Shown: in pieces, positions 1 through 64,000 of the stretch | Position numbering within the stretch: the first letter of the stretch is position 1 | How the letters are laid out: every line of letters begins with the position of its first letter | From: Klebsiella terrigena | Lineage (GTDB): Bacteria > Pseudomonadota > Gammaproteobacteria > Enterobacterales > Enterobacteriaceae | NCBI RefSeq assembly: GCF_006539725.1 | Contig: NZ_BJNO01000007.1 | Span: forward strand, 62,001-126,000 | Reading direction: 5' to 3' | DNA length: 64,000 bases | Made by a program: the position numbers and the translations under genes | The notes under the pieces: generated by a model | Seen by the model: the letters and a program-made list of their open reading frames with translations, nothing else | Told to the model about the DNA's origin: nothing | Database searches by the model: none

Positions 1-244
1 CCGTCGATGTGAGAAGTATCACGTTTTTTTGCGAGATATAAAATCGAAGGAAATTAACAGTCTCCATCGAATTTTTTGAATGATTATTAATTTATTGATT
101 ATTAATAAATTATTTATCAGCGACAGGGCGTCGGCTTTGGCAGAAAAGTGCTGCGGGCTTTTAGGGCACATTTTGCTACTTTATTCGCCAAAAAACGTGC
201 GCGAAAAGATAATGCGATCTGCGGTAATGAACGGTAAAGGAAGG
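1..244. other. AT-rich flank without a recognisable gene
   Basis: The left edge up to the end of ybiI carries several AT runs (for example around 70-120) and no open frame that I can tie to a protein. In E. coli the next gene in this direction would be ybiJ, which is not visible here. Confidence 0.5.
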
Positions 245-511
245 TCAGCGTAGCTGGCTGTCCTTGGAACCACGACGATTATATCCTGAAAATGTATTGT
301 TATGTAAGTCTTTATCCTGTTGGCATTTCACGCAGTACCTGACCCCGGCAATGGCCCTGCGTCGGGCCTCAGGAATGGGCTCCCCGCATTCATCACAAAA
401 TTTGTGGCTCTCGCCGCCCGGTAGCTCGCTTCGCGCCCGCGCAACCGCATCGTCAATCGTGCTGTCGATCTGCTGCTGCACCGCGTCATCATTTGCCCAG
501 CCTGATGCCAT
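245..511 (-). CDS. ybiI: DksA/TraR-type C4 zinc-finger protein YbiI
   Basis: This is a small protein of about 88 residues ending in the family hallmark GYNRRGSKDSQLR. Two CxxC pairs (CDEC and CVKC) form the DksA/TraR C4 zinc finger. DksA-family proteins bind RNA polymerase through its secondary channel, but YbiI lacks the long coiled coil and its own role is not established. The start at 511 (MASGWAND) is chosen because GGGAGG stands just upstream and the length then equals that of E. coli YbiI. A longer frame up to 565 is open but has no such support. ybiX lies upstream on the same strand. Confidence 0.92.
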   Translation of the reverse strand: MASGWANDDAVQQQIDSTIDDAVARARSELPGGESHKFCDECGEPIPEARRRAIAGVRYCVKCQQDKDLHNNTFSGYNRRGSKDSQLR

Positions 512-703
512 GATGTACCTCCCATCTGATGCTGTATCAATTAACAGAGAGTCAAAATCGTTCACTCTGCCGCCTGGCGGCGGGAGCCGCGCTTTCCCGG
601 AACGCGGAAAACGGCGCGGCGTGAGCGCGCTTTATCAGCGCGACGGCCGCCGGAAATAAGAAGAGTATAGATAAGATGGGGGCAGAAAAGGGTCAGACAA
701 GGC

Positions 704-1381
704 TTAGATCTCTGACCATTCCCGCAGCAGGTTATGGTACAGGTTGAGCAGCGACAGGACCTCTTCACTCTCGCCGTGGCGGCTCTTCAGCGCCTGGATA
801 GTGCCGTCCAGCTCAAACAGCATCGCGCGCCGTTTATCATCGCGGATCATCGACTGAACCCACAGGAAGGAGGCGACGCGGGCACCCTGGGTCACCGGGG
901 TCACGCAGTGCAGGCTGCTGGAAGGGTAGAGCACCAGATCGCCCGCCGGGAGCTTAACCGCGTGCTGTCCGTAGGTATCGTTGATGACCAGCTCGCCGCC
1001 GGTATAGTCCTCCGGGGCGCTCAGAAACAGGGTGGCGGAAAGGTCGGTGCGCATCCAGCCGCCCTGGGCCTGACTGCGCACCGCGCCGTCAACGTGAAAA
1101 CCGTAGGTTTCGCTCTGCTGGTAGCGGTTGAAAAGCGGGCTGGAGAGGGTTTTTGGCAGCGCGGCGGCGAAAAACAGCGAGCTGCGGTTGAGCGCCGCCA
1201 GCACTTTACCCTGCAGCTCGTCGTACAGCGCGCTGCGGGTATCTACCTGCTGATTATTTTTTACCTGCGCGCCCTGATCGCCGGTGGTTGCGCGTCCGTC
1301 AACCCACTCGGCCTGCTGCAGCCGCCCGCTAAAATAGTCAACTTCCTGTGGGCTGAGGACGGCGGGAATATGGTACATCAT
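704..1381 (-). CDS. ybiX: PKHD-type 2-oxoglutarate/Fe(II) hydroxylase YbiX
   Basis: This 225-residue protein matches E. coli YbiX from MMYHIP to the C-terminal LREWSEI. It belongs to the prolyl-4-hydroxylase-like (PKHD) oxygenase family. The iron ligands are the HVD triad in the segment YGFHVDGAV and the distal His in SSLHCVTPV, and the downstream Arg in GARVASF would bind 2-oxoglutarate. AGGAGA precedes the ATG at 1381. The gene sits 45 bp downstream of fiu on the same strand and is probably co-transcribed with it. That fits a role in iron or siderophore physiology, although the substrate is not known. Confidence 0.95.
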
Positions 1382-1426
1382 GGTTATTTCTCCTGAACAA
1401 GCGGGGCGCAAGCGCCCCGCTGCGGA

Positions 1427-3721
1427 TTAGAAGTGCATATTGGCGGTCAGCAGGAACGTACGCGGCTCGCCCGGATGATAACGGTAGCCGCTCTTGTTGA
1501 TTGAGGCGACATAGTTGGTATCAAACAGGTTATAGACGTTCAGCTGCAGATCGAGGTTACGGTTAATGCGATAGCCGACCTTCGCATCTGCCACCCAGTA
1601 GCCTTCGGTATAGGACGGCGTGCCGACGGCGCCATCGCTGCCGCGGTGCATACTGCCGATATAGCGCGCGCCGGCGCCAAGGGCAAGGGCATCGGTGGCT
1701 TGATACTGGCTCCAGACGGTAAAGGCGTGCTCAGGCGTATACGGCAGCGCGCTGGTGCCATCCTGGGTGACGTTGCTGCCTTCTCTGATGCTGGCGTGCT
1801 GCTGGGTATATCCGCCGATAACCTGCCAGTCCGGCGTGATGTTGCCGGCCAGCGACAGCTCGTAGCCTTCGACGCGTTTTTTACCGTACTGCGAGTAGGT
1901 GCCGTCGTCGTTTTGCTCGACTTCGTTTTCAATATCGGTACGGAACAGGGCCGCCGTCAGCAGCAGGCGCTTGTCCATCAACTCCCACTTGGTGCCCACT
2001 TCGCTGGTTTTCGCTTTCTGCGGCTGGAAATCAGTGCGGTTAGCGCTATTTCCCGTTCCGCTCTGCGCCAGGGCAAAGTTGTTGCCGCCCGGAGGCTGCT
2101 GAGAGATGGCGTAGTTGACGTAGACGTTGCCGTTATCGGTCAGGTGATACAGCGCGCCGGCTTTCCAGTTAACCAGGTTGCCGCTGGTTGAGGTATCAAC
2201 GGTGGTTACCGGACTGTTTCTTGCCACGCCGGCCGGGCAGGCCACTGCCCCACGACCGGTGCCGCCACACAGGCTCGCGCTATCGTATTGAGTCTGGTAG
2301 TTATCCAGACGAATGCCGCCGTTGATCTCAAAGTCCCGGGTAATCTGCAGGGTATCAAAGGCGTATATCCCGAAGGTGTCGGTCTGGCCGTTGGCGTTGG
2401 CGCCGCTGCGATCCAGGCCGCCGATGGAGATCGCGCTGTTCGGGTGGTAAATATTCACCGCCGGAGGCGTGATGGGATAAACCCCGTAGTTGGTCTGCGT
2501 TTCGCGGGTCAGCTCGAAGCCGGTGCTGATGTCATGACCGATCGATCCGGTATAGAACTTTGTGGTCAGGTTGGTCTGGTTGGTCAGGATTTTGTTGCTG
2601 ACGTCCTTGGTGTTAGCCAGGCGCGACCAGGTCCAGGTGCCGACGTCGTTCGGGTTCGGCTGGGTAATATTTGATGCGCCGCCCATCACCGCGGTGAGCA
2701 AATAATCCTGCTTCACGCGCGACCAGCGGGTGGTGTTGCGGATGGTCGTGGTATCGCTCAGGTCGTGCTCAAAGCGCATGGTCACCGTATCGGTCGTGGA
2801 ATCGTCGTAATCCGACTCGGTGCCGTAGAAGTTGCTGGTTGCGACTTTACCGGAGTGGTTCAGAGCCGCGGTTCCCGCGCTCGGCGCGGAGTATCCCGGC
2901 AGGCCGATGGTCGGAATACCGCCGTCCGGCGTGTTGTGCTGGGTCACGTGCAGATAGTTGAGATAGAGACGGTTCTCAGTACCGAGGCCGAAGGCGGCCG
3001 ACGGCGCAATCCCGTAGCGTTCATTTTTAACGTTATCGCGACCGGCGTCGTGGGTTTTCTCCCCCATCAGGTTCAGACGCACCGCGCTGGTTTCGCCGAC
3101 CGCCTGGTTGATGTCGAGCGTACCGCGGCGGAACCAGGCGCTGCCGACGCTGGCGGAGGCGTCAATGCCGGAGTCCAGACGCGGCTGCTTGCTGATCATA
3201 TTGATCGAGCCGGTTGGCGCGCTGCGGCCATAGTCAGAACCCGATGGCCCCTTGATGACTTCTACCTGCTCGGTGTTAAAGGTATCGCGGGTCACGCTAC
3301 CGATATCGCGAACGCCATCAACGTAGATGCTGTTTGACGTATCGGCACCGCGCATATAGATGGAGTCGCCGGTGGAAGAGTTGCCGTTTTCACCGGCATA
3401 AAAGGCCCCCACGCCCGGCACGTTTTTCAACGCATCGGTGAGGTTGGTGACGCCCTGATCTTTCATCACCTGTTCGGAAACCACCGTTACCGTACGGGTG
3501 GTGTCGACCAGCGGTCGGGAAAACTTGGGGTCAGCGGACTGGGTTGGGGCATACAGCGAGGGCGCCTGCGCCTCTACCACCAGCGTTTCACCGCCGTTTT
3601 TTTCAGTGCTATCGGCTGCCAGCACCTGGCCTGTCGGCGACAGGCTCAGACACAGGCCGGTAAAGATCGTCAGCGAGCCAAAACTGCTGAACGGTAAATT
3701 ATGTTTTTTATCCATATCCAT
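1427..3721 (-). CDS. fiu: TonB-dependent catecholate siderophore receptor Fiu
   Basis: This outer-membrane receptor of about 764 residues imports ferric catecholates, such as dihydroxybenzoylserine and catechol-substituted antibiotics, using TonB energy. An N-terminal signal peptide ends near the LAADS stretch, followed by a TonB box (ETLVVEA). The plug domain contains NVPGVGAFYAG and GRSAPTGSINMISKQPR, and a 22-strand barrel ends in the typical aromatic residue (ANMHF). It is close to E. coli Fiu along its whole length. The start is taken as the ATG at 3721. A TTG at 3727 is in frame and the ribosome-binding site is weak, so the first residues are uncertain. A strong Fur box lies about 100 bp upstream. 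Confidence 0.96.
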   Translation of the reverse strand: MDMDKKHNLPFSSFGSLTIFTGLCLSLSPTGQVLAADSTEKNGGETLVVEAQAPSLYAPTQSADPKFSRPLVDTTRTVTVVSEQVMKDQGVTNLTDALKNVPGVGAFYAGENGNSSTGDSIYMRGADTSNSIYVDGVRDIGSVTRDTFNTEQVEVIKGPSGSDYGRSAPTGSINMISKQPRLDSGIDASASVGSAWFRRGTLDINQAVGETSAVRLNLMGEKTHDAGRDNVKNERYGIAPSAAFGLGTENRLYLNYLHVTQHNTPDGGIPTIGLPGYSAPSAGTAALNHSGKVATSNFYGTESDYDDSTTDTVTMRFEHDLSDTTTIRNTTRWSRVKQDYLLTAVMGGASNITQPNPNDVGTWTWSRLANTKDVSNKILTNQTNLTTKFYTGSIGHDISTGFELTRETQTNYGVYPITPPAVNIYHPNSAISIGGLDRSGANANGQTDTFGIYAFDTLQITRDFEINGGIRLDNYQTQYDSASLCGGTGRGAVACPAGVARNSPVTTVDTSTSGNLVNWKAGALYHLTDNGNVYVNYAISQQPPGGNNFALAQSGTGNSANRTDFQPQKAKTSEVGTKWELMDKRLLLTAALFRTDIENEVEQNDDGTYSQYGKKRVEGYELSLAGNITPDWQVIGGYTQQHASIREGSNVTQDGTSALPYTPEHAFTVWSQYQATDALALGAGARYIGSMHRGSDGAVGTPSYTEGYWVADAKVGYRINRNLDLQLNVYNLFDTNYVASINKSGYRYHPGEPRTFLLTANMHF

Positions 3722-3818
3722 GAGCAACTTATAGTTTTAATTTGAGCCATTAAGACCGCAGGCAAAGCCAGGCCGTGCCTCGGCCACTGCAGGTGTTGTT
3801 ACAATAACAATGATTTTG

Positions 3819-3843
3819 ATAATGATTGTGATAAGCATTATCA
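3819..3843 (-). promoter_or_regulatory. Fur box upstream of fiu
   Basis: The stretch GATAATGATTGTGATAAGC plus ATTATC is a near match to the Fur consensus of repeated GATAAT hexamers, with a further overlapping GAT-rich unit on the left (TGATTTTGATAATGATT). It is the only strong Fur-like sequence in the fiu upstream region. Iron-replete Fur would repress fiu and probably ybiX. Confidence 0.85.
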
Positions 3844-4001
3844 AATAACGGCAGATTTCTATCACTCATTTATAAAAAAATAAATACATTTGTTTACATT
3901 CACTGCATTTTTTCTACATAAACCGATTTTGTCAGCAGAGAACAGGGCGAACGCGGGCCAGGGCGGTGGGAAATTCGCTCCCTGTCCGGGCCGTCGGGGC
4001 G

Positions 4002-4265
4002 TTATTTATAGATGATGGCGGTGCCTGCCAACCTGTTTGTGCCGCCGGCAGCGTTGATTCGCCAGGCTATCGCCCCCTGCTGATGCGCTTTTTGCGCCAG
4101 CTTTACCTGCAGATCGTCAAGATTGCTGGCGCCGGAGGCGGAGACGCTGCCTGAAGGCCGCAGCGGGGCGGGGTCGGCGGGAGCGGAGAGGGGGGCTGCG
4201 GGCTGGGCAGTAAAAGAGGCGGCGGCAAGGGCGACAGTCGCGAGTAGCAGCAGAGATTTTCTCAT
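4002..4265 (-). CDS. mcbA: YhcN/BhsA/McbA family periplasmic protein (McbA-like)
   Basis: This 87-residue precursor has a signal peptide (MRKSLLLLATVALAAASFTA) and a C-terminal YdgH/BhsA/McbA-like (DUF1471) domain. The domain core, SVSASGASNLDDLQ followed by KAHQQGA, is the family signature. In E. coli the protein at this position (McbA, formerly YbiM) affects colanic acid production and biofilm through McbR control. The Ala/Pro-rich linker after the signal peptide is longer than usual. The start at 4265 is chosen for GAGGA upstream and for placing the signal peptide at the N-terminus. The fiu-mcbA gap holds the Fur box. Confidence 0.85.
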   Translation of the reverse strand: MRKSLLLLATVALAAASFTAQPAAPLSAPADPAPLRPSGSVSASGASNLDDLQVKLAQKAHQQGAIAWRINAAGGTNRLAGTAIIYK

Positions 4266-4436
4266 GAGCATATCCTCATTAACGGCATGGGACATACTCT
4301 AAGTTTAGGCCTTTGCCACAGGATATTCAGGATAAAAAATTGAGGCTAAACAACGATTTTTTTGGGCAAATGCCGCTCGCCCGCCCGTGCGAATAAGGTC
4401 GCGTCGCACGGACGGCGAGTCGGCGCCGGGACAGCG

Positions 4437-5051
4437 CTAGCGGGCGTCGGGGCGGATCAGGTCAAAACGCTGGCTTTCATCAATACTGTAGTAGGCGCTC
4501 GGGCCGCCGGCGCGCAGGATAGGCTGGGCTTTGGCGGTCTGATAGATGCCCTCTTCCAGCAGCGATTCGTCGATATGGACCGCGACAACCTCGCCAAGTA
4601 CCAGCCAGCTGTCGACGGGAGTGCCGTCGGCGGTGGTCAGGCGGATGCACTGCGAGAGGCGGCACTCAAAGTTCACCGGGCTTTGTGCAACCCGCGGGGC
4701 GGCGACGATCCGGCTGGCGGCGGCGGTCAGCCCGGCGCGGGTGAATTCATCTTCGTGGCGCGGGAGGCTGGCAGAGGTCTCGTTCATGGCTTCGGCCAGC
4801 GGGCGGGTTGCCAGGTTCCAGACAAATTCTTTCGTTTCGACAATATTCTGTACGCTATCCTTCCAACCGCTGCTGGCAAAGCCGATAATTGGTGGCCGAT
4901 AGTTGAAGCAGTTAAAGAAACTGTAGGGCGCGAGATTGCGCTGTCCTGCCGCATCCAGCGAGGCGATCCAGCCGATAGGACGCGGCCCGATAATGGCGTT
5001 AAGCGGGTCGTGTGGCAGCCCGTGTCCCTGCGAAGGTTGATAGAAATACAT
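4437..5051 (-). CDS. Flavin reductase-like domain protein (FMN-binding split barrel)
   Basis: The 204 residues start MYFYQPSQGHG and contain PRPIGWIASLDAAGQRNLAPYSFFN, the typical N-terminal signature of the flavin reductase-like (FMN-binding split barrel) family. The later segment covers EFVWNLATRPL and the SPVNFECRLSQ strand. Members bind FMN and act as NAD(P)H:flavin oxidoreductases or as flavoprotein partners, and the real substrate cannot be read from sequence. The gene is absent from this spot in E. coli K-12, where mcbA is followed directly by rlmF. It is divergent from rlmF with about 95 bp between them. The ribosome-binding site is weak. Confidence 0.8.
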   Translation of the reverse strand: MYFYQPSQGHGLPHDPLNAIIGPRPIGWIASLDAAGQRNLAPYSFFNCFNYRPPIIGFASSGWKDSVQNIVETKEFVWNLATRPLAEAMNETSASLPRHEDEFTRAGLTAAASRIVAAPRVAQSPVNFECRLSQCIRLTTADGTPVDSWLVLGEVVAVHIDESLLEEGIYQTAKAQPILRAGGPSAYYSIDESQRFDLIRPDAR

Positions 5052-5146
5052 AGAATACCCGTAACCGAAGAGGAGATATCCAGACTCCCTTATTTACCGC
5101 GCCGCCGTCAACGGGTATCTTACGCGGCTGTTCAAAGGAGATTGCC

Positions 5147-6061
5147 ATGAAAGCCCAGAAACCGGGGTTACACCCGCGTAACCGTCACCATCAACGTTAT
5201 GATTTGCCCGAGCTCTGCCTGGCTCACCCCGAGCTCGAGGGTTTTATCACCCTGAATCCGGCGGGCGAGCAGACCGTTGACTTTGCCAACCCACTCGCGG
5301 TGAAGGCGCTGAATAAGGCGCTGCTGGCGCACTTTTACGCGGTGAAACACTGGGACATTCCGGATGGCTTCCTGTGTCCGCCGGTGCCGGGAAGGGCGGA
5401 TTATATCCACCATCTCGCCGACCTGCTGGCGCTGGATACCGGCACGATCCCCGAGAGTGCGAGCATTCTGGATATCGGTACCGGCGCAAACTGCATCTAT
5501 CCGCTGATCGGCGCGCATGAATACGGCTGGCGCTTTACCGGCAGCGAAACCAGCCAGGAGGCGCTCTCCAGCGCGCTGGCTATTATCAGCGGCAACCCGG
5601 GAATGAGCCGCCAGATTCGCCTGCGTCGTCAAAAAGACGCCACGGCGATCTTTACCGGCGTTATCCATAAAAACGAATGCTTTGACGCGACGCTGTGCAA
5701 CCCGCCGTTCCACGATTCTGCCGCCAGCGCGCAGGCGGGCGGCGAGCGCAAGCGCCGTAACCTGGGCCTCGGCGCCGATAGCGTGATGAACTTTGGCGGC
5801 CAGCAGCAGGAGCTATGGTGCGAAGGCGGCGAAGTGGCCTTCATCACCCGCATGATTGAGGAGAGCCAGCAGTTTGGGCGCCAGGTGAAATGGTTTACGT
5901 CGCTGGTCTCCCGCGGCGACAACCTGCCGCCGCTGTATCGTGCCCTGACCGAAGTCGGCGCGGTGAAGGTGGTGAAAAAAGAGATGGCGCAGGGGCAGAA
6001 GCAGAGCCGCTTTATCGCCTGGACCTTTATGGATGAAGCAAAGCGCCGACGCCCGTTTTAA
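5147..6061 (+). CDS. rlmF: 23S rRNA m6A1618 methyltransferase RlmF
   Basis: RlmF methylates N6 of adenosine 1618 of 23S rRNA using S-adenosylmethionine. The 304 residues show the SAM-binding motif [15 protein letters not shown] and the amino-methyltransferase motif IV NPPFH (within [11 protein letters not shown]). The basic N-terminus ([11 protein letters not shown]) would bind rRNA. The length is within a few residues of E. coli RlmF (YbiN). AGGAG lies 8 bases before the ATG. The gene is monocistronic, convergent with ybiO and divergent from the flavin-reductase gene. Confidence 0.96.
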
Positions 6062-6122
6062 GCCGTTCGGCGTCTCTGCTTAGCGTTGTTAGCGCCCCGG
6101 TCTGCTCCGCGCAGCCGGGGCG

Positions 6123-8339
6123 CTATAGCGTTGGTTCCGCCGGGGCCGGCGGCCCGTCAACGGCGGCGGGCGTCATCGGCAGCACCTGGTAGGTTTGCAC
6201 CGGGGCGCGCACGCCGGCAAGGTCGAAATGCCTTTTAACCTGCGTATCCAGCGCAAAACGCACCGTCCACTGCTTCAGCGGCAGCGTGGTAAACGTCACC
6301 CGTAGGGTAAAGGCGGTATTGCTCAGGCCGACAAGCCCGGCAAACGACGGCTCGCCAATCACCAGCCCGCGCACCTCCTCCTGGGCCATCACGTCCGCCA
6401 CCGCATCCTTCAGCGCCCGGCTAGCCTTATCCAGATCCTCATGGCGGTCGACGTCGTAGTTAGCCACCACCGAGCCGATCCCGCGCACGAAGTTGGCGAA
6501 GGTGGTGATCGAAGACCACGGAATAATGTGGTAGGCGCCGGTATCCTGGCGCACCCCGACCGAGCGAATCGACATCCGCTCCACCGTGCCGGTTAACGGC
6601 CCGATCGTCACCAGATCGCCGGTGTTCATCCCGTTTTCAAACTGGATAAAAATGCCGGTGATAATATCTTTCACCAGCGTTTGCGCGCCGAAGGAGATTG
6701 CCAGCCCCAGCGCCCCCGCGCCTGCCAGCAGCGGGGCGATATTGACCCCCACTTCCGAGAGCAGGATCATGACGGTGATGGTGCTGATGATCACCGCCAG
6801 CGCGTTGCGAAACAGCGTCAGCAGCGTTCTCGCCCGGGCGCCGGGTAGCGGACGTCCGTGAATATCCGAGGCGAGGCGGTTTTCTATCAGGCTGGCGAGC
6901 AGCGTCCAGCCGATGGCGGAGAAGAACAGGATCAGCGCGATGCGGATCATCACATCCACCGCCTTCTGCCCGGCGCCGTTATGCATCCAGTTCCAGAAAT
7001 CGAACAGTCCCCAGGCGCTGAGCAGCAGCATAATGGCGACGGCGACCACCAAAATGCGCGCCACCTTCAGCGCCACGGAGATCCAGCCGTTAAGCCGCTT
7101 CTGCAGCTCAGGATAGCTGCGCTGGGTTTGCGGCGACAGGGTGATGGTTTTGGCTATCCAGCGCGACAAAATGCCGGAGATCAGCGCCGCGGCGCCGACG
7201 ATCGCCAGGCTGCGCACCGTGGCGCCCATCATAAACTTCAGGCTGTTGCCCGGGTCGAAAAGCGAAAAGAAAAACAGCACGATAAAATAGGCGCAGGCCA
7301 GCCAGTGCCAGACCAGCGCGAAGGCGCGGATAAACAGGCTGAAGAAGGCCAGCGAGCGGTCCGCCAGATGAATCAGCCCTTCGGTAATCACGTGCTTGTT
7401 ATGAAAAATCAGGTACAGCGCCCACAGGGTGATGCACAGCATAATGGCCACGTTGGCCAGCGCGCCGACCTGGACGTTGACCTGGTTGGAGATAATCGGC
7501 ACGGCGACGATCAGGCCGTAGCCAATCAGGCTGCTGAGCGCGCTCAGGCGCAGGTTCCAGTATTTTGCACTGTCGTCGCTGAGGTTAAACGGCCGCAGAT
7601 CCGCCACCCGTGGGCAGAAAATCAGCCGCAGAATAGCTTTGAAGAACTCGATCAGCGCGAAGGCGTTCAGGAACAGGCTTTGCTGGAAGGCGATGGTGCG
7701 GTTGCCGCCGTTGAGCCTGTCACTGAGCAGCTGGCCAACGAACAGCGTGAGCGCCAGCAGGATCAGGTCGAAGATAAAGGCGCCGGCAATCGTGGCCGGC
7801 AGCTGCAGCCAGTTGCTGCGATCGTGGTTTTTATGCCGCCCCCACTGGCCCATTTTGCGATACAGCGGCAGCGCGGCCAGCCGCACCAGCCACCAGAAGG
7901 CAAAGACCAGCGCCGCCAGCATCAGGAAGGTGCTCGCGGCGTGGCGGAAGGTATCGGCATGGAAAGGCTTATGCGGCGCGCCGGTAATATTGCGCCACAG
8001 CTGCGAGAAACGCGACGAGAAGCGCTCGCCGTATTCGCGGCTGATGTGGGTGACGTTTTCCAGCACCGTCGGCTGCTCTTCCTCTTTCGGCGGCGTCAGC
8101 GTTGGCGCGCTGGCCGGCGGCGGCGTGGCGGCGGCGGAGCGCAGCTGGTCGATGAGCTCCTTGCGAGCGGCGTCGTTATCCAGCACGTCGGCCAGCGCCG
8201 CGTAGGCGGCCTTTTTCTTCTCAAGGTCGGGTTCGTTGCTGGCGGACTGCTGCGGGGCGGCGGTCGGGACGCCGGGCAGGGCTGCGGCCGAAAGCGGGGC
8301 GGTAAATAGAGCGGCAAGCAGTAACAGGATCCACGGCAC
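6123..8339 (-). CDS. ybiO: Moderate-conductance mechanosensitive channel YbiO
   Basis: This large MscS-family channel of about 738 residues releases solutes during hypo-osmotic shock. It has a cleavable signal peptide, a Pro/Ala-rich periplasmic segment, and about ten or eleven membrane helices. The conserved MscS pore/beta domain follows (ITIMIL..LAGAGALGLAISFGAQTLVKDIITG), then a cytosolic alpha/beta domain. It matches E. coli YbiO over its length. I prefer the GTG at 8339, since the upstream ATG at 8351 is itself part of the sequence ATGGAGGTG that provides the GGAGG ribosome-binding site. The resulting N-terminus (VPWILLL) parallels the E. coli MRWILF start. Confidence 0.94.
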   Translation of the reverse strand: MPWILLLLAALFTAPLSAAALPGVPTAAPQQSASNEPDLEKKKAAYAALADVLDNDAARKELIDQLRSAAATPPPASAPTLTPPKEEEQPTVLENVTHISREYGERFSSRFSQLWRNITGAPHKPFHADTFRHAASTFLMLAALVFAFWWLVRLAALPLYRKMGQWGRHKNHDRSNWLQLPATIAGAFIFDLILLALTLFVGQLLSDRLNGGNRTIAFQQSLFLNAFALIEFFKAILRLIFCPRVADLRPFNLSDDSAKYWNLRLSALSSLIGYGLIVAVPIISNQVNVQVGALANVAIMLCITLWALYLIFHNKHVITEGLIHLADRSLAFFSLFIRAFALVWHWLACAYFIVLFFFSLFDPGNSLKFMMGATVRSLAIVGAAALISGILSRWIAKTITLSPQTQRSYPELQKRLNGWISVALKVARILVVAVAIMLLLSAWGLFDFWNWMHNGAGQKAVDVMIRIALILFFSAIGWTLLASLIENRLASDIHGRPLPGARARTLLTLFRNALAVIISTITVMILLSEVGVNIAPLLAGAGALGLAISFGAQTLVKDIITGIFIQFENGMNTGDLVTIGPLTGTVERMSIRSVGVRQDTGAYHIIPWSSITTFANFVRGIGSVVANYDVDRHEDLDKASRALKDAVADVMAQEEVRGLVIGEPSFAGLVGLSNTAFTLRVTFTTLPLKQWTVRFALDTQVKRHFDLAGVRAPVQTYQVLPMTPAAVDGPPAPAEPTL

Positions 8340-8418
8340 GAGCACCTCCATTGCGTCTCAAACCAGTAAGTATAGAAGACGATGTCGGGAGGACGGGGGT
8401 GGGATGAATCTGGAAAGC

Positions 8419-8440
8419 GGCTCCCCGCGACGGGGGAGCC
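8419..8440 (-). terminator. Hairpin at the end of glnHPQ
   Basis: The inverted repeat GGCTCCCC / GGGGAGCC has a 6-base loop and lies just after the glnQ stop codon. It is followed on the minus strand by a short T-containing tract. This is a plausible terminator of the glnHPQ operon, although the U tract is poor. Confidence 0.6.
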
Positions 8441-8448
8441 GGTGGCTA

Positions 8449-9171
8449 TCAGGCGACGTGCTGCAGGAATTCGCGCAGGCGCGGGCTTGGCGGGTTCTTG
8501 ACCAGAACCTGCGGATCGCCATCTTCCGCGATACGCCCTTTGTCGATGAAGATCAGGCGTGAGGCCACTTTTTCGGCGAAGCCGATTTCGTGGGTCACGA
8601 TAACCATCGTCATCCCTTCCTCTGCCAGATCCTGCATCACCTTCAGCACTTCATGACGCAGCTCCGGATCCAGCGCGGAGGTAGGCTCATCGAACAGCAT
8701 CATCTTCGGCTTCACCGCCAGCGCGCGGGCGATGGCTACACGCTGCTGCTGGCCGCCGGAGAGCTCTGAAGGATAGTGGTGCGCGCGTTCCGCCAGCCCC
8801 ACTTTTTCCAGCAGACCTTTCGCCAGCTTCTCGGCCGCCTCTTTCTTCGCGCCGCGCACGCGCAGCGGTCCGAACATGACGTTCTCCAGCGCCGTCAGGT
8901 GCGGGAAGAGATAGAACTGCTGGAACACCATGCCGGCTTCCTGGCGGATCAGGCGATCGTCTACCTTCGGATCGTTGACCTTCAGGCCGTCGACAATCAG
9001 CTCGCCGCTGGTTATCTCTTCCAGTTTGTTGATGCAGCGCAGCAGGGTTGATTTACCGGAGCCGGAAGGCCCGATAATCACCACGACTTCACCTTGGTTA
9101 ATCTTCAGATCGATATCGTGCAGCACCTTGGTTGGGCCAAAGTGCTTGGAAACGTTTTTAAATTCAATCAC
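8449..9171 (-). CDS. glnQ: Glutamine ABC transporter ATP-binding protein GlnQ
   Basis: This is the ATPase of the high-affinity glutamine importer GlnHPQ, at the inner face of the cytoplasmic membrane. The 240 residues contain Walker [10 protein letters not shown], the ABC signature LSGGQQQR, Walker [15 protein letters not shown] and the switch His in IVTHEIGF. The start codon is GTG at 9171, which overlaps the glnP stop (GTGA), so the two are translationally coupled. It is the last gene of the operon glnH-glnP-glnQ. Confidence 0.97.
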
Positions 9172-9827
9172 AGGATTTTCATCCTTCTTTCAAGACGGCG
9201 CAGAATAAAGCTCAGAACCAGGGTGATAATGAGATAGATAACGGCAACGGCGCTCCAGATCTCCAGCGCGCGGAAGTTACCGGCAATAATCTCCTGTCCC
9301 TGGCGGGTCAGTTCGGCAACGCCGATGACGATAAAGAGCGAGGTATCTTTGATGCTGATGATCCACTGGTTACCCAGCGGCGGCAGCATGCGGCGCAGCG
9401 CCAGCGGCAGGATCACGTGGCGAATCGTTTCGCTTCGTGACAGGCCGAGCGCCAGGCCGGCTTCGCGGAAGCCCTTGTGGATAGAGAGCACCGCGCCGCG
9501 GGTAATTTCTGCGATGTAGGCGCCGGAGTTGATCATGATGGTCACCACCGCGGCGGAGAATGGATCGATGCGCAAATCATTAAACGCCATCGGCAGGGCG
9601 AAGTAGATAAACATGACCTGCACCACGATCGGGGTGCCGCGAATAATTTCAATAAAGACCAGCGCGATGTGGTTCGCTATCCAGCCGCCAAAGCAGCGGG
9701 CGAAACCGGCGACGAGGCCGATTATCAGACCGCCAGCCAGGCCGAGGACCGAGATCCACAGCGTCATTTTGGCGCCTTCCAGCAAAATTGGAATGGCGGG
9801 CCAGATGGCACTCCAGTCAAACTGCAT
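9168..9827 (-). CDS. glnP: Glutamine ABC transporter permease GlnP
   Basis: This 219-residue permease of the polar amino-acid (HisMQ-type) family has about five membrane helices. It carries the cytoplasmic EAA loop that contacts GlnQ ([20 protein letters not shown]). It forms the membrane channel of the GlnHPQ glutamine importer. The 3' end overlaps glnQ by 4 bases. The 165-bp gap to glnH holds the repeat elements described separately, which probably set glnH mRNA above glnPQ mRNA as in other enteric periplasmic-permease operons. Confidence 0.97.
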
Positions 9828-9854
9828 AATTCGTTCCTGTTACCGTGTCGAAAA

Positions 9855-9956
9855 CAGAGGATGGCCCTCTGAGAAAAAATGACTCAGGCCTGCTGCGAGG
9901 CGATCCCCGGCAGAGGGCGCAAGCGCCGATGCCGGGCTACCAGACCTCAGCAGGCC
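9855..9956. repeat. REP/BIME-like inverted repeats between glnH and glnP
   Basis: Three nested or tandem dyads are present. The first is CAGAGG / CCTCTG at 9855-9871. The second is an outer arm GGCCTGCTG at 9887-9895 pairing with CAGCAGGCC at 9948-9956. The third is an inner hairpin, CCCGGCA...TGCCGGG, with a GGCGC-AA-GCGCC tip at 9906-9936. The inner unit resembles Klebsiella-type REP palindromes. Such elements stabilise upstream mRNA, which fits the need for excess binding protein GlnH. Confidence 0.7.
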
Positions 9957-9992
9957 GGTAAGAGATATATCCGTGCGGATACGGTCTGATTA

Positions 9993-10811
<819 letters not shown>

Positions 10812-10881
10812 TTACAACTTGTTGTTTTATAACAACCAGAGTGGTTCCTGTTGCACGCTTTCGGGTCTGGCAAACGCAATC

Positions 10882-10898
10882 TGCACCACGGCGGGGCG
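10882..10898. promoter_or_regulatory. Putative weak NtrC site
   Basis: The 17-mer begins TGCACC and ends GGGGCG, fitting the NtrC consensus TGCACY-N5-RGTGCA in 10 of the 12 fixed positions. It lies about 100 bases upstream of the glnH sigma-54 start, the usual place for an NtrC enhancer. A half-site GGTGCG follows at 10906-10911. Confidence 0.5.
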
Positions 10899-11039
10899 TT
10901 GTTTTGGTGCGTCATAAATATGCCGAATAACAAGAGCATTTTTAACGCAAACACCGATGGGAAAACAATCTTGCTGTAACGATTGTGTGAGGTGATTATT
11001 ACATTTGATTTACTTTAGTACGCATTTTAACCATTGTGA

Positions 11040-11056
11040 TGCACTAAAATAGTGCG
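11040..11056. promoter_or_regulatory. Strong NtrC enhancer-type site in the glnH-dps gap
   Basis: TGCACTAAAATAGTGCG agrees with the NtrC consensus at all fixed positions except the last base. It lies about 260 bases upstream of the glnH sigma-54 start and about 90 bases beyond the dps stop codon. Enhancers act at such distances, so it may serve glnH. Confidence 0.65.
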
Positions 11057-11146
11057 ATGGCGCGAGGCGATAAAAAAAACGGGAAACGTGAGGCGAGGAG
11101 GGTGGTGCAATGCCGCCAGCGGAGCTGACGGCAGTCGGGGTGGTGA

Positions 11147-11671
<525 letters not shown>

Positions 11672-11893
11672 TTATACTCGTCATACATCAAATTCGAATC
11701 ATATGGAGCGCTTGCCCCCGGTAACTCATGGGGACAAGTATAGCAACGGATACGCAGAAGGCGGTGTCGGTAGTCTCTATCGGTTTGATAGCGCAGGCTT
11801 GTTGATAATTTGAAAGGTATTTAAATCAATGGGTTGAGTTTTTTATGCGTCAGCGCTGTACGGCGCGGCGGCCGTACAGAACCGTCTGACAAA

Positions 11894-12781
11894 TTAGCCG
11901 ATATCGACTTTTTTGAGCTGCGTTTCCCGCCGCATCGTCAGCGTCGAACCCATCGAGGCGAGGATAATTGCCCCCAGCGCCAGGGTTTGCGTGAAGGTCA
12001 GCGTCTCGCCAAGGAACACCATTCCCGACAGCGCGGCAAGGGCGGGCTCCATGCTCATCAGCGTGCCGAATGTTTTGGTCGGCATGCGGGTCAGGGCGAT
12101 CATTTCCAGCGAGTAGGGGAGCGCGGTAGAGAGCACGGCGATCGCCAGGCCCAGCGGCAGCAGCGACCACTGGAACAGCGTATCGGTTGCCTGCAGCATA
12201 CCCAGCGGCACAAAAATCACCGCGGCAATGAGCGAGCCCATCGCCACCGTTGCCGGGCCGTGCTCTTCGCCCGCGCGCTGGCCGGTAAGAATATAGACCG
12301 CCCAGCAGGCCCCGGCGCCCAGCGCCAGCAGCGCGCCGGTGAGATCGACCTGCGCCACGTCCTGACCCAGCGGCAGGAGATACCATAGCCCCAGAACCGC
12401 CAGAACCACCCATACGAAATCGAGCGGACGCCGCGAGCCAAAGAGGGCCACCGCCAGCGGGCCGGTAAACTCGAGGGCCACCGCAATGCCCAGCGGTATG
12501 CGCTGAATAGAGAGATAGAACAGATAGTTCATCGCCCCCAGCGCGAGGCCGTAAAAGAGCAGCGGCAGGCGCTGTTCGCGGGCGAAGCGCAGCCGCCAGG
12601 GCTTGAAAATGACCACCAGAATCAGGGTGCCTAGCGCCAGGCGCAGGGCCGTCACGCCGGGCGCGCCAACCAGCGGGAAGAGCGATTTCGCCAGCGATGC
12701 GCCGCTCTGAATCGAGATCATGGCGATTAAAATAACAGCCGTCGGCAACCACGCCGGGACCTTACGGGACGAGCCGGGCAT
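11894..12781 (-). CDS. rhtA: Threonine/homoserine exporter RhtA (DMT family)
   Basis: This is a 295-residue inner-membrane protein with ten predicted helices and two EamA domains, of the drug/metabolite transporter superfamily. It matches E. coli RhtA, which exports threonine, homoserine and some amino-acid analogues. Conserved segments include LFPLVGAPGVTALRLALGTLIL and ALPYSLEMIALTRMPT. The start at 12781 (MPGSSRK) follows AGGAGAAAGG. A frame extending 5 codons further upstream is open but unsupported. It is divergent from ompX. Confidence 0.95.
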   Translation of the reverse strand: MPGSSRKVPAWLPTAVILIAMISIQSGASLAKSLFPLVGAPGVTALRLALGTLILVVIFKPWRLRFAREQRLPLLFYGLALGAMNYLFYLSIQRIPLGIAVALEFTGPLAVALFGSRRPLDFVWVVLAVLGLWYLLPLGQDVAQVDLTGALLALGAGACWAVYILTGQRAGEEHGPATVAMGSLIAAVIFVPLGMLQATDTLFQWSLLPLGLAIAVLSTALPYSLEMIALTRMPTKTFGTLMSMEPALAALSGMVFLGETLTFTQTLALGAIILASMGSTLTMRRETQLKKVDIG

Positions 12782-13134
12782 CCTTTCTCCTGTCAAAATT
12801 TGTCAAAACCGGTAAAGGTTCCAGTGTAAATGAATTACCCAACCGCAGTTGAGCTATTGTTGAAAAAATCCCCGGAGAGAGGAGTACAATCGCAAGCACA
12901 CCGCTGAAACACTCGTCTGGTGATTAGGAATAATCTGGATGCACGTCCGGCGAGCTGCGCGCATAAATAGGATTGTATCCGCTAAAAACGGTTGTTTTCC
13001 AGATTGTTATAGTTTTGTGGAAACTTTTAGTTACATGAAAAAGTATGTTAGACAGTGTAAAGTGAAAAGAGTTTCCCGAAAGTTTTTGATATATTTAAGA
13101 CTTAGGACTTATTAGAAACACATTTGAGGTGGTT
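12782..13134. other. rhtA-ompX intergenic region, no gene seen
   Basis: These 353 bp must hold the divergent promoters of rhtA and ompX. The last 130 bases before ompX are AT-rich and form a long 5' leader ending in the GAGGTGGTT ribosome-binding site. In E. coli this leader is a target of the small RNA CyaR. I cannot assign promoter hexamers with confidence and see no ORF. Confidence 0.5.
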
Positions 13135-13644
13135 ATGAATAAAATTGCACGTTTTTCAGCACTGGCTGTTGTACTGGCTGCATCCGTAGGTACCGCGTTC
13201 GCTGCAACTTCTACCGTTACCGGTGGTTATGCTCAGAGCGACATGCAGGGCGAAGCGAATAAAGCAGGCGGTTTCAACCTGAAGTACCGTTACGAGCAAG
13301 ACAATAGCCCGCTGGGTGTTATCGGTTCCTTCACTTACACTGAAAAAGATCGCACCGAATCTGGCGTATACGAAAAAGGCCAGTACTACGGCATCACCGC
13401 TGGTCCGGCTTACCGTATCAACGACTGGGCAAGCATCTACGGCGTAGTGGGTGTTGGTTACGGTAAATTCCAGGACAACAGCTACCCGAACAAAGCTGAC
13501 ATGAGCGACTACGGTTTCTCCTACGGCGCTGGTCTGCAGTTCAACCCGATCGAAAACGTTGCTCTGGACTTCTCTTACGAGCAGTCTCGCATTCGTAACG
13601 TTGACGTTGGTACCTGGATCGCGGGCGTTGGTTACCGCTTCTAA
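13135..13644 (+). CDS. ompX: Outer membrane protein OmpX
   Basis: This is a 169-residue precursor of the eight-stranded OmpX barrel. A signal peptide (MNKIARFSALAVVLAASVGTAFA) precedes ATSTVTGGYAQSD, and the C-terminal GVGYRF is the Bam recognition end. Surface loops (for example QDNSYPNKADMSD) differ from the E. coli protein, as expected for exposed loops. The MNKIARFS start resembles Klebsiella OmpX rather than the MKKIACLS of E. coli and Enterobacter. The ATG at 13135 is preferred to an in-frame GTG at 13129, which is part of the ribosome-binding site. Confidence 0.97.
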   Translation: MNKIARFSALAVVLAASVGTAFAATSTVTGGYAQSDMQGEANKAGGFNLKYRYEQDNSPLGVIGSFTYTEKDRTESGVYEKGQYYGITAGPAYRINDWASIYGVVGVGYGKFQDNSYPNKADMSDYGFSYGAGLQFNPIENVALDFSYEQSRIRNVDVGTWIAGVGYRF

Positions 13645-13662
13645 TCACTTCGGTGATATAAA

Positions 13663-13691
13663 AAATCCGCCTCAAGGGGCGGATTTTTTTT
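13663..13691 (+). terminator. Rho-independent terminator of ompX
   Basis: Stem AAATCCGCC / GGCGGATTT, 6-base loop and a run of eight Ts follow the ompX stop by about 20 bases. A-tracts on the other side make it usable in both directions. Confidence 0.9.
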
Positions 13692-13704
13692 GCCTGTCAT
13701 TCGA

Positions 13705-13736
13705 TAAAACCCGTCGCCATCGGCATCCCGATGGCG
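13705..13736 (-). terminator. Terminator downstream of opgE
   Basis: The stem CGCCATCGG / CCGATGGCG (13715-13736) has a 4-base loop and is followed on the minus strand by GGGTTTTA. It lies just after the opgE stop. Confidence 0.75.
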
Positions 13737-13747
13737 AATGAGGCGGT

Positions 13748-15325
13748 CTACTGGGTGGTGAACAGGTCGCTACCCAGATGGGTATAGTCCACTTTTTGCA
13801 GCTGGAAGTTGGTGATGAAAACCGGTCCGGCCTTTTGCTCAGAGATAAAGCGATAGCGCGGCTTGATTTCCTCGGCAGCGATCCCGGTCCACTGCGAGAA
13901 GAAGCCGAGGAAATCGTTGGCCGAGCGGCGGGCTTTAATAACCTTGTGCGCTTTATCATCGCTGGACAGCACCATGAACGGCACCTGGAAGTTCTGCTGG
14001 AACTTATCGTCGTGCGCCAGGTACTGCACCTCTTTCCCGCGCTCCTTGAAGGCCAGGCCGTGATCGGAGAAATAGGTCATCGAGAAGCTGTCGCCGGAGT
14101 TCTGCAGCTGGCTATAAAGTTTGCCCAGCAGGGCATCCGTTTGCGTCATGCTGTAGAGGTAGCACGAGGTCTCCTTCGACTGCACGAATACGGTATATTT
14201 TCCCCTGGTGCGGTCGCAGGCCTGCGGGTGTGAGCCCATCAAATGCAGAACGATCAGCTGCGGCTGCGTGCGCTGGGTCGACAGGACCTGCTCGGTTAGC
14301 TTCAGCAGCTGCTCGTCCTGGGTATTTTTATTGGCCTCAAAATCGCCGTTTTTGAGGAACTGCACCTCGTCGGCGCGTTTGGCAATACTGGCAATCGCCG
14401 TATCGTACTCGCCGATTTGCCCCTGATTCGAGAACCACCAGGTCTGGAAGCCCGCGCGGTTGGCCAGCGTGACGAAGTTATCCTGATACTGCGGCTTGCC
14501 GTCAACGACCCGGTTAAGCGTCAGGCCCAGCGACTTTTGCGTTGAACCGCTGGCCGCAATGTAGTCGTTGAACAGATAGCCGTTCACCGAGCTGGCGAAA
14601 GGGGTGTTGTCCCAGTGGCCGCCGAAGGCGCCGAGCGCGTCGCGCCGCGCGCTTTCGCCAATCACCACCACGTACAGGTGATATTTGGGCTTCACCGCCA
14701 CGACGTGCCAGCTGTCCTTGATATTCGCCAGCTGCGCCATGCGCGCCTGCTCATCCAGCACCTCGTTGTTATTTACCACCACGTCTTTGACGAAGCGCAG
14801 AGCCGGGTAGCCGGTATCAATCACTTTGAAGACGCCGCCCCAGGCCAGATTTTGTACCGGCTGGAGGAAGAAAATGCCGACGCTGAACAGCAGGCCGAGG
14901 CTGTCCATTTTGCTCCAGCGCTTGCGTTCGTCCGGCTTGCGACGCACGGCAATAACGCCCAGCGCAAAAATAAACACCGCCAGCAGATAGCTGTACCACG
15001 GGAAGATGGTCAAAATTTCGGTGGATTCTTCGACGTTGGTGGCGTGTAGCGCCAGCAGCGTATTGAAATTGGGCGCTCCGTAGGCCTGGCCAAACGGATA
15101 ATAGAGCGCGGCAAGCAGCGAGTAGCCGCCGACCACGACCTTCTGAGCGCGCGGAAAGCTGCGCCACAGCAGATGTAGCACGCATGTAAAGGCAACGGCA
15201 TAGAGCAGGCTAAAATCGTAGCCAAGGGCCAGGTTAATCAGCAGAGACTGTAAAAAGTAGAATCCGGTCCACGGGTTCAGGACCAATCCACGAGCGACCA
15301 GCGTTTCTTTCAGGGTGAGGTTCAT
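13748..15325 (-). CDS. opgE: Phosphoethanolamine transferase OpgE (YbiP)
   Basis: This 525-residue inner-membrane enzyme of the EptA/OpgE family has about five N-terminal membrane helices and a periplasmic alkaline-phosphatase-like (sulfatase-fold) domain. In E. coli OpgE transfers phosphoethanolamine to osmoregulated periplasmic glucans. Metal-site and nucleophile segments are visible: VVIGESARRDALGAFG, ASGSTQKSLGLTL with the nucleophile in the GSTQ segment, LHLMGSHPQACDR and YFSDHGLAFKERG. The start at 15325 (MNLTLKE) matches E. coli YbiP. Confidence 0.94.
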   Translation of the reverse strand: MNLTLKETLVARGLVLNPWTGFYFLQSLLINLALGYDFSLLYAVAFTCVLHLLWRSFPRAQKVVVGGYSLLAALYYPFGQAYGAPNFNTLLALHATNVEESTEILTIFPWYSYLLAVFIFALGVIAVRRKPDERKRWSKMDSLGLLFSVGIFFLQPVQNLAWGGVFKVIDTGYPALRFVKDVVVNNNEVLDEQARMAQLANIKDSWHVVAVKPKYHLYVVVIGESARRDALGAFGGHWDNTPFASSVNGYLFNDYIAASGSTQKSLGLTLNRVVDGKPQYQDNFVTLANRAGFQTWWFSNQGQIGEYDTAIASIAKRADEVQFLKNGDFEANKNTQDEQLLKLTEQVLSTQRTQPQLIVLHLMGSHPQACDRTRGKYTVFVQSKETSCYLYSMTQTDALLGKLYSQLQNSGDSFSMTYFSDHGLAFKERGKEVQYLAHDDKFQQNFQVPFMVLSSDDKAHKVIKARRSANDFLGFFSQWTGIAAEEIKPRYRFISEQKAGPVFITNFQLQKVDYTHLGSDLFTTQ

Positions 15326-15593
15326 AGTTAACAATCAAAAAGACGCCATGTGCATCCCCTGGCATCAAGGGGTAAAACCTGCTGGACAGTGCCGGAAGAG
15401 GGTCTCTGCGAGCCGCAGTAGTGGCAGGGCTGACAAACGATAGGGCTTGCAAATGATAAGGTCAACTAGCCATAACAGATTGTTTTGGGAGAAAGCTTAC
15501 AAAACTTGAAAAAAGCGGGTGAAAGGCGGGGAAACGGACCAGTATGACGGGGAATTATGACCGAAAAATGAAGCGGCGTGCCGCGACGCCGCG

Positions 15594-15719
15594 TTAGTTG
15601 CCCGGTTTGTCCTGCTCTTTTTTGCCGTTGAGCAGGTCACACAGCATGCCGATTAGCATTAAGCGTACTTTAAATGGAGAGTGGGTAAACACCTGTAAGC
15701 ACCTCTTGAGTTCGTTCAT
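15594..15719 (-). CDS. mntS: Small manganese-responsive protein MntS
   Basis: This 41-residue protein reads MNELKRCLQVFTHSPFKVR and then LMLIGMLCDLLNGKKEQDKPGN. It is clearly homologous to E. coli MntS, encoded within the RybA transcript. MntS raises the available intracellular manganese pool, apparently by inhibiting the exporter MntP. GGAGGTTACG precedes the ATG, and an open frame continuing 22 codons upstream is not used. It is divergent from mntR and repressed by Mn-MntR through the box at 15777. Confidence 0.93.
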   Translation of the reverse strand: MNELKRCLQVFTHSPFKVRLMLIGMLCDLLNGKKEQDKPGN

Positions 15720-15776
15720 CGTAACCTCCTGCGCTTTCGCCCTTCGCTCGGTGAAGGATGTCTGCATTACATACAG

Positions 15777-15794
15777 ATATAGCACAGGCTATAT
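15777..15794. promoter_or_regulatory. MntR box between mntS and mntR
   Basis: The perfect dyad ATATAGC-ACAG-GCTATAT has the same architecture as the known enteric MntR palindrome (ATAGC..GCTAT arms with a 4-base centre). It lies about 60 bases before the mntS start, in the divergent promoter region. Confidence 0.85.
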
Positions 15795-15902
15795 TTTATA
15801 GCTATGGCTAAAAAGTTAATTTTTTGTGCTACGGGCCCAATCATTTACAATGGCCCTCTTTGAGATGACGCTTGCTGCGTCACACGTATTTGAGGAAGCA
15901 CA

Positions 15903-16376
15903 ATGAACCGTCGCGCAGGCAAACAAATAACAAAAAAAGTGACGCAGCTAGTGAATGTTGAAGAGCACGTTGAGGGGTTTCGTCAGGTGCGTGAGGCGCA
16001 TCGTCGCGAGCTGATTGACGACTACGTTGAGCTGATTTCCGATCTGATCCGCGAGGTGGGCGAAGCGCGTCAGGTCGATATGGCCGCGCGTCTGGGCGTT
16101 TCGCAGCCGACGGTCGCGAAAATGCTCAAGCGCCTGGCTACCGTAGGTTTGATCGAGCAGATCCCGTGGCGTGGCGTCTTTTTAACCCCGGAAGGCGAGA
16201 AGCTGGCGCACGAAAGCCGCGAACGTCATCAGATTGTGGAAAACTTCCTGCTGGTGATCGGCGTCAGCCCGGAGATTGCCCGTCGCGATGCCGAAGGGAT
16301 GGAGCATCACGTGAGTCAGGAGACGCTGGAGGCTTTTAGCCAGTTCACCCTCAAGTACGGGCAGCACGGAGAATGA
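15903..16376 (+). CDS. mntR: Manganese-dependent transcriptional regulator MntR
   Basis: This 157-residue DtxR/MntR-family regulator has an N-terminal winged helix ([28 protein letters not shown]) and a metal-binding/dimerisation domain. The metal ligands lie in the [11 protein letters not shown] and [17 protein letters not shown] segments. With Mn(II) bound it represses mntS and mntH. The N-terminus has a short extension before [12 protein letters not shown], as in E. coli. The stop overlaps the ybiR start (ATGA), so the two form an operon. Confidence 0.96.
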
Positions 16377-17485
16377 ACCTGCCCTTTATTCAGTCGCTGG
16401 CGGGTGACCGCTTCCTCCATTTACTGCTGATTATTGCCGGCGTATTAAGCATTTTTGTGCCCTTTGCCCCTGCCAGCTGGCCTCAGGCTATCGACTGGCA
16501 GACGATTATTACCCTCAGCGGGCTGATGCTGCTGACCAAAGGGGTCGAGCTGAGCGGCTATTTTGACGTGCTGGGCCGCAAAATGGCGCGGCGGTTTGTG
16601 ACCGAACGGCAGCTGGCCATCTTTATGGTGCTGGCGGCGGCGCTGCTTTCTACCTTCTTAACCAACGATGTGGCGCTTTTTATCGTCGTTCCGCTCACCC
16701 TGACGTTAAAAAAATGGTGCGCCATTCCGGTTAACCGGCTGATTATTTTCGAGGCGCTGGCGGTGAACGCCGGCTCGCTGCTGACGCCGATCGGTAATCC
16801 GCAAAACATTCTGCTGTGGGGGCGCTCCGGCCTCAGCTTCCCGGCGTTTATCGGGCAGATGCTGCCGCTGGCGGCGGCGATGATGATAACGCTGCTGGCG
16901 CTGTGCTGGTGCTGTTTTTCAGCCGTACGCCTCACCTATCACAGCGGCGATCGGGTGCCCTCCTGGCGGCCAAAGCTGGTCTGGGGCTGCCTGGCGCTGT
17001 ATCTGGTTTTCCTGACGGCGTTAGAGATGAAGCAGGGGCTTTGGGGCCTCGCGCTGCTCGTCATCGGCTTTTTGCTGCTGGCGCGGGCGGTGATTATCAA
17101 CGTTGACTGGTCCCTGCTGCTGGTCTTTATGGTGATGTTTATTGACGTTCACCTGCTGATCCAGCTGCCGGTGCTGCATCAGCTGCTGAGCAGCGTCGGC
17201 CAGCTCTCCCCCGGCGGCCTGTGGCTGACGGCGATCGGTCTGTCGCAGTTCATCAGCAACGTCCCGGCAACCATTCTGCTGCTCAACTACGTTCCGCCGT
17301 CGACGCTGCTGGCCTGGGCGGTGAACGTCGGCGGCTTTGGCCTGCTTCCCGGCTCGCTGGCCAACCTGATTGCCCTGCGCATGGCGGCGGACAGGCGTAT
17401 CTGGTGGCGCTTTCATCTTTACTCTCTGCCGATGCTGCTGTGGGCGGCGCTGGTGGGCTACGCCATCCTACACTTCGGGTTCTGA
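16373..17485 (+). CDS. ybiR: Putative anion transporter YbiR (ArsB/NhaD superfamily)
   Basis: This 370-residue inner-membrane protein has about eleven helices and belongs to the citrate-transporter-like/ArsB-NhaD ion transporter superfamily. The loop [18 protein letters not shown] and the conserved [14 protein letters not shown] re-entrant signature are clear, with a second [11 protein letters not shown] half-site. It is translationally coupled to mntR by a 4-base overlap. This hints at, but does not prove, a link with metal or anion homeostasis. The substrate is unknown. Confidence 0.9.
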
Positions 17486-17592
17486 TATTCAGAGGATTGG
17501 GCAAGAAACGGACAGGATCTCCCCATTCGCACTCGTGCGGGCGGGAGTATAACTATAGCGCTGACGTTAATTATCCTGATGAGGAGAGTCCG

Positions 17593-18630
17593 ATGCGTTA
17601 TAAAAAACTCGGAAATACCGGTCTGTTTGTCTCTGAACTGTGCCTTGGCACCATGACCTTTGGCGGTGAAGAGGGGATGTGGGGCAAAATTGGCCAGCTG
17701 CGCCAGGCGGAAGCCGAGCAGCTGGTGGGCAGCGCGCTGGATGCTGGCATTAACTTTATCGACACCGCAAACGTCTATTCGGAAGGGCGTTCGGAAGAGA
17801 TAACCGGCCAGGCGCTAAAAAATCTCAAGATCCCGCGCGAAAACGTGGTGGTCGCCACCAAGGTGTTCGGTGAAACCGGCACCGCCGGCGTTAACTCGCG
17901 CGGTAGCTCCCGCTACCATATTCTCAGCAGCGTCAAAGAGAGCCTGCGGCGCCTGCAGCTCGATCATATCGATCTCTATCAGCTGCACGGCTTCGACCCG
18001 GCGACACCCGTCGAAGAGACCCTCTACGCCCTCGATACCCTGGTCCGCCAGGGGCACGTCCGCTATATCGGCATATCGAACTGGGCCGCCTGGCAAATCG
18101 TCAAGGCGCTGGGTATTGCTGAACGCCTTGGGCTGGCCCGCTTTGCCTCCCTGCAGGCTTACTACACCATTGCCGGGCGCGACCTCGAGCGCGAGCTGGT
18201 GCCGATGATGCAGAGCGAAGGGCTGGGGCTGATGGTCTGGAGCCCGCTGGCGGGCGGATTGCTGAGCGGCAAATATACCCGCGACGGCCAGGGGGAAGCG
18301 GGCGGTCGCCGGCTGGAATTTGATTTCCCGCCGGTGAATAAGGATCGCGCCTTTGATTGCGTGGACGCGATGCGCGAGGTGGCGGACGCCAAAGGCGCGA
18401 CGGTTGCGCAGGTCGCGCTCGCGTGGCTGCTCCATCAGCAGGCGGTGACCAGCGTGATTATCGGCGCCAAACGCGCGGATCAGCTGGCGGATAATATTGC
18501 CGCCACTCAAATCCAGCTCAGCGAAGAGGATCTGCGGAAGCTGGATGCGGTGAGCGCGCTGCCGCGCGAATATCCCGGCTGGATGCTCGAGCGCCAGGGC
18601 GAATATCGCCGCAATCAGCTCGCCCGCTAG
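17593..18630 (+). CDS. Aldo/keto reductase
   Basis: This 345-residue TIM-barrel oxidoreductase belongs to the AKR superfamily (YajO/IolS-like group). The catalytic tetrad is visible as Asp and Tyr in IDTANVYSEG, Lys in VVATKVFG and His in LYQLHGFD. NADP(H)-binding residues lie in SVIIGAKRADQLADNI near the C-terminus. GAGGAGAG lies just upstream of the ATG at 17593, so the much longer open frame to 17221, which runs through ybiR, is not used. The gene is not present here in E. coli K-12. It is followed by a strong terminator, so it is transcribed separately from the GH1 gene. Confidence 0.88.
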   Translation: MRYKKLGNTGLFVSELCLGTMTFGGEEGMWGKIGQLRQAEAEQLVGSALDAGINFIDTANVYSEGRSEEITGQALKNLKIPRENVVVATKVFGETGTAGVNSRGSSRYHILSSVKESLRRLQLDHIDLYQLHGFDPATPVEETLYALDTLVRQGHVRYIGISNWAAWQIVKALGIAERLGLARFASLQAYYTIAGRDLERELVPMMQSEGLGLMVWSPLAGGLLSGKYTRDGQGEAGGRRLEFDFPPVNKDRAFDCVDAMREVADAKGATVAQVALAWLLHQQAVTSVIIGAKRADQLADNIAATQIQLSEEDLRKLDAVSALPREYPGWMLERQGEYRRNQLAR

Positions 18631-18682
18631 CCGGTTATTTCCTCCACCGGCGCCGCGTCGACCGACGCGATCGCGTGCCTGA

Positions 18683-18719
18683 CCCGGACGGGGCTTTGCT
18701 GCCCCGATCCGGGTTTTTT
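18683..18719 (+). terminator. Rho-independent terminator after the aldo/keto reductase gene
   Basis: The two-part stem is CCCGG-A-CGGGG pairing with CCCCG-AT-CCGGG, an 8-base loop, and a run of six Ts. Confidence 0.9.
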
Positions 18720-18778
18720 GTTTGTTCCGCTCACAAAAAAGGATCCTTTCTTTTGCCTGTGGCGTCGCTTTCGGCTAT

Positions 18779-18811
18779 ATGACTAGTCATGAAATTTAAA
18801 TGACTAGTCAT
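18779..18811. promoter_or_regulatory. Twin palindromic operators before the GH1 gene
   Basis: ATGACTAGTCAT occurs twice, at 18779-18790 and 18800-18811. Each copy is a perfect 12-bp palindrome, and their centres are exactly 21 bp (two helical turns) apart. The second copy ends 12 bases before the start codon. The likely binder is the GntR/HutC protein encoded just downstream of the GH1 gene. Confidence 0.8.
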
Positions 18812-18823
18812 AGAGGACGTGAG

Positions 18824-20200
18824 ATGAATAACGTACTGCCGGCAGATTTTTTGTGGGGTAACTCGGTTTCCAGCATGCAAACCGAAGGCGCGTGGAATGA
18901 AGGCGGCAAAGGGATGTCGGTATACGATATTCGCCAGCCCGCAGAGTTTGCCTCTGACTGGAAGGTGGCGACCGACTCCTACCATCGCTATGAGGAAGAC
19001 TTTGATTTAATGCAGGACCTCGGAATGAACTGCTACCGCTTCCAGATTGCCTGGAGCCGCGTTTGCCCGCTAGGGGACGGGGAGTTCAATAAAGAGGGCA
19101 TCGCCTTCTATCACCGGTTTATTGACCAGCTGATTGCCCGCGGCATTGAGCCGATGATCTGCCTGTATCACTTCGATATGCCGCTTTCGCTGGCGGAGCG
19201 CTACAACGGCTTTACCGATCGTCGGGTGATGGAGGCGTTTATCCGCTACGGCCAGAAGATGATTGAGTGCTACGGCGATAAGGTGAAGTACTGGCTGACC
19301 TTCAACGAGCAGAACCTTTACCATATGCCGGAGGCGTTTCTTATTACCGGCTACCTGCGCGGCGAGAAAACCCTGCGCGAGCTCTATCAGATCCAGCATC
19401 ACGTGATGATGGCGCACGTTCATCTGACCGATTATCTCCACCGGGCGAAGCCGCAGAGCCTGATGGGCGGCATGCTGGCCCACGCGATGGTCTACCCGGC
19501 GACCTGCAAGCCGCGGGATGTCCTCTGTGCCCAGCAGCTCGACGAGTTCTTTAATCAAAACCTGCTGCGCGCCTTCGCCGGTGAGGGCTACAGTCCGGAG
19601 GTGATGCACGCGGTGGCGCGCGAGGGCTTTGACGATATCTATCGCGCGGAGGATCTGGCGCTGATGGCGAAGGTGAAAATCGACTACCTGGCCTTTAGCT
19701 ACTATGCCAGCCGAACCCTCGACAGCGACCCGATCCCGGCCAGCACGCCGGTGAACAACTACATGCTGTTTGGCGATAAGCCGAATGCGTACCTGAAAGC
19801 CACGGAGTGGAACTGGCAGATAGACCCGCTCGGTTTTCGCATGATAATCACCCGCTACTACAACGACTGGCGCCTGCCGGTGTTCCCGATTGAGAACGGC
19901 ATCGGCGTCATTGAGTCCTGGGATGGCGAGACGCAAATCGCCGACGACTATCGTATTGCCTACCATCGCGACCATATTAACGCCATGAAAGAGGCGATTT
20001 TTGAGGACGGCGCGCAGGTGATTGGCTATCTCGGCTGGGGGCTTATCGATATTCTCAGCTCGCAGGGCGATATGCGCAAACGCTACGGGGTGGTGTACGT
20101 TAATCGGGAAAACCACGACCTGAAGGACCTGCAGCGGGTGCCGAAGAAAAGCTACGCGTGGCTAAAACGCGCGATTCTCAGCAACGGCCAGGAGATGTAG
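18824..20200 (+). CDS. 6-phospho-beta-glucosidase, glycoside hydrolase family 1
   Basis: This 458-residue GH1 (beta/alpha)8 enzyme has its acid/base Glu in WLTFNEQN and its nucleophile Glu in FPIENGIG. The C-terminal segment SQGDMRKRYG matches the Ser-Lys-Tyr phosphate-binding loop of 6-phospho-beta-glucosidases, so the substrate is predicted to be phosphorylated by a PTS. No PTS gene lies nearby, so the enzyme must serve a transporter encoded elsewhere. The start at 18824 (MNNVLPADFLWG) has GAGG upstream and fits the family N-terminus. The frame extends 8 codons further, into the operator. The GntR gene follows about 100 bp downstream. Confidence 0.9.
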   Translation: MNNVLPADFLWGNSVSSMQTEGAWNEGGKGMSVYDIRQPAEFASDWKVATDSYHRYEEDFDLMQDLGMNCYRFQIAWSRVCPLGDGEFNKEGIAFYHRFIDQLIARGIEPMICLYHFDMPLSLAERYNGFTDRRVMEAFIRYGQKMIECYGDKVKYWLTFNEQNLYHMPEAFLITGYLRGEKTLRELYQIQHHVMMAHVHLTDYLHRAKPQSLMGGMLAHAMVYPATCKPRDVLCAQQLDEFFNQNLLRAFAGEGYSPEVMHAVAREGFDDIYRAEDLALMAKVKIDYLAFSYYASRTLDSDPIPASTPVNNYMLFGDKPNAYLKATEWNWQIDPLGFRMIITRYYNDWRLPVFPIENGIGVIESWDGETQIADDYRIAYHRDHINAMKEAIFEDGAQVIGYLGWGLIDILSSQGDMRKRYGVVYVNRENHDLKDLQRVPKKSYAWLKRAILSNGQEM

Positions 20201-20299
20201 CGGGATACCAGGCGGGCGTTTGAGGTATTCTCTACGCCTGCCTTTGTTCATGCCGAACAAAGAAAAACGCGACACCACAATCAGCGGGAAGGACGGGGA

Positions 20300-21016
20300 A
20301 TGACGGCGAAGTACCTTATTATCGCGCGGGAAATAAAAAAGCGGATTATCAGTCAACGGTACCCTGCCAGCGAGCCGTTACCCGACCAGTTTGCGCTGGC
20401 GGCTGAGTTTAACACCAGCAGGATGACCATCCAGCAGGCGATGCGGCAGCTGATCGTCGAAGGGTTAATTTATACCCGAAAAGGGCTCGGTACTTTCGTG
20501 CGCAAAAATTTTCTCCAGCTCTCGCAGTGGGAGCTGCCGGGCAGCGACTATTTTGGCGCGACTAAAACCTGGGAGCATCGGGGCGAGGTGACCAGCGAAG
20601 TTATCCGTTTTGAACTGCGCTTCGCCAGCGAGAAAGAGCAAACCTCGCTGCTGATCGATGCCGACGCCCCGGTCTATGATTTTGTGCGCCTGCGTCTGCT
20701 TAACGGTGAACCGGTATCGCTGGATTTGACGGTGATGCCCGTGGCGCTGGTGCCGGGGTTAAATAAAGCGCATCTGGAGAGTTCGGTCTTTCGCTATGTC
20801 CAGGAGACGCTGGGCCTGAGGTTGATGGGCTCCTATCGCGTGGTGCGGGCAATGAAGCCCGACGCGCTGGACCGCCAGTATCTGAACTGCGAGGAGAGCG
20901 ACCCGGTGCTGGAGGTGGAACAGGTCATTTATCTGGAGGACGGCACCCCGCTGGAGTACGCCCACTGCCACTATCGTTACGATCACGGCGGCATTATTCT
21001 GGTGAACAACGGATAA
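20300..21016 (+). CDS. GntR/HutC family transcriptional regulator with UTRA domain
   Basis: This 238-residue regulator has a winged helix-turn-helix at residues 5-68 (LPDQFALAAEFNTSRMTIQQAMRQLIVEGLIYTRKGLGTFV). A UTRA effector-binding domain follows (DAPVYDFVRLRLLNGEPVSLDLTVMP..DPVLEVEQVIY..EYAHCHYR). HutC-group members often sense phosphosugars. It probably represses the upstream GH1 gene through the twin ATGACTAGTCAT sites and is induced by a 6-phospho-beta-glucoside. That link is inferred from neighbourhood. Confidence 0.9.
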   Translation: MTAKYLIIAREIKKRIISQRYPASEPLPDQFALAAEFNTSRMTIQQAMRQLIVEGLIYTRKGLGTFVRKNFLQLSQWELPGSDYFGATKTWEHRGEVTSEVIRFELRFASEKEQTSLLIDADAPVYDFVRLRLLNGEPVSLDLTVMPVALVPGLNKAHLESSVFRYVQETLGLRLMGSYRVVRAMKPDALDRQYLNCEESDPVLEVEQVIYLEDGTPLEYAHCHYRYDHGGIILVNNG

Positions 21017-21053
21017 AAAAATGGCGGGCATCGTGCCCGCCATCTGGTTTTTT
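21014..21053. terminator. Bidirectional terminator between the GntR gene and ldtB
   Basis: The stem ATGGCGGGCA / TGCCCGCCAT is flanked by A7 on the left and T6 on the right. It serves both converging genes. Confidence 0.9.
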
Positions 21054-21070
21054 AACGCCCGGTCTGCGGC

Positions 21071-21991
21071 TTAGTTCAGACGTACCGGCATACCGGAACG
21101 GTTCTGGACCGCCTGCTCAACCACGCTCTGATCGACGTCTGACTGGCCGGTGACGGCCTGCACGGATTTGTTCAGCGTAATCGGTACGATCTCACCGCCC
21201 TGGAACTGGGCTTCGGTGGTCGACAGCGGGTTGTGGACTTCAACATAGCGGCTGCCGTCCGGCTCGCTGGTGGCTTTCACCGGCTCATCGATAAATTCGA
21301 CGCGGGTGCCGACCGGCACGTTCTCAAACAGGAATTTGATATCGTCGTTGCGCAGACGCACGCAGCCGTGGCTGACGCGCAGGCCGATACCGAAGTTGGC
21401 GTTGGTGCCGTGGATCGCGTACAGACGACCGATGTAGAGCGCGTACAGGCCCATCGGGTTGTCAGGACCGGCCGGTACTACGGCCGGCAGCGGGTTACCG
21501 GCTGCGACGTATTCGGCATGCATTTTCGCCGTCGGCGTCCAGGTCGGGCCAGCTTTCTTGCGCTCAACCTTGGTCACCCAGTTGATCGGGGTATCTTTGC
21601 CCAGCTGGCCGATACCAATCGGCAGCACGATCACGGTGTTGGTGCCTTTCGGGTAGTAGTAAAGACGCATTTCCGCGCTGTTGATCACGATACCTTCATG
21701 CACGGTGTCCGGCAGAATCAGCTGCTGCGGGATATTCAGCACGGTACCGCCTTTCGGCAGGTAGGTATCGACGCCCGGGTTCGCTTCCAGCATGTTGGAC
21801 AGACCCATCTGGTATTTGGCGGCGAAGTATTCCAGCGGCTGTTTGTTGTCGTCCGGAACCGTGACAACCTGGTTCTGGCCAATCAGTCGGCTACCGTCGG
21901 TCGGCAGAGGATAGGTTACAGCGGATGCTGTGTTGCAAAAGCCCACGATGGCGAAGGCTGCCGCAAGGAGTGTCGATAATTTCATATTCAT
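21071..21991 (-). CDS. ldtB: L,D-transpeptidase LdtB (YbiS)
   Basis: This 306-residue periplasmic enzyme links Braun lipoprotein to peptidoglycan. It has a signal peptide [24 protein letters not shown], a LysM-like segment ([23 protein letters not shown]) and a YkuD catalytic domain. The catalytic His is in [11 protein letters not shown] and the Cys in [11 protein letters not shown]. It is very close to E. coli YbiS. A longer open frame to 22108 has no signal at its N-terminus, so the start is put at 21991. It is convergent with the GntR gene and divergent from ybiT. Confidence 0.96.
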
Positions 21992-22360
21992 CATGTCGTG
22001 TGCGATGTTAAAGCCACACAGGCCTTTGTTAGATTTTTCAGGGAGTAGATGGGAGCGCATTATATGTGCATTCCCGCCAACAGGGAAATGAGATGTGTAC
22101 GAAATCACACTTTTTTGCTGCTTGTTTCAAGTGTCGTCCTTTAACCGGCGAAGCCGCGCCGTCACAGGGGCGATCGCACGGCTTGCCTGGGGCCGCCGGG
22201 CCGCCGCTGAGGCCTGCCGGACGCCGGCGGCGGGAGGCAAAAGGCGCTCTACGCGGCGTCAGCGGTAAGGGAATTCACCGCAGACCGTGAAAAGAGATGG
22301 TTTTGCTGGCATAATGTCCGATGTGTCACACTTCTCATTCTCTTTTTTCAGGATAACCCC

Positions 22361-23956
22361 GTGCTAGTATCCAGCAACGTCACCATGCAGTTTGGCAGTA
22401 AGCCGCTGTTCGAAAACATCTCCGTCAAATTTGGCGGCGGCAACCGTTACGGCCTGATTGGCGCCAACGGTAGCGGTAAATCTACCTTTATGAAGATCCT
22501 CGGCAACGATCTGGAACCAACGCTGGGCAACGTGTCCCTCGATCCGAACGAGCGTATCGGTAAGCTGCGTCAGGACCAGTTCGCGTTCGAAGAGTTCACC
22601 GTGCTGGATACGGTCATCATGGGCCACGGCGAGCTGTGGGAAGTGAAGCAGGAGCGCGATCGCATCTACGGCCTTGCGGAAATGAGCGAAGCCGACGGCT
22701 ATAAGGTGGCGGATCTGGAAGTGACCTACGGCGAGATGGACGGCTACTCCGCTGAAGCCCGCGCCGGTGAACTGCTGCTCGGCGTGGGTATTCCGGTAGA
22801 ACAGCATTACGGCCCGATGAGCGAAGTCGCTCCCGGCTGGAAGCTGCGCGTCCTGCTGGCCCAGGCGCTGTTCTCAAACCCGGACATCCTGCTGCTCGAT
22901 GAACCGACGAACAACCTGGACATCGACACTATTCGCTGGCTGGAGCAGACGCTCAACGAACGTGACAGCACCATGATCATCATTTCGCACGACCGTCATT
23001 TCCTTAACATGGTGTGTACCCACATGGCGGATCTCGACTACGGCGAACTGCGCGTGTATGCCGGTAACTACGACGAATACATGACCGCGGCCACCCAGGC
23101 TCGCGAGCGTCTGCTGTCTGATAACGCCAAGAAAAAGGCGCAGATTGCCGACCTGCAATCCTTCGTCAGCCGCTTTAGCGCCAACGCCTCTAAATCACGT
23201 CAGGCGACTTCTCGTGCCCGTCAGATTGATAAAATCAAGCTCGACGAAGTGAAGGCCTCCAGCCGTCAGAACCCGTTCATCCGCTTCGAGCAGGACAAGA
23301 AGCTGTTCCGTAACGCGCTGGCTGTCGAAGATCTGGCGAAAGGTTTTGATAACGGCCCGCTGTTTAAAAAATTCAATCTGTTGCTGGAAGTGGGCGAGAA
23401 GATTGCCATTCTGGGTGCCAACGGCGTGGGTAAAACCACCATGCTGAAAACCCTGGTTGGTGAACTGACGCCGGATAACGGTACCGTTAAATGGTCTGAG
23501 AATGCGCAGATTGGCTACTACGCGCAGGATCACGCCGAAGACTTCGATAACGATCTGAGCGTGTTCGACTGGATGAGCCAGTGGAAGCAGGATGGTGACG
23601 ACGAGCAGGTTGTGCGCAGCTTCCTCGGCCGCCTGCTGTTCAGCCAGGACGATATCAAAAAGCCGGCAAAAGTGCTGTCAGGTGGCGAAAAGGGCCGCAT
23701 GCTGTTTGGTAAGCTGATGATGCAGAAACCCAACATTCTGGTGATGGACGAACCGACCAACCACCTGGATATGGAATCTATCGAATCGCTGAACATGGCG
23801 CTGGAGATGTATCAGGGCACCCTGATTTTCGTCTCCCACGACCGCGAGTTTGTCAGCTCGCTGGCGACCCGCGTGATTGAAATTACGCCGCAACGCGTCA
23901 TCGACTTTAGCGGTAATTACGAAGATTATCTGCGCAGCAAAGGCATCGACGGTTAA
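22361..23956 (+). CDS. ybiT: ABC-F family ATPase YbiT
   Basis: This 531-residue ABC-F protein has two ATPase domains and no membrane part. The Walker A motifs are GANGSGKST and GANGVGKTT, and the Walker B motifs are [12 protein letters not shown] and [12 protein letters not shown]. The second signature is LSGGEKGR, and a basic linker lies between the domains ([22 protein letters not shown]). ABC-F proteins act on the ribosome E site to relieve stalled translation. The first domain's signature (APGWKLR) is divergent, as in E. coli YbiT. The start codon is GTG at 22361 after AGGA. Confidence 0.96.
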
Positions 23957-24009
23957 CGTCCGCCGCCCGCCCCGGCACGCGCCTGCGCTGCCGGGGAGTG
24001 AACATAAAG

Positions 24010-24042
24010 CCCCGGTCAGCCTCGCGCGACCGGGGTTTTTTT
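24010..24042 (+). terminator. Terminator between ybiT and the GH31 gene
   Basis: The stem CCCCGGTC / GACCGGGG is followed by seven Ts. A second hairpin, CCCCGGCA...TGCCGGGG, lies just before it at about 23971-23997. Confidence 0.88.
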
Positions 24043-24049
24043 ATTGCCT

Positions 24050-26416
24050 TTAGTCCAGCAGCCACTCGCCGACGTCTTTGCCATTCATTAACAGCCGGCG
24101 CTTTTCCCCTGCGGGGAGCGTTATCTTCAGCGCCTTCCACGCCGGGCGGTAGTGGCCGCGTGCGTTCACCTGCAGATTGATGGTGCTGGCGCTGCAGGTC
24201 ATCTCCCACCCCAGCCACAGCGCGTCGCCGTCGCGATAGCCCCAGCTCTCACCGTCATCTTCAAAGAGCAGGCCGCTCGTCGAGCCCGCACCCTTGAGCG
24301 GAAACAGCTTCAGCTCGCGGCTGTCGTCTTTTTTGGCGTCAACGTGGACGATCCTCTCGCTGAGCGGCAGACCCGCCCCGGCGCGCACCATCAGCGGCAG
24401 TTTCTCCAGCGGCGCATCGCGCGTCACCCACTGGCCGCCGGCGAACCACTCCCCGCTGTAAAAGTCGTACCAGCCGGCCTCGTTTTCAGGCAGCCACACC
24501 GGGCGCTGGCGCTGGCCGGGCTCCACGACGCTGGCGACGAGGAGATCGCGGCCGAGCAGGAAGTCGTCGCACTCCTCGAAGGTCTGCGGGTCATGCTGGT
24601 GATCGAGGAAGGTCGGGCGCAGCATCGGCTCATCGTCAGCGTGCGCCTGCCACAGCAGGGTGTAGAGGTAGGGCAGCAGGCGATAGCGCAGCTCAATCGC
24701 GCCGCGAATCGCCGGCAGGACCGCCGGATACATCCACGCCTCGTTGACCGTGCGATCGTCGTTCCATGAGTGGATCGTGAAGCGCGGATGCATCACCCCG
24801 TTCTGCACCCAGCGCACGAACAGCTCGGCGTCCGGCTTATCGCCGGAGAAGCCGCCGACGTCGTGGCCGACGTTATAGAGGCCGGAGAGGCTCATTCCCA
24901 GCCCCATGCGGGTGTTGTAGCGCAGGGTATCCCAATTAGTGCGGTTATCGCCGCTCCAGGTTTGCACGTAGCGCTGCATCCCGGCGCAGCCGGAGCGTGA
25001 GATCAGGTACGGGCGTTTCTCCGGGGCAAAGCGCTGCTGGGCCTCCAGCGACGCGCGCATCATCAGCAGCGGCATCACCGGGCGGATATGCTTGATAGCA
25101 ATCTCCTGGCCAAAACCGTGGCAGCGCGCCTCGCCGTCCCAGACTTCAAATTCGTTATTGTCGTTCCACGTCGAATCAATCCCCATCTCCAGCAGCTGAG
25201 TGGTGACTCCCTCCTGCCACCAGGCGACGGTTTGCGGGTTGGTGAAGTCGAGGTGCGACCCTTCGTCATCCCAGAAGCTGGAGCGCTCCGGGGACTCGCT
25301 TTCGGAGTCCTGAATAAACAGCCCGCGCTCCGCCACCTCGCTATAGCGCGGGTGATCCTGCAGCAGGCAGGGCTTGATGTTGGCCGCCAGCTTGATGCCC
25401 GCGTCGTGGAAGCACTGGCTCATCACCTTCGGCTGCGGAACCTTGTCGTAATTCCAGTTAAAGACGTAGCGCTTACCGCCGATCGAGGTATAGCCGGAGG
25501 AGAGCTGGAACGAGTCGCACGGAATGGCGTGCTCTTCGCAGAGGCGGATAAAGTTCATCAGCTGATTTTGCGCATCCGGCGCGTCGGTGTAGTGCATCGT
25601 CGAACCGCTGTAGCCCAGGCTCCACTTCGGCCCGAACAGCGTTTTTCCGGTCAGGCGGACAAAGGCTTTAGTGACGTCCAGCACGCGTTTGCCGGTAAAC
25701 ATGTAGTAATCAATATCGCCCGCTTCGGCCTGCCAGCGGCGATAGGCGGTGTGGTAGTTGTCGATTTCGTTGCCCAGATCCAGCCAGCAGCTGCTGAGGT
25801 TATCGTAGAACAGGCCGTAGCTGATATCGCTGCGCTGGGCGATGGTGAAGGGGATGTGCTTATACAGCGGATCGGTGCTGGCGGCGTTGTAGCCCATCGC
25901 ATCCAGGTTGCGCATCTCGTAGCGATTCCCGTTGCGCTGCAGGTTGCCCGCCTTTTCGCCCAGTCCGTAGAAGCGTTCATCTTGACGCCGGCTCTGGTAG
26001 TGCGCGACGCCGTCGCCGTGGGCGTTGACCAGATAGGCGCTGGTCGGACGGTCGTTAACCAGCGGCTGCCACTCTCCGGCATCGTCGCGGTAGCTCCACT
26101 CCAGCCACAGGGGCTGGTGGACGGTGACGCGCAGCCGTTCGGTGGCCACCGTCAGGGTCTCCTGCTGCTGCTCCAGGCTCCAGGCGGGGAGGGTAAATCC
26201 GCTGATGTCGTCGCGGCTGCGCCCCTCCCAGGGGACGTCCTGCTGCGGGGCGATGCTCCAGGTGCGGTCCAGCGCCAGCTCTCCTCTGCGTTTAAGCAGG
26301 ACGCGGAACAGGTTTTCTTCCAGCACGTACAGGCACAGGGTGTGCTGCCCGTCCACCGCCAGCTCGACGTGGTGGGCCAGCTGCTGTTGCAATTTCCAGT
26401 GTTTCAACGTTTTCAT
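24050..26416 (-). CDS. Glycoside hydrolase family 31 alpha-glucosidase-type enzyme
   Basis: This 788-residue cytoplasmic GH31 enzyme has no signal peptide. An N-terminal beta-sandwich precedes the (beta/alpha)8 domain, which carries the nucleophile Asp in WNDNNEFEVWDG and the acid/base Asp in WSGDNRTNWDTL. C-terminal beta domains follow (for example LLFEDDGESWGYRDGD). The WNDNNE form resembles alpha-glucosidases more than YicI alpha-xylosidase or YihQ sulfoquinovosidase (DFGE type). It lies 14 bp after the MFS gene on the same strand, so the transported compound is the probable substrate or its precursor. This block is not between ybiT and ybiU in E. coli K-12. The start at 26416 (MKTLKHW) is chosen over a GTG four codons upstream. 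Confidence 0.88.
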   Translation of the reverse strand: MKTLKHWKLQQQLAHHVELAVDGQHTLCLYVLEENLFRVLLKRRGELALDRTWSIAPQQDVPWEGRSRDDISGFTLPAWSLEQQQETLTVATERLRVTVHQPLWLEWSYRDDAGEWQPLVNDRPTSAYLVNAHGDGVAHYQSRRQDERFYGLGEKAGNLQRNGNRYEMRNLDAMGYNAASTDPLYKHIPFTIAQRSDISYGLFYDNLSSCWLDLGNEIDNYHTAYRRWQAEAGDIDYYMFTGKRVLDVTKAFVRLTGKTLFGPKWSLGYSGSTMHYTDAPDAQNQLMNFIRLCEEHAIPCDSFQLSSGYTSIGGKRYVFNWNYDKVPQPKVMSQCFHDAGIKLAANIKPCLLQDHPRYSEVAERGLFIQDSESESPERSSFWDDEGSHLDFTNPQTVAWWQEGVTTQLLEMGIDSTWNDNNEFEVWDGEARCHGFGQEIAIKHIRPVMPLLMMRASLEAQQRFAPEKRPYLISRSGCAGMQRYVQTWSGDNRTNWDTLRYNTRMGLGMSLSGLYNVGHDVGGFSGDKPDAELFVRWVQNGVMHPRFTIHSWNDDRTVNEAWMYPAVLPAIRGAIELRYRLLPYLYTLLWQAHADDEPMLRPTFLDHQHDPQTFEECDDFLLGRDLLVASVVEPGQRQRPVWLPENEAGWYDFYSGEWFAGGQWVTRDAPLEKLPLMVRAGAGLPLSERIVHVDAKKDDSRELKLFPLKGAGSTSGLLFEDDGESWGYRDGDALWLGWEMTCSASTINLQVNARGHYRPAWKALKITLPAGEKRRLLMNGKDVGEWLLD

Positions 26417-26430
26417 TTTTACATCCACTC

Positions 26431-27732
26431 TCAGGCGCGTTTGGCGCGACGTTCAGCAATAAAAGCGACCAGGAAGACCGCGCCAATCAGGTCAAAGAAG
26501 CCCATGGCGACGAATAGCGGGTTGAAGCCAATCTTGTCGGCGGTCACCCCGATTAATAAGGAGAACAGGAAGCTGGCGATCCAGGCGGCGGAGCCGCGCA
26601 TGCCGTTGACGGTCGCCATCTGGCCCTTATCGAACGACTCCACCACCAGCGCGCTCAGCATGCAGGAGATAATCTGGTGGCCGAAGCCGCCGATGGAGAT
26701 CAGGACGATGGTGACGTAGGGGTCGCGGGTAATGGCGACGAGGGCCAGCGAAATCATCAGGAACGCGCCGGTCAGCGAGCTTGCCACCACCGAGTTAACC
26801 CGTGAACAGCCGAACCAGCGGGTATAGAGTTTGGTCAGATAGCCGCTCACCACGCTGCCGAGATCGGCGGCGAGGAACGGCAGCCAGGCGAACATGGCTA
26901 TTTGTTTGAGATCCATGCCGTGCTCTTTGGCGAGGTACAGCGGCACCCAAAAGCTCAGGACCGCCCAGGCGGGCTCCGCCATAAAGGCCGGGATCGCAAT
27001 ACCGTAGAAGCGCTTATTTTTCGACACGGTTTTCAGCGCGGTAAAGAACGGCAGCTTTACCGCCGGCGGCTCGTTATCCTGACGGATAAACTCCAGCTCC
27101 GACTTGCCCAGATTCGGATGCTTTTCCGGATTGTGGTAAAACGCCCACCACAGGATCACCCACAGCAGCGCCAGCACCCCGGTGAACATAAACGCGCCCT
27201 GCCAGCCGAAAGAGGCGTGAGCAAAATAGATGATCGGCGGCGCCAGCATCGCGCCGATGGAGAAACCGACGCCGGCCCAGCCGGCGGCTATCGGGCGTTC
27301 AGATTTTGGAAACCATTCGCCGATGGTTTTGGCGTTGGCCGGGGTGGCAGCGGCTTCTGCTCCGCCCATGAAAAAACGCAGCAGCGCGAGGTGCAGCCAG
27401 CTGCCGGCACCGGCGTGGGCGATACAGGCGACGGCCCACAGGGTGGCGCAGATCATAAAGCCCAGCTTCAGGCCAATCACGTCAATCAGCCAGCCGCAGA
27501 GAGGCTGGAAGAGGGTGTAGGCCAGCTGAAAAGCGCCGACGATCCATGAGTACTGCTCGGTGGTGATGCCCAGCGTTGTCTTCAGCTCGGGGGCGATAAT
27601 GCCTAAGGAGTTGCGGGTAATGTAGTTAACGGTGACGCCGAGCAGAAACAGGGTCAGCATCCACCAGCGCAGGTTTTTGACTACGCGGCGCGATTTGCTG
27701 ACCGCCATATCGTTGTTGAGGCCTTGGCTCAT
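26431..27732 (-). CDS. MFS transporter, anion:cation symporter (ACS) family
   Basis: This 433-residue permease has twelve predicted helices and resembles ExuT/GarP-type ACS symporters, which import hexuronates, glucarate and other organic anions. The first helix region reads LTLFLLGVTVNYITRNSLGIIAPEL and the A-like motif is GWLIDVIGLKLGFMI. The loop EAAATPANAKTIGEWFPKSER is the strongly conserved ACS loop. GGAGAG lies before the ATG at 27732. It forms an operon with the GH31 gene, which suggests uptake of a negatively charged alpha-glucoside. That last step is inference. Confidence 0.88.
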   Translation of the reverse strand: MSQGLNNDMAVSKSRRVVKNLRWWMLTLFLLGVTVNYITRNSLGIIAPELKTTLGITTEQYSWIVGAFQLAYTLFQPLCGWLIDVIGLKLGFMICATLWAVACIAHAGAGSWLHLALLRFFMGGAEAAATPANAKTIGEWFPKSERPIAAGWAGVGFSIGAMLAPPIIYFAHASFGWQGAFMFTGVLALLWVILWWAFYHNPEKHPNLGKSELEFIRQDNEPPAVKLPFFTALKTVSKNKRFYGIAIPAFMAEPAWAVLSFWVPLYLAKEHGMDLKQIAMFAWLPFLAADLGSVVSGYLTKLYTRWFGCSRVNSVVASSLTGAFLMISLALVAITRDPYVTIVLISIGGFGHQIISCMLSALVVESFDKGQMATVNGMRGSAAWIASFLFSLLIGVTADKIGFNPLFVAMGFFDLIGAVFLVAFIAERRAKRA

Positions 27733-28034
27733 AGAACTCTCCACAAGAACTTTGTAGGGGGGAAATGACCGATGCTCAATCCCTGAGTTGTCATACCTGT
27801 TTTATTAACGTTATGAATATTATTGTTTTATTTATTTGGTTTTCCGTATAACTAGTATGGAAGTTATCGGACCAATTCAGGTTAAGATAGAAAATGAGCG
27901 GCCAATAGCCTTATTTATGCAAGTTTTTTCATGAGATGAGGAGATGCTCACGACAGATAGCGAATCTAGCTTGATAAACTGCTTTTTGGCGCCATGAAAA
28001 TTCTTTCATTTGCAAGATAGAGCTGGATCACAAA
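27733..28034. promoter_or_regulatory. Divergent promoter region between the MFS gene and the LacI gene
   Basis: These 302 bp separate the transporter/GH31 operon from the LacI regulator. Visible dyads are an imperfect TTCC..TA....TA..GGAA element at 27842-27862 and TAACGTTA at 27806-27813, the latter with the central CG typical of LacI-family operators. The CTTTCATTTGCAAGA element close to the LacI gene is described separately. Promoter hexamers could not be assigned with confidence. Confidence 0.45.
28002..28017. promoter_or_regulatory. Degenerate copy of the ACTTTC-N4-GAAAGT operator before the LacI gene
   Basis: TCTTTCATTTGCAAGA agrees with 12 of 16 positions of the inverted form ACTTTCATTCGAAAGT seen upstream of ybiU. 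It ends 17 bases before the LacI start codon, a good place for autoregulation. Confidence 0.4.
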
Positions 28035-29108
28035 ATGGATAAAAAGCTGAGAATTGCCGAAATCGCGGCCCGTACGGGGATGTCGGCGAGTACCGTTTCC
28101 CGGGTGCTGGCGGGTAAAGCGAACACCAGCGAAAAGGCGCGTCAGCGGGTCCTGCAGTGCGCCCGCGAAATGGGGGTAATGGAAGGGCTCGCCGCCGGAC
28201 GCATGCTGCTGAACAGCCTGGTGGTTTTCGCCCCTTCCCGGGCGTTTGATGAGCGCTCCGATATCTATTATTACCGGGTGATTCAGAGCATTAATAATGC
28301 GCTGGCGCCGCATGAGGTCCGCCTGCGGACCTGCGCGCTGGAAGAGAACGACAGCGACGCCAACCTGTTTTTGGCCCGCATGAACGAAGCGGAGACCGAG
28401 GCGGCCATTCTGCTGGGTATTGACGATCCGCATATTCACGATCTGGCCGCCGATTTTGCCAAACCCTGCGTGCTGATCAACTGCCGGGATGAGGGCATGC
28501 GCCTGTCGTCGATCGCCCCGGATCACCGGCTGATCGGCCAGTTTGCCGCGCGCTATCTGTTTGAGATGGGGCATCGGGCGGTCATGAACGTGATGTGCCT
28601 GCGCCGCTACACCATGGAGCTGCGGCTGGTGGGCATCAAGGAGGCCTGGCGCGCGCGCAATCTGCGTTTTACCGACGGGCGGGATCTGATCGGCGTGGCG
28701 AACTTCAGCGCCAGGGAGACGGAGGAGCAGGTGGGGGAGTGGCTCGACGCTCAGGCCGGGAAGCCGCTGCCGACGGCTTTTCTGGTCGGCGGAGACTATA
28801 TGGCGGTGGGGGCCGTCAATGCCCTGCAAAAGCGCGGCCTGCGGGTTCCTCAGGACATCTCGGTCATGAGCATCGACGGGTTTAACCTCGCCGCCATCCA
28901 GGATGTGCCGCTTACCGCCGTTCACGTCCCGCGCGATGAGCTCGGCACGGAGGCGGTGCAGCTTCTGCAGCAGCGGCTGATCCGCCCCCAGGCCCCGAGC
29001 GGCTCGCTGCTGCTAAACGGCACGCTGGCGGTGCGGGATTCGGTACGGCGGATACGGCCCGGTAGCCGCCGCACCGCCGTTGAGCAACAGGGGTTGTACG
29101 ACGATTAA
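28035..29108 (+). CDS. LacI family transcriptional regulator
   Basis: This 357-residue regulator has the LacI helix-turn-helix at its N-terminus (RIAEIAARTGMSASTVSRVLAGKANTSEKARQRVL). A periplasmic-binding-protein-like sensor domain follows (LLGIDDPHIHDLAADFAKPCVLIN..LVGGDYMAVGAVNALQKRGLRVPQDISVMSIDGF). The hinge segment, GLAAGRMLLN, departs from the usual LAxxLR/K pattern, so its operator may be unusual. It is divergent from the MFS-GH31 operon, the likely target. Its 3' end overlaps the ybiU stop by 4 bases tail to tail. The gene is absent here in E. coli K-12. Confidence 0.9.
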   Translation: MDKKLRIAEIAARTGMSASTVSRVLAGKANTSEKARQRVLQCAREMGVMEGLAAGRMLLNSLVVFAPSRAFDERSDIYYYRVIQSINNALAPHEVRLRTCALEENDSDANLFLARMNEAETEAAILLGIDDPHIHDLAADFAKPCVLINCRDEGMRLSSIAPDHRLIGQFAARYLFEMGHRAVMNVMCLRRYTMELRLVGIKEAWRARNLRFTDGRDLIGVANFSARETEEQVGEWLDAQAGKPLPTAFLVGGDYMAVGAVNALQKRGLRVPQDISVMSIDGFNLAAIQDVPLTAVHVPRDELGTEAVQLLQQRLIRPQAPSGSLLLNGTLAVRDSVRRIRPGSRRTAVEQQGLYDD

Positions 29109-30370
29109 ACCTCGATGCCCAGCGCGCGTTTGCCGTGGACGTTGAGATCGTCGAGGGTAAAGCGCGCCTGCCAGTCGGCTTCGTAGTCTTCACGCGGAAA
29201 ATCACCCGGCGACGCGCCTTTCTCCAGCGCGATTTTAACCTTGTGCGCGTAGGCGAGATTCTTCTCGCACAGCGGCGCGGCGGGGATATACATCACGTTG
29301 CCCCAGCCCTGCTGGTTTTCGACCGGCGCCACCGAGTGGATCACGTCGCAGTGCCACCACACCGAATCGCCGGCGCTGATGGCCGGGATCGCGCTCAGCG
29401 CTTTAATTAGCAGCGGGTGCCATTTCTCGGAGATCGGCAGCACTTTACCCGGCGCCACGCCGCACAGCTCGTCGTCAGGGACGTCGTCGAGCAGCGGACG
29501 CAGCAGAACGTAGGCCATCGCCTCCGGAATCGGCACCACGTGCAGCAGGCCCTGATCCGGGATCATATCGGAGAGCGCGGTCCAGCCCTGGAAGGTGCGG
29601 AATACCGAGCATTTGGTGGTGTTATCGACGGTGTACTCTTCCACCTCGGTCCGGTGCGCCGCATCCCACGGATCGTAAGCGTCGATATTGCCGTTAAAGA
29701 CGTTGGCAAACACCTGCTGGTAAGCCGGCAGCAGCCAGCGCTCGAGGGCGCCTGAATCGGTATGCGCTCCCAGCCCCTTCGAGGTGGTGCCCGGCGGGCG
29801 GCGGCGGATGCGGTCAGGGTAGATAACGCTGACGTCAGGGTCGAACCACTGCTTGCCGTCCCGGCTAAAGGTCCACAGGCGGTTGAGGAACGACTGCACC
29901 GCGGCCATTTCGTCGCTCTGCCGCGCCTGCATCTGCGCCTGTGACCAGTAAATCGGGTAAATCTCCGGACGCGAGGCGTCGAGCGAGCCGAAGAAGGTAT
30001 CGCCCGGTCCTTTATAGACGTCGTCGAAGCGGTTGAGGTCGAGGTATTCCAGCATCGAGTTGTCCCACGCCAGCGCCCGTTCGCGTGAGAAGTGGCCTCT
30101 GATCACCGCGCAGCCGCGGTGCCTGATGGCCTCGCGCTGGGCATCGCTCACTTTGCCCTGTGCAATATCGCTGAACGGGATAATCGGCCACACCTCTTCC
30201 CCGCGCGCCTTGATGGCGTCAATTTCGTCCAGACGTGCGCTAATCCGCGCCGTCAGCCGATCGAACACGGCCTGCACGTCGCCAATTTGCGCGCGCAGAT
30301 CCTGTTTTATTTGTCGAATCGCCGCTTTGTGGTCGGCGGGGAGCGTTTCGCTGGTATGAATAACCGTCAT
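29105..30370 (-). CDS. ybiU: DUF1479 protein YbiU, probable Fe(II)/2-oxoglutarate oxygenase fold
   Basis: This 421-residue protein is the same length as E. coli YbiU and close to it throughout. The likely iron ligands are the HxD in GLGAHTDSGALERW and the distal His in WWHCDVIHSVAPVE, with the basic RIRRRPPGTTSKG segment nearby. The substrate is unknown. Its start codon has GAGG upstream, and a GCTTTCATTCGAAAGT palindrome lies immediately beyond that, so transcription is probably controlled at this site together with ybiV and pflE-pflF. Confidence 0.9.
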   Translation of the reverse strand: MTVIHTSETLPADHKAAIRQIKQDLRAQIGDVQAVFDRLTARISARLDEIDAIKARGEEVWPIIPFSDIAQGKVSDAQREAIRHRGCAVIRGHFSRERALAWDNSMLEYLDLNRFDDVYKGPGDTFFGSLDASRPEIYPIYWSQAQMQARQSDEMAAVQSFLNRLWTFSRDGKQWFDPDVSVIYPDRIRRRPPGTTSKGLGAHTDSGALERWLLPAYQQVFANVFNGNIDAYDPWDAAHRTEVEEYTVDNTTKCSVFRTFQGWTALSDMIPDQGLLHVVPIPEAMAYVLLRPLLDDVPDDELCGVAPGKVLPISEKWHPLLIKALSAIPAISAGDSVWWHCDVIHSVAPVENQQGWGNVMYIPAAPLCEKNLAYAHKVKIALEKGASPGDFPREDYEADWQARFTLDDLNVHGKRALGIEV

Positions 30371-30384
30371 GATGGCCTCACTTT

Positions 30385-30400
30385 GCTTTCATTCGAAAGT
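30385..30400. promoter_or_regulatory. ACTTTC-N4-GAAAGT-type operator before ybiU
   Basis: GCTTTCATTCGAAAGT lies 15-30 bases upstream of the ybiU start codon and matches the reverse complement of the pflE-upstream copy in 15 of 16 positions. The arms CTTTC / GAAAG flank a 4-base centre. Confidence 0.7.
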
Positions 30401-30511
30401 ATTAAATCTTACAAACGTTAATTTAAGTTAAATTTAAGTTAATGCAAGTTTAAAAAAAGGATAGGGTTCACAAAATGGGAAAATCCGGGGCAGGGTGGCC
30501 CCGGCGGCAGG

Positions 30512-31327
30512 CTATTCGTTGAAGGGGGCGGCGTGGTCCAGCACGGCCTGAATCACATTCAGCGCACCCTGGTGGTTATTGTCATCGGTGGCAAAGCGCG
30601 AGATGGCCTTGATGCTATCGGCGGCGTTGGCCATGGCGAAAGAGTACTTCACCAGCTTGAGCATTTCGGCGTCGTTGCCGCTGTCGCCAATCGCCACGCA
30701 CTCCTGGGGCGAGATCTGCCAGCGTTTCAGCAGGCGACTGATGCCGTTGGCCTTATGCAGGCCGGGGATAATTAAATCGACGAAGCCGAAGCCGCTGGTC
30801 ACCGGCTTCATGATGCCGTCCAGCGAGACGTGCAGCTTATCAATGAGCTGTGGAATATCGCTGTCCGGCAGGTTAAGCGAAAACTTAAACAGCGTGTCGT
30901 CGATATCATGGTAGTTCGCGATGCGCTGCAGACGATGATAGTGTTTTGACATCAGCGCGACGAAGCTATCGGGCGCGCGGTCGCTGACGTAGGCGCTTTC
31001 AAGGCCGCAGGCGACGAAGTTGAGCTGCGGGTCTTTGAGTAGCTCGCCGATCACAATCTGCGACTCATGGCGGGTCAGCTCGCCGTGAAACAGCTGCTGG
31101 CCGTGCTCGTAGACCAGCGCGCCGTTCTCGGCGACGAACGAGATCTGCTCGCGAATTTCCGGGAAAAAGGAGATCAGCTGGTAGTACTGGTTGCCGCTGG
31201 CCACAACGAATTCAATACCCTGCTTGTTGAGCTGCGCGAACTGCGCAAGAAAACGCGAGCGGTCATACTGCTTGGCGTCATTGAGAAAAGTTCCGTCCAT
31301 ATCAGTGACGATAACTTTAACGGTCAT
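30512..31327 (-). CDS. ybiV: Sugar phosphatase YbiV (HAD superfamily, Cof type)
   Basis: This 271-residue HAD phosphatase of the Cof/type IIB group has motif [10 protein letters not shown] with the nucleophile and acid/base Asp. Motif II lies in [12 protein letters not shown], the motif III Lys is in LLKRWQIS, and motif IV is [14 protein letters not shown]. In E. coli YbiV dephosphorylates several sugar phosphates, including erythrose 4-phosphate and ribose 5-phosphate. It is a paralogue of ybjI further right. Its upstream region contains a CRP-like site and a copy of the shared palindrome. Confidence 0.95.
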
Positions 31328-31373
31328 ACCTGTGCTCCTGGCTTAACTGCGACCAGTAACATTCTAATTACAA

Positions 31374-31389
31374 TGTGACCCAAAGCACA
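31374..31389. promoter_or_regulatory. CRP-like site upstream of ybiV
   Basis: TGTGA-CCCAAA-GCACA fits the CRP consensus TGTGA-N6-TCACA in 9 of 10 positions. It is centred about 54 bases before the ybiV start codon. Binding is not shown. Confidence 0.45.
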
Positions 31390-31393
31390 AATT

Positions 31394-31409
31394 TATTTCG
31401 AATGAAAGT
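31394..31409. promoter_or_regulatory. ACTTTC-N4-GAAAGT-type operator before ybiV
   Basis: TATTTCGAATGAAAGT shares 14 of 16 positions, in the same orientation, with the copy upstream of pflE. It lies about 67-82 bases before the ybiV start codon, next to the CRP-like site. Confidence 0.6.
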
Positions 31410-31529
31410 TTACCCGTCGGCTTTGGCGGCGTACTGCCGCTCAAAACCTAATGGCCAAAGCCGTGGGGAAGCGGGTAGCCCGGCCGGGCATTGCGCCAGC
31501 CGGGGTGTGATTGACTGCGGGGAGCCGAC

Positions 31530-33962
31530 CTACAGCGTATGCTCGGTACGGGCGATAATATCGTCCTGGGCATCCGGCGACAGGGCGGTAAAGAACGCCG
31601 AGTAGCCGGCGACGCGAACCACTAAATCGCGGTACTGGTCGGGATGCTTTTTCGCTTCCAGCAGCGTCTCGCGGGAGACGATGTTGTACTGAATATGCCA
31701 GCCTTTGTGCACCTCGAAGAAGGTACGCAGCAGCACCATCAGCTTCTGCTTATCGGACTCGTTCTCAAGCGTTGCCGGGTTGAGCTTCTGATTCAGCAGC
31801 ACGCCGCCGAGAATCGCCCCGGTGGGCAGCTTTCCGACCGAGTTGATGACCGCGGTTGGCCCGAGGTGGTCGGTGCCGGAAGCCGGGCTCGCGCCTTCAG
31901 CCAGCGGAGAGTGGGCTTTACGTCCGTCCGGCGTGGCCATCGTCTGGGCGCCAAACGGCACGTTGGCGGAAATCGACGAGGTTCCGGCGTAGTAGTTGCC
32001 GCCTATCGGGCCGCGGCCGTAGCGCGGATTATGGTAATTCTTCAGCTCGTCGATATAGGTCTGGTAGGCGCGGGCCAGCAGGGTATCGACGCTATCGTCA
32101 TCGTTGCCGTACTTCGGCGCGCCGTTGATTAAGCGCTGGCGCAGCTGCTCGTGGGTCAGCCCATCGAAGTCCTCCGCGAGGGCTTTCGCCAGCTGCTGCT
32201 GACCAATGGCGCCCTGGTCAAAGACCAGCTTTTTCACCGCCGCCAGGCTGTTGCCGAGGTTGGCGATCCCGACCTGCAGACCGGAAACCCAGTCATACTT
32301 CGCGCCGCCCTGCTTGATGCTTTTCGCCCGCTCGATGCAGTCATCCACCAGCGCCGAGCAGAGAATATCGTGCACGTTCTCCTCCAGCATGGTATCGACA
32401 ACGTACTCAATCTCGATGGACTTGCGCGTGTAGTAGCGGATCTGAGCATCCCAGTCGGCCAGCACCTGCTCGAAGCTGCTGAAGTTGCCTTTTGATAGCG
32501 CATGCTCCTGCGGGAGGAAGATTTGACCGCTGGTGGCATCGCGGCCGCCTTCCAGCGTGGCCAGCATGACGCGGGCGAAGTTGATAAAGCTCATCCCGGT
32601 GCAGCGATAGCCCCATTTGCCGCCCACGGCGGTTTCGATACAGCCGATCGCCGCGTAGTCGTAGGCGTCCTGCGGCTCAATCCCGAGCTTGATAAACTCC
32701 GGGATCACTATCTCATCGTTATTGAACGCCGGCATGCCGAAGCCGCAGCGAATGACCTGCACGCAGGCGTCGAGGAAGTCGTTGCTCATCCCGGCGTGGT
32801 AGCGCACGCTCAGGTTAGGCTGGGTCGAGCGCAGGCGCCCGCAGGATTCGAGGATCGCGTACGAGAGCGGGTTTACCGCATCCTGCGGCTGGCCGTCGTG
32901 CAGGGTCTGGCCGCCGATGGTGACGTTCTGATACAGCGGGCTGCCCGCGGAGGCTTTGGAGTGCGAGCCGGAGCGGATCTTGTTCACTTCCAGCAGCTTC
33001 AGCCAGCAGCTGTGCAGCAGCTCGATGGCGTGCTCGCGGTCCAGCGACTGCTGGAGCTCAACGTCGCGACGGTAGTACGGGTACAGGTACTGGTCCATAC
33101 GGCCGAAGGAGACCGAGTGGCCGTTGGATTCAATCTGCAGGATCAGCTGAATGAAGTAGCACAGCTGCAGCGCCTGCCAGAAGGTTTTCGGCGGCTCGTG
33201 GGCGATGATTTCGCAGCCTTCGGCGATAGTCAGCAGCTCGTCGCGGCGGGAGGGGCGGGTTTCTTCTGCCGCCATGGTACGCGCCAGTTCGGCAAAGCGT
33301 CGGCTGTGATCGCTGACCGCCTCCAGCACGATATCAATGGCCTTCAGGAACTGCTCGCCGTGCAGATCTTCCAGCACGGTCAGGTTAATACGCGAGCGGC
33401 GTTCGGCGACCTTAGCACGCATGCCGTCGAGGCCTTTTTCCAGCAGCAGCGGGTAGTTCACCGCGAGGTGAGCATCGCCGGAAGTCATGTTGCCTTCCGC
33501 CTTAATAATCCCGGTGGCGAGCAGCGCTTTTTGCTCGTCGGTGAACATACCGTAGCAGCGGTCCTGCACGGTCTGACCGCGCCACCACGGGCAGATTTCA
33601 TGCAGGATGCGCTTATTCTCTTCGCTGACCGCAAAGCCGGCGCCTGGGCGATCGGCGAGATCGTCAATCTCCTTTTCAATCCAGCTGACGGTGTACTCCG
33701 GGAAGATGGGCGCCGCGCGCACTTCGCAGGCCTGGTTGCCGACGATCAGCTCGTCGTGTTTGATCCAGATGGTGCGCTCTGCCAGATGATGAGCCAGCGC
33801 CAGCGCGCGGCGTACCGGGATTGGCTTATCCAGGTGCTGCTGATAAGCGGCGGTGTAGTGACGGGCGCGCTCGGTACACACTGGCGGCTTAACAATGTGT
33901 ACCAGCGCCGTTTTATGTGCCTGAATGCGGGGGCTTAGCGTGTCCAGTTTCAGTGTGGTCAT
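31530..33962 (-). CDS. pflF: Glycyl radical enzyme PflF (YbiW), putative formate-lyase-like protein
   Basis: This 810-residue protein of the pyruvate formate-lyase/glycyl radical family is very close to E. coli YbiW. The thiyl-radical Cys is in DYAAIGCIETAVGG and the glycyl radical motif is RVAGYSAFF, with the radical Gly near residue 786. A single Cys at the active site, rather than the adjacent Cys pair of PflB, argues for a diol dehydratase/lyase-type reaction. The substrate is unknown. The enzyme works only without oxygen and needs PflE, encoded just upstream. Two adjacent ATGs occur, and the second (33962) gives the E. coli length. Confidence 0.92.
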   Translation of the reverse strand: MTTLKLDTLSPRIQAHKTALVHIVKPPVCTERARHYTAAYQQHLDKPIPVRRALALAHHLAERTIWIKHDELIVGNQACEVRAAPIFPEYTVSWIEKEIDDLADRPGAGFAVSEENKRILHEICPWWRGQTVQDRCYGMFTDEQKALLATGIIKAEGNMTSGDAHLAVNYPLLLEKGLDGMRAKVAERRSRINLTVLEDLHGEQFLKAIDIVLEAVSDHSRRFAELARTMAAEETRPSRRDELLTIAEGCEIIAHEPPKTFWQALQLCYFIQLILQIESNGHSVSFGRMDQYLYPYYRRDVELQQSLDREHAIELLHSCWLKLLEVNKIRSGSHSKASAGSPLYQNVTIGGQTLHDGQPQDAVNPLSYAILESCGRLRSTQPNLSVRYHAGMSNDFLDACVQVIRCGFGMPAFNNDEIVIPEFIKLGIEPQDAYDYAAIGCIETAVGGKWGYRCTGMSFINFARVMLATLEGGRDATSGQIFLPQEHALSKGNFSSFEQVLADWDAQIRYYTRKSIEIEYVVDTMLEENVHDILCSALVDDCIERAKSIKQGGAKYDWVSGLQVGIANLGNSLAAVKKLVFDQGAIGQQQLAKALAEDFDGLTHEQLRQRLINGAPKYGNDDDSVDTLLARAYQTYIDELKNYHNPRYGRGPIGGNYYAGTSSISANVPFGAQTMATPDGRKAHSPLAEGASPASGTDHLGPTAVINSVGKLPTGAILGGVLLNQKLNPATLENESDKQKLMVLLRTFFEVHKGWHIQYNIVSRETLLEAKKHPDQYRDLVVRVAGYSAFFTALSPDAQDDIIARTEHTL

Positions 33963-33966
33963 CATT

Positions 33967-34866
33967 TTATCCTCGTAGAGTAGCCGTTAAACCTTTGCTC
34001 TGAGCGTAGTTCTGCGCGAAGGCGAGCAGCTCGGGGTCAGCAAGGGGTTTGTCCGGAGCGGTATAGGGCTGACTGAGTAACTGATATTTGTTCATTCCCA
34101 GCGTGTGATACGGTAGGAAGTGGATCTCGCCAACCTGCAGGCGGTCGGCGGCAAAGTCGGTAATCGCGGCAATCGTTGCCTCATCGGCGTTAAAGCCCTG
34201 AATCAGCGGGACGCGGATGATGATTTTTTTCCCCGCCTGCGCCACGCGCTGCAGGTTATCGAGCACCCGACCGGCGCTGCCGTCGGTCCACTCTTTGAAA
34301 ATGGCTTCGTTGACGTGCTTCAGGTCGGCGAGGAACAGGTCAACCCAGGGCAGCGAGGGCTCAACGTATTTCCACGGCACGTGCAGGCAGGTTTCAACCG
34401 CGGTGTGAATTCCCGCCGTGCGGCTGGCCTGCAGCAGCTGCTGCGCCAGCTCGGGATTCATAAACGGCTCGCCGCCGGAAAGAGTGACCCCGCCGCCGCT
34501 GCGATCGTAAAAAGGCTTATCGCGCAGCACCGTGGCCATAATCTGCGCCACCTCTTTTTCTTCGCCGCACACGCTGAGGGCGGTGGTCGGGCAGCAGTCG
34601 CGCAGCGACTCATAGCCTTCGGCGGTGAGCTTCTGGCGGTGGATAATCAGGCCGTCGAGGCTGCGGGTTATGGCATCCGGCGCCGCCTGCTGGCACAGGT
34701 TGCAGCCGGCAAGGCACAGGCGAGGGTCGTACAGCAGATCCGCGGTGCGGGAGCGGCTTTCCGGGTTTTGACACCAGCGACAGCCCAGCGAGCAGCCTTT
34801 GAGGAATACGACGGTGCGGATCCCTGGGCCGTCATGGGTTGAGTAGCGCTGAATGTTGAAAATCAT
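33967..34866 (-). CDS. pflE: Glycyl-radical-enzyme activating protein PflE (YbiY)
   Basis: This 299-residue radical SAM enzyme generates the glycyl radical on its partner PflF. The radical SAM cluster motif is [14 protein letters not shown] (CxxxCxxC), and an inserted ferredoxin-like Cys set follows ([11 protein letters not shown]). The SAM-binding GGE motif appears in [10 protein letters not shown]. The start at 34866 ([15 protein letters not shown]) has a GGGGG ribosome-binding site and the standard family N-terminus. The gene ends 4 bases before pflF begins, so the two are one operon. A perfect ACTTTC/GAAAGT dyad lies 39-54 bases upstream. Confidence 0.93.
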
Positions 34867-34904
34867 GAGACCCCCTTCTTTTTTTTGCATATGAAGATTG
34901 AATT

Positions 34905-34920
34905 ACTTTCGAATGAAAGT
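34905..34920. promoter_or_regulatory. ACTTTC-N4-GAAAGT operator before pflE-pflF
   Basis: ACTTTCGAATGAAAGT is a perfect 6+6 inverted repeat around GAAT. It lies in the promoter region of the pflE-pflF operon and is the best copy of the element found in this neighbourhood. Confidence 0.7.
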
Positions 34921-35022
34921 TGCATTGATGCAAATCAACAAGTAGGGCGGGTGGCTCTGGTGAAGAGGGGAAAGTCGCCGTCGGTCGCAAATTTTCCGGC
35001 GACGGCCGCCGCCGGAGAAGGA

Positions 35023-35778
35023 TTAGCGGCTGGCGCAAACCTCGCACTGCGGGTCGCGCATCAGCTTCATTTCGCGGAACTGGCAGGTCATGGCGTCGTA
35101 CATAACCAGCCTGCCTGCGGCAGGCGTGCCGTACTGGGTCAGGACCTTAATGGCCTCCATCGCCTGCAGGGAGCCAATGACGCCGACCAGCGGCGCCATC
35201 ACCCCGGCCTCAACGCAGGTGAGGGCGTTCTCGCCGAACAGCCGGCTCAGGCAGCGATAGCAGGGCTCGTTATCCTGATACATAAAGACGCTGATTTGCC
35301 CCTCCATGCGGATCGCGGCACCGGAGACCAGCGGCGTTTTATGCTGAAAACAGCCGGCGTTAAGCTGATTGCGTATCGTCACGTTATCGGTACAGTCGAG
35401 CACCAGGTCGTGGGCGGCGATCTGCGCCGCCAGCGCCGGCTGGTCGAGCAGCGCATTAAGCGGGGTGAGCCGCACGTGAGGGTTGATTCGCGCCAGCGAG
35501 TCGCGGGCGGAGTCCACCTTCGGCAAACCAATCGTGGCATCGCTGTGCAGCGTCTGGCGCTGTAGATTGGAGAGCGAGACGCTATCGAAATCGAGCAGGG
35601 TAAGCGCGCCGACGCCGGCCGCCGCCAGATACTGGGCGGCAGCGCAGCCCAGCCCGCCGAGGCCGACCACCAGCACCCGGGCGCCCTTCAGCCGCTCCTG
35701 ACCGTCAAAATCGAAGTTGCGCAGGATTATCTGCCGGTTGTAGCGCAGCATCTCCTCATCGCTCAGCTCGACGTCCAT
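35023..35778 (-). CDS. moeB: Molybdopterin-synthase adenylyltransferase MoeB
   Basis: This 251-residue E1-like enzyme adenylates the C-terminal Gly of MoaD during molybdopterin synthesis. The nucleotide-binding motif is VVGLGGLGCAAAQYL, with the catalytic Arg/Asp region in LLDFDSVSLSNLQRQ and DCTDNVTIRNQLN. Zinc-binding pairs CYRC and CEVC are present. The ATG overlaps the moeA stop as TAATG, so the two genes are translationally coupled. Confidence 0.96.
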   Translation of the reverse strand: MDVELSDEEMLRYNRQIILRNFDFDGQERLKGARVLVVGLGGLGCAAAQYLAAAGVGALTLLDFDSVSLSNLQRQTLHSDATIGLPKVDSARDSLARINPHVRLTPLNALLDQPALAAQIAAHDLVLDCTDNVTIRNQLNAGCFQHKTPLVSGAAIRMEGQISVFMYQDNEPCYRCLSRLFGENALTCVEAGVMAPLVGVIGSLQAMEAIKVLTQYGTPAAGRLVMYDAMTCQFREMKLMRDPQCEVCASR

Positions 35779-37013
35779 TACAGCCCTCCGAAGAGGTGGT
35801 TAAAGGGTTCGACTTCGACCCACTCGCCCGCTTCGACGTGACCGCGCTCGCGCTCCAGCACGATAAAGCAGTTACCCTGGCTGAAGGAGCTGAAGATGTG
35901 CGAACCCTGATGGCCGGTGGACGTCACCACCAGCTCGCCGTCCGGATTGCGCTGCAGCACGCCGCGCTGGAAGTCGAGACGCCCCGGGGATTTTTTCAAC
36001 CGCATCGCCGCCCGCGCGCGTAGGCGCATCGGCTGCGCGCCGCTCGCGCTGCCGCTCAGTTTTGCCAGCAGCGGCAGCACCAGCTGGTAGAAGGTGAGGG
36101 TGGCGGAAACCGGGTTGCCCGGCAGGCCGCAGAACCAGCTGCTGCTGAGCTTGCCGAAAGCAAAGGGTTTGCCCGGCTTGATCGCCAGCTTCCAGAAGCC
36201 GATTTCGCCTAACTCTTCGAGGATCTCTTTGGTGTAATCCGCTTCGCCGACCGAGACGCCACCCGAGCTGATAACCACGTCGGCCTGCTGGTCGGCAGCG
36301 ATAAACGCTGCCCGCAGTTTTGCCGGGTCGTCGGCGATAATGCCGAGGTTGATCACCTCGCAGCCCAGCTGCTGGAGCATCAGGTGCACCGCCAGGCGGT
36401 TGGTATCGTAGATTTGCCCGTCGCCAAGCGGCTGGCCCGGCAGCTGCAGCTCGTCGCCGGTAGAGAAGACCGCCACGCGAACTTTACGCACCACCTCGAC
36501 GTCGGCGATGCCCAGCGATGCCAGCACCGGCAGCTCCGCGACGGTCAGCGGCGTACCGGCCGGGAACACCACCGCGCCGTGAGCGATATCTTCCCCGCGC
36601 CGACGAATATTCTGTCCGGCCTTTACCGCGGCGATGAAGCGAACGCCGTCGGCGCTTTGCTCGGTCTCTTCCTGCATCACCACCGCATCGCAGCCCTGCG
36701 GCACCGGCGCGCCGGTCATAATGCGAATGCAGGTGCCTGCGGGCCAGGCATCGTGGAACGGCTGGCCGGCGAACGCTTTCCCGGCGATCGGTAGCGCCGC
36801 GCCGTCGGCAAGATCGGCGAGGCGTACGGCGTAGCCGTCCATTGCCGAGTTATCAAACCCGGGGACATCCAGCGGCGAAACGAGATCATGGGCGGTGACG
36901 CGCGAAAAGGCCTGCAACAGCGGCACGGTTTCCACCGCATTCAGCGGCGTAATACGGTTGAGCATCTGGGTCAGGGCTGTGTCGAGAGGCATCAGTCCGG
37001 CGGTAAAATCCAT
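35778..37013 (-). CDS. moeA: Molybdopterin molybdenumtransferase MoeA
   Basis: This 411-residue enzyme inserts molybdate into adenylylated molybdopterin to give the molybdenum cofactor. Conserved segments are [45 protein letters not shown] and [13 protein letters not shown], plus [12 protein letters not shown] and [13 protein letters not shown]. The start at 37013 ([11 protein letters not shown]) has AGGAG upstream and equals the E. coli length. The open frame extends 23 codons further without support. It is divergent from iaaA. Confidence 0.96.
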
Positions 37014-37267
37014 GGGTTTCTCCTGCGGGCAAACATCGAAAACGCCTATTATGGCAGAAAAGTGCGGGCGGCTATATGCCACCTGGGTACAGGCTTTACA
37101 TCACCGTCCGCTCTTTCTATATTCAAAAATTGTATAGGACAGTCAGCACGATAATGATATCTATACACTTTATTATTTAAGCTCGCTTTGCGAGGGCAGA
37201 GACCTGGTGCGGCGTGAATCAATAGCGCAACCCACGGCGGATCGGCGCAGCAGGAAGGAATGGCGGA

Positions 37268-38209
37268 ATGAGCAAGGCGGTGATAGCAATTCACGGCGGC
37301 GCGGGGGCAATTAGCCGCGCGCAGCTGACGCCGGAACGCGAGCGGCAGTTCGTGGCGGCGCTGTCGGCGATTGTCGATAGCGGGCAGAAAATGCTGGCGG
37401 CGGGCGCCAGCGCGCTGGATACGGTGACCGAGGCGGTGCGCCAGCTTGAGGAGTGTCCGCTGTTTAACGCCGGCATCGGGTCGGTGTTTACCCGGGACGC
37501 CACCCATGAGCTCGACGCCTGCGTAATGGACGGCAACAGCCTGCACGCCGGGGCGGTTGCCGGCGTTAAGCATCTGCGCAACCCGATCCTGGCGGCGCGG
37601 CTGGTGCTGGAGCAGAGCCCGCACGTGCTGCTGATCGGCGAAGGGGCGGAGGCGTTTGCCGCCTCTCACGGGATGGCGCGGGTGGAAAACGATCTCTTCT
37701 CGACGACCGAGCGCCGCCTGCAGCTGCAGCAGGCGCAGGCGGATGATGAGATACTCCTCGACCACGGCGTCGCGCCGCTGGACGAGCGGCATAAAATGGG
37801 CACCGTCGGCGCGGTGGCGCTGGATATCGCCGGCAACCTTGCCGCCGCGACCTCCACCGGCGGGATGACCAACAAGCTTCCCGGACGCGTTGGCGATAGC
37901 CCGCTGCCCGGCGCCGGCTGCTACGCCAATAACGCCAGCGTGGCGGTCTCCTGTACCGGCACCGGCGAGGTGTTTATCCGCACCCTGGCGGCCTACGATA
38001 TTGCCGCGCTGATGGAGTACGCGAACCTGAGCCTGCGTGAGGCCTGCGAGCGGGTAGTGATGGAGAAGCTTCCGGCCCTCGGCGGCAGCGGCGGCCTGAT
38101 TGCCATCGACAGAGAAGGCAATGTGGTGCTGCCGTTTAACAGCGAAGGCATGTATCGGGCCTGGTGCTACGCGGGCGATACGCCCACCATTGGAATTTAT
38201 CGGGAATAA
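37268..38209 (+). CDS. iaaA: Isoaspartyl peptidase/L-asparaginase IaaA
   Basis: This 313-residue Ntn-hydrolase precursor cleaves itself before the Thr of [12 protein letters not shown] (near residue 179). That Thr becomes the N-terminal nucleophile of the beta subunit. The N-terminal [12 protein letters not shown] and the substrate loop [22 protein letters not shown] are typical of the family. It removes isoaspartyl residues from dipeptides. As in E. coli, it heads the iaaA-gsiABCD operon, which links peptide hydrolysis to glutathione import. The gap to the gsiA TTG start is 13 bases. Confidence 0.95.
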
Positions 38210-38222
38210 GGGGGTAGGGACG

Positions 38223-40079
38223 TTGCCGCATAGTCAAGAAATCGACGCCAGTGATGTTCTGGTGGTGCGCGATCTGAACGTGGCGTTCAGCCAGGAGCAG
38301 CAGACCTTTTCTGCGGTGCGGCATCTTTCGTTCAACCTGCGGCGCGGCGAAACGTTAGCCATCGTCGGCGAGTCGGGCTCGGGGAAGTCGGTGACCGCGC
38401 TGGCGCTGATGCGCCTGCTCGATGACGCCGCCAGCCAGGTCAGCAGCGACGCGCTGTGGCTGCGTCGGCGCAATCGTCAGGTCATTGCGCTGAGCGACCA
38501 GTCGGCTTCGGCAATGCGCCACGTGCGCGGGGCGGATATCGCGATGATTTTCCAGGAGCCGATGACCTCGCTGAATCCGGTATTTACCATCGGCGAACAG
38601 ATCGCCGAGTCCATTCGCCTGCACCAGAATCTGGGCCATGACGAGGCCCTTCGCGAAGCGAAAAAAATGCTCGATCAGGTGCGGATACCGGAGGCTGAAG
38701 CGATGCTGTCGCGCTATCCGCATCAGCTCTCCGGCGGCATGCGCCAGAGGGTGATGATCGCCATGGCGCTCTCCTGCCGTCCGGCGGTGCTGATTGCCGA
38801 CGAACCCACCACCGCGCTGGATGTCACCGTTCAGGCGCAGATCCTCCAGCTGATTGCCGTGCTGCAAAAAGAGATGGAGATGGGGGTTATTTTTATTACT
38901 CACGATATGGGCGTGGTGGCCGATATTGCCGACCGCGTGCTGGTGATGTACCGCGGCGAAGCGGTGGAGAGCGGAACGGTCGAGGAGATTTTCCGCGCGC
39001 CTGCTCACCCTTATACCCAGGCGCTGCTGGCGGCGGTCCCGCGCTTAGGCTCGATGCGCGGCAGCGATTTGCCGCGCCGCTTCCCGCTGCTCAACCAGAG
39101 CGCGCCCGATGACGGCGAACAGGATACCGTCGTCGCCGGCGAGCCGATTCTGCAGGTGCGCGACCTGGTGGCGCGCTTCCCGCTGCGCAGCGGCATTTTG
39201 AACCGGGTGACCCGCGAGGTGCATGCGGTTGAAAAAGTCAGCTTTGACCTCTGGCCGGGGGAAACCCTGGCGCTGGTCGGCGAGTCCGGCTGCGGTAAAT
39301 CCACCACCGGTCGGGCGTTGCTGCGGCTGGTGGCGACCGAGAGCGGGACTATCGTGTTTAACGGCGAGCGTATCGATACCCTGGCAAGCGGTAAGCTGCA
39401 GGCGCTGCGCCGCGACATACAGTTTATTTTCCAGGACCCGTACGCCTCGCTCGATCCGCGGCAAACGGTGGGCTACTCCATTATGGAGCCGCTGCGCGTG
39501 CACGGGCTGCTGGCAGGCGAGGCGGCCCGTCAGCGCGTGGCCTGGCTGCTTGAGCGCGTCGGCCTGCAGCCGGAGCACGCCTGGCGCTATCCGCACGAGT
39601 TTTCCGGCGGCCAGCGCCAGCGCGTATGCATTGCGCGGGCGCTGGCGCTGAATCCCAAAGTGGTGATTGCCGATGAGTCGGTTTCGGCGCTCGACGTCTC
39701 GATTCGCGCGCAGATTATTAACCTGATGCTCGATCTCCAGCGTGAAATGGGCATCGCCTTTCTGTTTATTTCCCACGATATGGCGGTGGTTGAGCGCATC
39801 AGCCATCGCGTCGCGGTGATGTATCGCGGGCGCATCGTTGAGATTGGCCCGCGCCGCGCCGTATTTGAAAACCCGCAGCATCCCTATACCCGCAAGCTGA
39901 TGGCCGCCGTACCGGTGGCCGACCCGGCGCATCGTCATCCGCAGCGCGTACTGCTTTCAGACGAGCTGCCGGGCAACATCTATAAGCGAGGGGAAGAGGT
40001 AGCCAGCGCGCCGCTACAACAGGTAGGGCCCGGGCATTTCGTTGCCAGGGAACCTGCCGCCGACGTGCTGGGCAGATAA
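38223..40079 (+). CDS. gsiA: Glutathione ABC transporter ATP-binding protein GsiA
   Basis: This is a 618-residue double ATPase with two complete ABC domains of the oligopeptide (Opp/Dpp) type. The Walker A motifs are GESGSGKS and GESGCGKST, the signatures are LSGGMRQR and FSGGQRQR, and the Walker B segments are [12 protein letters not shown] and [12 protein letters not shown]. It energises glutathione import with GsiBCD. I place the start at the TTG at 38223 (reading LPHSQEID), preceded by AGGG and matching the E. coli N-terminus MPHSDELD. The longer open frame back to 38100 overlaps iaaA and is rejected. Confidence 0.94.
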
Positions 40080-40116
40080 CAACGACACCAATAACGCAGC
40101 ATTTCAGGAGAACAAC

Positions 40117-41658
40117 ATGACACAACGCGTATCACGCAAATGGTTGCTGGCGCTGGGCGTCGCTTCGGCGCTGGCGACGGCGCCGGCGCTGGCCGCAAAA
40201 GATGTGGTGGTGGCGGTCGGCTCTAACTTCACGACCCTCGACCCTTATGATGCCAACGACACCTTATCCCAGGCCGTTGCCAAGTCGTTCTATCAGGGGC
40301 TGTTTGGCCTCGATAAAGAGATGAAGCTGGAAAACGTTCTTGCGCAGAGCTATACCGTTTCGCCCGACGGCCTGGTCTACACCATTAAGCTGCACCCGGG
40401 CGTCAAGTTCCAGGACGGCACCGATTTTAACGCCGAGGCGGTAAAGGCCAACCTCGACCGCGCCAGCAATCCGGAAAACCATCTCAAGCGCTATAACCTG
40501 TACAAAAATATCGCCAGCACCGAAGCGGTTGACCCGGCGACGGTAAAAATCACCCTTAAGCAGCCTTTCTCGGCGTTTATCAACGTTCTGGCCCACCCGG
40601 CTACGGCGATGATCTCTCCGGCGGCGCTGAAAAAATATGGCAAAGAGATTGGCTTCCATCCCGTCGGTACCGGCCCGTATCAGCTCGATACCTGGAACCA
40701 GACCGATTTTGTGAAGGTGACGAAGTTTGCCGGCTACTGGCAGCCGGGCCTGCCGAAGCTGGACTCTATTACCTGGCGTCCGGTGGTGGATAACAACACC
40801 CGCGCCGCGATGCTGCAAACCGGCGAAGCGCAGTTTGCCTTCCCGATCCCCTACGAGCAGGCGCCGCTGCTGGCGAAAAACGACAAGCTGGAGCTGGTCG
40901 CCAGCCCGTCAATCATGCAGCGTTATATCAGCATGAACGTCACGCAGAAGCCGTTTGATAATCCGAAGGTGCGCGAGGCGATTAACTACGCCATCAACCG
41001 CCAGGCGCTGGTGAAGGTTGCCTTCGCCGGGTACGCCACGCCGGCGACCGGCGTCGTGCCGCCGTCCATCGCCTATGCCGAGACCTTTAAACCCTGGCCG
41101 TACGATCCGGCTAAGGCCCGCGAGCTGCTCAAAGAGGCGGGCTACCCGAACGGCTTTAGCACCACGCTGTGGTCATCGCATAACCACAGCACCGCCCAGA
41201 AGGTGCTGCAGTTTACCCAGCAGCAGCTGGCGCAGGTGGGCATTAAGGCGCAGCTGACGGCGATGGATGCCGGCCAGCGCGCGGCGGAAGTGGAAGGTAA
41301 AGGACAGAAAGAGAGCGGGGTGCGCATGTTCTACACCGGCTGGTCGGCCTCGACCGGTGAAGCCGACTGGGCGCTGTCGCCGCTGTTCGCCTCGCAAAAC
41401 TGGCCGCCAACCCTGTTTAATACCGCCTTCTACGGCAATCCGCAGGTGGATAAAGACCTCACCGATGCCCTGAAGACGACCGATGTGCAGGAAAAAACGC
41501 GGCTTTACAAGCAGGCCCAGGAGATTATCTGGAAAGAGTCGCCGTGGGTGCCGCTGGTGGTGGAAAAACTGGTCTCCGCGCACAGTAAGAACCTGAGCGG
41601 TTTTTATATCCAGCCGGATACCGGATTCAGCTTTGAGCAGGCGGATTTAGCCCAGTGA
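40117..41658 (+). CDS. gsiB: Glutathione-binding periplasmic protein GsiB
   Basis: This 513-residue substrate-binding protein of family 5 has a signal peptide ([27 protein letters not shown]). The SBP_bac_5 core follows, with [28 protein letters not shown] and [18 protein letters not shown]. It delivers glutathione to GsiCD. The start at 40117 follows AGGAGAACAAC. A composite inverted repeat separates it from gsiC, which may leave gsiB mRNA more stable than the permease mRNA. Confidence 0.95.
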
Positions 41659-41674
41659 CGGTGGTTACCTTTAT

Positions 41675-41743
41675 CCCAACCCTCTCTTTCGGAGAGAGGG
41701 TGCCGGGCCTTGCTCCCTCTGCCGACTGCGCAGAGGGTTTGGG
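41675..41743. repeat. Composite inverted repeat between gsiB and gsiC
   Basis: Outer arms CCCAACCCTCT (41675-41685) and AGAGGGTTTGGG (41732-41743) pair with one mismatch or bulge. Within them stand two hairpins, CCCTCTC..GAGAGAGGG (41680-41700) and CCCTCTGC..GCAGAGGG (41715-41737). The pattern is that of a dispersed intergenic enterobacterial repeat inside an operon. Confidence 0.75.
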
Positions 41744-41755
41744 TGAGGAGGGGCG

Positions 41756-42676
41756 ATGCTGAATTATGTGCTTAAACGCCTGCTGGGGCTGATTCCCACC
41801 CTGCTGATCGTGGCGGTGCTGGTTTTTCTGTTTGTGCATATGCTGCCCGGCGACCCGGCGCGGCTGATTGCCGGACCAGAGGCCGATGCGCAGGTTGTCG
41901 CGATGGTGCGCGAGCAGCTGGGGCTCGATCGGCCGCTGCACGTCCAGTTCTGGCACTATATCACCAGCGTGCTGCAGGGCGATTTCGGTATCTCGATGGC
42001 CTCGCGACGCCCGGTGAGCAGCGAGATCGCCAGCCGCTTTATGCCGACGCTGTGGCTGACGCTGGCCAGCATGAGCTGGGCGGTGGTGTTTGGTATGGCG
42101 GCGGGAATTGCCGCCGCGGTGTGGCGCAATCGCTGGCCGGACAGGCTGGGGATGGCGCTGGCGGTGACCGGTATCTCCTTTCCGGCGTTTGCCCTCGGGA
42201 TGCTGCTGATGCAGGTCTTCTCCGTCGAACTTGGCTGGCTGCCGACGGTGGGAGCCGATAGCTGGCGGCACTATATTCTGCCCTCCGTGACCCTCGGGGC
42301 GGCGGTTGCGGCGGTGATGGCGCGCTTCACCCGCGCCTCTTTCGTCGATGTGCTGCACGAAGACTATATGCGCACCGCGCGGGCGAAAGGGGTCAGCGAG
42401 ACGCTGGTGGTGCTTAAGCACGGCCTGCGCAATGCGATGATCCCGGTAGTGACGATGATGGGGCTGCAGTTTGGCTTCCTGCTCGGCGGCTCGATCGTGG
42501 TGGAGAAAGTCTTCAACTGGCCGGGGCTTGGCAGGCTGCTGGTGGATTCGGTCGAGATGCGCGACTATCCGGTGATTCAGGCGGAAGTCCTGCTGTTTTC
42601 GCTGGAGTTTATTCTTATCAATTTAGTGGCGGACGTGCTGTACGCCGCCATTAACCCGGCTATCAGGTACAAGTAA
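41756..42676 (+). CDS. gsiC: Glutathione ABC transporter permease GsiC
   Basis: This 306-residue DppB/OppB-type permease has six membrane helices and ends its first segment with [16 protein letters not shown], a family signature. The EAA-type cytoplasmic loop [29 protein letters not shown] contacts GsiA. It pairs with GsiD to form the glutathione channel. It ends 1 base before the GsiD start, so the two are coupled. Confidence 0.95.
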
Positions 42677-42677
42677 G

Positions 42678-43589
42678 GTGCGATTGCTCAACTGGAGAAG
42701 GCAGGCGGTTATCAACGCCATGCCGGGGATCAAACCCGGTCAGATACGTACGCCGTGGCACGAGTTCTGGCGGCGCTTTCGCCGTCAGCCGGTGGCGATG
42801 GGCGCCGGCGTGTTTGTTCTACTGCTGATCGCGGTAGCCGTCGTGGCGCCGTGGATAGCGCCGTTCGATGCGGAAAACTACTTTGACTACGATCGCCTCA
42901 ACGACGGCCCGTCGGCGCTGCACTGGTTCGGCGTCGATTCGCTGGGCCGGGATATCTTCAGCCGGGTGCTGGTCGGGGCGCAGATTTCGCTGGCGGCGGG
43001 GGTGCTGGCGGTGCTGATCGGCGCGGCAATCGGCACCGTGCTTGGGCTGCTGGCTGGCTACTATGAAGGTTGGTGGGACCGGATAATAATGCGCATTTGC
43101 GACGTGCTGTTTGCGTTCCCGGGGATCCTGCTGGCGATCGCCGTGGTGGCGGTCATGGGGAGCGGGATGTCGAACGTGATCATCGCGGTGGCAATCTTCT
43201 CCATTCCGGCGTTTGCTCGTCTGGTGCGCGGCAATACGCTGGTGCTCAAGCAGCAGACCTTTATCGAGTCGGCGCGCAGCATCGGCGCCAGCGACGCGAC
43301 GATCCTCTTCAGCCATATTCTGCCCGGCACGGTGTCGTCGATTGTGGTCTATTTCACCATGCGGATCGGGGTGTCGATAATCTCCGCCGCCAGCCTCTCA
43401 TTCCTCGGCCTCGGCGCGCAGCCGCCGACCCCGGAGTGGGGAGCGATGCTCAACGAAGCCCGGGCGGACATGGTGATGGCGCCGCACGTGGCGCTGTTCC
43501 CGGCGATCGCTATTTTTCTGACGGTGCTGGCGTTTAACCTGCTGGGGGACGGCCTGCGCGATGCGCTGGATCCGAAAATAAAGGGATAG
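42678..43589 (+). CDS. gsiD: Glutathione ABC transporter permease GsiD
   Basis: This 303-residue DppC/OppC-type permease has an N-terminal cytoplasmic stretch ([31 protein letters not shown]), six helices and the motif [24 protein letters not shown]. The EAA loop is [24 protein letters not shown]. The start codon is GTG at 42678, one base after the gsiC stop. It is the last gene of the iaaA-gsiABCD operon, closed by two tandem hairpins at 43602-43664. Confidence 0.95.
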
Positions 43590-43601
43590 GCTGAGAAGGA
43601 G

Positions 43602-43664
43602 TCCGGAGAGGGCGCGCCGCGCCGCCTCCGGAAGGCTCCGGCTGGCGCTGACGCGTAGCCGGAG
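43602..43664. terminator. Tandem hairpins between gsiD and rimO
   Basis: The hairpins are TCCGGAG / CTCCGGA (43602-43632) and CTCCGGCT / AGCCGGAG (43636-43664), lying between converging genes. They lack a clear T tract, so they may be REP-like elements or Rho-assisted terminators. Confidence 0.55.
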
Positions 43665-43675
43665 TAAGAAGCGGT

Positions 43676-45001
43676 TTAAACCCGGCTTCCCCACAGATCG
43701 TACTCGTCGGCGTGCTCGACTTTAACCCGCAGCACGTCGCCCGGTTTGACCTTAGTTTCGCCGTTCAGGTACACCGCGCCGTCGATTTCCGGGGCGTCGG
43801 CCATGCTGCGGCCAATGGCGCCTTCTTCGTCAACTTCGTCGATCAGTACCATGATTTCGCGGCCAACCTTCTCCTGCAGACGTTCGGCGGAGATCTGCTG
43901 CTGCAGCTGCATAAAGCGGTTCCAGCGCTCCTCTTTCACCTCTTCTTCTACCTGATCCGCCAGCTCGTTGGCGGTTGCGCCATCGACCGGGCTGTATTTA
44001 AAGCAGCCAACGCGGTCAAGGCGGGCTTCTTTCAGGAAGTCGAGCAGCATCTGGAAATCTTCTTCCGTTTCGCCAGGGAAGCCGACGATAAAGGTCGAGC
44101 GCAGGGTCAGCTCAGGGCAGACTTCACGCCACTGCTTGATGCGCGCCAGCTGGCGATCGGCGGAACCCGGGCGTTTCATCATCTTGAGGATCCGCGGGCT
44201 GGCGTGCTGCAGCGGGATATCGAGATACGGCAGGATTTTACCTTCCGCCATCAGCGGGATCACGTCGTCAACGTGCGGGTAGGGATAGACGTAGTGCAGG
44301 CGCACCCAGATACCCAGCTTTGCCAGCTCTTCGCACAGGCTGACCATGCTGGTTTTCACCGGCATGCCGTTGTGGAAACCGGTGCGGTGCTTCACGTCAA
44401 CGCCGTAGGCGGATGTATCCTGAGAGATAACCAGCAGCTCTTTTACCCCGGCGTCGGCCAGGCGCTTAGCTTCTGACAGCACTTCGCCGATCGGACGGCT
44501 CACCAGATCGCCGCGCATGGACGGAATGATGCAGAACGTGCAGCGGTGGTTACAGCCTTCGGAAATTTTCAGGTAAGCGTAGTGGCGCGGGGTCAGCTTA
44601 ACGCCCTGTTCCGGCACCAGGCTCAGGAACGGGTTGTGCTTCGGCTTCGGCGTGTAGTGGTGGACGTGCTCAAGAACCTTTTCATAGCTGTGCGGGCCGG
44701 TTATCTCCAGCACCTTGGGGTGAACTTCGCGGATCTGGTCGACTTTCGCGCCCAGGCAGCCGGTAACGATCACTTTGCCGTTTTCTTTTAAAGCTTCGCC
44801 AATCGCTTCCAGCGACTCCTGAACGGCGCTGTCGATAAAGCCGCAGGTGTTGACGATAACCATATCGGCGTTCTCGTAGGTAGGAACCACGTCATAACCT
44901 TCGGTGCGCAGTTCGGTCAGGATGCGTTCTGAGTCCACAAGGTTTTTTGGACAGCCAAGGGAGACGAAGCCGATCTTCGGCTGGTGCGTTACATTACTCA
45001 T
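43676..45001 (-). CDS. rimO: Ribosomal protein S12 methylthiotransferase RimO
   Basis: This 441-residue radical SAM enzyme adds a methylthio group to Asp88 of ribosomal protein S12. The N-terminal UPF0004 domain holds a second iron-sulfur cluster (Cys in [15 protein letters not shown] and VTGCLGAK). The radical SAM domain has [11 protein letters not shown], and a C-terminal TRAM domain ([27 protein letters not shown]) binds S12. It is the same length as E. coli RimO. Confidence 0.97.
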
Positions 45002-45091
45002 AGCTTAAAAATTCATCATAAAGGAAGGTGTCAGGGCGGGATTTTACAGGTGTTTATCAAAAAAAGTATAGCAATGGTGCGTCAGATGATG

Positions 45092-45117
45092 AAAAAGCCC
45101 GGGAAAGGCTCCCGGGC
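45092..45117 (-). terminator. Terminator of the LacY-type permease gene
   Basis: The stem GCCCGGG / CCCGGGC is followed on the minus strand by TTTTTC. It lies about 12 bases after the permease stop. Confidence 0.88.
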
Positions 45118-45128
45118 GCGATGGGACT

Positions 45129-46370
45129 CTAGGATTGGGCGGCGTCTCCCGCAGGCGCAGCGCCCGGCGCGCGGGGCTCTCGCTTATCACGCAGCGTGAA
45201 AACGGAGATCAGCGTGAACAGGCCGGCGATGCCGCCGAGGATATAATAGGTGCGGGCGAAGCCGATGGTGTCGTACAGATAGCCGGCCAGCGGAGAGTAA
45301 ATGGCGGTGGCAATAGAGGCGACAAACAGCACCAGCAAATAGACCGTGGAGGACAGCTTATTATCAAAGTTGGCGGCAATAAACTTGAACACGGATACCA
45401 GGATAAGCGGCTTTTCAAGGGCGTGCATCATTTTCACCGCGCCAATCCACACCGGGCCGAGCGGGATCGCGGAGCCGACGATCCTGACCGACATAATCAA
45501 TCCGGCGATAATCAGCGCCCATTTCGCGCCGGTACGGTTCACGAACCACGGCATCAGGCATAAAAAGAGCGTTTCGCCGCAGACCTGAATGGAGGCGAGG
45601 ATGCCGTACCAACGGTTACCTTCTTCCGGCGTGGCAAATTGCAGAGAAAAGTACTGGGCGAACTGCTGATCGTAGGTGTCGTAGATTTGCGTCACGAACA
45701 GGGTAAAGATTAGCAGCATCCAGAACTGACTGTTCTTTGCGAGCTCCAGCGCGTGGCTCACCTTCAGGGCGCTGGTTTTTTCAATCTCGGCCTCGGTCAG
45801 CTCGACTTTGGTCAGCATGAAGCACAGGGCGGCAATAACGATGGCAATGCTGGCCAGCCAGAAGGCGAGGTTGGGGTTGCTATCGATATATTTTCCGACG
45901 ATCCATGCCGCCGCGGCCCAGCCTAAAGAGCCCCACATCCGCACCCGGCCATACTCAAAGTGATAGCGGCGGGAGATTTTGTCGATATAGGAATCGATAA
46001 CCCCGCAGCCGGAGTTAAAGATAATCCCCAGGTAGACGCCGCCCAGCAGCGCCCCCAGCCAGAAGCTGTGGACCAGCAGCGGGGCGTACAGATAGATAAA
46101 GAACGGGCCAACCGGCAGCAGCATGGCTACCAGAATCCAGATCAGCCGCTTTTTCAGGCCGAACTTATCAGAAATAAAGCCGAAGAAAGGCTGCATCAAC
46201 AGGGCGATAAAGGCGTTTACCGAGTACAGCAGGCCGGTTTTGGTGGCGCTGATGCCCAGATGCTGGGTTGTCCAGATAACGAAGAACGCCATGGTAGATG
46301 ACCAGGCGAACAGGTAGAGGAAATCGAAAAGACTCAACAAGATATAGTTTCTTTTGCCGGGCGTAATCAT
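45129..46370 (-). CDS. Oligosaccharide:H+ symporter of the LacY/MelY/RafB family
   Basis: This 413-residue permease has twelve helices. Compared with LacY, the essential coupling residues are retained: Arg and Glu counterparts in MSVRIVGS and MMHALEKP (His322/Glu325 equivalents), Arg144 in FEYGRVRMWG, and the Glu269 region in ATPEEGNRWYG. The residue equivalent to Glu126 is Asp (GVIDSYIDK), as in sucrose permease CscB. The sugar is therefore unclear, with melibiose, raffinose, lactose and sucrose all possible. No glycosidase or regulator is adjacent. The C-terminal tail is Ala/Pro-rich. The start at 46370 follows AAGGAACTGAA. A 34-codon upstream extension is unsupported. Confidence 0.88.
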   Translation of the reverse strand: MITPGKRNYILLSLFDFLYLFAWSSTMAFFVIWTTQHLGISATKTGLLYSVNAFIALLMQPFFGFISDKFGLKKRLIWILVAMLLPVGPFFIYLYAPLLVHSFWLGALLGGVYLGIIFNSGCGVIDSYIDKISRRYHFEYGRVRMWGSLGWAAAAWIVGKYIDSNPNLAFWLASIAIVIAALCFMLTKVELTEAEIEKTSALKVSHALELAKNSQFWMLLIFTLFVTQIYDTYDQQFAQYFSLQFATPEEGNRWYGILASIQVCGETLFLCLMPWFVNRTGAKWALIIAGLIMSVRIVGSAIPLGPVWIGAVKMMHALEKPLILVSVFKFIAANFDNKLSSTVYLLVLFVASIATAIYSPLAGYLYDTIGFARTYYILGGIAGLFTLISVFTLRDKREPRAPGAAPAGDAAQS

Positions 46371-46771
46371 TTCAGTTCCTTCAAACGGGTAGAGGTTAGC
46401 GCCGCGAAGCGGAGAGGTTCGCGTTTTTATTTGTTTGTTATACGTATTACATTTAACGGAGTGATATGACACCCGCCGGCGCTAACGAGCAACAGTAATA
46501 GGCGTTATTTGTGATCTTTGCTGCAAAAAATGGCTTTATTCTCAACTTTGCCAACTGGTGATAAATACGCTAAAAATGAGAGCGTATAACAAATTTGTGT
46601 TTTTTTGTGGGTTATGTAACCGCGGAAGCAGCGCGTCTGGCGCAGGCAGTGTAAACATTGCTGTAACATTGTAAATGATGTTAATTAACCGGGAATTATT
46701 GACCTCGCGCATGATTTTGCGCAAAAAACGACCATATTATGATTGTGGTAATGGATGACAGAGGAGGAACC
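46371..46771. other. Divergent promoter region between the permease gene and bssR
   Basis: These 401 bp are AT-rich and hold no ORF that I recognise. They must contain the promoters of both genes. TGTGATCTTTGCTGCA at 46510 is a weak CRP-like sequence with a poor right arm. The GCGCATGATTTTGCGC dyad at about 46707-46722 is a small hairpin near the bssR start. Confidence 0.4.
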
Positions 46772-47158
46772 ATGATGACCGTTGACAGACTGTATCGTAA
46801 CCTTTTGAATAAGCTGATTAATGCCAACATTGATCTCGATGCTTATCTGCAGCTTCGCAAAGCTAAAGGCTATATGTCAGTCAGCGAGAATGAGCATCTG
46901 CGTGATAACCTGTTTGAGCTTTGTCGTGAATTGCGTGAAGGTGCGCCGCGATTGCAGCACGCCGTTACGCCGGAGGAAAGGGAAGCTCTTCGTCTTGCGG
47001 GTGAAGCCGTTGCTTCCGCAGCGGTTTGCCTGATGAGCGGGCATCACGATTGTCCGTCTTACATTGCGGTTAACGTAGAGACGCTAGAACGCTGCCTGGC
47101 GGGCTTGTCGCTAAACATTCATAAACTGAATGCATCAGCGCCAATTACCCGCGTCTGA
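46772..47158 (+). CDS. bssR: Biofilm formation regulator BssR
   Basis: This 128-residue protein is homologous to E. coli BssR (YliH). The conserved segments are DAYLQLRKAKGYMSVSENEHLRDN and the block AVCLMSGHHDCPSYIAVN. In E. coli BssR affects biofilm formation through indole and uptake-related genes, but it has no known DNA-binding domain and its mechanism is unclear. AGGAGGAACC precedes the ATG at 46772. An in-frame upstream ATG at 46739 is not needed. A perfect GC palindrome follows the stop codon. Confidence 0.9.
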   Translation: MMTVDRLYRNLLNKLINANIDLDAYLQLRKAKGYMSVSENEHLRDNLFELCRELREGAPRLQHAVTPEEREALRLAGEAVASAAVCLMSGHHDCPSYIAVNVETLERCLAGLSLNIHKLNASAPITRV

Positions 47159-47162
47159 ACTC

Positions 47163-47180
47163 AGGGGGGCATGCCCCCCT
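47163..47180 (+). terminator. Terminator of bssR
   Basis: AGGGGGGCATGCCCCCCT is a perfect 18-base palindrome 4 bases after the bssR stop. The following T tract is weak. Confidence 0.65.
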
Positions 47181-47260
47181 GCTTAATGTTATGTAAAACT
47201 CCCCCTGCCGATCCCCTGCGCTGGCTACCCTTATCCCATTGCTGATAAAAGGAGTTCGCC

Positions 47261-48376
47261 ATGCGCCAGACCGTCGCCCTGATAACCCTTGCCGCTCTGC
47301 TGTTACCTGCCGCCGCTGTCGCCGCCCAGAAGGTGCGCGTCGAGGTCCTGCAAAATAAGCTCGACCATCCGTGGGCGCTGGCGTTTCTCCCCGACCAGCA
47401 GGGGATACTGATCACCCTGCGCGGCGGTGAGCTGAGGCTTTGGCGCCAGGGAGAGGGGCTGTCGCCGGCTATTTCCGGCGTACCGCAGGTGTGGGCCAGC
47501 GGGCAGGGCGGATTGCTGGATGTGGCGCTGGCGCCGGACTTTGCCCACTCGCGCAAGGTGTGGCTGAGCTACGCGGAGGCCGGGGAGGATGGCAAAGCGG
47601 GAACCGCGGCAGGATACGGTCGCCTGAGTGAGGATCGCCGGCGGCTGGAGAATTTCCGGGTGGTGTTTCGCCAGCAGCCGAAGCTCTCCACCGGCAACCA
47701 CTTTGGCGGACGTCTGGTGTTTGACGGTAAGGGACATCTGTTTATCGGCTTAGGCGAGAATAACCAGCGCGCAACGGCCCAGGATCTCGATAAGCTGCAG
47801 GGAAAGGTGGTGCGCTTGACCGAGACGGGGGAGGTACCGGCAGACAATCCGTTTGTCGGCCGCGCCGATGCCAGGCCGGAAATTTGGGCCTACGGTATTC
47901 GTAACCCGCAGGGGATGGCGATCAATCCGTGGAGCGATACCCTGTGGCTCAACGAGCACGGTCCGCGCGGCGGGGATGAGATTAACATCCCGCAGAAAGG
48001 CAAGAACTACGGCTGGCCGCTGGCGACGCACGGCATAAATTACAGCGGTCTGCCTATTCCGGAAGCTAAGGGGACGGCGGTGGACGGAACCGAAGCGCCG
48101 CTGTTTGTCTGGAAAACGTCGCCCGCCGTCAGCGGCATGGCCTTCTACGATTCGGCAACCTTCCCCCAGTGGCGGCACAAGCTGTTTATCGGCGCGCTGA
48201 AGGACCAGTCGCTGATTGTCCTCGACGTCAACGGCAATAGCGTCAGCGAAGAGGCGCGAATTCTGCGCGATCGCGGCCAGCGTATTCGCGACGTTCGCGT
48301 CGGACCCGACGGCTATCTGTACGTCCTGACCGACGAATCCAACGGCGAACTGCTGAAGGTTAGCCCGCAGGGCTAG
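47261..48376 (+). CDS. yliI: PQQ-dependent soluble aldose sugar dehydrogenase YliI
   Basis: This 371-residue periplasmic protein has a signal peptide (MRQTVALITLAALLLPAAAVAA) and a six-bladed beta-propeller of the soluble glucose/sorbosone dehydrogenase family. PQQ and catalytic residues lie in KLSTGNHFGGRLVFDGKG, AYGIRNPQGMAINPW and LNEHGPRGGDEIN. E. coli YliI (Asd) oxidises aldoses when supplied with PQQ. Whether this host makes PQQ cannot be seen here. It converges with yliJ, with only 2 bases between the stop codons. Confidence 0.93.
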   Translation: MRQTVALITLAALLLPAAAVAAQKVRVEVLQNKLDHPWALAFLPDQQGILITLRGGELRLWRQGEGLSPAISGVPQVWASGQGGLLDVALAPDFAHSRKVWLSYAEAGEDGKAGTAAGYGRLSEDRRRLENFRVVFRQQPKLSTGNHFGGRLVFDGKGHLFIGLGENNQRATAQDLDKLQGKVVRLTETGEVPADNPFVGRADARPEIWAYGIRNPQGMAINPWSDTLWLNEHGPRGGDEINIPQKGKNYGWPLATHGINYSGLPIPEAKGTAVDGTEAPLFVWKTSPAVSGMAFYDSATFPQWRHKLFIGALKDQSLIVLDVNGNSVSEEARILRDRGQRIRDVRVGPDGYLYVLTDESNGELLKVSPQG

Positions 48377-48378
48377 CC

Positions 48379-48999
48379 TCAGGTGACCGGGATCGCCACC
48401 ACGCTGCGCCAGGCCTGACGTTCGCTAATCTGCTGATACCAGCGCTGCAGGTTCGGGCGCGGTTGCCAGCTCGGTACGATGCTCATCAGGTTATAGACGA
48501 ACGGCGCAACGGCGATATCACCGAGGCCGAATGATTCGCCGGAGAGCCACGGGAACGCCGCCAGCTCGTCGTCGAGGATGGCAAAGAGCGCTTCACAGGC
48601 GGCAATACCGGCGGCAATCGCTGCGGGATCGCGTTTCTCCTCCGGCGTTCTCACCAGCCCCATCAATACAGGACGGTGGGCGGGAGAGAGCGAGCCGTTG
48701 GCCCAGTCCATCCATTTGTCGCCCTGTGCCCGCCGTAGCGGATCGTCGACCCACAGGCGGTTTTGCCCATACTGCGCCGCCAGATAGCGAATAATGGCGT
48801 TCGACTCCCACAGTACGAGGTCGCCGTCCTTCAGCAGCGGCACCAGGCCGTTCGGGTTCATCGCCAGATACTCCGCGTCGTGATTCACACCAAACTCGAG
48901 CCCCGCCAAAATCTGCTGATAGGGAAGATCCAGCTCTTCCAGCACCCAGCGTACTTTTTTCACGTTAGTTGAATTGTTTCTGCCCCATAGCGTAATCAT
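48379..48999 (-). CDS. yliJ: Glutathione S-transferase family protein YliJ
   Basis: This 206-residue GST-fold protein has an N-terminal thioredoxin-like domain ([27 protein letters not shown]) and the glutathione-contact segment [26 protein letters not shown] helical C-terminal domain contains [11 protein letters not shown]. It is close to E. coli YliJ. A catalytic Ser/Asn near residues 10-12 would activate glutathione. The physiological substrate is unknown. Confidence 0.92.
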
Positions 49000-49255
49000 A
49001 TCGGTTCCCGTTAGTTATTGAGCCGTCGTTGCAGCAAGGTGAGTCATCATGTTGGAATAAAGTTAATATATAGGCAATCGCGATCAAAAAAATTGCTCTG
49101 TTTTCAGCAAGACGCGAGGTTATTGCGTAAACTTTAAAAACTTTACCAACTCGCTGTTTCTTTAAGGTCATTTGTACGCTTTACTCACCGGCTGCTGCTG
49201 CGCCGATAGAGTGCTGCGGCATATTTTGTTTGGAAAGGATACTTGGGTGGCTCTT

Positions 49256-50458
49256 ATGACGCATGATGCTTTTTCCCTTCGCGGCCTCGCGGCAGGCTGC
49301 GCTCTTCTCGTTCTCGTTGCACCTGCGGTACAGGCTGCAGACCAACTCCCCGATGCCCCTTCGATTGATGCGCGAGCCTGGGTCCTGATGGACTACGCCA
49401 GCGGCAAGGTGCTCAGCGAAGGCAATGCCGATGAAAAACTCGACCCGGCAAGTCTGACCAAGATTATGACCAGCTACGTCGTCGGGCAGGCGCTGAAAGC
49501 GGGCAAAATTAAATCTACCGATATGGTGACCGTCGGCCGCGATGCCTGGGCTACCGGCAACCCGGCGCTGCGCGGCTCGTCGGTGATGTTCCTCAAGCCG
49601 GGTATGCAGGTGTCGGTTGAGGACCTCAATAAAGGCGTCATCATCCAGTCCGGCAACGATGCCAGCATCGCGATTGCTGACTACGTCGCGGGTAGCCAGG
49701 ATGCGTTTGTTAGCCTGATGAACGGCTATGCGCAAAAAATGGGCCTGACCAATACCACCTTTATGACCGTCCACGGCCTTGATGCGCCGGGCCAGTTCAG
49801 TACCGCCCGCGATATGGCGCTGCTGACCAAAGCGATGATCCACGACGTCCCTGAAGAGTACGCCATTCATAAAGAAAAAGAGTTTACCTTCAATAAGATT
49901 CGCCAGCCGAACCGTAACCGCCTGCTGTGGAGCACCAACCTCAACGCCGACGGCGTGAAAACGGGCACCACCACCGGTGCGGGCTATAATCTGGTCTCCT
50001 CGGCCACGCAGGGCGATATGCGCCTGATCGCCGTGGTGCTGGGGACCAAAACCGACCGTATTCGCTTTAACGAGTCAGAAAAGCTGCTGACCTGGGGCTT
50101 CCGCTTCTATGAAACCGTGACGCCAATTAAGCCGGACGCCACCTTTATCACCCAGCGCGTGTGGTTTGGCGACAGCAGCGAAGCGAAGCTCGGCGCAGGT
50201 GAAGCCGGCTCGATTACCATTCCGCGCGGCCAGATGAAGAACCTGAAAGCCAGCTATGCCCTGAAGGATACGCAGCTGACGGCGCCGCTGACCAAAGGGC
50301 AGGTGGTAGGGACTATCGACTTTAAGCTCAATGACAAAACCATCGAGCAGCGCCCGCTTATCGTGATGGAAGCGGTCAACGAAGGCGGCTTCTTTAGCCG
50401 AATGATGGACTTCGTGCTGATGAAACTGCACGGCTGGTTCGGCGGCTGGTTCTCGTAA
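49256..50458 (+). CDS. dacC: D-alanyl-D-alanine carboxypeptidase DacC (PBP6)
   Basis: This 400-residue low-molecular-mass penicillin-binding protein trims the terminal D-Ala of peptidoglycan stem peptides. A signal peptide ends at PAVQAAD. The three active-site motifs are SLTK (DPASLTKIM), SGN (IIQSGNDAS) and KTG ([10 protein letters not shown]). The C-terminal amphipathic anchor is [17 protein letters not shown]. The start at 49256 ([10 protein letters not shown]) fits the E. coli N-terminus. The frame extends 28 codons upstream without support. Confidence 0.95.
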
Positions 50459-50466
50459 TCCGCCGG

Positions 50467-50486
50467 TCGCGCCCTGCGGGGCGCGA
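50467..50486. terminator. Hairpin between dacC and deoR
   Basis: The stem TCGCGCCC / GGGCGCGA is shared by the two converging genes and abuts the deoR stop. It has no clear T tract, so function is uncertain. Confidence 0.5.
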
Positions 50487-51245
50487 TCAGTAGAGCAGTG
50501 AAATCTGTTTTTTCTTCGCCAGCGCCAGCAGGTCGTCGTCGGGACAGACGTCGCTGGCAATCACGTCAAAACGCGATAAATCGCCCATCCTCGCCGGCCT
50601 GACCTTACCGAATTTACTGTGATCCACCACCAGCACGTGGTAGCGCGCGCTGCTCATCGCCCAGTGCTTAACCGGCAGCTCCTCGAGGTTGTAGCAGGTC
50701 GCCCCCTGCTCGCAGTCAATGCCCGCCGCCGAGTAGAAGGCGATGTCCGGGCACAGATGGCTCAGGGTATCCTGCAGGCTCAGCGGCTTAAAAATTGCGT
50801 TGCTGGCGTGAAACTCACCGCCGCAGAGGATGGCCCGACAGTGGGGCTTTTCCTGCAGCGCAAGAAAGGTATTCAGCGAATAGCAGACGCCGGTAAACGG
50901 CAGGGCGTTATCAATCGCGTCAATGATCCACGGCGTGGTGGTCCCGCAGTCAAAAAAGGCCATCTGGTGGGCTTCAAGCAGGCCGGCTGCGTGGCGGGCG
51001 GCGCGGCGTTTTTCATCCACCAGGCGCGTCTTCTGGTCGCTAAGCAGGTAGTGCGTGGCGCTGCGCGGCTCGAGGACGATGTAACCGCCCAGCAGGACAA
51101 CGGGCCCATTATGGCCGTTCAGGTCGCGACGGATGGTCATTTCAGAAACGCCAAGCAGCGCTGCGGCTTCTTTTAGGTGAAGCTTATCGCTGCGCTTGAG
51201 TGCCTGAATAAGCTGGCTGATGCGTTCATCACGACGTGTTTCCAT
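50487..51245 (-). CDS. deoR: Deoxyribose operon repressor DeoR
   Basis: This 252-residue DeoR-family regulator is the same length as E. coli DeoR. It has an N-terminal helix-turn-helix (LHLKEAAALLGVSEMTIRRDLNG) and an ISOCOT-fold sensor domain. The effector signature FFDCGTTTPWIIDAIDN and the segment HVLVVDHSKFGKVRPARMG are present. It represses the deoCABD and nupG genes and is induced by deoxyribose 5-phosphate. Its targets are not in the window. Confidence 0.95.
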   Translation of the reverse strand: METRRDERISQLIQALKRSDKLHLKEAAALLGVSEMTIRRDLNGHNGPVVLLGGYIVLEPRSATHYLLSDQKTRLVDEKRRAARHAAGLLEAHQMAFFDCGTTTPWIIDAIDNALPFTGVCYSLNTFLALQEKPHCRAILCGGEFHASNAIFKPLSLQDTLSHLCPDIAFYSAAGIDCEQGATCYNLEELPVKHWAMSSARYHVLVVDHSKFGKVRPARMGDLSRFDVIASDVCPDDDLLALAKKKQISLLY

Positions 51246-51365
51246 AATCCCTCTAAGCTGAAATCGCCCTGCATTGGCAGGGCGTCAGTGGGCAATTTTA
51301 CCTGCCGGAAGGGGGTTAGTCACGCGTCTGCAATGCGCGCCGAACGAGGAGCCGCCCGGCGCGGG

Positions 51366-51959
51366 CTATTCGCGGACCCAGCCTTTGCGGATCGGCAGGG
51401 AGAAACAGAGGCGGTACAGGCGCTGCAGGTATTGATAGAGCGGACGGCCGCCGCTGTGCCACAGCAGCTGCGCGCCCAGGCAGCCGCACATGGCGGTCAG
51501 CAGGCCGCCGAGCATATCCATCGGCCAGTGCACGCCGAGATAGACCCGAGACCACGCGATAGCCGCCGCCGCGGCCAGGAGCGCGAGCCCGGAGCCCAGC
51601 CGATGCCAGAATAAGAAGGCCAGCGCGAAGGTAAAGCTGATGGTGCCGTGATTGCTGGGGAACGAGTTATTCGGCGAGTGGTGCAGGAACTGATAGCCGA
51701 CGTCGGCGGCAAAGGGGCGCTCGTGCGGGAAGAGAAGACCGAATATCCACGACAGCGTCAGGCTTATTGCCAGGGCCAGCATCACCTTAAATACCAGCTG
51801 GCGCTGATTCGGTCTCCATAGCCACAGCGCGGCCGTCAGTAGAGGAACAATCAAAATCAAATCTTTGGCGATCAGGGTGGCCAGCGTAATAGCCCACGAG
51901 GGTGAGGTGGGCGTGGCGTTGATCGCGGCGAACAGCGCGTAGTTGATATTTTCCAGCAT
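51366..51959 (-). CDS. ybjG: Undecaprenyl-diphosphatase YbjG
   Basis: This 197-residue PAP2-family membrane phosphatase regenerates undecaprenyl phosphate on the periplasmic face. The tripartite phosphatase motif is HERPF, FPSNHGT and SRVYLGVHWPMDML. About five membrane helices are predicted. It matches E. coli YbjG, which contributes to bacitracin tolerance and lipid-carrier recycling. It is divergent from mdfA. Confidence 0.94.
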   Translation of the reverse strand: MLENINYALFAAINATPTSPSWAITLATLIAKDLILIVPLLTAALWLWRPNQRQLVFKVMLALAISLTLSWIFGLLFPHERPFAADVGYQFLHHSPNNSFPSNHGTISFTFALAFLFWHRLGSGLALLAAAAAIAWSRVYLGVHWPMDMLGGLLTAMCGCLGAQLLWHSGGRPLYQYLQRLYRLCFSLPIRKGWVRE

Positions 51960-52283
51960 ACTTTCAGGCTCTTGGGGTCCGATAACAATAAGCCGCCCAC
52001 CTTAAGAGACGGAGGCGATGAATTAAAGCAGTATTGTCTTAATTATCAGCTTGTTATGATTTTTTTTCGGCTGGCATCTTTGCTAACACGCCGGCTGCAA
52101 TGAGTATAAGGCCTGTAACCTAATTGAAATATAAACGAAATATAGACAGGGATAATAAAAATTGCGCAGGGCGGGGGAGAGATGAAAGGTTGTGCTATTT
52201 TTTTAATTGTCACTCACAATTCACTATCTCCCCGGCAAGACTTTCATTAAACTTTGCGCGATTTTTTATAAATAAGAGATTTC
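51960..52283. other. ybjG-mdfA intergenic region, no gene seen
   Basis: These 324 bp are AT-rich (for example 52020-52080 and 52120-52150) and must carry the divergent promoters. I searched by eye for PhoP and PmrA boxes, known to act on ybjG in E. coli, and found no clear pair of half-sites. Confidence 0.4.
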
Positions 52284-53519
52284 ATGCAGAATTATTCGCT
52301 TTCAGGCAAACGCCTCGGACGGCAGGCGCTACTTTTCCCGCTGTGCCTGGTTTTATACGAATTCTCCACCTATATCGCCAACGACATGATCCAGCCGGGC
52401 ATGCTCTCGGTGGTCGCCGAGTTTCAGGTCGGTAATGAGTGGGTTCCAACTTCCATGACCGCCTACCTTGCGGGCGGAATGTTTTTACAGTGGCTGCTCG
52501 GCCCGCTGTCGGACCGTATTGGTCGCCGCCCGGTGATGCTGACCGGCGTCGTGTGGTTTATCGCCACCTGCCTGGCGACGCTGCTGGCCCAGTCCATCGA
52601 GCAGTTCACGCTGCTGCGTTTTTTACAGGGCATCAGCCTGTGCTTTATCGGGGCGGTTGGCTACGCGGCGATTCAGGAGTCGTTTGATGAGGCGATGTGT
52701 ATCAAAATCACCGCCCTGATGGCTAACGTCGCGCTGATTGCGCCGCTGCTCGGGCCGCTGGTCGGCGCGGCGTGGGTCCACATCCTGCCGTGGGAAATGA
52801 TGTTCGTGCTGTTTGCCGTGCTGGCGGCCATCGCCTTCTTCGGGCTGCAGCGGGCGATGCCGGAAACCGCCACCCGCATGGGCGAGAAGCTGTCGATGAA
52901 AGAGCTGGGCCGTGACTACGGCCTGGTGCTGAAGAATCTGCGCTTTGTCGCCGGGGCGCTGGCCACCGGTTTTGTCAGCCTGCCGCTGCTGGCATGGATT
53001 GCCCAGTCGCCGGTCATTATTATCAGCGGTGAGCAGGCGACCAGCTATGAGTACGGCCTGCTGCAGGTGCCTATCTTTGGCGCGCTGATTGCCGGTAATC
53101 TGGTGCTGGCGCGGTTGACCTCCCGCCGCACGGTGCGCTCGCTGATTATTCTCGGCGGCTGGCCGATTATGTTTGGCCTGCTGCTCTCCGCGGTGGCGAC
53201 GGTGGTGTCGACCCACGCCTATCTGTGGATGACCGCCGGGCTGAGCGTCTACGCCTTCGGAATCGGTCTGGCTAACGCCGGCCTGGTTCGCCTGACGCTG
53301 TTTGCCAGCGATATGAGCAAAGGGACGGTGTCGGCGGCGATGGGGATGCTGCAAATGCTGATCTTCACCGTCGGGATTGAAGTCAGCAAACATGCCTATG
53401 AGCTGGGGGGAAGCGGGATATTCAGCCTGTTTAACCTGCTAAGCGGCGTGCTGTGGCTGGCGATGATTATCTATTTTCTGCACGATAAAAGCGTCGGCAG
53501 CGGCCACGATCCGCAGTAG
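52284..53519 (+). CDS. mdfA: Multidrug efflux MFS transporter MdfA
   Basis: This 411-residue drug:H+ antiporter with twelve helices is close to E. coli MdfA (Cmr). The substrate/proton residues Glu26 and Asp34 are both present ([16 protein letters not shown]). The motif A loop reads [16 protein letters not shown], and the motif B Arg is in [13 protein letters not shown]. It exports cationic and neutral drugs such as chloramphenicol and tetraphenylphosphonium. ybjH, which follows mdfA in E. coli K-12, is missing here. Confidence 0.95.
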
Positions 53520-53533
53520 CCCATGCTAATAAC

Positions 53534-53562
53534 CCCGGGTGCGGCGCGACGCCTCACCCGGG
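53534..53562. repeat. REP-like hairpin between mdfA and ybjI
   Basis: The outer stem CCCGGGTG / CACCCGGG and inner GGCG / CGCC resemble a REP palindrome. It sits between converging genes and may also act as a terminator. Confidence 0.65.
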
Positions 53563-53568
53563 AGCGTA

Positions 53569-54381
53569 TCAGGCGAACGGCGCTTCGCGATTCAGCACCT
53601 TATCGATAATATGCAGCACCCCTTCCTCATTGTTATGTGGCGCATCGTAACCGGCAACGGCTTTTACCGGCGCGGCGGCGTTGGCCATGGCGTAGCCGAA
53701 TCCGGCGTGTTGCAGCATTTCAATATCATTCCCGCTGTCGCCAAAGGCGACGACCTGATGATTTTCAATCCCCCAGCGCTCCTGCAGGATGCGCAGGCCG
53801 TTGGCCTTGTGCACGCCGGGCATAATCAGATCGATGCTGCCATAGCCGGTGGCAACGGCGTTGACCATCTCGCCGAGCGCCGCATGCAGCTTTGGCTGCA
53901 TCTCGGGGATCAGATTATCGGGCACGTTAAGGCCAAACTTGAGGATCGCATCGTCGAGGTTATTAAAGTCATCCACCAGCTCAAGGCGGTGATAATACTT
54001 TGCCGCGACCGCTTTTAGCTCATCATTGTAGCGATTGAGCGTATAGGCGCTGCGCTTGCCGCAGGCGATAATTTCAATTTCCGGCAGCGTCTGCAGAAAG
54101 TCGATAACCGCGTGAAAGTGATCTTTCGGCATCTGGCAGTTAAATACGTCATCTCCGGCGTTGACCACCCAGCCGCCGTTTTCGGCGACGAAGGCAATCT
54201 CATTCGCCACTTCGGGGAAAAATGAAATCAGCTGGTAGTACTGGTTACCGCTGGCGACCACGAAGCGGATATCCTGCTCGCGCATCCGCCGATACTGGCT
54301 GAGGAAGCGCTGGCGATTATAGGTTTTGGCATCGCTTAAAAAGGTACCGTCCATATCTACCGCAATCAGTTTGATGCTCAT
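53569..54381 (-). CDS. ybjI: HAD-family phosphatase YbjI
   Basis: This 270-residue Cof-type HAD phosphatase has motif I DMDGTFLSD, motif II in [12 protein letters not shown] and motif IV AFGDSGNDIEML. E. coli YbjI dephosphorylates FMN and some sugar phosphates. It is clearly a paralogue of ybiV in the same window. Its start codon overlaps the ybjJ stop (TAATG), so it is translated from the ybjJ message. Confidence 0.94.
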   Translation of the reverse strand: MSIKLIAVDMDGTFLSDAKTYNRQRFLSQYRRMREQDIRFVVASGNQYYQLISFFPEVANEIAFVAENGGWVVNAGDDVFNCQMPKDHFHAVIDFLQTLPEIEIIACGKRSAYTLNRYNDELKAVAAKYYHRLELVDDFNNLDDAILKFGLNVPDNLIPEMQPKLHAALGEMVNAVATGYGSIDLIMPGVHKANGLRILQERWGIENHQVVAFGDSGNDIEMLQHAGFGYAMANAAAPVKAVAGYDAPHNNEEGVLHIIDKVLNREAPFA

Positions 54382-55583
54382 TAGCTGTTCTCCATGACAG
54401 GTTCAGGCTGCGGCTTAGCCACCGCACGAGCGACCAGAGCCGCCACCATGACCAGCCCCAGCACCACCATCATGGCGCTGCGCAGGCCGAAATGTTCGCC
54501 GAGGAAGCCCAGCAGCGGCGGCCCGACGAGGAAGGCGAGGTAGCCGGTGATGGCCACCACGCTGACGCGCTTCGGCGCATCCGGCCCGGTGTCGCTGGCC
54601 GCCGAAATGGTCAGCGGGAAACCGAGCGAAGCGCCAAGCCCCCAGAGCAGCACGGAGATCCCGGCGACCCATGGGTTATCAACAAAAATAATCAGACCAA
54701 TGCCCAGCGCGCCCATTACCGCACTGGCGCGCACCACCGTCACCCGGCTATAGCGGTCAATGAACCAGCCGCCGGTAAAGCGGCCAACGGTCATGCCGAG
54801 GGTGAATCCGGCGTAAATTAAGGAGCCGGAGGTTGGGCTAAAACCGTGGCCGTCCACCATCAGCAGCGGCAGCCAGTCGTTGGCGGAGCCTTCGGCAAAC
54901 GCCATTGCCAGCACCACGACGCCAATCAGCAGCAGCTGAACATCGCGCCAGACCGGCAGGCCTTTTTCACCCTGCTGAGCGGCCTCGGCGGCATTTTTCC
55001 CGGTACCATCGGGGATCGCGCGGATGGCGATCGCAATGGGCGCGATGGCGACCAGCGCGGCCAGCAGAATGTGCGGCGCGGCGGGCAGGCCAAAGCCGGT
55101 CACCGCCATGCCGATACCGGCGCCGATCAGGGTGCCGAAGCTGTAGAAGCCGTGCATCATCGGCAGCACGGTTTTATTCATTTCGCGTTCGACGGCGGCG
55201 CCTTCAACGTTGATGGCCACCTCTGCCGAACCGAAGCTGGCGCCAAAAATCGCCAGGCCGATGGCAAACAGGGTCGCCGAAGCGAACCACAGCGCGACGC
55301 TCAGCACCGCCATGCCCACCACCGCACAGGACATGGTGGTGCGAATCACCTTGCGGGTGCCGAAGCGCTTAACCAGCCACGCCGAGCAGAGAATGCCGCT
55401 CATGGAGCCAATCGACAGGCCAAACAGGACGATGCCCATTTCCGCCGTCGATAGCGCCAGCAGATCGCGAATGGCCGGCGTGCGCGTGGCCCATGAGGCC
55501 ATCAGTAATCCGGGGATAAAGAAGAACATAAATAGCGCCCATAGCCGAAGCTGGAGGGCTCTGCGGGAGTTTTGCGCTGTCAT
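54381..55583 (-). CDS. ybjJ: MFS transporter YbjJ
   Basis: This 400-residue twelve-helix permease is close to E. coli YbjJ from [11 protein letters not shown] to the C-terminal MENS. Characteristic segments are [41 protein letters not shown] and [18 protein letters not shown]. Its substrate is unknown. Its coupling to the FMN/sugar phosphatase YbjI suggests a common metabolite. The start at 55583 is chosen by homology, and a 22-codon extension into the operator region is rejected. Confidence 0.92.
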
Positions 55584-55630
55584 CCGTAAACGCCAGTGAA
55601 GAGAAGATGCAGACAACACTAGCAAGTTTG

Positions 55631-55644
55631 TGTACATTTGTACA
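55631..55644. promoter_or_regulatory. Palindromic operator between ybjJ and rcdA
   Basis: TGTACA-TT-TGTACA is two self-complementary hexamers and lies 47 bases before ybjJ and 90 bases before rcdA. It looks like a TetR-family operator and is probably bound by RcdA itself. Confidence 0.55.
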
Positions 55645-55734
55645 TACACCGGATGGCCTTCAGGTTAGCGAATGTTTGGCCGTCGTTATCCCCATCATCA
55701 CCCGTGATGGGGGCGCAATTGAAAAGAGATAAAT

Positions 55735-56280
55735 ATGGCCCGTCGACCGAACGACCCCCAGCGTCGGGAGCGCATTTTGAACGCGACCCTGGACACGATT
55801 GCCGCCCACGGTATTCATGCGGTCACGCACCGCAAGATTGCCTGCTGCGCCGAAGTCCCGCTGGGTTCGCTGACCTACTATTTCAGCGGCATAGACGCGC
55901 TGATTGAGGAGGCGTTTTGCATTTTTACCGTCGAGATGTCCGCTCAGTATCAGCAGTTTTTTGCCGAGGTGAGCAGTCGCGATGAGGCCTGCGACGCTAT
56001 CGCCGAACTTATTTTTAGCGCCCAGGTAACCACCGCGCGCAACATGGAGCTGATGTATCAGCTGTACGCCTTCTGCAGCAGCCGTCCGGCGCTCAAGGCG
56101 GTGATGCAGAGCTGGATGCAGCGCAGCCAGCAGACGCTGGAGCAGTGGTTCGAACCGCAGACCGCCCGCGGGCTGGATGCGTTTATTGAAGGCATGACCC
56201 TGCATTTCGTCACCGACAGCGCGCCGCTGTCAAAAGAGGCGATTCGCCTGATGGTCGGCCGCCTGGCCGGGGAGGCGTAG
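55735..56280 (+). CDS. rcdA: TetR family transcriptional regulator RcdA (YbjK)
   Basis: This 181-residue TetR regulator has an N-terminal helix-turn-helix ([40 protein letters not shown]) and an all-helical ligand/dimer domain. It matches E. coli RcdA, an activator of csgD and several stress and biofilm genes. In E. coli the rybB small-RNA gene lies directly downstream on the other strand. Here the prophage begins at that point. Confidence 0.92.
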
Positions 56281-56414
56281 CGCCGCCGAAGATCTGTCTT
56301 TAGCTAAGAGAGCTTGTGCCCCGTTAGCGTAAAACTATGGGTAATAAACGGCATGGCGCACGCCGCCGTCGGCGCTGTAAAACAGCGGGGTCATTCAGGA
56401 TGGGGAATTTCAGG

Positions 56415-56444
56415 CAACAAAAAACCCATTTATGTAAATGGGTT
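56415..56444 (-). other. Probable attL core, rybB 3' end, and int terminator
   Basis: Read on the minus strand, ATGGGTTTTTTGTTG equals the 3' end of the small RNA RybB as I know it from E. coli. This is where rybB is expected next to rcdA. The stem AACCCATTTA / TAAATGGGTT directly before the T run makes a strong rho-independent terminator for int. The rest of RybB is absent here, as expected if the phage entered within the 3' end and the full gene is rebuilt at attR. Confidence 0.6.
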
Positions 56445-56503
56445 AATAAAAACAATGAGTTGTAAGATAATCAATAAGTTAGTTTGGTGGGGAAAGGTGG
56501 CGA

Positions 56504-57556
56504 TTACGGGGCATTGCCAACCGCTGCCGCCACTTTGCCGCCATTTGGCAGGGTAGCCAATGGGTTAAAGCGCAGCGCTGTTTCAAGGTGATCAGGGGCC
56601 AAGTGAGCATAGCGCATGGTCATTTTTATGTCGTGGTGACCAAGGATATTCTGAAGAGCAAGGATGTTACCGCCTGACATCATAAAGTGTGCTGCAAACG
56701 TATGGCGCAGAACGTGGGTAAGCTGACCGCGCGGCAGCACGATAGAAGTTTTCTCCATCACAGATAAAAACTGGAAGTAGCAGTCAGTAAAGAACTTGAA
56801 ACCGTCCAAGGCAATGATTTCCTCATACAACTCTTTGCTGATTGGAATGCTGCGGTTCTTTTTGCCCTTAGTCCTGACGAATGTGATCCGGTATTTTGTA
56901 ACCTGAGAACGAGTCAGGTTTACAGCTTCGCGCCAGCGGGCACCGGTACTCAGACAGATTTTGACAACCAGGGTGAGCAGGGGGCTTTGGCGTTTGCAGT
57001 CGCACAAAAGCTCAGTGATTTGTTCATGTGTCAGCCAGGCCATCTCTTTTTCTGCGATGGTAAATTTGCGCATGTTCTCCAGTGGGTTTGGCGCAGTCCA
57101 TTCTCCAAGTCGTGCCAGCTCGCTAAACACTCCGCTCATATAGCTTTGCTCAAGATTGATAGTTACCGGGCTGGCTCCTTTCTTCCATTTTTCGCTAAAG
57201 TAGATTTCACCCGTCAGGCGTTTATCTCGATAGTGCGCGAACATTTTGGATGTTAAATCAGTGGCGAGGGGATTTCCGAGAACATCGACCATCAGGATCA
57301 GCTTGTCGTGAACATGCTCGCCTGCGGTCAGAGATTTTCCGTGCAGCTTGTACCAGAGTTCTACGACATCTTTTAGCGTCCGACGGTCTACCGATTCGCC
57401 CAGCCAGGGTTTCGCCTCAGTCTCATCCATCATGTGCCGTTCAAACGCTAACGCTTCACCTTTAGTAGCGAATTGCCTACGCACGCGGCGTCCGCTACGA
57501 CCTGCGGGGTAGTATTCACAAATCCATTTTCCGGTGGTGAGTTTTCGTACTGACAT
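56504..57556 (-). CDS. int: P2-family tyrosine integrase
   Basis: This 350-residue site-specific recombinase has the P2-type N-terminus MSVRKLTTGKWICEYYPAGR..RRQFATKGEALAFE (arm-binding domain), a SAM-like core-binding domain and a catalytic domain. The catalytic residues are Arg in STGARWREA, Lys in RTKGKKNRS, His and Arg in HVLRHTF, His in LGHHDIKM and the Tyr nucleophile in MRYAHLAP. AGGAGGG lies upstream of the ATG at 57556. It is in the lysogenic (cI-strand) transcription unit, after the three-gene cassette. Confidence 0.95.
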   Translation of the reverse strand: MSVRKLTTGKWICEYYPAGRSGRRVRRQFATKGEALAFERHMMDETEAKPWLGESVDRRTLKDVVELWYKLHGKSLTAGEHVHDKLILMVDVLGNPLATDLTSKMFAHYRDKRLTGEIYFSEKWKKGASPVTINLEQSYMSGVFSELARLGEWTAPNPLENMRKFTIAEKEMAWLTHEQITELLCDCKRQSPLLTLVVKICLSTGARWREAVNLTRSQVTKYRITFVRTKGKKNRSIPISKELYEEIIALDGFKFFTDCYFQFLSVMEKTSIVLPRGQLTHVLRHTFAAHFMMSGGNILALQNILGHHDIKMTMRYAHLAPDHLETALRFNPLATLPNGGKVAAAVGNAP

Positions 57557-57635
57557 AAAAAATGCCCTCCTTTTGGAAAGCATTTTTACTGTATGTATAA
57601 ACAGTGTCAATGTATGATGTTAAGAACCTTATACA
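57557..57635. other. Short gap before int with a dyad
   Basis: The segment 57613-57640 folds as TATGATGT-TAAG..CTTA-T-ACATCATA and touches the end of the ASCH gene. No T tract follows, so it may be a recombination-protein or Cox-type binding region rather than a terminator. Confidence 0.35.
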
Positions 57636-58007
57636 TCATAGGTATCGGTATGACTGCGGTGCTGTTATGTTGTCACCTAATGAACTTAGCAAACGTGGTT
57701 GTTCATAGACTTTCAAATCACCGATCTTAATCGCAAAGGCTTTATCCCTGCTTTGAAAGTAAGAATCAAAGAATTGTTTACTGATACCCGCATAACGGCT
57801 GGTTTTTTTCCAGACATTGCTGGGTTTGTCTTCAATAACATCGGCAATATCGAACTCAGCAACGATCATCCCTACAGGCATTGTTGAATAAATAACCACA
57901 GATTTAACATCTGGATTTTTGAAGATTCCTTTTCTGAACTCAAACTTTTTTGTTCCATCAAGAATCTTTTCAACAAATTCAGGTTTAATTGACAATAATA
58001 CTTTCAT
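57636..58007 (-). CDS. ASCH-domain protein
   Basis: This 123-residue protein begins MKVLLSIKPEFVEKILDGTKKFEFRKGIF, the classic ASCH/PUA-like N-terminal pattern (beta strand, K-P-x-x-x-x-I-x-x-G-x-K-x-x-E-x-R). Strands follow in VKSVVIYSTMPVGMIVAEFDI. ASCH domains are proposed to bind RNA or modified nucleotides, and some are nucleases or reader modules. The start overlaps the end of the GNAT gene by 23 bases, so expression is coupled. AT-rich codon use differs from the phage core genes and suggests recent acquisition. The function is not known. Confidence 0.8.
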   Translation of the reverse strand: MKVLLSIKPEFVEKILDGTKKFEFRKGIFKNPDVKSVVIYSTMPVGMIVAEFDIADVIEDKPSNVWKKTSRYAGISKQFFDSYFQSRDKAFAIKIGDLKVYEQPRLLSSLGDNITAPQSYRYL

Positions 58008-59058
58008 CTACAGCACCAAGTTTAATAATGTTGTCAAATTCTCTGTCGGTTAATTTTAATACACCCCAATATGCTTGTGGGTTTAAACCAACGTCTTCTA
58101 TTAGTTTAGCACGAGTGATTCTTTTCGGTAAAGCAAGATTATATGTAAAACTTATAATATAGGGGTATTTCTTTGTTTTATAAAAACTTCTCAATTCTAT
58201 TTCGGTAAATACACTATACCGAGCACAGTATTTAATAAAATCTTGCTCTGTTGGGAATGAAAAAATATCTCTAACATCTTCTACAACACATAAAGATGTA
58301 GCAACAGAACGATAATGAGCTGGACCTTTTTTATCTGACGTTCGATAAATTACGAGAATGTCATGCATTTTTATATTTGCTACATCTTGCATGGCGCAGA
58401 TGTAAATTTTTCTTATACTGTTAGCGTGAGACACGTCAGTAATAATATCTGGTGATTCAGTTATAAGTTTTGAATCTGGGAATAGACGAGTATGAAAATC
58501 TGGATAAATAGATAGTAAGTATTTGTTTTCTTTATGTCTGTTGTTGATGAAGGGATAATCGGCAAGAAGGTCTCCAGTGAGATCATCTGTGCTCATTTCT
58601 CTTACTAAAACATTTTCAATACCGTTTTCGGATTCTTTTTTTCCGTATTTTATAAATCCATAATTTAAAAAAAGTTTAATCAGGTAATCATGCTTATCAA
58701 AAACTGTTACATATATATCGTTCACTTTTTCACTTAATGCGTGGTCAAATATTTTTTTCAAAAAACGTTGACCTCGCAATGTACCTTTCGTATTAAACTT
58801 AAAGGTCCCTATTTTGAGATGTTTTAAATCAGCCAATGAAGGGTTAACATCAGTAACCTCGCCATCTTCAATTTTGAGATACATGAATCCATCAATTGAA
58901 TCATCCTCATTGTAGAGCACGTATGCTTTTTCTCTTAGATCTTTTGCTTTTTTGTGAAACCATTCTACAAAACCAGCTTTATAGTCAACTTTCAATGAGT
59001 CAAAAAAAGCATCGTCAAAGTTTACTTCATTAAAACTAATGTGCTTTAAATTTTCCAT
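57985..59058 (-). CDS. GNAT-family acetyltransferase with C-terminal PUA-like domain
   Basis: This protein has 357 residues. Residues about 1-160 look like a GNAT fold: YVLYNEDDSIDGFMYLKIED, then KFNTKGTLRGQRFLKKIFDHAL as a variant acetyl-CoA loop, then KLFLNYGFIKYGKKESENG. The C-terminal half (HANSIRKIYICAMQD.. MHDILVIYRTSDKKGPAHYRSVATSLCVVEDV) resembles EVE/ASCH-type PUA-like domains and may recognise RNA or a nucleotide. The acetylated target is unknown. GGAG directly before the ATG at 59058 selects this start over the ATG at 59070. The gene overlaps the ASCH gene and follows the membrane-tail gene by about 26 bases. Confidence 0.7.
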   Translation of the reverse strand: MENLKHISFNEVNFDDAFFDSLKVDYKAGFVEWFHKKAKDLREKAYVLYNEDDSIDGFMYLKIEDGEVTDVNPSLADLKHLKIGTFKFNTKGTLRGQRFLKKIFDHALSEKVNDIYVTVFDKHDYLIKLFLNYGFIKYGKKESENGIENVLVREMSTDDLTGDLLADYPFINNRHKENKYLLSIYPDFHTRLFPDSKLITESPDIITDVSHANSIRKIYICAMQDVANIKMHDILVIYRTSDKKGPAHYRSVATSLCVVEDVRDIFSFPTEQDFIKYCARYSVFTEIELRSFYKTKKYPYIISFTYNLALPKRITRAKLIEDVGLNPQAYWGVLKLTDREFDNIIKLGAVDESIIVN

Positions 59059-59084
59059 TTTAATCTCCATGTCTCATTGAAAAG

Positions 59085-60164
59085 TCATTTTCTAAATTTA
59101 ATGAAATGTGCGATTATATATAATGCTATTAACGATAGTGAGCCGTAAATAAATAGATTTTTATCTAAACTTTCTGTTGGGACAAATTTCATAACAAATG
59201 TTATTGCTGCGCCGTAGAAAATGTATGTAAATATTTTGCTTAGTTTAGATTTCGTGTTTTTAAATTTTACGACGACAGAAAAATCATTAAGTCTCGAATT
59301 TATATCATTCGATATTTTCCAATGATATATCATTGGATCATGAGACCCGAAAGATATGCCTTTGCTAAAATATTTTGTCCATGTCTCAGACTCTAAAATT
59401 CTTGAACCTTTATAATTTGAACCGGATGCAGCACAGTCATCAACCATATCGCGGATTATAAAAATATGGCATTTCAAAGGGGTACAAGCGGCGCTAGCAA
59501 GAGTTGTGGCTATTTCTGAGGGCAGATTTCTTTGCTCATTAACCCTAAAATCAATGATATCAGACCGCTCAATACTACTCTTAAGGAAGAGATCTTTGGG
59601 GTAAAATGTTTTCACTAAAAGACCGATATCTTCTTTATTAATTTGGACACGGAATCTTAAATAGTGATTGCAAGCATCTTCGGAAGAGAGACAATCCTTG
59701 AGTTTAAAGGCTAGTAAGGTGCCATTGTGGATTTTTGTTATTTTGACTCTATGGTCAAGCTCGCCGCCGCTAAATGATAACTTAGTATTAACAACTAAGT
59801 CTCCTTTATTGGCGAGCACTAATTTTAAATGTCTACCATCTACTGTTTTAGTGTCAATAAGGTATTCATTGAAAACTGCAGTTACGAGATCTCTGCTTGA
59901 TTCAAGGTTTTCACTAAGATCTGAAAAAAAATTATTTTCTTTTTCGAATGGTAGGAATATGCATATTGCCCCATGTTTAGCAATGGTTTCATCTTCAGGC
60001 TTTTTGAATGTGATGCCAAAATCTAAATAGCCAAATTTATGAGCGCTTATGTTCCAAAAATTAATATGCAACTCTTCAATGAAATTCTTATGTTCAGAGT
60101 TGTAGGTCGAGCCTGAACTACTATGATAATCCCTACACCCCCAGACCGCAAAACTTCGTGACAT
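59085..60164 (-). CDS. Unknown protein with two C-terminal membrane helices
   Basis: This 359-residue protein is one I do not recognise. The first ~300 residues are soluble-looking and mixed alpha/beta, from MSRSFAVWGCRDYHSSSG to the SHDPMIYHWKISNDIN region. Two hydrophobic helices follow near the C-terminus (IFTYIFYGAAITFVM and FIYGSLSLIALYIIAHF), then a short basic end KFRK. This gives a large cytosolic domain tethered by a hairpin of helices. AAAGGAAAT precedes the ATG at 60164. It lies 26 bases after cI on the same strand and is AT-rich. A role in superinfection exclusion or defence is possible but only inferred from context. Confidence 0.6.
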   Translation of the reverse strand: MSRSFAVWGCRDYHSSSGSTYNSEHKNFIEELHINFWNISAHKFGYLDFGITFKKPEDETIAKHGAICIFLPFEKENNFFSDLSENLESSRDLVTAVFNEYLIDTKTVDGRHLKLVLANKGDLVVNTKLSFSGGELDHRVKITKIHNGTLLAFKLKDCLSSEDACNHYLRFRVQINKEDIGLLVKTFYPKDLFLKSSIERSDIIDFRVNEQRNLPSEIATTLASAACTPLKCHIFIIRDMVDDCAASGSNYKGSRILESETWTKYFSKGISFGSHDPMIYHWKISNDINSRLNDFSVVVKFKNTKSKLSKIFTYIFYGAAITFVMKFVPTESLDKNLFIYGSLSLIALYIIAHFIKFRK

Positions 60165-60190
60165 ATCGATTTCCTTTGTCAGTAACGGTT

Positions 60191-60802
60191 TTAATTCAAA
60201 TTGACCAGTAAGTAAAAATGGCATCGTGCAATTGGGTTAAGTTCACTGATAAAGCACTCAAATGAATGGCATGGATTGGGTGCTCCAACCTTGACTCTTC
60301 CTACAGGTATTCTCGTAAGTTCTCTAATACTCACTTTCCCTTCTATCTCTACCACCCACTTACCATCGGTCACTTCGTGAAAATGCTGATCAGCTAAATA
60401 GAGCTGATCTGAATCCATGATTACGATAGGTTTTTGCAGAGAATCTGGCACCAACGCTTTGTCGAGTAGGTAAAAATTTGAATCTAATAATTTCCCATCT
60501 TTGATTTTTTTTCGAGGTACGGAAAACAAATCAGCAAGAACATTTTCATTTGCTGATTGGATACCTAAAGATTTTTGGGGTGGCTTAGGACTCCCAGTTC
60601 CAAATGAAAGCCACTCAACTGGGACGCCAGTTTCAATTGAGCACTTTATTATCCAGTCCGCAGGGAACACGTCTCTCATCCATCTGGTGCTCATCGTGCT
60701 TGTTGAAATCCCAAGCCGCTCACAAAGAGCCTTACGAGTACTTACTCCGTAGGCCTCAAGCATACGAAGAATAGCCTCACGGCCACCATTGTTAAAATCC
60801 AT
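60191..60802 (-). CDS. cI: Phage 186-type CI repressor
   Basis: This 203-residue repressor has an N-terminal helix-turn-helix of the phage CI family (REAILRMLEAYGVSTRKALCERLGISTSTMSTRWMRDVFPADWI) and the following CETGVPVEWLSFGTG-like segment. The C-terminal half is an S24-like oligomerisation domain (IVIMDSDQLYLADQHFHEVTDGKWVVEIEGKVSIRELTRIP). It lacks an evident autocleavage Ser-Lys pair, as in 186 CI, which is inactivated by Tum rather than by RecA. It maintains lysogeny through operators at 60808-60878. AGGAG precedes the ATG. Confidence 0.9.
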   Translation of the reverse strand: MDFNNGGREAILRMLEAYGVSTRKALCERLGISTSTMSTRWMRDVFPADWIIKCSIETGVPVEWLSFGTGSPKPPQKSLGIQSANENVLADLFSVPRKKIKDGKLLDSNFYLLDKALVPDSLQKPIVIMDSDQLYLADQHFHEVTDGKWVVEIEGKVSIRELTRIPVGRVKVGAPNPCHSFECFISELNPIARCHFYLLVNLN

Positions 60803-60807
60803 TAATG

Positions 60808-60878
60808 CTCCTTTGGAACCTTACATGTTGACAAACTCCAAATGAGACGTAATATTGCTATTGAAGCTCATTTGGAGT
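60808..60878. promoter_or_regulatory. Triple CI operator region
   Basis: Three copies of CTC-N5-GAG or near it occur: CTCCTTTGGAA (60808-60818), CTCCAAATGAG (60836-60846) and CTCATTTGGAG (60867-60877). Copies two and three form a perfect 12-bp inverted repeat (ACTCCAAATGAG / CTCATTTGGAGT). Their centres are 28 and 31 bp apart, about three helical turns, so one face of the DNA is used. Confidence 0.75.
60828..60856 (+). promoter_or_regulatory. Early lytic promoter pR
   Basis: TTGACA (60828-60833) and AATATT (60851-60856) stand 17 bp apart on the plus strand. The middle CI operator lies in the spacer, so CI binding would block RNA polymerase. It drives cox/apl, cII and the replication genes. 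Confidence 0.75.
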
Positions 60879-60935
60879 CTTCACTATTGAACACCGCTAG
60901 ACACGGCTTACTTACTTAAAAAGGAATCTTGCATC

Positions 60936-61157
60936 ATGACTCCTCACATTTCAATCACGTTGACTGTTCCTTCCGTATCAATTGAAAAATATAGCGAACT
61001 TACTGGGCTATCAATTGACACAATCAACGACATGCTAGCGGATGGTCGCTTGATACGGCACCGCTTACGCAAAGATAAAAAGCGCGAAAAAGTTATGATC
61101 AACATTGCGGCTATGACTGTCGATGCTCTCTCAGATTGCAACGTGTCCATCAATTAG
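60936..61157 (+). CDS. Cox/Apl-like phage regulatory protein (excisionase type)
   Basis: This 73-residue protein has a MerR/excisionase-like helix-turn-helix: SIEKYSELTGLSIDTINDMLADGRLIRHRLRKDKKREKVMINIAAM. It is the first gene right of the CI/pR region, the position of cox in P2 and apl in 186. Those proteins repress the lysogenic promoter and direct excision by Int. AAAAAGGAATC stands before the ATG. Confidence 0.8.
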   Translation: MTPHISITLTVPSVSIEKYSELTGLSIDTINDMLADGRLIRHRLRKDKKREKVMINIAAMTVDALSDCNVSIN

Positions 61158-61189
61158 TTCGATTTTGAGACCGACTGAGGGCAATGACT

Positions 61190-61693
61190 ATGTTTGATTA
61201 TCAAACCTCCAAACATGCGCACTTTGATGCGGCTTGCCGAGCATTTGCGATTGAGCACAATCTGGAAGATGTAGCCGCTGCTGTTGGCATGAGGCCGCAG
61301 ATCCTGCGCAACAAATTGAATCCAGCACAGCCACACCGTTTAACCTGTGACGAGCTTTTAGCTATTACGGATTACACCGAAGATGCGCGTTTACTGGATG
61401 GAATGCTGGGACAGATTAACTGCCTTCCATCCGTACCGGTAAACAATGCCACCGAAGGCAACATGCAGCTGTGCGCACTGAGTGCCACAGCCTGTGTGGG
61501 CGCAATTGCTGGGGAAGCCGTATCTACTGGTCATATGACCGCCGCCCGCCGTACACAAATCCTTGATCGCGCCCGCGATGCTATCCGGAGCCTTTCCGTA
61601 CTGGCTTATACCGTTGAAAGCCGTATTCAGTCCGCGCCGGTGCTGGCTGCTGCTGTCGATATCGTGACAACTAACGTCACAGGAATGATGTAA
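61190..61693 (+). CDS. cII: Phage 186-type CII protein
   Basis: This 167-residue protein belongs to the phage regulatory protein CII (CP76) family. The N-terminus MFDYQTSKHAHFDAACRAFAIEHNLEDVAAAVGMRPQILRNKLNP includes the helix-turn-helix and resembles 186 CII. Segment LDGMLGQINCLPSVPVN is also conserved. 186 CII activates the establishment promoter for cI. The second ATG (61190) is preferred because GAGG is 9 bases away, against 3 for the ATG at 61184. Confidence 0.85.
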   Translation: MFDYQTSKHAHFDAACRAFAIEHNLEDVAAAVGMRPQILRNKLNPAQPHRLTCDELLAITDYTEDARLLDGMLGQINCLPSVPVNNATEGNMQLCALSATACVGAIAGEAVSTGHMTAARRTQILDRARDAIRSLSVLAYTVESRIQSAPVLAAAVDIVTTNVTGMM

Positions 61694-61702
61694 GGGAAAA
61701 CA

Positions 61703-61897
61703 ATGAAAGCCTTTGTTACCTATTTGAAACACCAGTCACCACCTATGCAGCTAGCCAGCGGTTCAACTGGCTGGATTGAGCTGCCAGATGGTCAGCGCTG
61801 GAATCCTAGCCACGTATATAAATTTACGGCGCATCAACCGCGCCGCCGTTGGTGGCATCGCCTGATGGGATTACTGCGGGGGCAGTATGGCCATTAA
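61703..61897 (+). CDS. Fil-like phage filamentation protein
   Basis: This 64-residue protein reads MKAFVTYLKHQSPPMQ and then LASGSTGWIELPDGQRWNPSH, the pattern of the 186 Fil family, followed by a basic Trp-rich tail (RRRWWHRLMGLL). Fil causes host cell filamentation when expressed. It lies between cII and the dhr-position gene, as in 186. Its end overlaps the next gene by 11 bases. Confidence 0.7.
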   Translation: MKAFVTYLKHQSPPMQLASGSTGWIELPDGQRWNPSHVYKFTAHQPRRRWWHRLMGLLRGQYGH

Positions 61898-62315
61898 TCA
61901 GGAACAGCAAAAGCTGGGGCTGGCGCAGATTCGCAACATACGCCGCAAATATTTCAGTAACAGCAGTGAAGCCGCAGATTGGTGGGACAAGTTAACGCCG
62001 GAGTGGCGCGGGGTTGTCCTCCATGCTGCGGGCATCTCTTCCGGTTCCGGGGAGTTTAAAGCCAGTCTGAGCAAGTGTTGCTGGCGCGAACTTTTCGAAC
62101 GTCTGGACTATCGCGCCATGATCCACTTGCGCCAGGGTATATCCAGGGCGCGTCTGACTTTTGAGGGATTCGGTTCGTTGCGGGACTCTGATTTTTCAGC
62201 CCGTACAGCACATGACAGACCGATTAAAAAAGCGCATCAGATTAATAGCCGCAACGGGGTGCAGATGATTATTGCGCCTCATATCGTTAGCAAAATGCAG
62301 CAGGAGAATCACTAA
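61887..62315 (+). CDS. Early phage protein of unknown function (dhr position)
   Basis: This 142-residue protein contains QKLGLAQIRNIRRKYFSNSSEAADWWDKLTPEWRGVVLHAAG, which resembles small early proteins common in P2/186-like phages. It occupies the place of dhr (depression of host replication) in 186, but I cannot establish homology to Dhr by eye. No membrane segment is present, and the C-terminal half is basic. It overlaps its neighbours on both sides and belongs to the pR operon. Confidence 0.6.
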   Translation: MAINQEQQKLGLAQIRNIRRKYFSNSSEAADWWDKLTPEWRGVVLHAAGISSGSGEFKASLSKCCWRELFERLDYRAMIHLRQGISRARLTFEGFGSLRDSDFSARTAHDRPIKKAHQINSRNGVQMIIAPHIVSKMQQENH

Positions 62316-62716
62316 TGTCCATTATTTCAGTAGACGCTAAAGAGCTGGGGCGCGAGCTGGCCGCATGGGGCGTACCACACAATTACGCCATTCGCTTTGT
62401 GGAAAAAAGCACTGTAAAAAATAATCGTGTTGCCCTGCATCCGTTTTTCTTTAATGACACTGAGCATATGACCAGCAAGCGCCACTGGCTGGCAGTCAAT
62501 GCAGCTTACTGGTGCTGTGTATATCGTGAGGCAGAAAGCCAGCTACAGCAGGTAGAAGCGCTGGCCAGCATCCGTTCCATGTATTACATCGCTGGATCGT
62601 TGGGGGCTGGTGAAATCAAGGCGCTGATCCAGGAGTGGTGGCGCAATACTTATGAACTGCATAAGGTTCCTGCGCCTAGCTATACCGCCGTACCTATTAC
62701 CTTTTCTTTCCACTAA
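62315..62716 (+). CDS. Early phage protein of unknown function
   Basis: The 133 residues from MSIISVDAKELGRELAAWGVPHNYAIRF are followed by HWLAVNAAYWCCVYREAESQLQQVEALASIRSMYY. It is soluble and mainly helical, and I do not recognise a family beyond its place in P2-like early operons. The start overlaps the previous stop (TAATG), showing translational coupling. Confidence 0.6.
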   Translation: MSIISVDAKELGRELAAWGVPHNYAIRFVEKSTVKNNRVALHPFFFNDTEHMTSKRHWLAVNAAYWCCVYREAESQLQQVEALASIRSMYYIAGSLGAGEIKALIQEWWRNTYELHKVPAPSYTAVPITFSFH

Positions 62717-62782
62717 TTAATCGCCTGATTTTTTGGCCATCCCTGCGGTGGCAGGGGATTCTTTTGCCTTAAGGAAACCAAA

Positions 62783-63016
62783 ATGAACATGACATGTAAC
62801 CATTTGCCCGTAATAAATTCCGGTACCGATCTGCTGGCCATGCTGGCCAAAGCAACTGCGGAAGGTAAAGCCGTTGCCGCCGATTTGTGTTCCACTCGTC
62901 TGGATAAGCTAGCTACCCATGCCGCAAATGAAGGTTTGAGCGCGGCTGAGATTGTAGAACTGATCCGGCAAGAGGCTGAGGCCATTTGCAGTAAAGGGGG
63001 GACATCATGGCAGTAA
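62783..63016 (+). CDS. DUF2732-like small phage protein
   Basis: This 77-residue helical protein ends with LCSTRLDKLATHAANEGLSAAEIVELIRQEAEA, the pattern of DUF2732 proteins found just before gene A in P2-like phages. The function is unknown. AAGGAAACC precedes the ATG. Its last codons contain the ribosome-binding site of the following mini-ORF. Confidence 0.6.
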   Translation: MNMTCNHLPVINSGTDLLAMLAKATAEGKAVAADLCSTRLDKLATHAANEGLSAAEIVELIRQEAEAICSKGGTSWQ

Positions 63017-63054
63017 AATCCCCAATTGATTCCATTGCGAAGGCCATCGCATGA
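63007..63054 (+). CDS. Possible 15-codon leader ORF before gene A
   Basis: MAVKSPIDSIAKAIA starts at an ATG 6 bases after AAAGGGGGG, the strongest ribosome-binding site in this stretch. Its stop overlaps the gene A start as ATGA. It overlaps the end of the DUF2732-like gene. Gene A itself lacks a separate strong ribosome-binding site, so the ORF may serve to couple gene A translation. Whether the peptide matters is unknown. Confidence 0.4.
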   Translation: MAVKSPIDSIAKAIA

Positions 63055-64000
63055 CGTTGGCCTTAGACAAACAACGTTGCGCCGCCGATTCAGGGCGGCG
63101 TGATGCTAATCAGTCTGAAGATGCAGACGCCATCACACACTGGGCGTATTCATGGAATGCGCCCCGTAAGGCCATCTCAAGCCCGATACCCACATACGAA
63201 GAACTACAGCGCCATGATCGAGAGAATGCAGCGCTGGCTTGCGCCCAGGATTTGCTACAAAAGCAATCTGTGATTGTTCGTATGTCGGTAAATGCGACGG
63301 TCAGCAAGCTGGAAAAAGAACAGGGCGTAAAGCGCGCAAATGCTTACCTGGCTAAAACCTTCCTTGAACGCATTCTGCCGCGTATCAATATTGTTTCAGA
63401 GCGTTATCACATTGGCAAAATGACCGCCGATACGGTGCGTCTTATGTACCGCTTTAATCACCTACCTGATATGTCGAAAGAGGATATTGACCTGCTGGCG
63501 CAGGATGTTTCGACGTTCATCACAATGGAACTCAGTAGTATAAACGATGAAATGCCGGATGCCGGTGCGCTTAAGTTGCTGCATACACTTTATGTTCGTG
63601 CTGCTGCCATTACTCATTCATTCCGCCAGTCTGCGCCGGATTATGAAAAGTTAATGCGTCGCTGCTTCGAGGAGCCAAAAGCCGCCGCTTCTCTCGCCAA
63701 AATGATGTCTGATCAGTGGTGGGCGCTTCGCCTGCGCCGCCATGCGTCTGAGTGGCGCGAGCATTTACATATTGCCCTGAATCACGTCAGCAGAAAGGTC
63801 AACACTTATGCCAGCAAACAGCTTATCCGTGACTGGAAGGAGCAGAAGCGCCGCACGCGGGAATTTCTGAAGTCGATGGAACTTGAGGATGAATTCGGCA
63901 ACCGGATTAGCCTGATTGATAAGTACTGGGGAAGCGTGGCCAATCCCGCGATTCGCCGTACAGAAATGATGGTGCGTATTCGTGGATTTGAAAACGTTTG
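63051..64000 (+). CDS. A: P2 gpA-family replication endonuclease, N-terminal part
   Basis: The frame is open from ATG 63051 to the window end (about 316 codons) and is therefore incomplete. The segments KRANAYLAKTFLERILPRINI, MMSDQWWALRLRRHASEWREH and AIRRTEMMVRIRGFE are typical of P2/186 gpA, which nicks the origin inside its own gene to begin rolling-circle replication. The catalytic tyrosines lie further downstream, outside the window. Confidence 0.85.
   Translation, partial: MTLALDKQRCAADSGRRDANQSEDADAITHWAYSWNAPRKAISSPIPTYEELQRHDRENAALACAQDLLQKQSVIVRMSVNATVSKLEKEQGVKRANAYLAKTFLERILPRINIVSERYHIGKMTADTVRLMYRFNHLPDMSKEDIDLLAQDVSTFITMELSSINDEMPDAGALKLLHTLYVRAAAITHSFRQSAPDYEKLMRRCFEEPKAAASLAKMMSDQWWALRLRRHASEWREHLHIALNHVSRKVNTYASKQLIRDWKEQKRRTREFLKSMELEDEFGNRISLIDKYWGSVANPAIRRTEMMVRIRGFENV

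Follow-up and report, generated by a model that had tools for sequence, protein, structure and literature searches.

In the 64,000-nucleotide stretch of Klebsiella terrigena DNA analysed here (the window), three genes on the minus strand separate the cI repressor gene from the integrase gene of a P2-like enterobacterial prophage (Table 1), whose gene order is the same as that of E. coli MB20 beside rcdA/ybjJ. The protein encoded next to cI is referred to as MTP, a label coined here for membrane-tail protein (P0001; 'P1' in profile names).

Table 1. Features of the cI-int region, in window positions
Feature	Positions	Strand	Assignment
cI repressor gene	60191..60802	-	Pfam Phage_CI_repr E 4.1e-25, Phage_CI_C E 9.8e-30
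MTP gene, 359 aa	59085..60164	-	uncatalogued family with a C-terminal membrane tail; proposed as third component
GNAT-EVE gene (GevT-like, PDC-M11A), 357 aa	57985..59058	-	PADLOC, phrog_6345, relative PV340567
ASCH gene (GevA-like, PDC-M11B), 123 aa	57636..58007	-	Pfam ASCH, PADLOC, Zymomonas ASCH structures
Prophage tyrosine integrase gene (int)	56504..57556	-	phrog_1 E 9.1e-73; Pfam Phage_integrase E 3.8e-20
Direct repeat of 18 bases, likely prophage end	56412..56429	.	second copy at 76647 (window numbering, beyond the window)

The cI-int slot and its prophage

The order cI, MTP, GNAT-EVE, ASCH, int given in a preliminary description of this DNA was borne out, as were its coordinates and spacing: gaps of 26 bases on either side of the MTP gene, a 23-base overlap between GNAT-EVE and ASCH, and a gap of 79 bases before int. 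The start of MTP was placed at 60164 and not at 60224, since this N-terminus is mostly conserved in relatives (M1, S4, A6, W8). The cassette is indeed AT-rich, with a GC content of 34.4% (MTP), 31.6% (GNAT-EVE), and 36.3% (ASCH), compared with 42.2% for cI, 50.5% for int, 51% at 61-64 kb, and 58.9% at 50-56 kb. No terminator-like site was seen on the minus strand from cI to int. Promoter and terminator scans gave no excess over shuffled sequence (12 vs 13.3 and 2 vs 3.7), so that promoter or terminator signals at the locus were rejected and a common expression from cI to int is something that we only infer. An Rfam RNA was likewise rejected, as none reached the gathering score at 56-62 kb. Twelve comparisons of the individual three genes were made with IMG/VR relatives, and in the seven with unsaturated dS, dN/dS was 0.02-0.07; these comprised four of four for ASCH, two of four for GNAT-EVE, and a single one for MTP (0.054, at a dS of 2.4, which is near saturation).

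The evidence supports the cassette as cargo of the cI-int slot, in which defence genes, known or candidate, are frequent among related prophages. At 40 of the 48 occupied loci (four cassette loci included) the slot contained a gene of a PADLOC-matching cluster, PADLOC having been run on one representative per gene cluster; the 80 integrase loci surveyed were the best 80 of 342 and included many near-copies. A cI-int defence hotspot is described in passages of Rousset et al. (2022, PMC9122126) for P2-related phages of Vibrionaceae; the slot and the defence cargo are the same, whereas the prophage here is an enterobacterial one. A coiled-coil membrane protein (as in L029) stood alone in the slot at 7 of the 80 integrase loci; therefore, neighbours in this slot can be independent. 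The prophage with the cassette has a ShosA/ShosT-like pair at its opposite end. The prophage measures 20.25 kb, has a portal fragment, and looks decayed, with the cassette retained.

The GNAT-EVE and ASCH pair

Judged from its sequence, the pair of GNAT-EVE and ASCH is a known candidate for virus defence, suspected but unproven. GNAT-EVE matched PADLOC PDC-M11A (E 1.9e-135) and phrog_6345 (E 5.2e-154), and the ASCH protein matched PDC-M11B (E 1.4e-48), Zymomonas ASCH structures (E 1.2e-9), and Pfam ASCH (E 1.1e-6), the last of which confirmed the domain named in the preliminary description. Both PADLOC matches are near full-length and the genes are adjacent and overlapping, as expected of the PDC-M11 / GevTA pair. 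PDC-M11 is a phage defence candidate of PADLOC-DB (PDC-M11A and PDC-M11B), on which no paper was found; its likeness to the cassette lies in GNAT-EVE and ASCH, whereas neither MTP nor any of the five MTP relatives scanned matched PADLOC-DB 2.0.0 (2023).

A GNAT fold is present at the N-terminus of GNAT-EVE, where profile A5 matched PaiA (1tiq; E 9.9e-5) and other acetyltransferases; the protein alone (P0002) gave no Pfam match. The cofactor loop appeared atypical relative to PaiA in one pairwise alignment inspected by eye; therefore, catalysis by GNAT-EVE is not certain. The part previously described as PUA is named EVE here, a domain of the PUA superfamily, following Bell et al. (2020, PMC7641849) and the way in which a relative of 46% identity is annotated; P0002 itself gave no match to Pfam EVE. 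Relative L067 scored 17.2 bits against Pfam EVE (E 0.0053), below the cut-off of 23, and a search of structures with the GNAT-EVE profile returned no EVE structure. ZmASCH is an ssRNA nuclease, and Tyr47, Lys53, and Ser128 are the residues tested in its paper. By positions counted on the alignment, the ASCH protein keeps Tyr47 and Ser128 and has Gly for Lys53; with this residue missing, it was not assigned as a ZmASCH-type ssRNA nuclease.

Operons of (PIN)-GNAT-EVE and ASCH, in some cases with AAA_17, are predicted as toxin-antitoxin (TA) modules in passages of Bell et al. (2020), according to which none of these modules has yet been characterised and GNAT and PIN domains are often TA toxins. 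The core domains and the prophage location are common to these operons and the cassette; MTP, and the EVE-less combination of MTP with a small GNAT and an ASCH gene, are absent from those passages, and the word 'transmembrane' does not occur in the main text. Among the matches listed, no other title concerned a GNAT-EVE/ASCH-type system. The annotation of Escherichia phage PhiR47_2 (PV340567) names a 'GevT toxin / GevA antitoxin'; the names rest on this GenBank annotation, and no paper among the matches listed treated GevT/GevAT as a bacterial system. The PhiR47_2 pair is like that of the cassette, with a 23-base overlap and identities of 58.5% (GNAT-EVE) and 63% (ASCH); however, in this lambda-like phage gevT follows cI directly, with neither MTP nor any other gene between them. 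The earlier statement that no described system has this composition is thus contradicted for the pair (PDC-M11, Bell et al. 2020, GevT/GevA), and within the searches made it can hold only for the three genes together, MTP included.

The pair was found without MTP in 15 of 25 IMG/VR loci and in the lambda-like prophage of O55:H7; given how widely it survives in the absence of MTP, it does not depend on this protein. Among the 35 best pair matches in E. coli, the gene directly before the pair was MTP in 7 and an alternative gene in 28, numbers that include near-identical strains and from which one genome of each kind was opened. Neither of the two genes was found there without the pair (blastn, E 1e-5). 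The alternative protein, which may be HEPN-like to judge from its R-x4-H motif, keeps this motif in all six aligned sequences and gave weak DUF3644 matches in both of those scanned. Foldseek returned nothing for it at E <= 0.001, and tblastn found none in phage records and two partial weak matches in plasmids, of which the one opened (L186) is IS-rich with no annotated ASCH or acetyltransferase.

MTP and its gene neighbours

No meaningful match for MTP was found in Pfam, PHROGs, NCBIfam, or PADLOC, and its identity with a catalogued exclusion or defence protein was therefore rejected. A hydrophobic C-terminal segment is present in all 14 family members examined, MTP among them. The AF2 model (pLDDT 77.8, pTM 0.75) predicts a beta-rich protein with two C-terminal helices; Foldseek of this model against the PDB and viral models gave no convincing fold, the top TM-score among the 50 PDB matches listed being 0.38. 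By tblastn at 1e-5, MTP had no match in 50,697 phage records.

The three kinds of genes repeatedly co-occur, outside phages as well. Across 29 MTP family loci, which reach down to 22% identity and span several phyla, a GNAT or GNAT-EVE gene lies nearby in 28 and an ASCH gene in 26, as called with profiles trained partly on the same loci; these counts include two loci (L191 and L192) that were fetched after this pattern had been noted and that both conform to it. Repeat fetches of one contig were dropped before counting; the 29 loci amount to about 23 distinct ones, as L002-L006 are near-identical to the window and L008 and L099 are provisionally counted as one. All loci came from MTP queries, L067 from a GNAT-EVE query as well, and the scan of genome contigs used two short patterns, with which many relatives will be missed. 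In 23 of the 29 loci, 12 of them prophage copies, the GNAT or GNAT-EVE gene lies directly downstream of MTP in the same direction. Relatives outside prophages (22-34% identical) adjoin a GNAT gene in 16/16 cases and an ASCH gene in 14/16. Independent support came from Pfam: ASCH was above the cut-off in L046, L049, and L051, just below it in L067, and without a match in L047, while the small GNATs were above a cut-off in L046, L047, L048, L049, and L067 and below in L051. On plasmids, a GNAT-EVE match lies within 2 kb of MTP in all six MTP records, whereas such matches occur in only 34 of 72,556 plasmid records (hypergeometric 6.6e-21 for the records shared); a seventh plasmid, from Paenibacillus and found with another MTP query, also has GNAT-EVE within 2 kb (7/7). 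A SIR2 family gene lies beside relative L098 and an N-6 DNA methylase gene beside L097.

This linkage across phyla led to the rejection of MTP as random phage cargo. Independent occurrence of the genes, which the preliminary description had named as evidence against a joint system, was seen in one direction, namely as the pair without MTP; MTP without a GNAT gene was found in one of the 29 loci, L053, where 5.9 kb upstream of MTP hold phage genes only, with no GNAT or ASCH gene, and the contig ends 195 bases past MTP. MTP recurs next to such genes even in distantly related bacteria and is therefore probably a missing part of the GNAT-EVE/ASCH system.

Possible function of the cassette

With somewhat more confidence than doubt, we read the cassette as a prophage-carried TA-type anti-phage module of three protein components, of which the tail-anchored third is uncatalogued. 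It is supported by the MTP linkage, the plasmids, the split of the E. coli slot between MTP and the alternative gene, the defence-rich slot, the ShosA/ShosT-like pair, the GNAT fold, and the prediction of Bell et al. (2020); the pair without MTP, L053, the lone coiled-coil gene, the lack of a clear MTP fold, and the atypical cofactor loop weaken it. The mechanism that we infer, including toxicity and its restraint, substrate, trigger, defence, membrane orientation, and the exact role of MTP, could run as follows. In GNAT-EVE, the EVE domain would guide the acetyltransferase to a nucleic acid, with (aminoacyl-)tRNA as the likeliest substrate, and the protein would halt growth once unleashed. 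The ASCH protein, whose gene overlaps that of GNAT-EVE, may restrain it or read the same nucleic acid. MTP would be held in the inner membrane by its C-terminal tail, with the beta-rich domain in the cytoplasm, and may work with the acetyltransferase as its substrate, its anchor, or a downstream effector at the membrane.

A plain addiction module, stabilising prophage or plasmid without an anti-phage role and with MTP as a regulator, would agree with the TA toxins among GNAT and PIN domains in Bell et al. (2020), with the relatives on plasmids, and with retention in a decayed-looking prophage; however, related prophages often carry defence genes in the slot and some relatives adjoin defence-type genes (L097, L098), and we consider it rather unlikely. 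Less credible again is a nucleic-acid modification system, in which GNAT acetylates a base, EVE and ASCH read it, phage DNA is protected or self is marked, and MTP tethers the machinery. Base acetylation (Iyer 2013, as cited in passages of Bell et al. 2020), with its suggested protection of phages from restriction, and the kept Tyr47 and Ser128 are consistent with such a system, whereas the frequent PIN RNase fusion reported in those passages speaks for RNA, and Lys53 is not kept. That MTP is an independent superinfection-exclusion cargo, beside gevTA by chance, appears very improbable: the coiled-coil protein alone in the slot and gevTA without MTP would allow it, as would L053, yet that contig ends soon after MTP, and the non-prophage relatives adjoin GNAT and ASCH genes almost throughout.

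A broader scheme, which we hold only tentatively, is that GNAT, ASCH, and MTP form a separate ancient immune system of several phyla. In this scheme, an acetyltransferase (with or without EVE, PIN, or an AAA_17 ATPase) would sense or modify nucleic acid and switch the tail-anchored, beta-rich MTP into a membrane effector, and in P2-like phages the occupant of the effector slot before gevTA would be exchangeable, being either MTP or a helical protein that ends in a zinc-ribbon-like part and has the HEPN-like R-x4-H motif.

GNAT-EVE/ASCH systems are predicted as TA or defence modules, and a conserved, uncatalogued membrane partner changes the choice of what is cloned and tested, as two-gene assays of the pair alone may not capture the whole system. 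Naturally occurring versions can be compared in E. coli: a lambda-like prophage has only the pair, and other genomes add either MTP or the alternative gene to it. In laboratory strains, the role of the third gene is therefore directly testable.

Composition of the cassette

The cassette between cI and int consists of a known candidate pair and an uncatalogued, cross-phylum third component, located in a prophage defence slot. The pair is formed by a GNAT-EVE protein (gevT) and an ASCH protein (gevA), and the third component is a membrane-tail protein, labelled MTP here. When the window was re-read, the minus-strand order cI, MTP, gevT, gevA and int and all four spacings were as given in the preliminary description, and the AT-richness noted there was borne out, with a GC content of 31.6-36.3% in the three cassette genes; int is at 50.5%, the stretch 61-64 kb at 51% and the stretch 50-56 kb at 58.9%. 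This base composition supports a foreign origin of the cassette, not a function. Comparisons of the cassette genes with IMG/VR relatives gave a dN/dS of 0.02-0.07 in the 7 of 12 comparisons with unsaturated dS; MTP contributed one usable value, near saturation. In phage 186, a single lysogenic transcript is common to cI and int.

The GNAT-EVE and ASCH proteins match PADLOC PDC-M11A (E 1.9e-135) and PDC-M11B (E 1.4e-48), respectively. Their relatives in Escherichia phage PhiR47_2 (PV340567; 58% and 63% identity) lie directly after cI of this lambda-like phage and are annotated in the record as 'GevT toxin' and 'GevA antitoxin'. Modules in which a (PIN)-GNAT-EVE protein is paired with an ASCH protein, often together with an AAA_17 ATPase, are described by Bell et al. 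2020 (PMC7641849), who add that prophages commonly carry GNAT-EVE proteins; a toxin-antitoxin function is predicted there for these modules, none of which is presented as characterised at that date. In the literature searched, no paper on GevT/GevA or PDC-M11 was found. The cassette had been thought to resemble no described system; this does not hold for GNAT-EVE and ASCH, already a described candidate pair, and as far as the searches reached it holds at most for the triad with MTP, which is the new part. No family of Pfam, PHROGs, NCBIfam or PADLOC matches MTP meaningfully, and 50,697 phage records gave no match to it at E 1e-5. An internal stop is seen in the GNAT-EVE gene of L023 (locus L023/L052).

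Positions of the features and gene neighbours of remote MTP relatives
Feature	Position or locus	Details
MTP gene	59085..60164 (-)	359 aa
GNAT-EVE gene (gevT)	57985..59058 (-)
ASCH gene (gevA)	57636..58007 (-)
18-base repeat flanking prophage	56412 and 76647 (to 76664)	window numbering; 20.25 kb apart
ShosA-like (DprA family) and ShosT-like pair	G000:C7:136278-138470	window numbering 74278-76470, beyond window; PADLOC E 1.4e-54, 5.2e-12
260-aa protein in MTP's place	L020-L022, L024-L028	before gevT
Thorsellia MTP	L046	ASCH, AAA_17, small GNAT
Nitrosomonas MTP	L047	ASCH, AAA_17, small GNAT
Brenneria MTP	L048	small GNAT
Prolixibacteraceae MTP	L049	ASCH, small GNAT
Opitutales MTP	L050	GNAT-EVE
Desulfosporosinus MTP	L051	ASCH, small GNAT; MTP gene split across two frames
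Two copies of 495-aa reverse-transcriptase-like gene	L002:8618-12014	IMG/VR relative; between ASCH gene and int

Linkage of MTP to GNAT and ASCH genes

Searches of IMG/VR found 9 MTP loci with a single-protein query and 11 with the family alignment, and a two-pattern scan based on this alignment found six remote relatives in genome contigs. Their neighbours were assigned with our own profiles plus Pfam checks. Of the remote MTP relatives, 6 were scanned against Pfam and 5 against PADLOC, and nothing passed a cut-off. In samples of whole genomes MTP is rare: it was found in 2 of 197 relatives, 2 of 398 genomes of the phylum, 3 of 385 from the class to which genome G228 belongs and 1 of 369 from that of the window's genome; these samples overlap, and their counts include the window's own genome or G228.

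Twenty-nine MTP loci (26 first, then Paenibacillus L185 and, from a subsequent screen of 385 genomes, L191 and L192) were annotated with profiles for MTP, GNAT-EVE, ASCH, small GNAT and AAA_17. The three gene kinds co-occur repeatedly, as had been proposed for checking: a GNAT or GNAT-EVE gene lies within about 4 kb of MTP in 28 of the 29, and an ASCH gene is near in 26. ASCH is missing from L048, where about 300 bases separate the start of MTP from the contig end, and from L050, a 3-kb contig; L053 has neither, with phage genes upstream of MTP and the contig ending 195 bases past it. L191 and L192, which served as a test after the pattern was noted, both fit, and L192 carries AAA_17, MTP, PIN-GNAT-EVE and ASCH on a single strand, in the same MTP, GNAT-EVE, ASCH order as the window. 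In 23 of the 29, the gene that directly follows MTP on the same strand encodes GNAT or GNAT-EVE (12/12 P2-like prophage copies and 11/16 others, L053 being in neither group). An EVE-free form with ASCH, MTP and a small GNAT occurs in L046, L047, L049, L051 and L191, with AAA_17 also in L046, L047 and L191.

On plasmids, tblastn matches to MTP were found in 6 of 72,556 records, all among the 34 with a GNAT-EVE match and less than 2 kb from it (hypergeometric 6.6e-21 for the sharing of records; 1.7e-17 with two Rhizobium records as one). The Nitrosomonas MTP as query gave 6 plasmid records, one of them new, from Paenibacillus, where GNAT-EVE, ASCH, AAA_17 and small GNAT adjoin MTP. Because of this gene linkage, MTP is very probably a real component of the GNAT-EVE/ASCH module.

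The position before gevT

Independent occurrence of the genes, which would speak against a common system, applies to one side: gevTA often occurs without MTP, but MTP occurs without GNAT only in L053 (1/29). In 25 IMG/VR loci of the GNAT-EVE protein, the preceding gene encodes MTP (10), a 260-aa protein (8), an AAA_17 ATPase (3), a coiled-coil membrane protein (1, L029), a BRCT-like protein (1, L030) or none of these (2); a P2-type cI match lies upstream in 19, and an extra gene precedes gevT in all 19. The 260-aa protein is helical, carries a conserved R-x4-H motif, ends in a zinc-ribbon-like part and had no PDB fold match.

Matches to gevTA are present in 317 of 5,426 E. coli genomes. The best 35 (73-77% identity) are exactly 7 genomes with MTP and 28 with the 260-aa gene, with consistent accessions and adjacent positions in 35/35; therefore the two genes are mutually exclusive within these IMG/VR and E. 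coli sets, where neither was found without gevTA. One genome of each kind was inspected, and both have a P2-like prophage with the genes between cI and int. The other 282 matches show 64.7-65.3% identity among the matches listed, and O55:H7, inspected from these, has cI-gevT-gevA without an extra gene in a lambda-like prophage. The position before gevT may be an effector slot, or it may hold mosaic cargo. The coiled-coil membrane protein is independent cargo, since it is alone between cI and int in 7 of the best 80 of 342 IMG/VR integrase loci.

Each of the 14 family members inspected, MTP and 13 relatives, carries a hydrophobic segment at the C-terminus; at the N-terminus, MTP has none. Invariant residues are spread over the soluble part. 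The AF2 model (pLDDT 77.8, pTM 0.75) is beta-rich with two C-terminal helices, and its highest-probability PDB matches are oligosaccharyltransferase complex chains, presumably ribophorin I, at TM-scores of at most 0.38, too weak for a fold name. These features are taken to mean that MTP is a cytoplasmic domain tethered to the membrane through its tail. Since the usual order is MTP then GNAT, the acetyltransferase is suggested as its partner, and MTP may be a candidate effector, anchor or sensor.

The cI-int slot and the prophage

Among the same 80 integrase loci, many of them near-copies, the slot is empty in 31 (cI-int about 400 bases, no open frame of 70 codons), cI was not found in one, and 48 have cargo. 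Besides the 7 loci with the coiled-coil membrane protein alone, the cargo, as typed by PADLOC on one representative per cluster, is PD-Lambda-1 (14), KAP-like PDC-S20 (7), Old (6), the window-type cassette (4), AriA-like (3), PDC-M18A/B (3), weakly PDC-M34B-like (3) and unassigned (1). P2-related phages of Vibrionaceae are reported to have a defence hotspot in the interval from cI to the integrase gene (Rousset et al. 2022, PMC9122126), and two other hotspots are described in P2 (Vassallo et al. 2022, PMC9519451). Overall, we lean towards a toxin-antitoxin-type anti-phage module, in which the GNAT target would be aminoacyl-tRNA, by analogy with other GNAT toxins cited in Bell et al. 2020 (PMC7641849).

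The prophage is probably decayed: it spans only 20.25 kb, and the match of its portal gene is confined to the final part of the portal profile. The replication gene, at the edge of the stretch read and beside the tail cluster, also gave a partial profile match; cI, int and the cassette genes are open. E. coli MB20 has the same gene order adjoining rcdA and ybjJ, and the window's neighbours look alike. The prophage that holds the cassette also carries, at its opposite end, the AT-rich ShosA/ShosT-like pair, a second candidate defence cargo. The reverse-transcriptase-like copies of L002 look by eye like group II intron insertions.
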